Of a DNA stretch of 38,390 nucleotides, positions 1 through 38,390 are shown in pieces (positions within the stretch are counted from its first letter, which is position 1; every line of letters starts with the position of its first letter). The stretch lies in the NCBI GenBank assembly GCA_015067785.1, contig SVLR01000021.1:1-38390 (forward strand). Direction: 5' to 3'. Made by a program: the position numbers and the translations under genes. Source of the DNA: Oscillospiraceae bacterium. GTDB lineage: Bacteria > Bacillota > Clostridia > Oscillospirales > Oscillospiraceae. The notes under the pieces are model-generated. The model saw only the letters and a program-made list of their open reading frames with translations. It had not been told where the DNA came from and ran no database searches.

Positions 1-1496
1 GCGAAGAGGCTAAGGCTGAGATCGAGACTGCAATCGCAGCTCTGGATTATGCCCACGATTACTGCATCGCCCTGCAGTGGGTAACTGCCTACGAAGGCAA
101 GATCGCTGCGCTGGATGCAACAGATCCTGCTATCGTGGATGCCCTCGTTGAAGTAAAGGCTTACAGAGCAGCCTACGAGACTACTGCAGCCTACACCAAG
201 ATCACCACTGTTCTCAACGAGCAGGACAAGGCCGCTATGGAAGCTGCGATCGCTGCCGGCGATGCTGCAGTTGTCAACATTGAGACTGTGGTTCTGCCTC
301 AGCTGAAGGAAAACTACATCGCAGCTGCAGAAGAGAAGCTGAAGGCTGATTTGACCATCAAGCCCAATCTGGACGATGCCAAGGCTGCTTACGCCGAGAT
401 CGCAACCTTCGTTACCATCACCGAGGCTGACGGTGCGCTGTATACCCGTTATGTTACTTGCTACGATGCCCTGAAGGCTGCTTGCGAGGCTTACATTCGC
501 GGTCAGATCACTGCTGTAACCGGTCTGCTTGACAAGGAATACACCATTCTTGACGAGTTCAAGGCAGTTCGCAATCAGTTCAAGTCCATTAAGCTGGACT
601 ACCTGATGGAGGAGAACGCCGAGATCGCAGCAGAGCTGACTACTCTGGAGACCAAGATCTCCGCAAATGTATTCTACTACATGAGCGCCACCAACATTCC
701 CGTTGTGGAATGGAATGCGTCCGGTCTCGCTGTCGAGTCCAAGGTCGAGTTCCCCGCCCGTCTGAACTACAACAAGGCAATGAATCTCAAGACCGGTGCA
801 GAGGTCGTTGTTGAGCTGACCAGCGCAGCCTACTACAATGGCGGCTCCCTGGGCGCAAACAACCTGTGCTTCAACTTCCTGGCTTCTCCCGAGTCCTACA
901 AGTCTATGAGTGACGGTATCTCCATCATCATCTGGTTGTTCCCCACCGAGTCCAATGTTCAGATCATGAACTACACCGACACAGCTCTGGCAAGCAGCAC
1001 AATTGCTACACCTTTGGATGGCGGCGATATTAACATCTCCGTCAAGTACGAGGAGTACTACAGCTTCGTAGAGGATTCCACTTACTGGGCATATGTGATC
1101 CGCGTTAATGAGGCTGAGATCGTTCTGACCAAGGAAGTTTTGACGAAGAATGGTCACGAGATGCCTGATGAGGTCTACTTCTCCATGGGTTCCTTCGCTG
1201 ACAACAAGGAGAATCCCAACATCCTGACCCTGGTCAGCGCCAACGGTGTAGAGTTCGGCAAGCCCGACGCACCTGTTTGCACAGATCATATTGATGAGGA
1301 TGCAGACGGTAAGTGCGACAGCTGCGGTGCAGATGTAGAGGTACAGCAGCCCACCGATCCCACTGAACCCACAGATCCTGACAACGGTGAAGAGAAGCTG
1401 ACCCTCATTCAGAAGATCGCTCGCTTCTTCAGAAAGATCGTCGATACCATCAAGAACTTCTTTGTTGGTTTGATTGGTAAGATCACCGGAAAATAA
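1..1496 (+). CDS. Large exported/surface protein, C-terminal part (5' end outside window)
   Basis: The reading frame is open from base 3 with no start upstream, so this is the C-terminal ~500 residues of a longer protein. Residues up to about 220 are Ala/Glu/Lys-rich and helical, in loosely repeated ~60-residue blocks. A beta-rich globular domain follows (about bases 700-1260). Next comes a short Asp/Cys segment (DHIDEDADGKCDSCG) of the kind seen near the C-termini of many Clostridia surface proteins, then a PTDPTEPTDPDNG linker. The protein ends in a Lys/Phe-rich amphipathic helix (IARFFRKIVDTIKNFFVG). I do not recognise a named family. The domain order resembles that of the metallophosphoesterase two genes downstream, and a role at the cell surface is inferred. 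No LPXTG or SLH anchor is present, so the tail may be the membrane-contact element. A hairpin (1530-1546) and a terminator (1605-1640) follow the stop. Confidence 0.75.
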   Translation, partial: EEAKAEIETAIAALDYAHDYCIALQWVTAYEGKIAALDATDPAIVDALVEVKAYRAAYETTAAYTKITTVLNEQDKAAMEAAIAAGDAAVVNIETVVLPQLKENYIAAAEEKLKADLTIKPNLDDAKAAYAEIATFVTITEADGALYTRYVTCYDALKAACEAYIRGQITAVTGLLDKEYTILDEFKAVRNQFKSIKLDYLMEENAEIAAELTTLETKISANVFYYMSATNIPVVEWNASGLAVESKVEFPARLNYNKAMNLKTGAEVVVELTSAAYYNGGSLGANNLCFNFLASPESYKSMSDGISIIIWLFPTESNVQIMNYTDTALASSTIATPLDGGDINISVKYEEYYSFVEDSTYWAYVIRVNEAEIVLTKEVLTKNGHEMPDEVYFSMGSFADNKENPNILTLVSANGVEFGKPDAPVCTDHIDEDADGKCDSCGADVEVQQPTDPTEPTDPDNGEEKLTLIQKIARFFRKIVDTIKNFFVGLIGKITGK

Positions 1497-1604
1497 GGAT
1501 TCAAAATTTCATATGCAGAATATTCGAGAGGGGAGCGCCACTCCCCAATCGGATTGACGGCAAATCGTTCTTGGATTTATCGTAAGTAAATCCGGACATT
1601 ACGG

Positions 1605-1640
1605 CTTCCGGGTGTTATTGTTTAATGCCCGGAAGTTTTT
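1605..1640 (+). terminator. Rho-independent terminator after the surface protein gene
   Basis: CTTCCGGG (1605-1612) pairs with CCCGGAAG (1628-1635) around a 15-nt loop and is followed by TTTTT. Two further hairpins lie between the stop codon and this one: GGGGAG/CTCCCC at 1530-1546, and GGATTTA/TAAATCC at 1573-1593. It separates the partial gene from the lipoprotein gene, although the distance to the next start is only about 25-40 bases. Confidence 0.75.
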
Positions 1641-1662
1641 ATAAAAGAGGATTTCACGGCAA

Positions 1663-4002
1663 ATGAGGTGTATGCAATTGAAAAAGATTAGAAAAATTTT
1701 GTCTCTGTTACTTGTATTTGCCATGTTGCTTCCCATTTTAGGTTGCGATGCGTGGAACGAATTTTGGGACGAGTTTAACGGTACGACCGGCACACAGGAT
1801 CCCACGCAGCCAACAAAGCCGGAGGATGGCGGAAATACGGATATCCCGGGAGACGAAACGAATATGAATATATACACACAGCCCTTCTGGGTTGGCAATA
1901 CGATGTACGATGAGAGCGTGCTGCTTATTGCGAAAACGGACGATAAGGGAAATGTTATCGAGGCACCTCGGGCAAAGCTTCTGTTTGCAGCAGACGACAT
2001 TAAGACGGTCACCTGGTATTTCCACGAGGATAACGGTTCCGAGGTCAAGACATTCAAAGAGGGCGTAGACTTTGTTTACGAGGATGGATGTCTCGTCGCT
2101 TTGGGAAGCGTTGCTCGCAACGATATTTTGGAGCTTGACGAATTCAAGACCAATATGCCCTATGTGACAGACAAGATGCTGACCGGTCAGCAGAAATTTC
2201 CCGGTCTTACGCTGCAGTCTGACATCCCCTCGAAAACCGAGGGGCTGTGCCTGCCCTTTACGGAGGGATATCAGATCGTACAGATGCAGCTGAGTGTTAC
2301 TTATACCCACGCAGAAGACCTGTGGGCAGGCGCCGTGCCGGAATATCTGGGCGGAACGACCCTGACAAAGACCCTTGCAAAGCTTCAAAACAAAGAGGAA
2401 GTCAATCTGCTGGTATTCGGTGACAGTATCTCCACCGGTGCCAACTCTTCTTCTGTGCTGGGCATCAACCCGAATCTTCCCACCTGGCCGGAGCTGTTTG
2501 CCAATGGGCTTTCCTCCCATTACGGCAGCACAGTCAATCTGAAAAATACCAGTGTTGGCGGCTGGACCTCCTCCAACGGAATCGGTGGCGGAACAGGCTG
2601 GGTCGCCGGTGTGCAGGTACAGAAGCCCGGCCTTGCCACGCAGTTCGTAAATGGCGAGCTCAAAGACTTTAAGCCCGATCTTGCCATCCTTGGCTTCGGT
2701 ATGAACGATGCTACCCTTGGTCTTCCCATCGATACCTTCTGCAATAATATGATGAGTATGATCAAGACCATCCGTCAGCAGAATCCCGATTGCGAGATCC
2801 TTCTGCTGGGAACAATGCTGGCAAATCCCATGGCAAAGAATCAGTCCAAGAATCAGACCGAGTATACCGAGTATCTCAGAAGAATCGCCACGAATTACGA
2901 AAATGTATCCGTTGTGGACATTGGCGCGATGCATCAGGATCTCCTCGATGCAGGCAAGCACTATACCGAAATGTCCAGCAACAATGTAAACCATCCCAAC
3001 GATTTCTTCGCCCGGGTTTATGCCATGAATCTGCTCTCCTCCCTTGTGGAGTACGATTACGAGGTCCCGAAGGAGAAAACGACCTACGATCTGTATTTAG
3101 AAAAAGGCTATCAGGCGCTTTTTGAGGATCCCTTCCTCAAAAACGGCGTTACTGTATTGAAGCCTGACGGAAGTACAGCAGGTGTGATCTCCGGCACAAA
3201 TGCCAACGGAGATGCTTGCTGGACCTTTCCCCAGTGGGGCTCTAAATACGATCTTTACGACTATGCGGAAAGAAACTATTTTAAGGGCGGCGATGCCTTT
3301 ACCTACATATCTGACGGTAAGGAGATCGGCGGTGTCACTGTCCCAGGTAAAATTTTGACCGTTGACAGCACGGAAGGCTCCATTTATATGGAGCTGAATG
3401 CCCAGACAGAATATGACCAGCCCCGTCAGGACGGTGAGAGCTGGCCTCATACACTCCTTTCTCAGGACTTTGGTCCGGAGCTTGTACACCTGAGCGAGCT
3501 TGAGGACATGGTTATGAATATGAGCTATGAGATCACAAAATTCGAGGATTGTATGGGCAGTACCGCAGACAGCAATAAGCACTGCGCCCAGCTGGTTTGG
3601 TACATTACGCTGCAAAACAGAACGCAGGGTCATAAGGACTACGGCAAGTATGTTTGGTTCGGCATTACCCTTTGGGATAACCGGATCTCCGGCGCGACCT
3701 TTGGCGGCTTTGCAGCGGAGGATGCCGGCAAGGACGATGCCACCCATTCCTTTATCTATCAGCCGTCCTCCGATTTGGTGCATCCCAACGGAAAATGCCC
3801 TGTGGTAGGGGAGTACAGAACGGTAGATTTCCATCTTATGGATGTGGCAAAAACAGCGTTTAACACCGCGAAGGACAGAGGCTATCTTGGTGATACCGCT
3901 TGGGAAGACCTCTACATCGGCGGTATGAACTTCGGCTTTGAGGTCACCGGTACCTATAATGTCGCTACCCAGATCGATTCTGTCGGCGTTTATTACAAAT
4001 AA
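1663..4002 (+). CDS. SGNH/GDSL-family hydrolase lipoprotein
   Basis: Predicted secreted lipoprotein esterase or deacetylase. The N-terminus is Lys-rich and hydrophobic and ends in a lipobox (LLPILGC, Cys ~28), followed by a Thr/Pro linker. An SGNH hydrolase domain spans about residues 240-470: block I is VFGDSIS with the nucleophile Ser ~255, a GFGMND block III-like motif follows, and the block V region is NVNHPND. In that last motif the usual Asp three residues before the His is Asn, so the enzyme may work with a Ser-His dyad. About 300 further residues form a beta-rich accessory domain that could bind carbohydrate. The stretch GAGG at 1665-1668 favours a TTG start at 1678 (LKKIRKIL, spacing ~9); ATG at 1663 and 1672 are alternatives. 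The substrate is unknown. Acetyl-polysaccharide is the commonest guess for this fold, and that is inference. The metallophosphoesterase gene starts 11 bases downstream, so the two are probably co-transcribed. Confidence 0.85.
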   Translation: MRCMQLKKIRKILSLLLVFAMLLPILGCDAWNEFWDEFNGTTGTQDPTQPTKPEDGGNTDIPGDETNMNIYTQPFWVGNTMYDESVLLIAKTDDKGNVIEAPRAKLLFAADDIKTVTWYFHEDNGSEVKTFKEGVDFVYEDGCLVALGSVARNDILELDEFKTNMPYVTDKMLTGQQKFPGLTLQSDIPSKTEGLCLPFTEGYQIVQMQLSVTYTHAEDLWAGAVPEYLGGTTLTKTLAKLQNKEEVNLLVFGDSISTGANSSSVLGINPNLPTWPELFANGLSSHYGSTVNLKNTSVGGWTSSNGIGGGTGWVAGVQVQKPGLATQFVNGELKDFKPDLAILGFGMNDATLGLPIDTFCNNMMSMIKTIRQQNPDCEILLLGTMLANPMAKNQSKNQTEYTEYLRRIATNYENVSVVDIGAMHQDLLDAGKHYTEMSSNNVNHPNDFFARVYAMNLLSSLVEYDYEVPKEKTTYDLYLEKGYQALFEDPFLKNGVTVLKPDGSTAGVISGTNANGDACWTFPQWGSKYDLYDYAERNYFKGGDAFTYISDGKEIGGVTVPGKILTVDSTEGSIYMELNAQTEYDQPRQDGESWPHTLLSQDFGPELVHLSELEDMVMNMSYEITKFEDCMGSTADSNKHCAQLVWYITLQNRTQGHKDYGKYVWFGITLWDNRISGATFGGFAAEDAGKDDATHSFIYQPSSDLVHPNGKCPVVGEYRTVDFHLMDVAKTAFNTAKDRGYLGDTAWEDLYIGGMNFGFEVTGTYNVATQIDSVGVYYK

Positions 4003-4012
4003 GGAGTGCGTT

Positions 4013-6298
4013 ATGACGAAATTTAAGAAAACGCTCTGCGTATGTTTGGCTGCGCTTTTGAGCCTCGGTATGGTGCCGATGTCAGTAAGTGCGGCAGGGG
4101 AGGATGCTCCCGCGTTCAACGAAAGTGAGATCGTCTTTACCTTTGCCAACCTTTCTGATCCCCATATCGGCTTTGGCAGCAATGATGAGATCCTTCGTAA
4201 GACCTTTGCAACCATTAAGGAGTATGCACCCAACGGGATTGACGCGGTGCTCTTTAACGGCGATCAGACCCAGGACGGTACAAAGGAGCAGGCACAGAAG
4301 TTTGTTTCCATCGTAAAGGAAGCCTTTGATGTAACAAAAGTGCCTGTGATCGTTACCCACGGCAACCACGATGTGTACTGGTCCGGCTGTATGACAAGAG
4401 CCGAATTTGTAGATGCCTATGGCTCCGATATGTATCTTTTTGACAAGGATATGACCAGCATCTATAAGGGCAACCGCCATGTCGAGATAAACGGTTACCA
4501 TTTTGTGTCTGTAGATATTGAAACTTATATGCCTAACTACAACACGCTTTCTGCTGATACGGAGACTTGGCTCAAGAACACATTGGATCGGATCGTTGCA
4601 CAGGACCCCGATTCCTATGTGTTTGTATCCTGCCACTCTCCTGCAAAGGATACCGTATACGGCAGTATGTCCGATGATGTAAAGGATATCGGCAACTGGG
4701 GCGCATCGGCTGAGCTTGACAGCATACTGAAGAATTATCCTCAGGTCATTTTGTTCTCCGGACATACCCACTACGGTATTAATCTGGAAACCAATATCAA
4801 TCAGTCCCAGTACACACAGATCAATTCCGGAAGCTCTTCTGATATTGATTTTGATATGATTACTCCTGAAAACCGTCGTTCCTTTTCTCAGGGTATGATT
4901 GTGGATGTGGATAAAGATAACAATATCCGCATTACGAGAATTGACCTTGCCAAGGATATGGTTATCAAAGAGCCTTGGTATATCGATGCCTATCAGGCTG
5001 ACGGATCTTCCTTGACAAGATACTCCAAAGAGACCAGACTGAAGAATAATCGCGCACCCCAGTTCCCCGCAGGCATTGAGGTCATTGAGGTTTCCGGCAC
5101 CGAGCTGCGGATCGATTTCAAGTCCGCTTCGGACGATGATATGGTGTTTTACTATGAGATAGAGGTGCTGAACGAAAGCGGCGCCAAGATCGCCTCCAAG
5201 ACCGTCGTGACACCTTTCTATAACGATCCCCAGCTTACAAATATGCCTAAGAGCTATTCTACTACCTTTACCGGCCAGTTTGAGTATCCGTATACGGTTA
5301 AGGTCAGAGCTTACGACTGCTACTACCAGTACACCGAGGTCACCCAGAAGATGGTGGATATGACCGAGGAAAATGCCATCATTGCCGCAAGATTTGATGC
5401 GAAGATCGAAGAACTTGCTGCAAAGGAGCTGACTGCGGCGGATCTGGAGCTGGTGACCACCATGCGCAACGAGATCAATAAGCTGAACTATAAGATCAAG
5501 AATATGATGAGTAAACTTGGCGATTTTGAAGCTCTGGAGAAAGAATACTATAATGCGTATTACATCACCGACTGCGCAGGAGAGTTTGCTCCCACGAAGG
5601 ACGGCACCTTCAGCATCGCGCCTATGACCTCCAAGGGCTGGGTAGAGGACAGCGCCAACATCGGTGTGAAGCTCAACTGGAAGGATGCTACGAAAAACTA
5701 CTTCCTCGGCTTCAATTCTAAGTTTAACTTAGACGGTCTGCACCTTGGCTTCACCAACCTGAATATTACCTCCGAAAATAAGGTCCTTGGCATTATGTTC
5801 TCTAATGAGCAAAAGGACAAGTGGCTGTCGGGCGAAAATCTGCTGCTCACCGTTGACTTTGCCAGCGGTACGGTAGCCACTGCCTCCGGTGTATCTGTGG
5901 GAAGAAGTGACTATCTCGTATACGGCAATACCGGCGCCATTCCCTTTGACCTGAAATTTGGGATGAATGACAGCGGTGATCTTGCCATGACCGTCATTTC
6001 TCCCTTGGGAACGGATGTGCTGACAGTTCCTGCCAGCGCCCTTACGGGTATGGCAAACTTTACCGACCCCTCGGCGTGCTATGTTTCCCTTTCTCCTTGG
6101 GCAACCAAGTCCACAATGAGCATTGAGGTAACAGCAGTCCACACAGAGGAGAAGACGGTAGAGCCCGAAATGCCTACAGAGCCGGATAATAGTGGGAAGC
6201 CTCTTGAAGAAATGAATCTTTTCGAGCTTATTATTGAACTGTTCAAAAGCATTTTTGAGGCGATCGGAAAATTCTTCTCCGGTCTTTTCGGCGGCTGA
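4013..6298 (+). CDS. Secreted calcineurin-like metallophosphoesterase with C-terminal beta-sandwich and amphipathic tail
   Basis: Starts at ATG 4013 behind GGAG and directly after the lipoprotein gene. A classical signal peptide (KKTLCVCLAALLSLGMVP...VSAAG) leads into a metallophosphatase domain with all the expected metal-binding blocks: SDPHIG, NGDQTQDG, THGNHD, SCHSP and SGHTHYG. After about residue 350 comes a fibronectin-like region, then a helical segment, a beta-sandwich, and a PTEPDNS linker. The last ~28 residues are an amphipathic tail (FELIIELFKSIFEAIGKFFS) ending in GLFGG. Such enzymes hydrolyse phosphomonoesters, nucleotides or phosphodiesters outside the cell; the actual substrate cannot be read from sequence. 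The tail and sandwich resemble those of the first gene in the window, which suggests a common way of attaching to the cell surface. Confidence 0.9.
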   Translation: MTKFKKTLCVCLAALLSLGMVPMSVSAAGEDAPAFNESEIVFTFANLSDPHIGFGSNDEILRKTFATIKEYAPNGIDAVLFNGDQTQDGTKEQAQKFVSIVKEAFDVTKVPVIVTHGNHDVYWSGCMTRAEFVDAYGSDMYLFDKDMTSIYKGNRHVEINGYHFVSVDIETYMPNYNTLSADTETWLKNTLDRIVAQDPDSYVFVSCHSPAKDTVYGSMSDDVKDIGNWGASAELDSILKNYPQVILFSGHTHYGINLETNINQSQYTQINSGSSSDIDFDMITPENRRSFSQGMIVDVDKDNNIRITRIDLAKDMVIKEPWYIDAYQADGSSLTRYSKETRLKNNRAPQFPAGIEVIEVSGTELRIDFKSASDDDMVFYYEIEVLNESGAKIASKTVVTPFYNDPQLTNMPKSYSTTFTGQFEYPYTVKVRAYDCYYQYTEVTQKMVDMTEENAIIAARFDAKIEELAAKELTAADLELVTTMRNEINKLNYKIKNMMSKLGDFEALEKEYYNAYYITDCAGEFAPTKDGTFSIAPMTSKGWVEDSANIGVKLNWKDATKNYFLGFNSKFNLDGLHLGFTNLNITSENKVLGIMFSNEQKDKWLSGENLLLTVDFASGTVATASGVSVGRSDYLVYGNTGAIPFDLKFGMNDSGDLAMTVISPLGTDVLTVPASALTGMANFTDPSACYVSLSPWATKSTMSIEVTAVHTEEKTVEPEMPTEPDNSGKPLEEMNLFELIIELFKSIFEAIGKFFSGLFGG

Positions 6299-6312
6299 TA
6301 CAAGTAACAACG

Positions 6313-6338
6313 CAGGCGACAGCGGAAGCTGTCGCCTG
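6313..6338 (+). other. Intercistronic hairpin upstream of the GH65 gene
   Basis: A perfect 11-bp stem (CAGGCGACAGC / GCTGTCGCCTG) with a GGAA tetraloop sits between the metallophosphoesterase stop and the AAGGAG ribosome binding site of the GH65 gene. It has no T-run after it, so it is more likely an mRNA-stabilising or processing structure, or a weak terminator, than a strong one. Confidence 0.6.
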
Positions 6339-6353
6339 TAAGGAGATTAAATT

Positions 6354-8597
6354 ATGTACGGATTGGATAAGAATAAAAATTTCAGCGAAACCATATATGA
6401 TATCGCCGACGAGCCGGTTTTGGCAACGCTGTTTACCACCGGTAACGGCTATATGGGCGTCCGGGGCAGCTTCGAGGAATTTGGCTCTCAGCGGGTGCAG
6501 GGTGCATTTGTCCGGGGCTTTATCGATGAGATCATTGAGGTGACTGAGCCCTTTACGGACAACGAGTATATGAAAAAATACTACTTGGACGAAAACAAGC
6601 TCAAAACCTTTGAAAAGCAGGATAGCTGTGTGAATATGCACGATTTCCTTGCCTTCAAAATAACCGTCGGTGAAAAGACCTTCTTCCCCTGGGAGGGTAG
6701 GGTAGTGAAGTGGCATCGCTTCATAGATCCGATGACTGCCGTTTATACAAGAACCCTTATTTGGGACGACGGCGAGGGTAATAAGACGGAGCTTACCTTC
6801 GAGCGCTTTGCCTCCTTTGCGGACGAGCATCTCTACTGTCAGAAAATCAAGGTAAGACCGCTCAATCACAGCTTGCCTGTCAAGGTGATGTCCGGCATCG
6901 ATACCTCCATCAAGACCGGCGGTCAGTTCATCACAAAAACTGATCTTCTGGAGCTCGAGGGAACGGACATCCTCCACAGGTATCACGCAGTCAATAAATA
7001 CGGATTTGCTGCCTGCTACGGCATTAAGAACGCATTCCCCACAGGTACAGTTCTCGGGAAATACGACGATAACGGCACGGTGGGTGTGGAGTTCCTTTGT
7101 GACAGCGCAAAAAGCTACACCTTTGAGAAGATCACCTATATCGTAACCGACAGAGATACCGATAAAGACATTACCGCCTGCACAAGGGAGAGGCTATCAA
7201 CTGTTCTTGCTTATGCAGATCTGAAAAGGGCGCATATTTCTGCCTATAAAGCCTATTTTGCCATGATGGATGTGAAGATCGAGGGCGATGATGAGATAGA
7301 CGCTTATCTGAGATTTGCAAGCTATCACACCGCCATCTCTGCCTCGATGAACGACAGCGTCCACGGCATTTCCGCCAAGGGTCTGACCGGTGAGCGGTAC
7401 AATCAGTTTGTTTGGTGGGACTGTGAGATACATCAAATGCCGTTCTTCCTGCTGACAGCCCCGGAGACGGCAAAGCATGCCCTGATGTACCGCTACAGAA
7501 TGCTCCCGCAGGCAAAGAAAAACGCCCGGGAGAAGGGCTATGACGGCGCGATGTTCGCCTTCTGCTCCTCTGTGGATGGCGATGAAAGGGTGTGGCAGTA
7601 TGCCCGCCATCCCTTTATGCAGATCCATATCAACTCCGACATTCCCTACGGCATCATCAACTACTACCGCTACACCGGCGATCGGGAGTTTATGGTAAAT
7701 TACGGTATGGAGATGATCCTGGAGTGCCTGAAGTTCTGGGTCTCCCGTGTCAGCTTTAACGGTGAAAAATACGAAATTCGGGAAGTCACGGGTACGGATG
7801 AGCACCATCCCTATGTAGACAACGATGCTTATACGAATTACTGTGTAAAGTTTGTCTTTGACCGCTTCCTCGCACTTTGCAACGAGCTTTCCTATGAGGT
7901 AGACAGCGCACTGCTTGAAAAGATGCGGGATATCTCCGCGAAGCTCTATCTGCCTATGTGTGAAAACGGCATGATCCCTCAGTTTGACGGATACTTTAAT
8001 CTCTCCCGTTCCTTGGAGGAGCAGGGCAAGGGAACACTGAAGCAGTTCCAGATGAAAAAGAGTGGCCTTTATCATAAGAGCCAGATCATCAAACAGCCGG
8101 ATGTGATCTTGCTTTACACCATGGTGGATGTGGGCATTGACAGAAGCCACTTTGCGGAAAACTGGGACTACTATGAGAATATGTGCGAGGTCAGCTCTTC
8201 GCTTACCTTCCCGGTCCACGCCATTGCCTCTGTGCAGAACAGACAGCTTCTTTCCTTCCGCAAGAATCTTCTTAACACCGTAAAAATGGATGTGGACGAT
8301 ATCCACGGCGTCGCTTGGCAGGGTGTCCACAGCGGCTGTCTTGCCGGTGGCTATCTTGCGGTCATCTACGGTATTTTCGGTCTTTCCGTGGAGGAAGACG
8401 GTGTTCTCAGCTTGAATCCGGTCAGAACGTTGTTTGACGGTGTTACCGCCCATTTCTTCTACAAGGGCGTAAAGCTTACCCTTAGTATGAAGAACGGAGA
8501 GCTGACGGTGACCAAGAAGGGAAGCGGCAATGTGAAACTGAGAATTGCCGGCGGCGAAGCAGTCGCGCTGAAAAAATCCCTCAGCTGCAAAATGTGA
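6354..8597 (+). CDS. Glycoside hydrolase family 65 disaccharide phosphorylase
   Basis: GH65 enzymes of this type split alpha-linked glucosides (maltose, trehalose, kojibiose, nigerose) with phosphate, releasing beta-glucose-1-phosphate and a sugar. The 747-residue length matches the family. Residues ~1-270 form the N-terminal beta-sandwich (TGNGYMGVRGSFEE). The (alpha/alpha)6 barrel carries KGLTGERYNQFVWWDCEI and VTGTDEHHPYVDNDAYTNY. Glu483 in that second motif corresponds to the catalytic acid of the family (DEYHE in maltose phosphorylases). No signal peptide is present, so it is cytoplasmic. A beta-phosphoglucomutase gene follows at once and would convert the product to glucose-6-phosphate, which supports phosphorylase rather than hydrolase activity. 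Which disaccharide is used cannot be told from sequence, and no sugar transporter lies in the window. AAGGAG precedes the ATG. Confidence 0.93.
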   Translation: MYGLDKNKNFSETIYDIADEPVLATLFTTGNGYMGVRGSFEEFGSQRVQGAFVRGFIDEIIEVTEPFTDNEYMKKYYLDENKLKTFEKQDSCVNMHDFLAFKITVGEKTFFPWEGRVVKWHRFIDPMTAVYTRTLIWDDGEGNKTELTFERFASFADEHLYCQKIKVRPLNHSLPVKVMSGIDTSIKTGGQFITKTDLLELEGTDILHRYHAVNKYGFAACYGIKNAFPTGTVLGKYDDNGTVGVEFLCDSAKSYTFEKITYIVTDRDTDKDITACTRERLSTVLAYADLKRAHISAYKAYFAMMDVKIEGDDEIDAYLRFASYHTAISASMNDSVHGISAKGLTGERYNQFVWWDCEIHQMPFFLLTAPETAKHALMYRYRMLPQAKKNAREKGYDGAMFAFCSSVDGDERVWQYARHPFMQIHINSDIPYGIINYYRYTGDREFMVNYGMEMILECLKFWVSRVSFNGEKYEIREVTGTDEHHPYVDNDAYTNYCVKFVFDRFLALCNELSYEVDSALLEKMRDISAKLYLPMCENGMIPQFDGYFNLSRSLEEQGKGTLKQFQMKKSGLYHKSQIIKQPDVILLYTMVDVGIDRSHFAENWDYYENMCEVSSSLTFPVHAIASVQNRQLLSFRKNLLNTVKMDVDDIHGVAWQGVHSGCLAGGYLAVIYGIFGLSVEEDGVLSLNPVRTLFDGVTAHFFYKGVKLTLSMKNGELTVTKKGSGNVKLRIAGGEAVALKKSLSCKM

Positions 8598-8605
8598 GGT
8601 GCGCT

Positions 8606-9238
8606 ATGAAAGGATTTATTTTTGACCTGGACGGTGTGATTGTCTCCACCGACGGACTTCACTATCTCGCGTGGAAGCAGATGGCAGACAAAGAGGGCAT
8701 TTACTTCGACGAGGAGATCAACAACCGCCTGCGTGGCGTCAGCCGTATGGCAAGTCTTGAAATTGTCCTTGAGCGGGCAAGCAGACAGTACGCCGAGGAA
8801 GAAAAGGTGGCGCTTGCTACCTATAAGAACGATGTCTATCGGGAGCTGCTGAAAAATCTGACACCCAAGGATATCCTTCCCGGTGTAACAGAGGTTCTCG
8901 AAGGTCTTCGCGCCCGAGGCTATAAGCTGGCCATCGGTTCCTCCAGTAAAAATACCCCGGCAATTTTGAAATATATCGGCTTAGAGGGCTTTTTTGATGC
9001 AGTTTCCGACGGCAATAACATTACCCACAGTAAGCCGGATCCTGAGGTGTTCATCAAGGCGGCGGCATTTTTGGATCTTCCTTGCGAGCAGTGCTATGTG
9101 GTAGAGGATGCCAAGGCCGGCGTGGATGCCGGTAAGGCAGGCGGCTTTATCACCATAGCCGTGGGCGATGCCTGCGGCTACGAGAAATCCGACTACAGCA
9201 TCCGGCATTTTGAGGAGATCCTTACCATCGCAAAATAA
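8606..9238 (+). CDS. pgmB: Beta-phosphoglucomutase (HAD superfamily)
   Basis: Converts beta-glucose-1-phosphate to glucose-6-phosphate through a beta-glucose-1,6-bisphosphate intermediate, linking the GH65 product to glycolysis. The protein is ~210 residues. The catalytic motif FDLDGVI carries Asp7 (nucleophile) and Asp9 (acid/base). GSSSKN gives motif II, and KPDPEVF and VVEDAKAG give motifs III and IV. The cap region contains LRGVSR, typical of beta-PGM. I place the start at ATG 8606, with GAGGTG at 8596-8601; this ribosome binding site overlaps the GH65 stop codon, so the two genes are translationally close. A GTG at 8594 is a less likely start. A strong terminator follows the stop. Confidence 0.92.
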   Translation: MKGFIFDLDGVIVSTDGLHYLAWKQMADKEGIYFDEEINNRLRGVSRMASLEIVLERASRQYAEEEKVALATYKNDVYRELLKNLTPKDILPGVTEVLEGLRARGYKLAIGSSSKNTPAILKYIGLEGFFDAVSDGNNITHSKPDPEVFIKAAAFLDLPCEQCYVVEDAKAGVDAGKAGGFITIAVGDACGYEKSDYSIRHFEEILTIAK

Positions 9239-9240
9239 GA

Positions 9241-9270
9241 AAAAGCGGAGTGTGATCACTCCGCTTTTTT
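9241..9270. terminator. Bidirectional terminator between convergent genes
   Basis: AGCGGAGTG (9244-9252) pairs perfectly with CACTCCGCT (9257-9265). It is flanked by A's on the left and TTTTTT on the right, so it can work on both strands. The stop codon and last codons of the minus-strand hydrolase gene lie inside this structure. Confidence 0.9.
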
Positions 9271-9882
9271 CTGTGACAACAGCCAGCTTAAGGTGGGCTC
9301 TGTGAAGGCAAACTCCCAGGAATGGTGACCGACGCCTTCGTAAAGATCGTATTTAAGCTGGGGGTTGATGGGCTTTAAGACCTCGATCATTTCGATGGTA
9401 TGACGGGGGGAGACAACGGTGTCCTCTAAGCCATGGAAGGCCCAGATGGGCATTTGCAGCAGGGGGGCATTCCAAGCCATACCGCCGCCGCAGCAGGGCG
9501 CAATGGCAGCAAACAGCGCGGGATATGCCATGGCGGTGTACCAGGTGCCGAAGCCGCCCATACTCAGACCGCAAAGATAGAGCCGATTGGTATCCGCAGA
9601 AAATTTCGCGGTCATTTCGTCGATAAACTTTTTGATGCTCTCCACTCTTGCTGTCCAAAAGGTGTCTGTGGGACATTGGGGCATAATGAGGATGCAGTCC
9701 TGGAGGTTATCGTCATTTACGATTTTGGAAAAACCGTGGACCAAAACTTTAGACAGGTCCTCTCCACCATTTCCGCGCTCACCTGCACCGTGCAGCTGAA
9801 TAAGCAGAGCAGGGTGGTCACTGCAAGTGTCGGGGATGTACGCGATATAGGGGAAAATATGTGTATTTTCGATGATTCTCAT
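9256..9882 (-). CDS. Alpha/beta hydrolase, esterase/phospholipase type
   Basis: A 208-residue cytoplasmic serine hydrolase with no signal peptide. It has an oxyanion-hole region LIQLHGAGERG, nucleophile elbow GLSMGGFG (Ser107), and Asp154 (GLEDTVV) and His186 (GVGHHSW) completing the catalytic triad. The layout matches the dienelactone-hydrolase/carboxylesterase families that also include feruloyl-esterase-like and prolyl-oligopeptidase-like proteins. The substrate is unknown; a small ester is likely. GAGGTG precedes the ATG by 8 bases. The gene ends within the bidirectional terminator shared with pgmB. Confidence 0.88.
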   Translation of the reverse strand: MRIIENTHIFPYIAYIPDTCSDHPALLIQLHGAGERGNGGEDLSKVLVHGFSKIVNDDNLQDCILIMPQCPTDTFWTARVESIKKFIDEMTAKFSADTNRLYLCGLSMGGFGTWYTAMAYPALFAAIAPCCGGGMAWNAPLLQMPIWAFHGLEDTVVSPRHTIEMIEVLKPINPQLKYDLYEGVGHHSWEFAFTEPTLSWLLSQKKAE

Positions 9883-9936
9883 AGCAATTCACCTCGGTAT
9901 CCACTATACCACAGCTGCCCTCAAAAGTAAATATGT

Positions 9937-9960
9937 ACGGACGCCAAAAACGGTGTCCGT
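9937..9960. other. Hairpin between spoVT and the hydrolase gene
   Basis: ACGGACGCC (9937-9945) pairs with GGTGTCCGT (9952-9960), one G-U pair, loop of six. It lies just after the spoVT stop (minus strand). No T-run follows on either strand, so termination would be weak. Confidence 0.5.
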
Positions 9961-9964
9961 AAAA

Positions 9965-10507
9965 TTAGCTTTCCATTTGCTTTCCTAAAAAGCCGGCAAC
10001 GGTCTGGGCAAGACGCTGGTCAGCTTCCTGCAAAGGTGCGTCGCCTTCGCTGAGTAAGAGCATCACGCAGCCGAGCAGGTCACCCTGACAAAGAATGGGG
10101 GTCGCCACACCTAAGTGGTACTTGTCCGCGCCCTCGGCGGCGGCAATGCGGTGATCTCCGCCGGTATAGCGATAGGTCTTGCGGTTTTCCATCAGCTTTT
10201 CCAGTTCCCGGGAATTGGGCTTGTCCATCAGCTCCCGCTTGGGCGCACCGGCGAGCGCAATGATCCCATCCCGGTCCGCCACTGCCGCAATGCATCCTAA
10301 GTTGTCACCGATGGATTCGCAGATCTGGGCGGCAAAATCCTGCAGCTCCCCCATAGGGGAATATTTACGAAAGATCACGCCCCCATCCTTCTCAGTATAA
10401 ATTTCCAAAGGGTCGCCCTCCCGGATTTTAAGTGTCCTGCGAATCTCCTTCGGAATCACAATTCTTCCCAAATCGTCCACTCGACGAACAATACCGGTTG
10501 CTTTCAT
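9965..10507 (-). CDS. spoVT: Stage V sporulation protein T, AbrB-type regulator
   Basis: SpoVT is a DNA-binding regulator active in the forespore, where it tunes sigma-G-dependent genes. The 180-residue protein has the expected two parts: an N-terminal AbrB swapped-hairpin domain (MKATGIVRRVDDLGRIVIPK, residues 1-50) and a C-terminal GAF-like domain (about 55-180). I chose ATG 10507 because AGGAG lies just upstream and the family begins MKATGIVR; a longer open frame to 10546 has no support. Its presence argues that the organism can sporulate. The upstream 46 bases lead directly into a palindromic repeat (10554-10645), so its promoter is either very short or overlaps the repeat. Confidence 0.95.
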   Translation of the reverse strand: MKATGIVRRVDDLGRIVIPKEIRRTLKIREGDPLEIYTEKDGGVIFRKYSPMGELQDFAAQICESIGDNLGCIAAVADRDGIIALAGAPKRELMDKPNSRELEKLMENRKTYRYTGGDHRIAAAEGADKYHLGVATPILCQGDLLGCVMLLLSEGDAPLQEADQRLAQTVAGFLGKQMES

Positions 10508-10553
10508 ATATCTTTCTCCTTTTACGATACTTGCGGCACTACCCAAAAAACTG

Positions 10554-10645
10554 TGTCATTCTGAGCGAGCGTCAGCGAGTCGAAGAATCCGCGTCCCAAA
10601 AGAGAACGGATCCTTCGACTCCACTTCGTTCCGCTCAGGATGACA
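10554..10645. repeat. Interspersed palindromic repeat, copy 1
   Basis: A 92-base imperfect inverted repeat: TGTCATTCTGAGCG at the left end and CGCTCAGGATGACA at the right end, with an inner pair GAGTCGAAGAATCC and GGATCCTTCGACTC. A second copy lies at 20881-20998. It fills most of the gap between spoVT and the amidohydrolase gene. The remaining bases, 10646-10732, show nothing recognisable. Confidence 0.9.
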
Positions 10646-10732
10646 GCGATTATCGGTAGCCGCCCTACAATTTTTTTACAAATTACGCTGTTAGTATCTG
10701 TAAAGGATTGAAGATTATACTTTTGTGAGGCA

Positions 10733-11581
10733 TCAAAAACGAGATTTTATAGCTTCGATGCCGGCAGATAAAATACTGTCGGCTTTTTCACCTAAGATTT
10801 GCCGGAGATAGGCTTCTTCCGTTTTGCTGCCGTGGGGCACATTCCAGGCGCCGGCATCGGTGCCGGGGGCAAGAAGGCCGCCCATAGATGCAAAGATAGC
10901 GCAGTTTTCTTTTGCGCTTTCGAAAATTTTCACCACATCTGCTTCGGAAAACCGACCTGTGCCCCGGAGGTTCCCAACGGTAGAGAGAGTAGGCACCCAA
11001 ATGGTGTGGTTTTCTGCCATCGCCTGCAGGGCATCTTCATCTAAATAAGCGCCGTGTTCGATGCTGTCCACACCGGCATTTGCTGCGGCCTCTGCGGTTC
11101 TCGCGCCGTTACAGTGGGCCATTACCGCAAAGCCCGAATCGTGGGCAATGTGTACAAGCTCCCGAATTTCCTTTTCAGGCAGTCCGTCCTCGGTCAGCAC
11201 ACCAAACCGGTCAAAGTCCATAAGCCCCGAGATCATAATCTTTATAAAGTCGCAGCCCCGTGCACCCAGTCTTTTTACATGGGCAGCATATTCCCGGAGG
11301 TCCGCATAGCTTTCCCCGATAAATGCGCCGTAATGTCCTTTTTTGCAAAGCGGGGAGAGGGGCGTGCGATAAGTAATGCCGTATTCCTTTGCCATTTCCC
11401 GGGCGGCTTTGCCCACACCCCAGCGGTCACCGCCGTCCCGGAGATAGGTATAGCCTTCTTCTTGATAGATTTGCAGTGTCTTGCGGATAAAATCCTCGTC
11501 CGGCAGGTGCGCGTGGCGGGCAATGGCGTCCTTCCAAGCTATGCCGTCCAGCACCATATGGATATGACAGTCACTTTTCAC
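10733..11581 (-). CDS. Metal-dependent amidohydrolase
   Basis: A 282-residue TIM-barrel amidohydrolase with a full set of candidate metal ligands: HxH (CHIH, His6 and His8), Lys114 in FIKIMISG (likely carboxylated), His156 (MAHCNGA), His176 (IEHGA) and Asp242 (GTDAG). Such proteins resemble imidazolonepropionases, prolidase-like enzymes and Xaa-Arg dipeptidases, and the exact substrate is not evident. I place the start at GTG 11581 (VKSDCHIH) because GGGGG lies 8 bases upstream and the consensus promoter at 11607-11634 would put transcription start after the longer open frame's ATG at 11698. It diverges from the MATE exporter gene. Confidence 0.85.
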   Translation of the reverse strand: MKSDCHIHMVLDGIAWKDAIARHAHLPDEDFIRKTLQIYQEEGYTYLRDGGDRWGVGKAAREMAKEYGITYRTPLSPLCKKGHYGAFIGESYADLREYAAHVKRLGARGCDFIKIMISGLMDFDRFGVLTEDGLPEKEIRELVHIAHDSGFAVMAHCNGARTAEAAANAGVDSIEHGAYLDEDALQAMAENHTIWVPTLSTVGNLRGTGRFSEADVVKIFESAKENCAIFASMGGLLAPGTDAGAWNVPHGSKTEEAYLRQILGEKADSILSAGIEAIKSRF

Positions 11582-11606
11582 CGGAAATACCCCCTTTCCT
11601 CTGCTT

Positions 11607-11634
11607 AGTATATCAAAATACGGTAAATTGTCAA
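11607..11634 (-). promoter_or_regulatory. Sigma-A-type promoter for the amidohydrolase gene
   Basis: Minus strand: TTGACA (11634-11629), 16-base spacer, TATACT (11612-11607). Transcription would start near 11600, about 20 bases before the GTG start at 11581. Confidence 0.75.
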
Positions 11635-11650
11635 ATCCGAAGGATTCCTG

Positions 11651-11679
11651 TTGCTTTTTTTGCCGACTTCCGTTATAAT
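11651..11679 (+). promoter_or_regulatory. Sigma-A-type promoter for the MATE gene
   Basis: TTGCTT (11651-11656), 17-base spacer, TATAAT (11674-11679), about 30 bases upstream of ATG 11711. It is back to back with the divergent promoter at 11607-11634; the two -35 boxes are only 16 bases apart, so one bound regulator could affect both. Confidence 0.8.
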
Positions 11680-11710
11680 AAATCGGAAAACTACACAAAG
11701 AGGAATCGTT

Positions 11711-13108
11711 ATGGCAGCAAATACCCTTGATAACAACAAAATGCGCACGATGCCGGTGGGAAAGCTCCTTTTCAATATGGCGCTTCCGCTGGCACTTTCT
11801 ATGCTGGTTCAGGCGCTTTACAATGTGGTGGACAGCATCTATGTCTCCCGAATCTCTGAAAGCGCGGTGACAGCACTGTCTCTCGCGTTCCCGATTCAGA
11901 ACCTGATTATCGGATTTGCCACCGGTATCGGTGTTGGTATGAATAGTATCCTGAGTAAATCCTTGGGCGAAAACAATCGCCAGCGTGTCAATGTGGCAGC
12001 AGGCAATGGTATTTTTCTGATGCTTATTGCCGTAGCCATTTTTATGGTCTTCGGTTTTGTTGGTGCCCGTCCTTTCTTTGCGATCCAGTCCTCTGTGGAG
12101 GAGACTGTTCGGGGCGGCGGTGACTATTTGACCATTTGCTGTATTTTTTCCTTAGGCATTTTTGTGGAGGTGCTGGGGGAACGGATGCTACAGGCCTCCG
12201 GTCGGACAATCTACACCCTCTTTACCCAGGGTACCGGTGCCGTTGTCAATATCATTTTGGACCCGGTGTTCATTTTCGGTGTGCCGGCTTTGGGCATACC
12301 TGCCTTTGGTATGGCAGGCGCAGCGATTGCAACGGTCATCGGTCAGTGGATCGCCGCTATTTTGGCAATTATCTTTAACCTGACCAGAAACCCTGAGGTG
12401 CAGTTCGCCCTAAAATATATACACCCCGATCCCAAGGTGCTATCAAAGATCTTGTCTGTGGGCATTCCCTCCATCATTATGATGGCCATCGGTTCGATCA
12501 TGACATTCTCTATGAATGGCATTTTTCAAAGCTTCAAGGACTACGGGGAGACGGCAACCGGTGTGTTCGGTGTCTATTTTAAGCTCCAGAGCTTTGTGTT
12601 TATGCCGATCTTCGGCATCAATAACGCATCGGTCTCCATCATTGCTTATAACTACGGCGCAAGGCTGCCGGCGCGGATCACTAAAAATTTGAAGTTTGCG
12701 ATGGCTGCTGCCCTAACCATCATGCTGTTGGGTCTGGCTGTCTTCCAGCTTTTCCCCACGGTGCTTCTTGGACTTTTTGAGCCTACGGACGACTTTTTGC
12801 GTCTCGGTATCAGCGCATTGCGGCTGGTCTCCCTGAGCTTCCCCCTTGCCGGCGTGAGCATTGCACTGAGCGCAACCTTCCAAGCCATGGGCGTGGGTAT
12901 CTACTCCACGGTTACATCCCTGTGCCGACAGCTTTTTGTGCTGGTGCCGGTGGCATATCTTCTGAGCCTTTCCGGAAATGTGGAGCTGGTTTGGTGGGCA
13001 TTCCCTATGGCAGAGCTGGTCAGCCTGACCGTTACCCTGATCTTTTTCCGCAGAATTCACCGCAATAAGATAAAGCCACTTTACGAACGGCAAGAGGCTG
13101 TGGTATAA
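11711..13108 (+). CDS. MATE family multidrug/metabolite efflux transporter
   Basis: A 465-residue, 12-helix membrane protein with the two-fold MATE repeat. The N-half starts KLLFNMALPLALSMLVQALY and the C-half restarts near SVGIPSIIMMAIGSIMTFSM. MATE proteins export cationic drugs or metabolites in exchange for Na+ or H+. The typical N-terminal signature LYNVVDSIYVSR and the GFATGIGVGMNS segment are seen. The start at ATG 11711 follows AGAGGA and lies downstream of a good promoter. The substrate cannot be assigned. The stop codon overlaps the -10 box of the next gene's promoter. Confidence 0.93.
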   Translation: MAANTLDNNKMRTMPVGKLLFNMALPLALSMLVQALYNVVDSIYVSRISESAVTALSLAFPIQNLIIGFATGIGVGMNSILSKSLGENNRQRVNVAAGNGIFLMLIAVAIFMVFGFVGARPFFAIQSSVEETVRGGGDYLTICCIFSLGIFVEVLGERMLQASGRTIYTLFTQGTGAVVNIILDPVFIFGVPALGIPAFGMAGAAIATVIGQWIAAILAIIFNLTRNPEVQFALKYIHPDPKVLSKILSVGIPSIIMMAIGSIMTFSMNGIFQSFKDYGETATGVFGVYFKLQSFVFMPIFGINNASVSIIAYNYGARLPARITKNLKFAMAAALTIMLLGLAVFQLFPTVLLGLFEPTDDFLRLGISALRLVSLSFPLAGVSIALSATFQAMGVGIYSTVTSLCRQLFVLVPVAYLLSLSGNVELVWWAFPMAELVSLTVTLIFFRRIHRNKIKPLYERQEAVV

Positions 13109-13109
13109 T
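13081..13109 (+). promoter_or_regulatory. Probable promoter for the dnaD-dnaC cluster
   Basis: An extended -10 (TGG TATAAT, 13101-13109) with a weak -35 (TTACGA, 13081-13086) at 17-base spacing. The -10 box contains the MATE stop codon. Confidence 0.55.
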
Positions 13110-13141
13110 CCATAACTACGACAAAACAGGAGGAAATGCTT

Positions 13142-14020
13142 ATGCAGCTATGTGAACTGAATATTAGCCGGGAGCATTTGCATAAGCTGCTGTCTGCCGC
13201 CAGTGGCGATGCGGCCCTTCTGTACTTATACATTGCAGCCGGCAATCCCCCGGAGGAGGGGGAGCGGGCGCTGAACTTAGGCACGACCCGGTATGCCTGC
13301 GCGGCAGCGACGCTGCGGCAGCTTGGTCTTTGGCCGGAGAAAAAGAATACACCTATCTTCAGCGGAGAAAGACCCCAGTACTCCGAGCGGGACGTTATGA
13401 TCGCTATGGACCAAAGCAGCGATTTTAAGGCGCTGTACGGAGAGGTCCAGCGGCTGATGGGGCGCACCCTCAACACCGAAGAGCTGAAGATCCTGCTGGG
13501 CATCGTGAACTATTTGGGAATGTCTATGGATGTGGTGTCTGTGCTGTTTTGCTACTGCAAGGACCGGGCACGGCAGAAAAATCTTCGCGCACCCTCTCTT
13601 CGTTCTATTGAAAAGGAAGCCTATGCGTGGGCAGAGCAGGGGATCGATACTCTGGAGGAGGCGGCTGCCTATATCCAACGGCAGAATTTCCGTCAAAGCA
13701 AGATCGGGGAGATCATGAAGGTGCTGCAGATCCACGGACGCAGCCTGACCCCCGGAGAGACAAAGTACGCCCAGCAGTGGGTGGACTGGGGCTTCCGACC
13801 GGATGTGATCGAAATGGCCTATGAGCGGACCTGCATCAATACCGGCGGTCTTAGCTGGAGCTATATGAACCGGATCCTGACCCGTTGGCACGAAGCGGGA
13901 CTTATGCGCCCGGAGGAGATCCGTGGCAAGGATGTAAAGCCTGCACCCAAGGGCGCAAAGGGCGAGCTGGCCGGCGAAGACTATGCTGCCATCAAGAGAA
14001 TTTTGCAGGAGGACGAATAA
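13142..14020 (+). CDS. DnaD-domain replication initiation/restart protein
   Basis: A 292-residue protein with an N-terminal winged-helix-like region (residues ~1-90) and two DnaD/DnaB-type helical domains. The first is about 105-190 (GRTLNTEELKILLGIVNYLG); the second is about 195-270 (GRSLTPGETKYAQQWVDWGF) and ends in SWSYMNRILTRWHEAG, which matches the YxxxILxxW signature of the family. These proteins remodel DNA at the origin and help recruit the helicase loader. The direct neighbour is a DnaC/DnaI-like loader, as in other Clostridia. AGGAGG is only 2 bases from ATG 13136 but 8 from ATG 13142, so I chose the latter. Confidence 0.88.
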   Translation: MQLCELNISREHLHKLLSAASGDAALLYLYIAAGNPPEEGERALNLGTTRYACAAATLRQLGLWPEKKNTPIFSGERPQYSERDVMIAMDQSSDFKALYGEVQRLMGRTLNTEELKILLGIVNYLGMSMDVVSVLFCYCKDRARQKNLRAPSLRSIEKEAYAWAEQGIDTLEEAAAYIQRQNFRQSKIGEIMKVLQIHGRSLTPGETKYAQQWVDWGFRPDVIEMAYERTCINTGGLSWSYMNRILTRWHEAGLMRPEEIRGKDVKPAPKGAKGELAGEDYAAIKRILQEDE

Positions 14021-14995
14021 ATGGCATACAGTAAAGATGTGATGCGAAAGGCAAAAGCCCGGCTGGATGCTATGCGCGCCGACCGGCAATCCCAGCAGGA
14101 GCAGCGTCTTCACAGCGCCTATATGCAATTGCCCCGGCTTCGGGAAATCGATATGCTGCTTCGGCAGACAATGGCAAATGCTGCCCGGGCAGCCTTCCAG
14201 CAAAGTGAGGATGCTCATGCGCTTATGGAGAAGGCGCGGCAGGAGAATCAGGCGCTCCAGCGGGAGCGGGAAGCCTTGCTCGCTGCGAATTTCCCCGAAA
14301 ACTACCTGATGGAGGGACCGGTTTGCGAAAGCTGCGGCGGTCTGGGCTATATCGGCGCAGAAATGTGCCATTGCCTCCAAGCCCTGTGCCGGGAGGAGCA
14401 ACGCAATCTGCTGACGCTCCTTGCCTGCGGTACAGCTTCCTTCCGGGACTTCCGTTTGGATTACTATCCCGATGCGGTAGATCCTAAATATGGCGCAAGT
14501 CCCCGTCAGGTGATGGCGCGGACCTATGATTACTGCCGGAAATATGCGGCGTCCTTTGCGCCGGACAGCGGAAGCCTTTTGTTCGTAGGCGGCACGGGAC
14601 TGGGAAAGACCATGCTTTCCGCTTGTATTGCCACTGAGGTAACGGAAAAGGGCTATGCGGTGTCTTATGAAAGTGCCGGACATCTGTTCTCCAAGCTGGA
14701 AAAGAATCACTTTAACCGTACCGACGAGACGGCAGCTGCGGTAGCAGAGATCGAAAACGCAGACCTTTTGATCATAGATGATCTGGGAACGGAGATGGCA
14801 GGTAATTTCGTCACCGCCGCGCTGTACAGTCTCCTGAATGACCGGATCCTTGCCGGTAAGCCGACGATCATTTCCACCAATCTCAATGCCCAGGAGATCG
14901 CTGACCGCTATTCCCCCCAGATCGCATCCCGGCTTCGGGGCAACTTCCGTCAGTTGACCTTTGTGGGTGAGGATATCCGACTGAAAAGAAGATGA
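14021..14995 (+). CDS. DnaC/DnaI-like replicative helicase loader (AAA+ ATPase)
   Basis: Loads the replicative helicase on DNA. Residues 1-95 form a helical, helicase-contacting region. Cys102, 105, 116 and 118 (CESC...CHC) look like a zinc site. The AAA+ core begins near 180, with Walker A GGTGLGKT (190-197) and Walker B LLIIDDLG (~247-254), followed by a sensor (IISTN) and the arginine-finger region SRLRG. It could also be described as IstB-like, but no transposase is nearby and the dnaD-like gene ends one base earlier. The ribosome binding site AGGAGG lies inside the end of the upstream gene, which implies translational coupling. Confidence 0.92.
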   Translation: MAYSKDVMRKAKARLDAMRADRQSQQEQRLHSAYMQLPRLREIDMLLRQTMANAARAAFQQSEDAHALMEKARQENQALQREREALLAANFPENYLMEGPVCESCGGLGYIGAEMCHCLQALCREEQRNLLTLLACGTASFRDFRLDYYPDAVDPKYGASPRQVMARTYDYCRKYAASFAPDSGSLLFVGGTGLGKTMLSACIATEVTEKGYAVSYESAGHLFSKLEKNHFNRTDETAAAVAEIENADLLIIDDLGTEMAGNFVTAALYSLLNDRILAGKPTIISTNLNAQEIADRYSPQIASRLRGNFRQLTFVGEDIRLKRR

Positions 14996-15648
14996 AAACA
15001 GGTATTTTATTTGACTTGGACGGCACCCTGCTGGACACCTTGGGGGATCTGCATACTGCCGTCAATTATGCCCTTTCTGTGTTTGGCTATCCCGGTCGTG
15101 AGAAAGGGGAGATCCGTTCCTATTTGGGAAACGGTATGCGAAACCTCATCAAATGCGCTATGCCGGAAGGCGTGACGGAGCAGCAGGTGGATGAGACGCT
15201 CTCGATCTATCAGCCCTATTACGACAGCCACAACCTGATCCTCACAAGACCCTATGACGGCATCCTTCCTGCGCTGGAGGAGCTAAAGGGGAAATATGCC
15301 ATCGGTGTGGTCTCCAATAAGCAGGACACTGCAGTAAAGCCTATGTGTGCCCGGTTCTTTGGAGAGACACTCTATGCTTTGGGGGAAGTGCCCGGCTGTC
15401 CCCGGAAACCGGCGCCGGATATGCTCTATAAGGCAATGGCGGAGATCGGAGTAGAAAAGGCAGTCTATGTGGGCGACAGCGAGGTGGACCTCCGGGTGGC
15501 GGAAAACGCGGGACTGCCGTGCCTGCTTGTCACTTGGGGCTTCCGGGATAAGGCGCAGCTGATCGCCGCAGGGGGGAAGCACTTCTGTGACGACCCTGCA
15601 GAGCTTGCAGCAGCGGTAGAAGCCCTGATTTATGCAGAGCTTTTCTAA
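14992..15648 (+). CDS. gph: HAD-superfamily phosphatase, phosphoglycolate-phosphatase type
   Basis: A 218-residue HAD phosphatase. Motif I is FDLDGTLLDT (Asp8 and Asp10), motif II is VVSNK, the motif III lysine is in KPAPDM, and motif IV is VGDSEVDLRVAENAG. The helical cap places it with phosphoglycolate phosphatase and pyrophosphatase PpaX; the true substrate may be phosphoglycolate, pyrophosphate or another small phosphoester. Its ATG overlaps the helicase-loader stop (ATGA), so it is the last gene of a three-gene cluster. Confidence 0.85.
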   Translation: MKTGILFDLDGTLLDTLGDLHTAVNYALSVFGYPGREKGEIRSYLGNGMRNLIKCAMPEGVTEQQVDETLSIYQPYYDSHNLILTRPYDGILPALEELKGKYAIGVVSNKQDTAVKPMCARFFGETLYALGEVPGCPRKPAPDMLYKAMAEIGVEKAVYVGDSEVDLRVAENAGLPCLLVTWGFRDKAQLIAAGGKHFCDDPAELAAAVEALIYAELF

Positions 15649-15666
15649 AAACAGACGGATTTCGGC

Positions 15667-15695
15667 TTGACGGAGCGAAGCTTCTGTGATAGTAT
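15667..15695 (+). promoter_or_regulatory. Probable promoter of tRNA-Leu
   Basis: TTGACG (15667-15672), 17-base spacer, TAGTAT (15690-15695), placing the start a few bases before the mature tRNA at 15706. Confidence 0.65.
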
Positions 15696-15705
15696 ATATT
15701 TTGCC

Positions 15706-15792
15706 GCCGGTATGGTGGAACAGGTAGACACAAGGGACTTAAAATCCCTCGGAGTAAAATCCGTACCGGTTCGATTCCGGTTACCGGCACCA
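15706..15792 (+). tRNA. tRNA-Leu (anticodon UAA), CCA encoded
   Basis: An 87-base class II tRNA. The acceptor stem pairs GCCGGTA (15706-15712) with TACCGGC (15782-15788), followed by discriminator A and an encoded CCA. The anticodon arm AGGGA-CTTAAAA-TCCCT gives UAA. A long variable arm (CGGAGTAAAATCCG) is typical of leucine tRNAs, and the T-arm is ACCGG-TTCGATT-CCGGT. A terminator begins on the last base of the CCA. Confidence 0.97.
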
Positions 15793-16080
15793 AAAAGAGA
15801 GCACCCTCCGGGGTGCTCTCTTTTTGGTGGTAACGGAATCGAACCCATAGCAGTGGAACTGTCCGGTGGACAGTTCCTGCCACCAGTGCAAACACTGGTG
15901 GCTACCTTAATTTTCTTTCGCTGGCGAAAGAAAATGCAAATCGATTCCGGTTACCGTGTTACGCTGCGCACAGCACCCTCCGGGGTGCTCTCTTTTTGGT
16001 GGTAACGGAATCGAACCCATAGCAGTGGAACTGTCCGGTGGACAGTTCCTGCCACCAGTGCAAACACGGGTAGCTACCTT
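15771..16080. repeat. Tandem ~170-base duplication starting in the tRNA-Leu 3' end, full of hairpins
   Basis: Unit 1 (15771-15940) begins with the tRNA T-arm/acceptor sequence TCGATTCCGGTTACCG. Unit 2 starts with the same 16 bases at 15941. Bases 15800-15908 recur at 15972-16080 with only two mismatches. Inside are perfect hairpins GGAACTGTCC/GGACAGTTCC and CCACCAGTG/CACTGGTGG (the latter disrupted in copy 2); unit 1 also has TTTTCTTTCGC/GCGAAAGAAAA (15911-15934). The antisense segment GGTAACGGAATCGA (15828-15841 and again in copy 2) is a slightly degraded reverse complement of the tRNA 3' end. No gene is credible here. It may be the scar of repeated integration at the tRNA, or a structured repeat family that uses tRNA 3' ends. 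Confidence 0.9.
15792..15825. terminator. Terminator of tRNA-Leu (symmetrical)
   Basis: A perfect 15-bp stem, AAAAAGAGAGCACCC (15792-15806) with GGGTGCTCTCTTTTT (15811-15825), loop TCCG. The A-run and T-run make it functional on both strands. A shortened copy recurs at 15972-15997. Confidence 0.93.
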
Positions 16081-16111
16081 GGGAGAAAGTAGAAAAAATG
16101 TAAAAAAACAC

Positions 16112-16140
16112 TTGCAATCCTTTCGTAAATATGCTATAAC
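16112..16140 (+). promoter_or_regulatory. Promoter of the small secreted peptide gene
   Basis: TTGCAA (16112-16117), 17-base spacer, extended -10 TGC-TATAAC (16132-16140). The start would lie about 50 bases before the ATG. Confidence 0.7.
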
Positions 16141-16199
16141 AAAGACAGCAATGTGAGAAGCTATTATGCATTGTGAATATTTGAAAGGGGCGAAAACCT

Positions 16200-16445
16200 A
16201 TGAAAAACAAAAAAGTCATCCGTACAGTCTTTATGATGCTGCTGGTAGCTTGCTTGCTGCTTGCTTATCCTACAGTAGCGCATGCGGCTTCCGCCTCCGG
16301 TGATGTTGGCTCCAGCATCTCCAACTTCTTCACCGGTATCCTCAATTGCCTTGTGATGATCTGCGAGGGTGTTATCGGCATCTTTGCCACGCTGGCACAA
16401 CTGCTTGTTGACATCGTGAATTTGATCATTGGCTTATTCAACTAA
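16200..16445 (+). CDS. Small secreted hydrophobic peptide (81 residues), unknown function
   Basis: I do not recognise this protein. It has a clear signal peptide (KNKKVIRTV, a Leu/Ala core, then the likely cleavage site AHA-AS near residue 29). The mature ~52 residues are Gly/Ser-rich at first and then strongly hydrophobic with a helical pattern (FFTGILNCLVMICEGVIG and LLVDIVNLIIGLF), with two cysteines. The gene is monocistronic: it has its own promoter (16112-16140), a ribosome binding site (AAGGGG) and a strong terminator. The hydrophobic end resembles the C-terminal tails of the two large exported proteins in the window. A membrane-active peptide or surface component is possible, but that is speculation. 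Confidence 0.75.
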   Translation: MKNKKVIRTVFMMLLVACLLLAYPTVAHAASASGDVGSSISNFFTGILNCLVMICEGVIGIFATLAQLLVDIVNLIIGLFN

Positions 16446-16462
16446 GACTACATAATTTGGAC

Positions 16463-16500
16463 AGCACCGCAGGTTTGCTTGCGGTGCTTTCTTATTTTTT
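16463..16500 (+). terminator. Terminator of the small peptide gene
   Basis: AGCACCGCA (16463-16471) pairs with TGCGGTGCT (16480-16488), followed by TTCTTATTTTTT. The convergent flippase gene's stop codon lies in the T-run. Confidence 0.9.
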
Positions 16501-17976
16501 ACGGATCAGCCCCAACAGCCACCTTTGATCTGCTTTTCCGATAATACCGCATAGGGTCAGGAGGCAGAAAAAGGAGATGGGGAAGGTTACTGTGCGAACT
16601 GCCGGGTTTGGCGCGAAGCTGCTGAGCATAGCGGCAAGAACGGCACAGAGCGTGGAAAGTACCGGTCGTGACAGGTGGATATGCCGCCCGGAGATACGCA
16701 GCAGACGCCGCAGACTCAGCAGGAAATTAATGAGATGGGTCACAAGAAAGCTGAGGAAATAGCCGTCCATTCCCCAAATGGGCAGCAAGAGGTACAGAAA
16801 AAGCACATCCAAAGAAGATGTGAAGATATTGTAGCGCACGCAGGCGGTTTGCTGTCCCAGTCCCTTTGTCATTGCGTCGGTCATAGCATCGCAGTAGAGC
16901 ATCGGTGCAAGGAGGGCGTAGCGCTGTAATTCCCGGGCCGCTTGGGGGCTACCGTAAAGGGAGAGGCACAGCGGCTCGGATAGCAAATATAAGATGCCAC
17001 CGCACAGTAGTCCGTAGAGCAGGGCGACCTTCAGCGTCCTGCCGGTCAGGTAGCGGATCCGTCTGCGGCTGCCGGCGGCATCGCAGCGGGCAAGCTCCGG
17101 GATCAGCAGCTCCGCAAGGGCAAAGAGGATGGCTGCCGGGAACATCAGCACCGGGAACACCATGCCAGATACCGTGCCGAAGGCGGCAAGGGGTGCCATA
17201 TCTCCCATATATAGGGCAAGGCGTTTAGGGACCATCAGGTTTTCTGCGGTGGAAATGCCGGCTTTTAAGTCGTCTGCAAGGGCAAGGGGAATTGCGCAGC
17301 GCAGCAGACGGCTGCGGACCGGAATGGGGGAGCCGGAGGGGCTTTTTTGCAGCGCACGGAGGATAAGTAAGGTAATGAGTGTCAAAACATTTCCAAGGCC
17401 ACTGCCTAAGATGATGCAGCCGCAAGCCCTTACCGGGTCTTCTCCTGCAAAAAAGGTGAGCAGCAGCATGGTGACGGTCAGGGACAGCGCCTGCTCGGCG
17501 ATCTCTACTGCTGCCAGCGTACCGATGCGGTTGGCGGCGGTAAAATAGCCGGTCATCACACCGCACAGGCAGGTGATGGGGAGTAAACAGGCATAAAGCC
17601 GTAGAGCAGAGGTAGTGCGGGCATCTCCGATCCAATGGGCGGATAGCTGGGGCGCAAGAAAATAGAGAAGCAGCGCCATAGAGCCGGCTGCCAATATACT
17701 GAACAGAAAGCAGGACCGCAGGATCCAGCGGACATTTTGCGGCCGTTTTTTGCCCAACTCCTCGGCAGTCAAGTACATAGTGGTGGTACGGATCCCAGCC
17801 ATACCGGCGGTGACAGACATAGCGCCTACGGAAAGAACAAGCTGTAACAGACCCACACCGGAGGCGCCGATCTTTGCGGACACAAAGACCTGAAAGGATG
17901 TGGAGACAAACCGCAGCAGCAAATTGACACCGGTGAGCATCAGGGCGCTGTAAAAGATGGGTACGGCCTTGCGCAA
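16492..17976 (-). CDS. spoVB: SpoVB-type polysaccharide/lipid flippase (MOP superfamily)
   Basis: A ~494-residue, about 14-helix membrane protein of the MurJ/Wzx/SpoVB group. The N-terminal segment runs FVSTSFQVFVSAKIGASGVG, with GYFTAANRIG and later MVFPVLMFPAAILFALAELL, typical of stage V sporulation protein B-like flippases. These move lipid-linked cell-wall or polysaccharide precursors across the membrane, in sporulation for the spore cortex. It could instead serve a vegetative polysaccharide. GTG 17985 has its Shine-Dalgarno directly adjacent, while TTG 17976 has AAGGGG at about 7 bases, so I prefer the TTG start. A long inverted repeat (17980-18020) covers the ribosome binding site. Confidence 0.82.
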   Translation of the reverse strand: MRKAVPIFYSALMLTGVNLLLRFVSTSFQVFVSAKIGASGVGLLQLVLSVGAMSVTAGMAGIRTTTMYLTAEELGKKRPQNVRWILRSCFLFSILAAGSMALLLYFLAPQLSAHWIGDARTTSALRLYACLLPITCLCGVMTGYFTAANRIGTLAAVEIAEQALSLTVTMLLLTFFAGEDPVRACGCIILGSGLGNVLTLITLLILRALQKSPSGSPIPVRSRLLRCAIPLALADDLKAGISTAENLMVPKRLALYMGDMAPLAAFGTVSGMVFPVLMFPAAILFALAELLIPELARCDAAGSRRRIRYLTGRTLKVALLYGLLCGGILYLLSEPLCLSLYGSPQAARELQRYALLAPMLYCDAMTDAMTKGLGQQTACVRYNIFTSSLDVLFLYLLLPIWGMDGYFLSFLVTHLINFLLSLRRLLRISGRHIHLSRPVLSTLCAVLAAMLSSFAPNPAVRTVTFPISFFCLLTLCGIIGKADQRWLLGLIRKK

Positions 17977-17979
17977 AAG

Positions 17980-18020
17980 AATCACCCCTTTGTCCTATGG
18001 TATGGGACAAGGGGGTGATT
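17980..18020 (-). promoter_or_regulatory. Long inverted repeat masking the flippase ribosome binding site
   Basis: AATCACCCCTTTGTCC (17980-17995) and GGACAAGGGGGTGATT (18005-18020) are complementary over 16 bases with a single non-Watson-Crick pair and a 9-base loop. In the minus-strand mRNA the stem sequesters AAGGGG and the GTG codon of the flippase gene, which suggests control of translation. It may instead be a DNA operator or part of the adjacent repeat element. Confidence 0.6.
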
Positions 18021-18353
18021 TAGAATTGAGAATTGAGAGTTGAGGTGCCGCTTTGCGAAGAATCCGCATCCCTTGTAGGGGTCGGCGCCCTCGACGACCC
18101 GAAATAAAATCGACCCTCGATGGGGAGGTTTTATTGTAATATGGCGGTGCCTACCAGCACAACCCCTCCGAGCAAAATCGAAGATTTTGCCCACCTCCCC
18201 TTACACAGGGGAGGCTGACCTCATCCGACCTCGCTTTGCTCGGCCACCTTCCCCAAAGGGGAAGGTTTGGCGGGCGGATAATATCCGCCCCTACCAATTC
18301 ATCGCGAAGCAATACCACAATTGTCAATTTTCAATTGTCAATTGTCAATTAAT
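18021..18353. repeat. Mosaic intergenic repeat element with heptamer-repeat ends (element A)
   Basis: The 330 bases hold no gene. The left end has tandem TTGAGAA-type heptamers (18024-18043). The right end (18320-18353) has inverted TTGACAA-type heptamers, so the ends face each other like terminal inverted repeats. Inside are several hairpins, including GCAAAATC/GATTTTGC and CCTCCCCTTACACAGGGGAGG. Bases 18164-18216 are also found at 32972-33024 with 5 mismatches in 53. The right end supplies the stop codon of tmcAL. Confidence 0.8.
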
Positions 18354-19493
18354 GTATCGTACTCTGCGGGCATGTTCGATTGTGGGGGAGGCGGGGGTGT
18401 TTTCTGCAAAGAGACCGTAGAGTCTGCCGCAGCGGGTCTCCAGGGCGGCATAGTCACCTTCCCGGCTTTCGCCTGCGTTGGGGATATCTAAGAACTCCCG
18501 GGCGGTTTTCAGGATCTCCCGACCTCGGTCATTAAAGGCAAGGACACGGACATAGGGCACAGGCGCGGAGAGCATTTCCTCGGTAATGCCCAAAAAGGCG
18601 CAGAGGATCATCCGGTCGATCCGGGTGCGGGTGTAGCGTTTGGACTTGACTGCAGAGGCGATCTCTTCTACGGTGGCATATTCCCGACAGGCGTGCATCA
18701 GCTTGCGCCAAAGACCCTCCGAGCCGCCGGGCAGGAGGCTAAATTCAGCGTCTGTCATTGTTCGCAGCTTCGCCAAAATGGCGCGCTCTCCGGCCTGTAG
18801 GCTGTGAAGAGACGCATTTTCAAAGAGGGGTACGCACTGAGGCGGCAGGTAAGGGGAGATATCCTTATGTTCACGCATACAGCTGCGAAGGGAGGTGGCA
18901 GAGGGGTTTTCTTCGTCAGGGATTTGGGCGTGATAGCTGCCGTCGCGCTTTATGGGGCAGGGTTCTATGGCGTTTCCCTGCAATAAAATGGCCTTGCAGT
19001 ATTCCACCGCCAAAATATTATTGGGCATGCTGAGCAAGGAAGCATCCATGCCCAGTTTTTCTAACGCTTTTTGCCTTGCGATGGGGAAGCTCAGTCCCGC
19101 GTCCAAAAACGTCCGAAGGGCGGGAGGAAAATCGGGAGAAATCAGTGCCCGGGCAAGGGCAAGAAGGGTTTCCCGATCTGCTGTTTCCGCGCCAAAGGAA
19201 AGACGCTGGCAGAATTTCGATAGGATGGCGACGCTGCCGCCGGCAAAGCCCTCCGCACTGCAAAGGGTATGGGTGACGGGCATTTCCAGCACAAGATCTG
19301 CACCACAAAGGATGGCGGCCTCCGCCCGGAGGGACTTGTCAAGAATTGCCGGGGCGGCGCGCTGAACGAAGCTGCCGCTCATAAGACACACGATGCCCTC
19401 CTGCGGACCCCGTTCCTGCCGGATGGCGGCAATTTGCTTGGCGTGACCCTTGTGAAAGGGGTTATACTCACAGATAATTCCGGTATTTTTCAA
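18345..19493 (-). CDS. tmcAL: tRNA(Met) cytidine acetate ligase
   Basis: TmcAL (YlbM) makes N4-acetylcytidine at the wobble position of elongator tRNA-Met, using acetate and ATP through an acetyl-adenylate. The 382-residue protein starts NTGIICEYNPFHKGH, with the nucleotidyltransferase HxGH motif at His14-His17. KSLRAEAAILCGADLVLEMP and PNNILAVEYCKA follow as in the family. The best start is TTG 19493, which has AGGAGG 7 bases upstream; the frame is open further to 19595 but without a ribosome binding site. It is notable that acetate kinase is encoded divergently next door. The last codons and TGA stop lie in repeat sequence of element A. Confidence 0.93.
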   Translation of the reverse strand: MKNTGIICEYNPFHKGHAKQIAAIRQERGPQEGIVCLMSGSFVQRAAPAILDKSLRAEAAILCGADLVLEMPVTHTLCSAEGFAGGSVAILSKFCQRLSFGAETADRETLLALARALISPDFPPALRTFLDAGLSFPIARQKALEKLGMDASLLSMPNNILAVEYCKAILLQGNAIEPCPIKRDGSYHAQIPDEENPSATSLRSCMREHKDISPYLPPQCVPLFENASLHSLQAGERAILAKLRTMTDAEFSLLPGGSEGLWRKLMHACREYATVEEIASAVKSKRYTRTRIDRMILCAFLGITEEMLSAPVPYVRVLAFNDRGREILKTAREFLDIPNAGESREGDYAALETRCGRLYGLFAENTPASPTIEHARRVRYIN

Positions 19494-19533
19494 AAGTTCC
19501 CCTCCTTTTTTGGGAAAATTTCGTGATTGGGGG

Positions 19534-19562
19534 TTGAGAAATTTTTCAATTTGGTATACAAT
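19534..19562 (+). promoter_or_regulatory. Promoter of ackA
   Basis: TTGAGA (19534-19539), 17-base spacer, TACAAT (19557-19562), about 65 bases before the GTG start of ackA. Confidence 0.65.
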
Positions 19563-19628
19563 AATACCGTATGTGTTTATATTACCACAAATCATAAGAA
19601 AATCAATTTATTTTAGGAGGAAGTTTAA

Positions 19629-20819
19629 GTGAACATTCTGATTATCAACGCCGGCTCTTCCAGTCTTAAGTATCAGCTGATGGACCCCCAGACCGGTGTG
19701 GTCAGCGCAAAGGGTCTTTGTGAGCGTATTGGTATCGACGGCCGTCTGAACCATAAGGTCGGCGAGGAGAAGATCGTCCGTGACATTCCTATGCCCACCC
19801 ACTCCGAGGCCATTGCTGCTACTTTGGCAATTTTGCAGGACGAAACCTGCGGCGTTATTAAGAGCGTTGACGAGATCGATGCTGTGGGTCACCGTGTGCT
19901 CCACGGCGGTATGGAATTCTTTGATTCCTGCATCATTAACGACGAGGTCATCGCTGCCATCAAGAAGTGCATCCCTCTGGGACCTCTCCACAATCCCGCA
20001 AACCTGATGGGTATCGAGGCTTGCCAGGCAGTTATGCCCAGCACGCCCCAGGTGGCTGTGTTTGACACCGCGTTTCATATGACCATGCCCCCCAAGGCTT
20101 ATCGCTACGCCATCCCCACCGAGTACTACGAAAATGACTCCATCCGTCGCTACGGCTTCCACGGTACCTCCCACAAGTATGTGGCAAAGCGTACCGCTGA
20201 GCTGGTCGGCAAGAAGGAATTTAAGATGGTCAACTGCCACCTTGGCAACGGTTCCTCTATGTCCGCTGTGAAGGACGGCAAGTGCCAGGATACCACCATG
20301 GGTCTGACCCCTCTGGCAGGTGTTCCTATGGGTACCCGCTCCGGCGATATCGATCCCGCTGTCGTTCAGTTCCTGTGCAACAAGTACGGCTACAGCGTGG
20401 ATGAGTGCCTGAACATTCTCAATAAGAAGTCCGGTATGCTGGCTATTTCCGGCATTTCCTCCGACTTCCGCGATCTGGAAGACGGCGCTAAGAACGGCGA
20501 TGAGAACTGCGCACTTGCCCGCGACAAATTCTGCTACGAGGTTGCTAAGTATGTTGGCGCTTATGCCGCTGCCCTCAACGGCATCGATGTGCTGACCTTC
20601 ACCGCAGGTGTCGGCGAAAACGACGGCGGTGTCCGTGCAGGTGTTTGCGAGTACCTGGGCTTTATGGGCGTTAAGATCGATCCCGAGCTGAATAAGAAGC
20701 GCGGCAAGGAAATTAAGATTTCTACCCCCGACTCCAAGGTGGAGGTTTGGGTCGTGCCCACCAATGAAGAGCTGATGATCGCGCAGGATACTGCGGATCT
20801 GGTAAACGCTGCAAAATAA
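19629..20819 (+). CDS. ackA: Acetate kinase
   Basis: Converts acetyl phosphate and ADP to acetate and ATP, the energy-yielding last step of acetate fermentation. The 396-residue length fits the family. Visible motifs are NILIINAGSSSLKYQL at the N-terminus, GHRVLHGG, FDTAFH, YGFHGTSHKYV, HLGNGSS, and FTAGVGEN near the end. The start is GTG 19629, 8 bases after AGGAGG. The usual partner pta is not in the window, so ackA is apparently transcribed alone from its own promoter. A weak hairpin follows (20830-20855), then a palindromic repeat. Confidence 0.97.
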   Translation: MNILIINAGSSSLKYQLMDPQTGVVSAKGLCERIGIDGRLNHKVGEEKIVRDIPMPTHSEAIAATLAILQDETCGVIKSVDEIDAVGHRVLHGGMEFFDSCIINDEVIAAIKKCIPLGPLHNPANLMGIEACQAVMPSTPQVAVFDTAFHMTMPPKAYRYAIPTEYYENDSIRRYGFHGTSHKYVAKRTAELVGKKEFKMVNCHLGNGSSMSAVKDGKCQDTTMGLTPLAGVPMGTRSGDIDPAVVQFLCNKYGYSVDECLNILNKKSGMLAISGISSDFRDLEDGAKNGDENCALARDKFCYEVAKYVGAYAAALNGIDVLTFTAGVGENDGGVRAGVCEYLGFMGVKIDPELNKKRGKEIKISTPDSKVEVWVVPTNEELMIAQDTADLVNAAK

Positions 20820-20829
20820 TTGGCTATTA

Positions 20830-20855
20830 GGAGCCACTGCTGTTGTGGTGGCTTC
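20830..20855 (+). terminator. Weak terminator-like hairpin after ackA
   Basis: GGAGCCAC (20830-20837) pairs with GTGGCTTC (20848-20855), one G-U pair. It is followed by only a short pyrimidine run (TTCCC), so its efficiency is doubtful. Confidence 0.45.
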
Positions 20856-20880
20856 TTCCCGTGCAATTATGGGAACCTCC

Positions 20881-20998
20881 TGTCATTCTGAGCGACCGGA
20901 GGGAGTCGAAGAATCTTCGCACTATTTGATCTGCATACAGATAGGAAAATGCGTGGATCCTTCGACTGCGTGCCTTTGGCACTTCGCTCAGGATGACA
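20881..20998. repeat. Interspersed palindromic repeat, copy 2
   Basis: A 118-base element with the same ends as copy 1 at 10554-10645 (TGTCATTCTGAGCG ... CGCTCAGGATGACA) and the same inner pair (GAGTCGAAGAATC and GGATCCTTCGACT). The central loop differs in sequence and is longer. It fills the space between ackA and pepT. Confidence 0.9.
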
Positions 20999-21023
20999 AG
21001 ATGTATGCAATATGGAGGATAAT

Positions 21024-22229
21024 ATGGCATCTGTTACTGAACGGTTTTTAAAATATATTTCCTACGAGACCACATCGGATGAGTTTTCGGATACCTGCCC
21101 CTCCACCGAGGGTCAGAAGCTGCTGGGCGCAGCGTTGGTAGAGGAAATGCGCGCCATGGGCATTGCCGATGCCCGGATGGATGAGCACGGATATGTTTAC
21201 GGCACCGTACCCGGTGACCCGGAGCTTCCGGTCATCGGCCTTATCGCCCATATGGATACATCGCCTGACGCATCCGGCAAGGATGTAAAGGCGAGAATCG
21301 TTGACTATAAAGGCGGGGATGTGTGCCTCAATGAGGAGAAAAATATTTGGCTCCGTGAGGAGAATTACGGAAGCCTTAAAAACCACATAGGCAAGCGCCT
21401 TGTTGTTACTGACGGTACCACCCTTTTGGGTGCGGACAACAAAGCCGGTGTGGCAGAGATCCTGACGGCTGCGGAAAAGCTGATGAAGATCAAAAAGCAC
21501 GCAACCCTCAAGATCGGTTTTACCCCTGACGAAGAGATCGGTCGAGGTGCAGATCTGTTTGATATCAGCGGTTTTGATGCGGAATATGCCTATACCGTTG
21601 ACGGTGGCTCCATCGGGGAGATCGAATATGAGAACTTTAACGCTGCCGGTGCCAAGGTCACCGTTCACGGTCTGAGTATCCATCCCGGCGGCGCCAAGGA
21701 TAAGATGATCAATTCTCAGCTGGTGGCTATGGAGTATAATGCGCTTCTGCCTGCCGACCAGCGTCCGGAGCATACGGAAGGCTATGAGGGCTTTATTCAC
21801 CTGACCGATATGCAGGGTCAGGTAGAGGAGACGGTCCTTCGCTATATCATCCGGGACCACGATATGGAAAAGTTTGAGGAGAAGAAGGATCTGATGGTAG
21901 CAGCTGCCTGCCGGATCGACGAAAAGTACGGCGCAGGCACTGTTCAGGTAGCCCTCCGGGACAGCTACTACAATATGAAGAACCGGATCACACCTTGTAT
22001 GTACATCATCGAGCGGGCAGAAGCGGCAATGCGCAAGGTGGGTATGATGCCCCGCAATGTGCCGATCCGCGGCGGTACCGACGGCGCAAGACTTTCCTAT
22101 ATGGGTCTGCCTTGTCCCAATCTCTGCACCGGCGGCGAGAATTTCCACGGCCGCTTTGAGTATATCCCTGTTGAGGATATGGAAAAGTGCGTGGATATGC
22201 TGGTGGAGATCATTAAAATGGATAATTGA
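21024..22229 (+). CDS. pepT: Peptidase T (tripeptide aminopeptidase)
   Basis: A di-zinc M20 exopeptidase that removes the N-terminal residue from tripeptides in the cytoplasm. The 401-residue length matches PepT. Metal-site motifs are AHMDTSP (His76), GADNKAGV (Asp138), the catalytic Glu in PDEEIG (~170-171), VDGG, and the final ligand in FHGRFE. RGGTDGARLS is the substrate-binding loop typical of PepT. ATG 21024 has GGAGG (21014-21018) at good spacing; the in-frame ATG at 21012 would leave that site inside the gene. The last codons (MDN) and the TGA stop fall inside a heptamer repeat (TTGAAAATTATCAATTGACA). Confidence 0.95.
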   Translation: MASVTERFLKYISYETTSDEFSDTCPSTEGQKLLGAALVEEMRAMGIADARMDEHGYVYGTVPGDPELPVIGLIAHMDTSPDASGKDVKARIVDYKGGDVCLNEEKNIWLREENYGSLKNHIGKRLVVTDGTTLLGADNKAGVAEILTAAEKLMKIKKHATLKIGFTPDEEIGRGADLFDISGFDAEYAYTVDGGSIGEIEYENFNAAGAKVTVHGLSIHPGGAKDKMINSQLVAMEYNALLPADQRPEHTEGYEGFIHLTDMQGQVEETVLRYIIRDHDMEKFEEKKDLMVAAACRIDEKYGAGTVQVALRDSYYNMKNRITPCMYIIERAEAAMRKVGMMPRNVPIRGGTDGARLSYMGLPCPNLCTGGENFHGRFEYIPVEDMEKCVDMLVEIIKMDN

Positions 22230-22396
22230 AAATTATCAATTGACAATGAAGGTGTCCGCGTTGCGGACGAATAAAATAAGGACCGTCGAGGACGCCGGTC
22301 CCTACAAAGGTACACGCCAATGTAGGGACCAGCCTCCGGACGGTCCTTTATGCATTTTAGATAATTGTCAATTATCCATTGTCAATTGTCAATTCT
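22226..22396. repeat. Mosaic repeat element with heptamer ends between convergent pepT and ftsH (element B)
   Basis: The ends are inverted copies of AATTGACAATG (22237-22247 and 22378-22388). The interior has GTCCGC-GTT-GCGGAC, and a nested hairpin in which AAGGACCGTC (22278-22287) pairs with GACGGTCCTT (22339-22348) and GGTCCCTACA (22297-22306) with TGTAGGGACC (22321-22330). The left end provides the pepT stop and the right end the last codons and stop of ftsH. The central hairpin may act as terminator for both genes. Confidence 0.85.
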
Positions 22397-24240
22397 TCAG
22401 CGGGCGGGTTGATGATCGCCATCATCTCTTCGCCGGTGATGGTCTCTTTTTCCAGCAATAATGCGGCAATATCGTCCAATAACTGACGGTTATTCTGGAG
22501 GGTCTCCTTGGCAGATGCGTAGCAGCCAGCAAGGAGCTTCTGCACCTCCCGGTCCACCAGTGCGGCAGTCTCATCGGAGCAGTCCATATAGCTGCGACCG
22601 TCCAGATACTGATGCTCCACGGTGGCGGAGGTCATAAGACCGAGAGTCTCGTTCATACCGAACATAGTGATCATCTTCCGGGCAAGGCCGGTGGCACGCT
22701 GCAGATCGTTGGCGGCACCGGTGGTCTGGGTGTTGAAGACCACATCCTCGGCAGCTCTGCCACCGATTAAGGAGCGGAGCTGGCTGAGAAGCTCATCCCG
22801 GGTGGAGAGGAACTTTTCCTCCTCCGGCAGGTAGAGTGTATAGCCCAGCGCACCCTCGGTGTGGGGAACGATGGTGATCTTTGTGACGGGCGTTTCCTGC
22901 TTCTCCAGCGCGGAGATCAGGGCATGACCGACCTCGTGGTATGCCACCAGCTTTTTCTCCTTGTCGCTGAGGACGGTGTTTTTCTTTTCTGCGCCGGCAA
23001 TGACGGTCTCAAAGGAGATCAGCAGATCCTCCTGATTGACGGCACTGCGACCCTTGCGGACTGCCCGCAGGGCGGCTTCGTTCACAAGGTTTGCAAGGTC
23101 TGCGCCTACCGCACCGGCAGTAGCCTGAGCGATCTTCTGTAGATCGACATCCTCAGAGAGCTTGATCTTCCGGGTGTGGACCTTCAAAGTGTCCAATCTT
23201 CCCTGAAGGTTGGGGGTATCTACCACGATCCGACGGTCAAAGCGACCGGGGCGCAGCAGCGCTTTATCCAGAATTTCGGGGCGGTTGGTAGCGGCAAGAC
23301 AGACGATACCCTTGGAGGAATCGAAGCCGTCGATCTCACCTAAAAGCTGATTTAAGGTCTGCTCGTGCTCGGAGTTGCCGCCATAGCGGGAATCACGGCT
23401 GCGTCCCACCGCGTCGATCTCGTCGATGAAGATGATACAGGGGGCAACCTTGGCTGCCTGTTGGAACAAATCGCGGACACGGCTTGCGCCAACACCGACG
23501 AACATTTCCACAAAGTCAGAGCCGGAGATGGAGAAGAACGGTACATTGGCTTCACCGGCTACTGCCTTTGCAAGGAGTGTCTTGCCGGTACCGGGGGAGC
23601 CTACCAGCAGCGCGCCTTTGGGCAGCTTTGCACCGATCTCCGTATATTTGGTGGGATTGTGCAGAAAATCAATGATCTCCTGCAGGCTTTCCTTGGCTTC
23701 ATCCTGACCTGCCACATCCTTGAAGGTGACGCCGGTCTTTTTTTCCATATAGACCTTTGCCTTGCTGGCGCCGATGGCACCCATACCGCCGCCGTTCATC
23801 CGACGGGTGATGCCGTTCATTAAGAAGAACATAGCACCGATGCCTACAGCGTACAGCAGGATCATCATGATCGTGGAATTGTCCTCCACGATGACCTGAT
23901 TGACCTTGATGCCCTTTTCGTTCAGGGTCTGGGCCAGCTCCAGCACATTGCCGTTGGGAAGTCCGGTGAAGCAGGCCTTTTGCTCCCGCTCCGGCTTGGC
24001 GGCTTCCTCCTTGGTCATATAATAGATCCGGTCATAGTGCAGCTCCACCTCGTCGATCTTGCCATTTTCCACATCGTTCATAAACTGGGAGAAGGTGGTT
24101 TTGGTGTACTGCCCGTCGGAGATCATACCGTAGAGCATACCGATGAACAGGATTACTACCACAGACAGAAGCAGAAGGGATAGCTTACTCTTTGGCGGCT
24201 TGCCGTTTTGCTCCGGCTTCCGATTGTTGTTTTGTTCCAT
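22372..24240 (-). CDS. ftsH: ATP-dependent zinc metalloprotease FtsH
   Basis: A membrane-anchored AAA+ protease that degrades misfolded membrane proteins and regulators. The 622-residue protein has two transmembrane helices (about 20-40 and 123-142) around an extracytoplasmic domain. The AAA+ core has Walker A GSPGTGKT (214-221), Walker B IIFIDEID (269-276) and the second region of homology with RPGRFDR. The protease domain has the zinc site HEVGH (435-439), with a further ligand in the GGRAAED region. The last six or so codons (EELTIDNG) lie in an intergenic repeat (element B), so the natural C-terminus may once have been different. AGGAGG precedes the ATG. Confidence 0.97.
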
Positions 24241-24276
24241 ATATGGATTCCTCCTCAGGAAATCGTATTCCTTGGT

Positions 24277-24305
24277 ATTTTACCACAGAAAAGCCATCTA
24301 TGCAA
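24277..24305 (-). promoter_or_regulatory. Promoter of ftsH
   Basis: Minus strand TTGCAT (24305-24300), 17-base spacer, TGG-TAAAAT (-10 at 24282-24277), about 36 bases upstream of the ftsH start. Confidence 0.7.
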
Positions 24306-24386
24306 TGAAATTGGGTCGTTTTTGGGTAAAATTTCTGTGAACTTATTCGAATCGGCAAAAAAATTGTATTTCCGGTAAAATTTCTG

Positions 24387-24415
24387 TTGTACCGGAATGG
24401 AAATTCTGCTACAAT
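24387..24415 (+). promoter_or_regulatory. Promoter of the rlmB operon, overlapped by an inverted repeat
   Basis: TTGTAC (24387-24392), 17-base spacer, extended -10 TGC-TACAAT (24407-24415). The inverted pair TTCCGGT (24370-24376) and ACCGGAA (24391-24397) straddles the -35 and could be an operator. The transcript would carry palindromic repeat D in its 5' leader. Confidence 0.65.
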
Positions 24416-24465
24416 AGAAGAAATATAGGTTACAGCCAGACGATAATGTGTTGTTATGAGAAATT

Positions 24466-24520
24466 GTAGGGAATGCATTTATGCATTCCACATTGCGGAA
24501 CGGATGAATCCGTTCCCTAC
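24466..24520. repeat. Small palindromic repeat element in the rlmB leader (element D)
   Basis: Bounded by GTAGGG (24466-24471) and CCCTAC (24515-24520), with two perfect internal hairpins: GGAATGCAT/ATGCATTCC (24470-24489) and GGAACGGAT/ATCCGTTCC (24497-24516). Same GTAGGG...CCCTAC boundary as the hairpins in elements B and C. Confidence 0.8.
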
Positions 24521-24560
24521 GGCGTTAAATAACGAGCTTGGTAACTGAGGGGGAGTCCTT

Positions 24561-25373
24561 ATGAGAAACGAGAGAACAGATAGGAATAAAAGGCAGTTTA
24601 CACCCAAGAGACAGTTTACACCTGCTGTGCCGGAGGAAGAAAACGAGGGACAGTTAGAGGGCCGCAATGCGCTCCAGGAGGCGCTGCGCAGCGGCAGGAC
24701 CATCGATAAGGTTTTTATCGCCTCCGGGGAGACAGACCGGGCGCTGCAGCGATTGGCGGCAGAAGCCAAGGAGGCCGGTGCGGTGGTAGTGCCGGTGGAC
24801 CGTCGGAAATTAGATATGATGAGTACCACCCGCGCCCATCAGGGTGTGATCGCACTGGCTGCGGCAAGGGAGTATTTCTCTGTAGACGATATTTTGCAGG
24901 AGGCGGCAGACCGTGGGGAGAATGCGCTGATCATCATCTGCGATGAGCTGACCGATCCCCATAACTTAGGTGCCATCATCCGGACTGCGGAGTGTGCCGG
25001 CGCCCACGGCGTCATTATTCCCAAGCGTCGCAGCGTGGGACTGACGGCTGTGGTGGCAAAGGCATCTGCCGGTGCTATTGAGCATATGAAGGTGGCGCGG
25101 GTCACCAACATCAATGCCACCATCGAGGAATTAAAGGAAAAAGGCGTGTGGGTATTCGGCACAGCTGCCGAAGGCTCTATCCCTATGTACGAAGCGGATC
25201 TGACCGGACCTGCCGCCATTGTGGTTGGCTCTGAGGGCGAGGGTATGAGCCGTCTTGTGCAGAAGAACTGTGATGTGACTGTCCATATTCCCATGAAGGG
25301 GAAGATCACATCCCTCAATGCCTCTGTAGCGGCATCGATCCTGCTATACGAGGCAGTCCGTCAAAGGAGGTAA
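24561..25373 (+). CDS. rlmB: 23S rRNA (guanosine-2'-O-)-methyltransferase, TrmH/SpoU family
   Basis: A SPOUT-class SAM-dependent 2'-O-methyltransferase, most like RlmB, which modifies Gm2251 of 23S rRNA. The 270-residue protein has a short basic N-terminal tail (containing a duplicated RQFTP), the substrate-binding domain (GRNALQEAL, about 33-105), and the catalytic knot. The knot has motif 1 DPHNLGAIIRTAECAG, motif 2 IVVGSEGEGMS and motif 3 IPMKGKITSLNASVA. The downstream membrane protein gene begins 4 bases after the stop and its ribosome binding site lies in the end of this gene, so they form an operon. A tRNA 2'-O-methylase role cannot be excluded. Confidence 0.92.
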   Translation: MRNERTDRNKRQFTPKRQFTPAVPEEENEGQLEGRNALQEALRSGRTIDKVFIASGETDRALQRLAAEAKEAGAVVVPVDRRKLDMMSTTRAHQGVIALAAAREYFSVDDILQEAADRGENALIIICDELTDPHNLGAIIRTAECAGAHGVIIPKRRSVGLTAVVAKASAGAIEHMKVARVTNINATIEELKEKGVWVFGTAAEGSIPMYEADLTGPAAIVVGSEGEGMSRLVQKNCDVTVHIPMKGKITSLNASVAASILLYEAVRQRR

Positions 25374-25376
25374 GCT

Positions 25377-27398
25377 ATGGCTGACAACGAGCAATTCAGT
25401 ATAGATATTGACGATATTCTCCGGGAATTCAGCGAAAAGCCGGTAAAGGAAAAGCTATCTGGCTCCGGTGATAAAATGAAAGATACCATTCCCTTGGAGG
25501 ATGTGACCAAGGTAAGTCAGGAGAAGGCACCTGCTGCACAGGAGGATACCAGGCGGTTTGTGCCGCCCAAGGCATCTGCGGACACCAAGCGGTTTGATGC
25601 TTCGGGTGCATCGGAGGATACCAAGTGGTACGCTCCTGCCCGGGAGACGGAAGGGCCCCGTCGGGTTTCCACTGACCAATGGGAAGAGGAAAACGGAGAT
25701 ACCACCCGCATCCCCAAAAAACAAAAGCCTTCGCCCAAGGTCCTGCGCACATCCTTCCAGATTATGCGCCGCAAGATCGTGGAGGGTCCCGAGCGGCAGT
25801 ATTATGCCCTGCGGGAAAAGGGGATTGCCGGTCTTCGGACGGTGATGCTGCTGAGCTTTGTGATCGCGGTGATCGCCGTTGGTGTTACGGTGCTGTATGC
25901 CAAGGGGCTTGTACCGGAGGATCGGCTGCGGCTGATGATTTTCAGCCAGCTTCTTTTGTTGCTTGTCTCCGCCTTTGTGGGTGCGTTCCAGCTGGTGGAA
26001 GGAATGTTCGATTTGGGAAAACCCCGGTTTACACCGAATACGATGCTGTTTTTCACCTTCATCGCCTGCTTGCTCGACTGCATCTTCTGCCTGAAGATGC
26101 TGCGGGTGCCTGCGACTGCGGTATTTTGCATTCAGGTCTTCATGTCCCTTTGGGGCACCGCGATGCAGCGAAAGACCGATACCTGCCGCACCGATACCCT
26201 TCGGGGCGCGAAAATGCTCTCCGGTATCGGGAAAAAGGCAGCTTACGACGGCGACCGTACCGGCTTTATCCGCTGCGACGGCGATGTGGATGATTTTATG
26301 AATTCCTACGGTGAGTACAGCACACCGGAAAAGGTGCAGGGCATCTACTGTCTGATCGCCTTGATCCTCTCTGTGAGCATTGCCGGTGTGACGGTGGCGC
26401 TCCATGATCTTGCTTTGGCTGTTCAGGTATTTGCTGCGGCAATGCTGGTATCCATGCCTGCGACTATGTTTATTTCTGTAGCGCGACCCGGACAGCTTTT
26501 GGAGAAAAAGCTCTATAAGTTAGGTGTAGTCATCTGCGGCTGGAAGGGCGCGAAGGGACTTGCTTCCAAGGCGCTGTTCCCCATTACGGAGAGGGATCTC
26601 TTCCCCGAGGGAACGGTAAGGCTCAACGGTGTGAAGTTCTACGGCGAGGAGGCCCCTGCCAAGGTCATCGGCTATGCCGCTGCTGTGGCAAAGCGGGAGG
26701 ACGGAAGCCTCGGACCTTTGCTGGATGCGCTGAAGGACAGCTACAATGGGGAGTCCTGCGAGATCGAAAGCTACAAGGCCTATGACGGCGGTATCGGCGG
26801 CGGTGTTGCAGGAACGGTGGTACTGATCGGTACCATCCCGATGCTCAAGGCCTTCCGTGTTCAGGTACCGGAGGATGTCCGTCTGCCCGGCGGTATCGGC
26901 ATCGCTCTGGATGGGAAGTTCTCCTGCCTGCTGGCAGTGCAGTATGAGAAAAACCGGATGGTCTCCCACGGTCTGCGGGTGCTGACTGCCAGCCGCCGTG
27001 TGAAGCCGGTGCTGGTCACCGAGGATTTTGTCCTGAACGGTTCCTTCCTACAGACCAAGTTCGGCATCCATCCCAAGAAGATGCGCCGTCCGGAGCCGGA
27101 GGACAGAGAGCGTCTGCGGCAGCTGACCCCGGAGGAAGGGGAGCCGGCGCTGGCACTGTGTGTCCGTCCCTCACTGCCTGCCTACGGCTATGCCATTTCC
27201 GGCGGCAGAGCTTACTGTCACGCGGTCAGCCTCGGTGTGGTCATCCACATTTTAGGCGGCGCGCTGGGTCTTGCGGCAATGCTTGCACTGTCGCTGCTGG
27301 GGCGTACCGACCTTTTGACGCCGCTGAACATTTTGCTCTATCAGGCAATTTGGCTGATCCCCGGCTTCCTCATTACCGAGTGGACGAGAACACTATGA
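25377..27398 (+). CDS. Membrane protein with the layout of a P-type ATPase but lacking catalytic motifs (pseudo-P-type ATPase)
   Basis: I do not know a name for this 673-residue protein. Residues 1-120 are hydrophilic and probably disordered, with four DT-containing repeats (DTRRF, DTKRF, DTKWY, DTTRI). Hydrophobic helix pairs lie near 153-205, 222-258 and 322-366. Then MPATMFISVARPGQLLEKKL and LGVVICGWKG resemble the segment of P1B ATPases around the membrane CPx motif and its cytoplasmic continuation. The next block should hold DKTGT, but reads ALFPITERDLFPEGTV. Residues ~465-525 (YDGGIGGGVAGTVVLIG and ALDGKFSCLLAV) look like the nucleotide-binding domain. The phosphorylation-domain motifs TGD and GDGxND are also missing. 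Two terminal helices complete the fold. It is inferred to be catalytically dead, possibly a regulatory or scaffolding relative. It is encoded 4 bases after rlmB. Confidence 0.72.
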   Translation: MADNEQFSIDIDDILREFSEKPVKEKLSGSGDKMKDTIPLEDVTKVSQEKAPAAQEDTRRFVPPKASADTKRFDASGASEDTKWYAPARETEGPRRVSTDQWEEENGDTTRIPKKQKPSPKVLRTSFQIMRRKIVEGPERQYYALREKGIAGLRTVMLLSFVIAVIAVGVTVLYAKGLVPEDRLRLMIFSQLLLLLVSAFVGAFQLVEGMFDLGKPRFTPNTMLFFTFIACLLDCIFCLKMLRVPATAVFCIQVFMSLWGTAMQRKTDTCRTDTLRGAKMLSGIGKKAAYDGDRTGFIRCDGDVDDFMNSYGEYSTPEKVQGIYCLIALILSVSIAGVTVALHDLALAVQVFAAAMLVSMPATMFISVARPGQLLEKKLYKLGVVICGWKGAKGLASKALFPITERDLFPEGTVRLNGVKFYGEEAPAKVIGYAAAVAKREDGSLGPLLDALKDSYNGESCEIESYKAYDGGIGGGVAGTVVLIGTIPMLKAFRVQVPEDVRLPGGIGIALDGKFSCLLAVQYEKNRMVSHGLRVLTASRRVKPVLVTEDFVLNGSFLQTKFGIHPKKMRRPEPEDRERLRQLTPEEGEPALALCVRPSLPAYGYAISGGRAYCHAVSLGVVIHILGGALGLAAMLALSLLGRTDLLTPLNILLYQAIWLIPGFLITEWTRTL

Positions 27399-27426
27399 AA
27401 AAGACCGCCTGCGGGCGGTCTTTTTT
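27398..27426 (+). terminator. Terminator of the rlmB-membrane protein operon
   Basis: GACCGCC (27403-27409) pairs with GGCGGTC (27414-27420), preceded by A's and followed by TTTTTT. Confidence 0.92.
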
Positions 27427-27429
27427 AGT

Positions 27430-27581
27430 GAAGAGAGAAGAGAGAAGAGAGAAGAGGGAAGAGTTAAGGTGTCCGCAAGCGGACGGATTTTAATTGTAGG
27501 GGCGGGCATTGCCCGTCCGCAAAAGCCGCAAGATTACAGGGTGTCGTAGGTGCGGTAGGGGCGACCGATGGTCGCCCCTAC
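27430..27581. repeat. Mosaic repeat element starting with GAAGAGA heptamers (element C)
   Basis: Five tandem 7-base units of GAAGAGA type (27430-27464) are followed by AAGGTGTCCGC-AA-GCGGAC (shared with element B at 22249). Then come a GGGCGGGCATTGCCCGTCC hairpin and a perfect 12-bp hairpin GTAGGGGCGACC/GGTCGCCCCTAC (27555-27581). Bases 27582-27685 show nothing recognisable before the promoter of the next gene. Confidence 0.8.
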
Positions 27582-27685
27582 GATATGTTTATGGGTCGGG
27601 AACAGATGTTTTTCGTGGAAATGACCGAAAATGGATACCCGTTTTGTGACATAGAGACGAATTTGCGTTTTTGCTAAAATTATCA

Positions 27686-27714
27686 TTGAAATACAAAGGT
27701 GTTTCGTGTATAAT
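27686..27714 (+). promoter_or_regulatory. Promoter of the EF-G-like gene
   Basis: TTGAAA (27686-27691), 17-base spacer, TATAAT (27709-27714), about 45 bases before the ATG. Confidence 0.8.
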
Positions 27715-27764
27715 TACCTTAATGTGGTTATTACCGCAAAGGAAGCAAAAGGAGATTTTATATT

Positions 27765-29831
27765 ATGCACACTGCTAACTCAATTCGCAACATCTGCTTG
27801 CTGGGCCATAGCGGCAGCGGCAAGTCTGCACTGGCTGAAAGCTTACTTTATATGACCGGCGCCATCGACCGCATCGGCAAGAATGCGGACGGCAATACGG
27901 TTTGTGATTTTGACCCCGAGGAGATCCGCCGTCATATTTCCATCTCCACCTCTGTAGTTCCTCTCGACTACAAGAACGTGCGTATCAATGTACTGGACAC
28001 CCCCGGTGCCTTTGACTTTGCCGGCGCTACCGTGGAAGCCCTCCGGGCAGCGGACGCAGCGATCTTGGTCATCTCTGCCAAGGACGGCATCACTGTTGGC
28101 TTCGAGAAGGCTTGGAAATACTGCCAGGAGCGCAATATGCCCCGCTTCATTTACATCTCCAAGGTAGACGAGGACAACTCTGATTACAACGCTACCTTCG
28201 AAGCCCTGCGTGAGAAGTACGGCAATAAGATCGCGCCTATCGTCGTTCCCATTTGGGACGGCAACCGTAAGGTCACCGGCATTATCGATGTGCTCAATAA
28301 GCGTGCCTATGAGATGCAGAATCTGAAGCGGGTAGAGATCGCTGTTCCCGAGGGCAAGGAAGAGGTTATTTCTGACTTTAACTATGCCCTGATGGAAGCC
28401 GTTGCGGAAACTGACGAGGAGCTGATGGACAAGTTCTTCAATGAGGAGCCCTTTACTTATGCGGAAATGATCAAGGGTCTGCATCAGGGCGTTAAGGACC
28501 TGAGTATGTTCCCTGTACTCTGCGGCTCCGGTGTTACCTGCCTTGGCAGCCTGATGCTGATGGATCACATCATCGACCTGCTGCCCAACCCCGTGGAAGG
28601 CAACTATCACAAGGCAACCACCGCTGACGGCACCACCGAGGAATTCGTGGTTTCTCCCGGCGGCGTGCCCTCCGCATTCGTTTGGAAGACCGTTTCCGAT
28701 CAGTACGGCAAGTACTCCTTCATCAAAGTTCTCTCCGGCACCATTACCTCCGATACTGCGCTGGTCAATGCCCGTACCGGTGAGACCGAAAAGCTGGGCC
28801 GTCTCTACTCTATGTGCGGCAAAAAGGCTACCGAAGTTAAGGAGCTTTCCTGCGGTGATATCGGCGCCATCGGCAAGATGGATAAGGTAAAGACCGGCGA
28901 TACCCTGTGCGATGCCCGCAAGGTCGTTTCCCTTAAGGGTCTGCCTTATGCACCTGCCTGCTACTCCATGGCAATCTCTCCCAAAACGAAGGGTCAGGAG
29001 GATAAGGTCGCTGCAGGCCTGCACAGACTGAACGAAGAAGATCCTTCCTTCTATGTTGTCAACAATGCGGAGACCAAGCAGGTCGTCGTCTCCGGTGCCG
29101 GTGATCAGCACTTAGATGTACTGGTTGCAAAGCTCAAGAGCCGCTTCGGTGTGGATGCTGTTCTGGATACTGCTAAGGTGGCTTACCGCGAGAAGATCAA
29201 GAAGACTGTTCAGGCCCATGGCCGTCATAAGAAGCAGACCGGCGGTTCCGGTCAGTTCGGTGATGTTTGGGTCCGCTTCGAGCCCCAGGAGGAGCAGGAT
29301 GAGATGATCTTCGCAGAGGAGGTCTTCGGTGGCTCCGTTCCCAAGAACTTCTACCCCGCTGTTGAAAAGGGTATTCAGGAGGCAGTTCAGAAGGGCCCGC
29401 TGGCAGGCTATCCTATGGTCGGATTGAAGGCGGTTCTGTACGATGGCTCCTACCACCCCGTTGACTCCAACGAAATGGCATTTAAGCTGGCTGCGATCCT
29501 TGCCTTCAAGGAAGCAATGCCCAATGCCGCTCCTACGCTGCTGGAGCCCATCGGCTCTCTGGCGGTTACCGTTCCCGAAGCCTATGTTGGCGATGTAATG
29601 GGTGACCTGAGTAAGCGCCGCGGCCGTCCTATGGGTATGAATCCCGATGCCGACGGCAATACCGTTGTGGAAGCAGAAGTGCCTATGGCCGAGATGGGCA
29701 GCTATGCTATCGACCTGCGCGCAATGACCCAGGCTCGCGGCTCCTTTACCCTTGAGTTCGTCCGCTATGAGGAAGTACCCAAGGCAAATCAGCAGAAGAT
29801 CATTGACGATGCCAAGAAGGACGAGGAGTAA
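27765..29831 (+). CDS. Elongation factor G-like GTPase (EF-G paralogue)
   Basis: A 688-residue protein with full EF-G domain order: G domain (1-~270), domain II, domain III, domain IV (AHGRHKKQTGGSGQFGDVW) and a C-terminal domain V. The G motifs are GHSGSGKS (14-21), DTPGAFDF (78-85) and SKVD (~133-136). Canonical EF-G has His at the DTPGH position, and here it is Ala82; the P-loop also has GSGKS instead of DHGKT or DAGKT. Both changes are typical of the EF-G-like paralogue group (FusA2 type) rather than of the housekeeping translocase. GTP hydrolysis should therefore be slow or differently triggered, and the cellular role of this group is not settled. It is transcribed alone, with its own promoter and terminator. 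The true fusA is not in the window. Confidence 0.9.
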   Translation: MHTANSIRNICLLGHSGSGKSALAESLLYMTGAIDRIGKNADGNTVCDFDPEEIRRHISISTSVVPLDYKNVRINVLDTPGAFDFAGATVEALRAADAAILVISAKDGITVGFEKAWKYCQERNMPRFIYISKVDEDNSDYNATFEALREKYGNKIAPIVVPIWDGNRKVTGIIDVLNKRAYEMQNLKRVEIAVPEGKEEVISDFNYALMEAVAETDEELMDKFFNEEPFTYAEMIKGLHQGVKDLSMFPVLCGSGVTCLGSLMLMDHIIDLLPNPVEGNYHKATTADGTTEEFVVSPGGVPSAFVWKTVSDQYGKYSFIKVLSGTITSDTALVNARTGETEKLGRLYSMCGKKATEVKELSCGDIGAIGKMDKVKTGDTLCDARKVVSLKGLPYAPACYSMAISPKTKGQEDKVAAGLHRLNEEDPSFYVVNNAETKQVVVSGAGDQHLDVLVAKLKSRFGVDAVLDTAKVAYREKIKKTVQAHGRHKKQTGGSGQFGDVWVRFEPQEEQDEMIFAEEVFGGSVPKNFYPAVEKGIQEAVQKGPLAGYPMVGLKAVLYDGSYHPVDSNEMAFKLAAILAFKEAMPNAAPTLLEPIGSLAVTVPEAYVGDVMGDLSKRRGRPMGMNPDADGNTVVEAEVPMAEMGSYAIDLRAMTQARGSFTLEFVRYEEVPKANQQKIIDDAKKDEE

Positions 29832-29844
29832 TTCTATAAAATAT

Positions 29845-29873
29845 GCGGTGCAGTTTCGGCTGCACCGCTTTTT
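29845..29873 (+). terminator. Terminator of the EF-G-like gene
   Basis: A perfect 9-bp stem GCGGTGCAG (29845-29853) / CTGCACCGC (29860-29868), loop of six, followed by TTTTTATAT. Confidence 0.92.
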
Positions 29874-29911
29874 ATATAGTATTTTATGGAAATATGTGAT
29901 ACAATAGATAT

Positions 29912-30007
29912 GGTACTTTCTTGCTCCGCCAAGAAAGTACCCAAAGAATGCGGCATAGGGGAGGATTTGAGTTGTTTGCTCCCGCAAACAAAGCCACCTC
30001 CCCTATG
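29912..30007. repeat. Pair of long palindromes in the EF-G-like / rsmF gap
   Basis: The first is a perfect 12-bp hairpin, GGTACTTTCTTG (29912-29923) with CAAGAAAGTACC (29930-29941). The second is nested: CATAGGGGAGG (29954-29964) with CCTCCCCTATG (29997-30007), enclosing TTGTTTGC/GCAAACAA (29972-29991). No gene fits here. The rest of the gap to 30118 contains only the ribosome binding site of the next gene. Confidence 0.75.
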
Positions 30008-30118
30008 TACCCCTCCAGGCCCGCCTCGCCAGAACATGGTAAAGTGTTTTGGTGCGGTATTTGGGAATCCCCTGTGGAGAGATAACGATCAACAGTCAGT
30101 TTATTCGGGAGGAAAGCT

Positions 30119-31408
30119 ATGCTGCCTGAAGCATTTTTGAATAGGATGAAAGATATGTTAGGGGAGGAATACCCGGCGTATTTGCAGAGCTTAGAGCGGT
30201 CCCGGGCGGTGGCGCTGCGGTTTAATCCCCTGAAGGGGGAGCAGGCAAAGCTGCCTTTTGTCCGGGAAAATGTGCCTTGGGAGGAAAACGGCTTTTATTA
30301 TGATGCAGAAAGCCGCCCCGGTCTGCACCCATATCACGAGTGTGGCGTATACTATTTGCAGGAGGCAAGCGCAATGTCCGCTGTAGCGCTTTTAGATCCC
30401 CAGCCCGGGGAGCGGGTTTGTGATCTGTGCGCGGCGCCCGGCGGTAAGTCTACCCAAATTGCCGGGCGGATGCTGGGGGAGGGCTTTCTCCTTTGTAACG
30501 AATGGAGTCCCAAGCGGGCGAAGATCCTGTCCCAGAATATCGAGCGGCTGGGGGTTGCCAATGCCCTTGTGACCAATGAGAATGTGGAAAATCTGAGCCG
30601 GCGGCTGCCGGAGTACTTTGACCGGGTGCTGGTGGATGCGCCCTGCTCCGGTGAGGGTATGTTCCGCAAGGAGGAGGCAGCAGTTACCGATTGGAGCGTG
30701 GAGACCGTTTCTATGTGCGCTGCCCGGCAGCGGGAGATCCTGCGCTCTGCCGCAAAGCTTCTGCGTCCCGGCGGCAGGCTGGTCTACTCCACCTGCACTT
30801 TTGCACCGGAGGAAAACGAGGAGACGGTGGCTGCTTTTTTGGAGGAGCACCCGGAATTTACGGCAGAGGATGTGGAGGCACCGTGGTTTTCCAATGCAGG
30901 CACCGGAATGTTCCGGCTTTGGCCCCATAAGCTATTGGGTGAGGGGCATTTTGTGGCGTCGCTGCGAAAGAGCGGAGCAGGGGAGACCCCGGAACCCGGC
31001 TTAAAAGGGGAGAAGCTGCCGAAGGAGTGGGAACTGTTTGCCCGGGAAATGGGCATCTCCCTTCCAAAGGGCAAGGCAGTCTGCTTTGGGGAGACGGTAT
31101 ATTGGGCATCGCCGGAAACACCGGAGCTGAAGGGACTGCGTGTTCTGCGCCCCGGATTGGAGCTGGGAGAGGTGCGAAAGGGTCGGTTTGTGCCGGCACA
31201 CGCTTTGGCGCTTTGGCTGAAGGAGGCAAAAACCGTCCAGTCCTACAGCGCCGACAGCAAGGAGCTGGCTGCTTATTTGCACGGCGATGTGGTGCCGTCG
31301 GATAAGAACGGATGGTGCCTTGTGTTGGCAGATGGTTACAGTATCGGCTGGGGCAAGGGTGACGGAAAGGTACTCAAAAATCATTATCCGAAAGGTCTTC
31401 GCAGATAA
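30119..31408 (+). CDS. RsmF/YebU-type rRNA m5C methyltransferase (NOL1/NOP2/Sun family)
   Basis: A SAM-dependent RNA cytosine-C5 methylase. The 429-residue protein has an N-terminal RNA-binding region, the SAM site DLCAAPGGKST (about 102-112), DAPCSGEGMFRK with Cys176, and STCTFAPEENE with Cys226. The two Cys are the release and nucleophile residues of the family. The C-terminal ~130 residues end in an RsmF-like domain (GWGKGDGKVLKNHYPKGLR), which distinguishes it from RsmB. The position modified is not certain from sequence. GGGAGG precedes the ATG. No terminator separates it from murA, but murA has its own strong promoter. Confidence 0.9.
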   Translation: MLPEAFLNRMKDMLGEEYPAYLQSLERSRAVALRFNPLKGEQAKLPFVRENVPWEENGFYYDAESRPGLHPYHECGVYYLQEASAMSAVALLDPQPGERVCDLCAAPGGKSTQIAGRMLGEGFLLCNEWSPKRAKILSQNIERLGVANALVTNENVENLSRRLPEYFDRVLVDAPCSGEGMFRKEEAAVTDWSVETVSMCAARQREILRSAAKLLRPGGRLVYSTCTFAPEENEETVAAFLEEHPEFTAEDVEAPWFSNAGTGMFRLWPHKLLGEGHFVASLRKSGAGETPEPGLKGEKLPKEWELFAREMGISLPKGKAVCFGETVYWASPETPELKGLRVLRPGLELGEVRKGRFVPAHALALWLKEAKTVQSYSADSKELAAYLHGDVVPSDKNGWCLVLADGYSIGWGKGDGKVLKNHYPKGLRR

Positions 31409-31416
31409 GAAAGTAC

Positions 31417-31445
31417 TTTACATAAGTCGGAAATTGTGGTATAAT
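31417..31445 (+). promoter_or_regulatory. Promoter of murA
   Basis: TTTACA (31417-31422), 17-base spacer, extended -10 TGG-TATAAT (31437-31445), about 43 bases before the TTG start. Confidence 0.8.
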
Positions 31446-31488
31446 GGCGTGAGAAATGGAAGAATAATTCGCAAGGAGAGGATCATCC

Positions 31489-32754
31489 TTGGCAAGATAT
31501 GAAATTCACGGCGGAAACCCCTTACGGGGCGCTGTTACTATAAGCGGTGCGAAAAATGCGGCCGTGGCAATATTGCCTGCCGCCATACTGATCGAGGGAA
31601 AATGCCGGGTGGAAAATGTCCCGGATATTTCCGATGTCCGTGTTATCCTCGCGATTTTGGAAGACTTAGGTGTGGTGGTGGAAAAGCTGCCAGGCGGCGC
31701 TGTCACCTTAGACAGCACCTGTATTCGCAGCACAAAGCCAAACCCGGAGTTGGTTAAAAAAATGCGTGCCAGCTACTATCTGATGGGCGCACTGCTGTCC
31801 CGATTCGGTCAGGCAGATGTGGCGCTGCCCGGTGGCTGTAACTTTGCTTCCCGTCCCATCGACCAGCATATCAAGGGCTTTAAAGCCTTGGGTGCAAGGG
31901 TAGAGGAGACTGACGAGTATGTGCGGCTGTCTCCCGGAGAAAACGGTCTTGCCGGCAACCGGGTGAGCTTAGACGTTGTCAGCGTCGGCGCGACTATGAA
32001 TATCATTATGGCGGCGACTCTGCTGCCCGGACAGACGGTTATCGAAAATGCGGCAAAGGAGCCCCATATCGTTGATCTGGCGAACTTCCTCAACACCATG
32101 GGCGCAGATATTTCCGGCGCCGGCACGGATACCATAAAGATCCGCGGTGTAAAGAAGCTTACCGGCGGTACCTATGCCATCATCCCCGATCAGATCGAGG
32201 CCGGCACCTATTTGGCGGCTGTTGCGGCTGTTGGCGGTGATGTGCTGGTGAAAAATGTGATCCCCAAGCATATGGAGTGCATTACCTCCAAGCTTGAGGA
32301 AATGGGCGTGACTACCCAGAACTTCGATGATTCTATTCGGATCGTCTCCAATGGCAACCTGAAGTGCACCACCGTCAAGACCCGGCCTTATCCCGGCTTC
32401 CCCACGGATATGCAGGCCCAGATCTGCGTGTGTATGACGCTGGCGGACGGTGTGAGCAAGCTGACGGAAAATGTCTATGAGACCCGCTTCTTCGGCTACT
32501 GCAATGAACTGGCATCCATGGGCGCAGATATTCAGATCGATGGCAAAACCGCCATCATTACCGGAACACCCCGGCTTTCCGGAGCTACTGTCAGCGCCAA
32601 GGATCTGCGGGCAGGCGCAGCACTGATCATCGCTGGTCTTTCCGCAAAAGGAACGACCTTTGTAGACAATATCCACTATGTGGAGCGGGGCTACGAGCGG
32701 CTCATTGAAAAGATGACTGCCCTGGGCGCGGATATTCAGAGAATTGAAGAGTGA
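31489..32754 (+). CDS. murA: UDP-N-acetylglucosamine 1-carboxyvinyltransferase
   Basis: Catalyses the first committed step of peptidoglycan synthesis: transfer of enolpyruvate from PEP to UDP-GlcNAc. The 421-residue length is normal. Motifs are SGAKNAAVAILPA (Lys22 and Asn23), GGCNFASRPIDQH with the catalytic, fosfomycin-targeted Cys117, the substrate loop YPGFPTDMQAQ, and VERGYERLIEKM at the C-terminus. Translation starts at TTG 31489, 7 bases after GGAGAGG. Clostridia often carry two murA paralogues; this one cannot be assigned to murA1 or murA2 here. A long hairpin follows (32756-32787). Confidence 0.96.
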   Translation: MARYEIHGGNPLRGAVTISGAKNAAVAILPAAILIEGKCRVENVPDISDVRVILAILEDLGVVVEKLPGGAVTLDSTCIRSTKPNPELVKKMRASYYLMGALLSRFGQADVALPGGCNFASRPIDQHIKGFKALGARVEETDEYVRLSPGENGLAGNRVSLDVVSVGATMNIIMAATLLPGQTVIENAAKEPHIVDLANFLNTMGADISGAGTDTIKIRGVKKLTGGTYAIIPDQIEAGTYLAAVAAVGGDVLVKNVIPKHMECITSKLEEMGVTTQNFDDSIRIVSNGNLKCTTVKTRPYPGFPTDMQAQICVCMTLADGVSKLTENVYETRFFGYCNELASMGADIQIDGKTAIITGTPRLSGATVSAKDLRAGAALIIAGLSAKGTTFVDNIHYVERGYERLIEKMTALGADIQRIEE

Positions 32755-32755
32755 T

Positions 32756-32787
32756 TTCAGGGCAAGCAGGGAACTGCTTGCCCTGAA
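32756..32787 (+). terminator. Long hairpin after murA
   Basis: A perfect 14-bp stem TTCAGGGCAAGCAG (32756-32769) / CTGCTTGCCCTGAA (32774-32787) with a GGAA loop. No T-run follows, so it may stabilise the mRNA end rather than terminate. Confidence 0.6.
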
Positions 32788-33053
32788 TAATTGACAGTTG
32801 ATAGTTGACAGTTGACAATTATGGTATCTGTAAAGCGGAGGGAGAAAAAGGCTCCCCTGTGTAAGGGGAGCTGCCAGAAATCTTGGATTTCTGACTGTGG
32901 AGCTGTTGCAAAGCGCAGCGTAATAAATCTCAATGATTGCCAGTGGCAATCATACCACAATTAAGGACAATCCCTCCGAGCAAAATCAGAGATTTTGCCC
33001 ACCTCCCTTTGCACAAGGGAGGCTTTACGGACGACCAATGGTCGCCCCTACCG
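32787..33053. repeat. Mosaic repeat element with heptamer start (element E)
   Basis: It begins with tandem TTGACAG/TTGATAG/TTGACAG/TTGACAA heptamers (32791-32818). Several hairpins follow: GCTCCCC/GGGGAGC (32851-32871), CAGAAATC/GATTTCTG, and ATGATTGCC/GGCAATCAT. Next is the block 32972-33024 shared with element A, then GGTCGCCCCTACC, which is also seen in element C. No gene is visible between 32755 and the S10 promoter at 33136. Confidence 0.8.
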
Positions 33054-33135
33054 TACTTAAAATGACGGCAGAAATTTTTCTATGAAACTGACAAAAATAG
33101 TATAAAAAATTTGTAAGATATTCCTAAAATAATAG

Positions 33136-33164
33136 TTGACAAACGCAGCCGTGTGTGTTAAAAT
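33136..33164 (+). promoter_or_regulatory. Strong promoter of the S10 ribosomal operon
   Basis: Consensus TTGACA (33136-33141), 17-base spacer, TAAAAT (33159-33164). It is the only good promoter before rpsJ and lies 275 bases upstream. Confidence 0.88.
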
Positions 33165-33171
33165 GATCGAG

Positions 33172-33438
33172 CGTGTGCGGGCGAAGTCTGCACATCGCAC
33201 TGCGATGATGTAGGAGATTGCGCCAAATGGCGGTAACTTCTACGGAGTATGTCCGGTCATCGGGCGGCTGAACTGCTTCTGTTTGCGCTGCGTATATCGT
33301 TGCGGCAGGGGAAAGGTCGGCCTTGTGTCGACCATTTTTCATGGCACAGAGTGATACGCACGGAGGCGTTGCGAAAGCAGCTCACCGTACCCAGACACCA
33401 AGAAAACTGAGTACGTTTTATCAAGGAGGAAACACAAA
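33172..33438 (+). promoter_or_regulatory. Long structured 5' leader of the S10 operon
   Basis: A leader of about 265 bases with no credible gene. It contains local inverted repeats such as CATCGCA/TGCGATG (~33193-33207). It also has a possible attenuator, GGTCG (33315-33319) / CGACC (33329-33333) followed by ATTTTT. S10 operons are commonly autoregulated through their leader by L4 in other bacteria; whether this leader works that way is inference. Confidence 0.55.
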
Positions 33439-33747
33439 ATGGCAAACCAAATGATCCGCATCCGGCTGAAGGCTTACGATCATCACCTGATCGACGCCAG
33501 CGCAGCCAAAATCGTTGAGACCGCAAAGCGTAACGGCGCTGCCGTTTCCGGTCCCATCCCCCTGCCCACCAAGAAGGAAGTCGTTACCATCCTTCGCGCT
33601 GTGCACAAGTACAAGGACAGCCGTGAGCAGTTCGAGCGCAGAACCCATAAGAGACTGATCGATATCCTTAACCCCAACCAGAAGACCGTTGAGGCCCTCA
33701 GCAGCCTGGATCTTCCCGCTGGTGTTGAGATTGAGATAAAGCTGTAA
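33439..33747 (+). CDS. rpsJ: Ribosomal protein S10
   Basis: A 30S subunit protein, also NusE in antitermination complexes. It is 102 residues, the normal length, with [20 protein letters not shown] at the start, PLPTKKE and RTHKRLIDI. It is the first gene of the S10 operon, AAGGAGG precedes the ATG, and transcription comes from the promoter at 33136. It is followed by an unusually long 132-base spacer before rplC. Confidence 0.98.
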
Positions 33748-33879
33748 TTCGTATACATTATTAAATAATATATGCGAATTCACCGCTGCCCGCACTGAAA
33801 AGCATCGGGCGACGGGTCATGTTGGCTGGGTGCACCCAATGGCATCTGTCAACCAATAACCTAAAAAAGGAGAAAACAC
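33746..33879 (+). promoter_or_regulatory. Structured spacer between rpsJ and rplC
   Basis: A 17-base inverted repeat, AATTCGTATACATTATT (33746-33762) with 33764-33780 (one G-U pair and one mismatch), begins at the rpsJ stop codon. It is followed by a GCCCG/CGGGC hairpin and the palindrome TGGGTGCACCCA. The other spacers in this operon are 0-30 bases. It may be an internal control or processing site. Confidence 0.55.
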
Positions 33880-34599
33880 ATGAAGAAAGCAATCATCGGC
33901 AAGAAAGTGGGTATGACCCAGATCTTCGATGAGAACGGCAAGGTAATTCCTGTTACCGTTGTGGAGGCAGGTCCCTGCGTCGTTACTCAGAAGAAGAACA
34001 TCGAAACCGACGGCTATGTAGCCGTACAGCTTGGCTTTGGGGATGTTAAGGAATCTAAGCTGAGCAAGCCCGAAGCAGGCCACCTGAAGAAGGCCGGCGT
34101 CGAGGCAAAGAAGCACCTGAAGGAGTTCAAGCTCGAAAATGCTGAGGAGCTGAACGTTGGCGACGTGATCAAGGCTGATACCTTTGCAGCCGGCGACATG
34201 ATCGACGTGACCGGTATCTCTAAGGGCCACGGCTATCAGGGCGTTATCAAGCGTCACGGCGCACACCGCACCGATATGACCCACGGTGGTGGCCCTGTTC
34301 ACCGTCACGCTGGTTCTATGGGTGCTACCTCTCACCAGTCCCGTATCTTCAAGGGTAAGATCGGCGCAGGTCAGATGGGCAACGAGCAGGTCACCATTGA
34401 GAACCTGGAAGTTGTTAAGGTAGATGCAGAGCTGAACATGATCGTTATCCGCGGCGCCATCCCCGGCCCCAAGGGCGGTCTGGTTTACCTGAAGAACACC
34501 GTAAAGAACAACAAGGTCAAGACCGGTGCAACCGACATCAGCAAGAACCCGCAGAAGGCTTCCGGCAGAAATCCCCAGAAGGCTTCCGCAAGAGGCTAA
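33880..34599 (+). CDS. rplC: Ribosomal protein L3
   Basis: A 50S subunit protein that contacts the peptidyl transferase centre. It is 239 residues, beginning [20 protein letters not shown]. The central loop [15 protein letters not shown]...[11 protein letters not shown] includes the conserved tip residues. The C-terminus is extended past the usual end by a short tandem repeat, [17 protein letters not shown], coded by near-identical 18-base blocks. AAAGGAG precedes the ATG. Confidence 0.98.
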
Positions 34600-34618
34600 G
34601 GAAAGGAGAACTTGAACA

Positions 34619-35242
34619 ATGCTTAAGACGAATGTTTTGGATATGTCCGGCAAGGTCGTCGGTGAGATCGAGCTCTCCGAGTCCGTATTCGGCATTACCC
34701 CCAATGCAGCAGTTGTCCACGATGTGGTCAAGAACCACCTGGCAAACTGCCGTCAGGGCACACAGTCTGCTCTGACCCGCGCTGAAGTTTCCGGCGGCGG
34801 CAGAAAGCCCTGGAAGCAGAAGGGTACCGGCCGCGCCCGTCAGGGCAGCACCCGTGCTCCCCAGTGGACCCACGGCGGTATTGTATTTGCTCCCAAGCCC
34901 CGCGACTACAGCTACACCCTGAATAAGAAGACCCGCCGTCTGGCTCTCAAGAGCGCACTGAGCGCAAAGGCTTCCGAGCAGAACATCATCGTCATCGACG
35001 AGATCAAGATGGAAGCTCCCAAGACCGCACAGTTTGCGAAGTTCCTGAGCGCTGTTGGTGCAGAGGGCAAGTGCCTGGTCGTTACCGCTGTGGCTGACCA
35101 GACCGTGGTCAAGTCCGGCCGTAACATCCCCGGCTGTGAGATCACCTTCGCCAACCTGATCAACGTTTACGATATCGTGAATGCCACTAAGCTGGTTGTT
35201 GACAAGGCTGCTCTCCAGAAGATCGAGGAGGTATTCGCATAA
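34619..35242 (+). CDS. rplD: Ribosomal protein L4
   Basis: A 50S protein that lines the exit tunnel and in some bacteria represses the S10 operon. It is 207 residues, with the extended tunnel loop [20 protein letters not shown] and the C-terminal [20 protein letters not shown] lies upstream of the ATG. The stop codon overlaps the rplW start (TAATG), coupling their translation. Confidence 0.98.
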
Positions 35243-35535
35243 TGAACGCTTATGATGTAATCCTGAGACCGGTTATCACCGAGCAGTCCATGGAGTCCGT
35301 TGCCGACAAGAAGTATGTCTTCCAGGTCGCCATCGACGCCAACAAGACCGAGATCAAGGCTGCTGTCGAAGAGATCTTCGGCGTTAAGGTCGCTAAGGTC
35401 AACACCATCCGTATGCAGGGCAAGGTAAAGCGCACCGGTGCTTATCCCGCCGGCCGCCGCAGCGCCTACAAGAAGGCGGTCGTCACCCTGACTGCTGACT
35501 CCAAGACCATCGAGTTCTTCGAGGGTATGGTCTAA
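35242..35535 (+). CDS. rplW: Ribosomal protein L23
   Basis: A 50S protein at the tunnel exit, a docking site for trigger factor and SRP. It is 97 residues with the family start [31 protein letters not shown] and VNTIRMQGK. It overlaps rplD by one base. Confidence 0.98.
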
Positions 35536-35564
35536 TCCAATCTCAATAAAGGAGCGAAACGCAA

Positions 35565-36401
35565 ATGGCTATTAAAACTTTTAAGCCTTACACCCCTGCC
35601 CGCCGTAACATGACTGTTTCCGGCTTCGAGGGTGTGGACAAGAAGGCAAAACCTGAGCGTAGCCTGGTTGAGACCCTCAAGAAGAACGCAGGTCGCAACA
35701 GCTACGGTCATATCACCGTCCGTCATCGCGGCGGCGGTAACAAGCGTAAGTACCGTATCATCGACTTCAAGCGCCAGAAGCTGGATATGCCCGCTACTGT
35801 TGAGCGCCTGGAGTACGATCCCAACCGCAGCGCTTACATTGCGCTGATCCGTTACGAAGACAACACTCTCAGCTACATTCTGGCCCCCAACGGTCTGAAG
35901 GCTGGCGATGTTGTTATCTCCTCTGCCAATGCTGACATCAAGCCCGGCAACTGCCTGCCTATCGCCAACATTCCCGTCGGTACTGTTATCCACAATGTGG
36001 AGCTGCAGCCCGGCCACGGCGCACAGCTGGTTCGTTCCGCCGGTACTGCCGCACAGCTGATGGCTAAGGAAGGCGACCTTGCTCAGGTCAGACTTCCCTC
36101 CGGTGAAGTTCGCTATATCCGCGTTAACTGCACCGCTTGCATCGGTCAGGTAGGTAACCTGGATCACGAGAACGTGCACATCGGTAAGGCCGGCCGTACC
36201 CGTCATATGGGTATCCGTCCCACCGTCCGCGGTTCCGTAATGAACCCCAATGACCACCCCCACGGTGGTGGTGAGGGTCGCGCTCCCATCGGCCGTAGCG
36301 GTCCTGTTACGCCTTGGGGCAAGCCTGCTCTGGGTTACAAGACCCGTAAGACCAAGAACCGCACTGACAAGTTCATTGTCAAGCGCAGAAACAGCAAGTA
36401 A
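35565..36401 (+). CDS. rplB: Ribosomal protein L2
   Basis: A 50S protein needed for subunit joining and peptidyl transferase assembly. It is 278 residues, with the N-terminal [14 protein letters not shown], the OB-fold/SH3 core ([21 protein letters not shown]) and the C-terminal loop [18 protein letters not shown] that holds the conserved histidine. AAAGGAG lies upstream. Confidence 0.98.
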
Positions 36402-36413
36402 GGAGGAAATGAA

Positions 36414-36692
36414 ATGAGCAGAAGTATCAAAAAAGGCCCTTTCGTAGCTCCCGAGCTGTATAAGCGCGTTGAGGAGCTGAACAAGGCTGGCGAAAAGAAG
36501 GTTCTCAAGACCTGGTCCAGAGCTTCCACCATTTTCCCCTCCTTTGTTGGCCACACCATCGCAGTTCACGACGGTCGTAAGCATGTTCCCGTTTATGTTA
36601 CCGAGGATATGGTCGGTCACAAGCTCGGTGAGTTTGTTCCCACCCGTACTTTCCGCGGTCACTCCGGTAACAAGACCGCCAATTCCAAGTAA
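36414..36692 (+). CDS. rpsS: Ribosomal protein S19
   Basis: A 30S head protein that binds 16S rRNA with S13. It is 92 residues with [34 protein letters not shown] core and [20 protein letters not shown] precedes the ATG. Confidence 0.98.
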
Positions 36693-36704
36693 GGAGGTAC
36701 TGAC

Positions 36705-37040
36705 ATGGAAGCATTTGCACACGTAAAGTACGTCCGTATGTCTCCCCGTAAGGTCAAGCTCGTTTGCGATATGATCCGGGGTAAGGACGTTAAGACCGCT
36801 GCCGCATACCTGAGCCAGACCACCAAGGCCGCTTGCGAGCCTATGGCTAAGCTCCTCAAGAGCGCTGTGGCTAACGCCGAGCACAACCACGGCATGAATG
36901 CCGACAATCTGTACGTCTCCACCGTGATCGCTAACCCCGGTCCCGTGCTGAAGAGAGGCCGCATCGCATCCCGCCGCGGCTTTGTACGGATCATGAAGAG
37001 AACCACTCACATCACCATCGGTGTGAGCGAGAAGGCTTAA
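36705..37040 (+). CDS. rplV: Ribosomal protein L22
   Basis: A 50S protein whose long beta hairpin lines the exit tunnel and is a site of macrolide resistance mutations. It is 111 residues with [28 protein letters not shown] and the C-terminal [22 protein letters not shown] precedes the ATG. Confidence 0.98.
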
Positions 37041-37050
37041 GGAGGTAGCT

Positions 37051-37824
37051 ATGGGACAGAAAGTTAATCCCCACGGCCTGCGTGTAGGCGTTATCAAGGA
37101 CTGGGATTCCCGCTGGTACGCTCGCGAGGACAAGGTCGGCGATCTTGTTGTCGAGGACTACAATATCCGTAAGTACCTGAAAGAAAAGCTCTACGCCGCC
37201 GGCGTAGCAAAGATCGAGATCGAGCGCAACAATGGCAAGGTCAAGATCAATCTCTGGTGTTCCCGCCCCGGTGTTGTCATCGGTAAGGCTGGCACTGAGA
37301 TCGAAAATCTGCGTAAGGAAATGGAAAAGAAGCTCGGAAAGAGCGTGAACCTGAACATCGTTGAGGTTCGTTCCCCTGACCTGAACGCACAGCTGGTAGC
37401 TGAGAACATTGCCCAGCAGCTGGAGAAGCGTATCTCCTTCCGCCGCGCAATGAAGAAGGCTATGCAGCAGGCCACCCGCCTGGGTGCCAAGGGCATCAAG
37501 GTAACCTGCGGCGGCCGTCTGGGCGGTGCTGAAATCGCCCGCAGCGAAAGCTATCACGAGGGCACCATCCCCCTGCAGACCATCCGTGCTGACATTGAGT
37601 ACGGCTTCGCAGAAGCTGCTACCACCTATGGCCGCATCGGTGTTAAGGTCTGGATCTACAAGGGCGAGGTCCTCGACTCCACCCTGCGTATCGCAACTCC
37701 CGATCCCGCTCCCCGTGAGCGCCGTGAGCGTCGCGATCGCCGCCCCAACGGTGAGCGCCGCGGTAATGGCGAGCGCCGTCAGGGTGACAGACCCAATAAC
37801 CGTAGAGAAGGAGGAAACCGCTAA
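37051..37824 (+). CDS. rpsC: Ribosomal protein S3
   Basis: A 30S protein at the mRNA entry site with helicase activity. It is 257 residues: an N-terminal domain beginning [19 protein letters not shown], a KH domain ([16 protein letters not shown]) and the C-terminal domain ([10 protein letters not shown] ... [10 protein letters not shown]). The last ~40 residues are an Arg-rich, low-complexity tail ([20 protein letters not shown]), longer than in many relatives. The stop overlaps the rplP start. Confidence 0.98.
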
Positions 37825-38255
37825 TGTTAATGCCCAAGAGAGCGAAGTACCGCAAGGTACAGCGCGGCCGTATGACCGGTGCTGCAACCCGTGGTAACAA
37901 GGTTTCCTACGGTGAGTTCGGCATCCAGGCTCTGGAGCCCGGCTGGATCACCGGCAACCAGATCGAGGCAGCTCGTATTGCCATGACCCGTTACACCAAG
38001 CGTGGCGGTAAGGTCTGGATCAAGATTTTCCCCGACAAGCCCTATTCCAAGAAAGGCCTGGGTACTCGTATGGGTTCCGGTAAGGGCGCTCCCGAAGGCT
38101 GGGTAGCAGTTGTCAAGAACCAGAAGGTTATGTTCGAGATCGGCGGCGTTTCTGAGGAAGTCGCCCGCGAGGCTCTCCGTCTGGCTCAGCACAAGCTGCC
38201 CATCAAGACTCGCGTCATTGCCCGGGAAGTAGACACTGAGATTGGTGGTGAATAA
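37824..38255 (+). CDS. rplP: Ribosomal protein L16
   Basis: A 50S protein near the A site. It is 143 residues with [35 protein letters not shown] and [19 protein letters not shown] 37824 overlaps the rpsC stop (TAATG) and gives the family N-terminus MLxPKR; GGAGG lies about 9 bases upstream. Confidence 0.98.
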
Positions 38256-38256
38256 G

Positions 38257-38390
38257 ATGAAGGCAAAAGAAATCAAAGAGATTCGCAGCCTGTCCGTTGA
38301 GGACCTGGAGAAGAAGCTGCAGGGTCTGAAGAAGGACCTGTTCATGCTTCGTATGCAGCACGCTACGAAGCATGAACAGGTCCTTCTTCA
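38257..38390 (+). CDS. rpmC: Ribosomal protein L29, partial, 3' end replaced by fold-back sequence
   Basis: The N-terminus MKAKEIKEIRSLSVEDLEKK and LKKDLFMLRMQHAT are typical L29. The gene starts one base after the rplP stop codon. After HAT the family usually continues with G(Q/K)L..., but here the sequence becomes KHEQVLLQ, because the last 27 bases are the exact reverse complement of bases 38327-38353. The genuine gene sequence is therefore trustworthy only to about base 38363. Confidence 0.9.
   Translation, partial: MKAKEIKEIRSLSVEDLEKKLQGLKKDLFMLRMQHATKHEQVLL
38327..38390. repeat. Perfect 27-bp fold-back palindrome at the window end
   Basis: Bases 38327-38353 and 38364-38390 are exact reverse complements around a 10-base centre. 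The second arm stops exactly at the last base and disrupts L29. This is most simply an assembly or library artefact at a contig end. Confidence 0.92.

Follow-up and report, generated by a model that had tools for sequence, protein, structure and literature searches.

A probable P1B-type ATPase-derived pseudoenzyme family encoded beside rlmB in the order Oscillospirales

The window, the stretch of 38,390 nucleotides of Oscillospiraceae DNA that was analysed here, contains at 25377..27398 (+ strand) a gene whose product belongs to a P1B-derived pseudoenzyme family, outside the P1B pumps proper. The eight-helix P1B-type fold of the window protein is well supported by structure prediction, and the loss of the catalytic motifs is well supported by alignments of the family. 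The traits of a pseudoenzyme, namely an enzyme fold, the disappearance of catalytic residues and maintenance by selection, are present. A free-standing P-type relative that is devoid of the phosphorylation site, the metal site, the Mg2+ loop and the actuator domain has been kept in most sampled genomes of an order, and its transporter fold has likely been reused for another role.

The open reading frame is intact over 673 codons from an ATG start (25377-27398, + strand), as the original prediction had stated, and the gene was annotated as encoding a pseudo-P1B-ATPase of 673 aa, hereafter the pseudo-pump, on the basis of the ORF, the AlphaFold2 fold and profile homology. Upstream lies rlmB (24561..25373, + strand), the 270-aa product of which is by family a 23S rRNA G2251 2'-O-methyltransferase (TIGR00186, 253 bits vs a cut-off of 160 bits). 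The rlmB stop codon and the ATG of the pseudo-pump gene are 3 bp apart, a Shine-Dalgarno-like sequence, AAAGGAGG (25363..25370, + strand), can be read within the final rlmB codons 6 nt 5' of the ATG, and a terminator-like hairpin with a U run (27396..27427, + strand) overlaps the pseudo-pump stop codon. Because of these features, rlmB and the pseudo-pump gene are read as a two-gene unit that would share a common transcript. The hairpin was found by RNA folding (-23.3 kcal/mol, z -6.6), though it was missing from a consensus scan of the window. The spacer leading to the EF-G gene contains more hairpins at 27470-27485 and 27555-27581. This downstream gene, which encodes an EF-G-like GTPase (27765-29831; NF009381, 857 bits), was considered as a further member of the unit and rejected, since an EF-G homologue lies directly 3' of the pseudo-pump gene in only 8/40 distant loci and the hairpin intervenes in the window. 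The names rsmF-like, murA-like, FtsH and EF-G were checked by family profile, while the labels ackA and pepT were given by eye.

The pairing with rlmB recurs outside the window. According to tblastn, 76 of the 80 named loci, which had been kept from 139 relatives, had rlmB immediately 5' of the pseudo-pump gene and in the same orientation; two more had rlmB upstream with shifted estimates (gaps of 381 and -139), and the contigs of the remaining two start inside the pseudo-pump gene. The tblastn counts were used for the named loci since an ORF-based neighbour table recovered the gene in 69/81 sequences. Across the families of the order, rlmB was upstream on the same strand in 37/40 loci (35/40 in another neighbour count), with estimated gaps of -102 to 186. 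The exceptions were L123, where rlmB precedes a split gene, L128, which starts at a contig end, and L106, where rlmB was absent from the 6.5 kb examined. Besides rlmB, no neighbour was common to more than 8 of the 40 loci. The operon-like arrangement with rlmB and the conservation of this neighbourhood, both raised by the original prediction, are supported by the spacing and by these counts.

AlphaFold2 yielded a confident core for the window protein, and the best PDB fold matches of this core were P1B metal pumps; the same outcome was obtained with a distant relative. As judged from AlphaFold2 and the PDB fold search, the predicted P1B fold spans residues 143-673 and comprises eight predicted helices in the order MA MB M1 M2, M3 M4, M5 M6, and the loop between M4 and M5 harbours the P and N domains. 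The first four helices, equivalent to MA, MB, M1 and M2, are predicted by AlphaFold2 at residues 151-175, 181-201, 220-241 and 247-270 (25827..26186, + strand), the limits of the fourth having been set by hand, and the final two, M5 and M6, are predicted from AlphaFold2 and the alignment at 27210..27392 (+ strand), in agreement with the two terminal helices noticed originally. Homology was evaluated by hhalign, in which a profile of the 47 order-wide members matched a profile of 20 CPC-bearing pumps, taken from the window's genome and related genomes, with 99.8% probability and an E value of 6e-30 over 468 columns (140-640). The match was shorter and weaker when the close members alone were used (96.6%, E 4.9e-10, 231 columns). 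Besides, the family HMM, from whose seed L013 was left out on account of its longest ORF being on the wrong strand, matched both CPC pumps of the window's genome at 44 and 56 bits; an E1-E2 ATPase domain is encoded by four genes of this genome, and CPC by two of the four. Structure prediction with a fold search and a profile search against P-type ATPases had been proposed as checks on the heavy-metal P-type ATPase order of the protein, and both lead to P1B pumps.

In Pfam and NCBIfam, the window protein had no P-type match (PF00122 and PF00702 were not above the cut-off), and the only lines returned were at chance level (Jagunal, E 0.62; rnfE, E 0.0079, residues 472-509). A PDB sequence search with the window protein gave no significant match. 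No Pfam metal-binding (HMA) domain was detected in the window protein or in 40 members, and a weak PF00702 match (E 0.0024) was seen in 1/40 members scanned. The family is unnamed in Pfam and NCBIfam, and the few names given in the sources are 'hypothetical protein'. Among the 120 homologues listed, P0101 carries a precomputed PF02095 assignment.

CPC, DKTGT, TGES, GDGxND and S-x-H-P are motifs of P1B pumps and were also present in the pumps fetched for this analysis. Two alignments of the family were inspected, one of 79 close members (A1; drawn from 120 homologues listed of the 380 found) and one of 47 order-wide members (A3), with eight sequences common to both; A3 omits L123, in which a stop divides the gene between two ORFs, and contains L128 in a form truncated by the contig end. 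At the matching place, DKTGT/S, TGES, GDGxND and CPC occurred in 0/79 and 0/47 members, so the orthologue alignment suggested originally finds DKTGT missing throughout. A lone DKTGS, at residue 193 of L124, is within the disordered tail. In the window protein, part of helix 6 (M4; 26430..26480, + strand) reads SMPA vs SCPC of a pump encoded in the same genome, and profile-profile alignment sets MPA (360-362) on the CPC of this P1B pump, where the original prediction had put its MPATMF segment. P361 is present in 79/79 close members and 34/47 order-wide. CPC was found nowhere in the sequences of either set (0/79, 0/47), no CPC, SPC, CPH or TPC triplet was seen by eye in the 47 order-wide M4 slices, and no potentially metal-binding helix residue is invariant in the 47 members.

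The DKTGTLT position is occupied in the alignment by ITERDLFPEG (residues 403-412; 26583..26612, + strand). Position 405, which is Glu in the window protein, is Asp in 31/47 order-wide and 19/79 close members; position 407 is Asp in 32/47 and Glu in 11/47 order-wide, D407 is present in 78/79 close members, and many distant members show DxDxFP at this place. These counts indicate that distant members often retain a DxD-like pair which has been partly lost in most of the window's clade. In the hhalign alignment, the TGES and GDGxND stretches of the pumps fall in gaps. The actuator region measures 38-39 residues in close members and 33-68 order-wide, and in the window it is a remnant loop without TGES and with two predicted strands (residues 277-315; 26205..26321, + strand; AlphaFold2 and alignment). 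Alignment and model delimit an N-domain-like part (residues 412-524; 26610..26948, + strand) with GGIGGG and VLIG, in which the G-rich motif likened to a nucleotide domain by the original prediction indeed lies. G472 and G485 are invariant in 47/47 order-wide members, and the His of the S-x-H-P segment is replaced by Gly in the window protein (hhalign). EDF aligns to the TGD position (27021..27029, + strand), and the TGD Asp survives as D550 in 79/79 close and 46/47 order-wide members, only T-G being altered. W659, in the M5/M6 region, is found in at least 90% of order-wide members. The claim that DKTGT, TGD and GDGxND are all absent therefore stands for the first and the last but applies to TGD only in part, and the original account of the loss, correct as to the motifs, left unmentioned that most of the actuator domain is gone and that the GDGxND loop falls in gaps.

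Since the phospho-Asp, the dephosphorylation loop, the Mg2+ loop, the metal site and the nucleotide-site His have been lost, the protein is very unlikely to go through a transport cycle; the missing motifs together with the loss of most of the actuator domain suggest that the protein likely cannot pump. Judging from the missing motifs, the window protein very probably carries out neither ATP hydrolysis nor transport. An active P1B pump was accordingly rejected as an identification: the fold and the homology agree with one, but DKTGT, TGES with the actuator domain, GDGxND and a CPC-type triplet are missing.

Among 7995 candidates scored, 380 homologues were found at E<=1e-3; in the order, class and phylum searches, scoring was limited to the two or three top candidates of each genome. 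A match was regarded as strong at E < 1e-60, a cut that was chosen after a gap had become visible between the weakest member (6.6e-67) and the top outsider (2.0e-39). Strong profile matches were present in 325/345 genomes of the window's order. Thirteen of the 20 genomes below the cut are less than 80% complete, and one of the 20, G530, has an E value of 1.4e-44. Since four of the below-cut genomes (G561, G063, G090 and G104) are listed as at least 97% complete, some true absences within the order are likely. In the class sample, strong matches were obtained in 12/12 genomes of the order vs 0/279 others, where the best score was 134 bits and limited to the P and N domains; four of the top outside proteins of this sample were fetched, and DKTGT, TGES, GDGIND and CPC were present in 4/4. 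The phylum sample gave 3/3 genomes of the order vs 0/296 others (best outsider, 131 bits), the outside samples of class and phylum overlapping by seven genomes. All 80 named loci come from metagenome assemblies and mostly bear Oscillospiraceae labels, with Faecousia counted there; the order is taken to be Oscillospirales on the strength of these labels. The pseudo-pump gene is thus a potential marker gene for the order.

Compared with L027, a 71% identical relative, the pseudo-pump gene showed a dN of 0.20 and a dS of 1.04, and rlmB a dN of 0.04 and a dS of 0.82. The pseudo-pump gene is under constraint and evolves faster than rlmB. A pseudogene in decay, or an artefact of annotation, would fit the lost motifs and the in-frame stop in the matched stretch of a few relatives; for the family, however, this is contradicted by a dN/dS of about 0.2 and by the breadth of the strong matches, and its probability is negligible. 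The original prediction had likewise argued against decay, and the substitution rates and the 380 homologues agree with it. One in-frame stop (TGA, TAG or TAA) was observed in the matched stretch of G022 (L123), G060, G075, G115, G562 and G626. These stops may reflect recent decay, sequencing error or recoding; in L123, the gene is split into ORFs of 363 and 430 aa.

The N-terminal tail (residues 1-125; 25377..25751, + strand) is predicted to be mostly disordered, as delimited by AlphaFold2 pLDDT and the site count, and most of residues 1-110 have low pLDDT. Near its start, AlphaFold2 and a motif count mark a predicted helix, DIDDILREF (residues 10-18; 25404..25430, + strand), of which residues 11-18 were modelled as helical with modest confidence. 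This motif was found in 77/79 close members (shuffles, 1.2) and 28/47 order-wide (shuffles, 0.4). The DNA pattern for [DE]DI[hydrophobic]xEF, a strict one applied to the incomplete assembly of the window's genome, hit the pseudo-pump gene only. The tail also contains five D-T-x-x-hydrophobic sites (T37, T58, T70, T82 and T109), whereas about 0.40 were expected and 0/20000 shuffles reached five. Among close members, 224 [D/E]-T-x-x-hydrophobic sites vs 39.7 expected from shuffles were counted in 71/79 proteins; the Ser form was below chance (9 vs 26.4), and a hydrophobic residue at +4 or a basic residue at -1 gave chance values. Order-wide, the excess was weaker (62 vs 26.4 expected, in 25/47 members) and less specific, with +4 spacing (39 vs 26.2) and basic -1 (26 vs 15.1) also above chance. 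Several other window proteins exceeded their shuffles, though less than the tail (5 vs 0.41 in 125 residues), among them rsmF-like (3 vs 0.61), murA (3 vs 1.28), FtsH (4 vs 1.82) and EF-G (4 vs 1.57). D-T-x-x-hydrophobic sites numbered zero in the pepT-like protein, RlmB and the pump core. The site excess is overstated because shuffles ignore kinship; kinship explains less easily the repeats within single proteins and the Thr-only pattern of close members. In P0036, P0039 and P0063, the tail is a repeat array, e.g. of DTTVLP or DTQVLP, reaching five to seven sites.

In P1B pumps, the membrane topology puts the N-terminal tail on the cytosolic side. By analogy, the tail of the pseudo-pump is likely cytosolic and would face the working side of a PASTA kinase. 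Such a kinase is encoded in the window's genome (542 bits) and exceeded the cut-off in 37/40 sampled genomes. The tail was absent in L112, L113, L143 and L145, the four proteins read from f10, one family of the order, and the frames of nine f10 matches are only 541-564 aa. These members suggest that the core acts without a tail, and they weaken the kinase reading more than anything else does. The PASTA kinase was present in 12/12 f10 genomes searched, so that the occurrence of the tail does not follow that of the kinase, and a kinase link by co-presence was rejected as giving no discrimination.

By motif, the tail sites resemble kinase sites. The comparison for substrates of PASTA-type kinases was a PknA set: according to an excerpt of one study, PknA-dependent Thr sites have an acidic residue at -1 and Leu/Val at +3 (PMC7164672), and the D-T-x-x-hydrophobic sites of the pseudo-pump, here candidate sites, have the same acidic -1 and hydrophobic +3. 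The excerpted phosphoproteome of C. difficile differs from the tail in its motif, GXT being there the only enriched pThr motif and the kinase-dependent sites having no signature (PMC9674922). As potential readers of phospho-threonine, FHA domains were found in 15/40 genomes of the order (2/12 in f10 and 13/28 in others), whereas the genome of the window, with an assembly 81.8% complete, yielded none. An FHA protein as tail partner showed no clean link by presence and was rejected, G077 with six tail sites and G143 with four being devoid of FHA domains. FHA proteins are for that reason confined to a broader proposal, a signalling hub in which a dead pump made with RlmB would hold a multi-site phospho-Thr tail that a wall-fragment-sensing PASTA kinase writes and FHA proteins read (in relatives of this genus, through FHA joined to an FtsW/RodA-like wall polymerase), and would thereby couple wall growth to the maturation of ribosomes; we regard this as highly improbable. 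In L193-L196, L198 and L201 (G012, G111, G147, G023, G605 and G118), FHA is fused to the N-terminal side of FtsW/RodA-like (SEDS) proteins that are about 520-610 aa long, the SEDS part having been recognised by eye from translations. Such a fusion would be a phospho-threonine-reading wall polymerase.

What persists in the family is a membrane-held P/N head and, in most members read, a putative docking tail, which points to a scaffold. We hypothesise that the dead pump core anchors the protein in the membrane, that soluble partners would be recruited by DIDDILREF and by the D-T-x-x-hydrophobic sites, and that phosphorylation would alter the choice of the partners bound. A scaffold or docking role has, in our estimation, about an even chance of being correct, and the original suggestion of a non-pumping regulator or scaffold is supported in so far as its basis, the fold and the lost catalysis, is well supported. 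Phosphorylation of the tail Thr residues by a PrkC-type kinase as a switch is a tentative proposal derived from the site motif and made weaker by the order-wide controls and by the counts in other window proteins. A target in ribosome (50S) maturation is proposed because of the rlmB pairing and is somewhat more doubtful; with a pairing so constant, a possible connection of the membrane to 50S maturation is open to direct testing. Taken jointly, a pseudo-pump serving as membrane scaffold, with a tail that probably lies in the cytosol and would be phosphorylated by the PASTA kinase, is a reading that we hold to be evenly poised.

Several other roles would be compatible with parts of the evidence. 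The P and N domains might bind nucleotide or Mg2+ as a non-hydrolysing ligand sensor, whose bound state a partner, for instance the machinery of ribosome maturation, would read. The invariance of G472 and G485 in the N domain, the near-invariance of D550 and the acidic pair at the DKTGT place in distant members (Asp405, 31/47; Asp/Glu407, 43/47) speak for such a sensor, whereas the window protein has Gly for the S-x-H-P His, the Mg2+ loop with GDGxND has disappeared and Asp405 is retained in only 19/79 of the window's clade; this role appears unlikely. The same acidic pair, in its DxDxFP form, would suit a HAD-type phosphatase or phosphotransferase that had reverted to a DxD motif, but the window has ERD, the first Asp is missing in 60/79 close members, a GDGxND-type motif is missing and the weak PF00702 match is confined to one of 40 members, making this enzyme very improbable indeed. 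The protein could also be a channel or carrier of the passive kind, which would have retained the P1B membrane path but not the drive by ATP. The eight predicted helices are all present, as is P361 of M4 in 34/47 members order-wide, yet CPC has become MPA and the helices contain no metal-binding residue conserved order-wide, so that we consider transport of this kind improbable. The pseudo-pump might instead be the regulatory subunit of an active P-type pump in its own cell, with which it would pair through the shared fold; the four E1-E2 ATPase-domain genes of the window's genome, two with CPC, would supply candidates, but the conserved neighbour is rlmB, with no other neighbour common to more than 8 of the 40 loci, and we find this slightly less probable still.

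KdpB runs an active catalytic cycle. As part of KdpFABC (PDB 7zrh, 9oc4), it gave a weaker fold match to the pseudo-pump than the P1B ATPases did. With the latter (CopA, ATP7B and ZntA; PDB 4bbj, 3rfu, 7si7 and 4umv), the pseudo-pump shares the predicted fold, the helix order and profile homology; unlike them, it lacks DKTGT, TGES, GDGxND and CPC, has an actuator region of only 33-68 residues, has lost the S-x-H-P His in the window protein and carries a disordered tail instead of an HMA domain. In the open-access literature, we found no free-standing dead P-type pump in bacteria, and nothing relevant in that on rlmB or on signature proteins of the order. The nearest precedent found is the P4-ATPase domain of the apicomplexan guanylyl cyclase PfGC-beta, which is described in an excerpt of its report as degenerate, with signature residues mostly not identifiable (PMC6592433). 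There too, as far as that excerpt goes, a P-type fold that lost its signature residues has been retained in a signalling protein; PfGC-beta is eukaryotic, of P4 type and fused to a cyclase, whereas the pseudo-pump is bacterial, of P1B type and free-standing.
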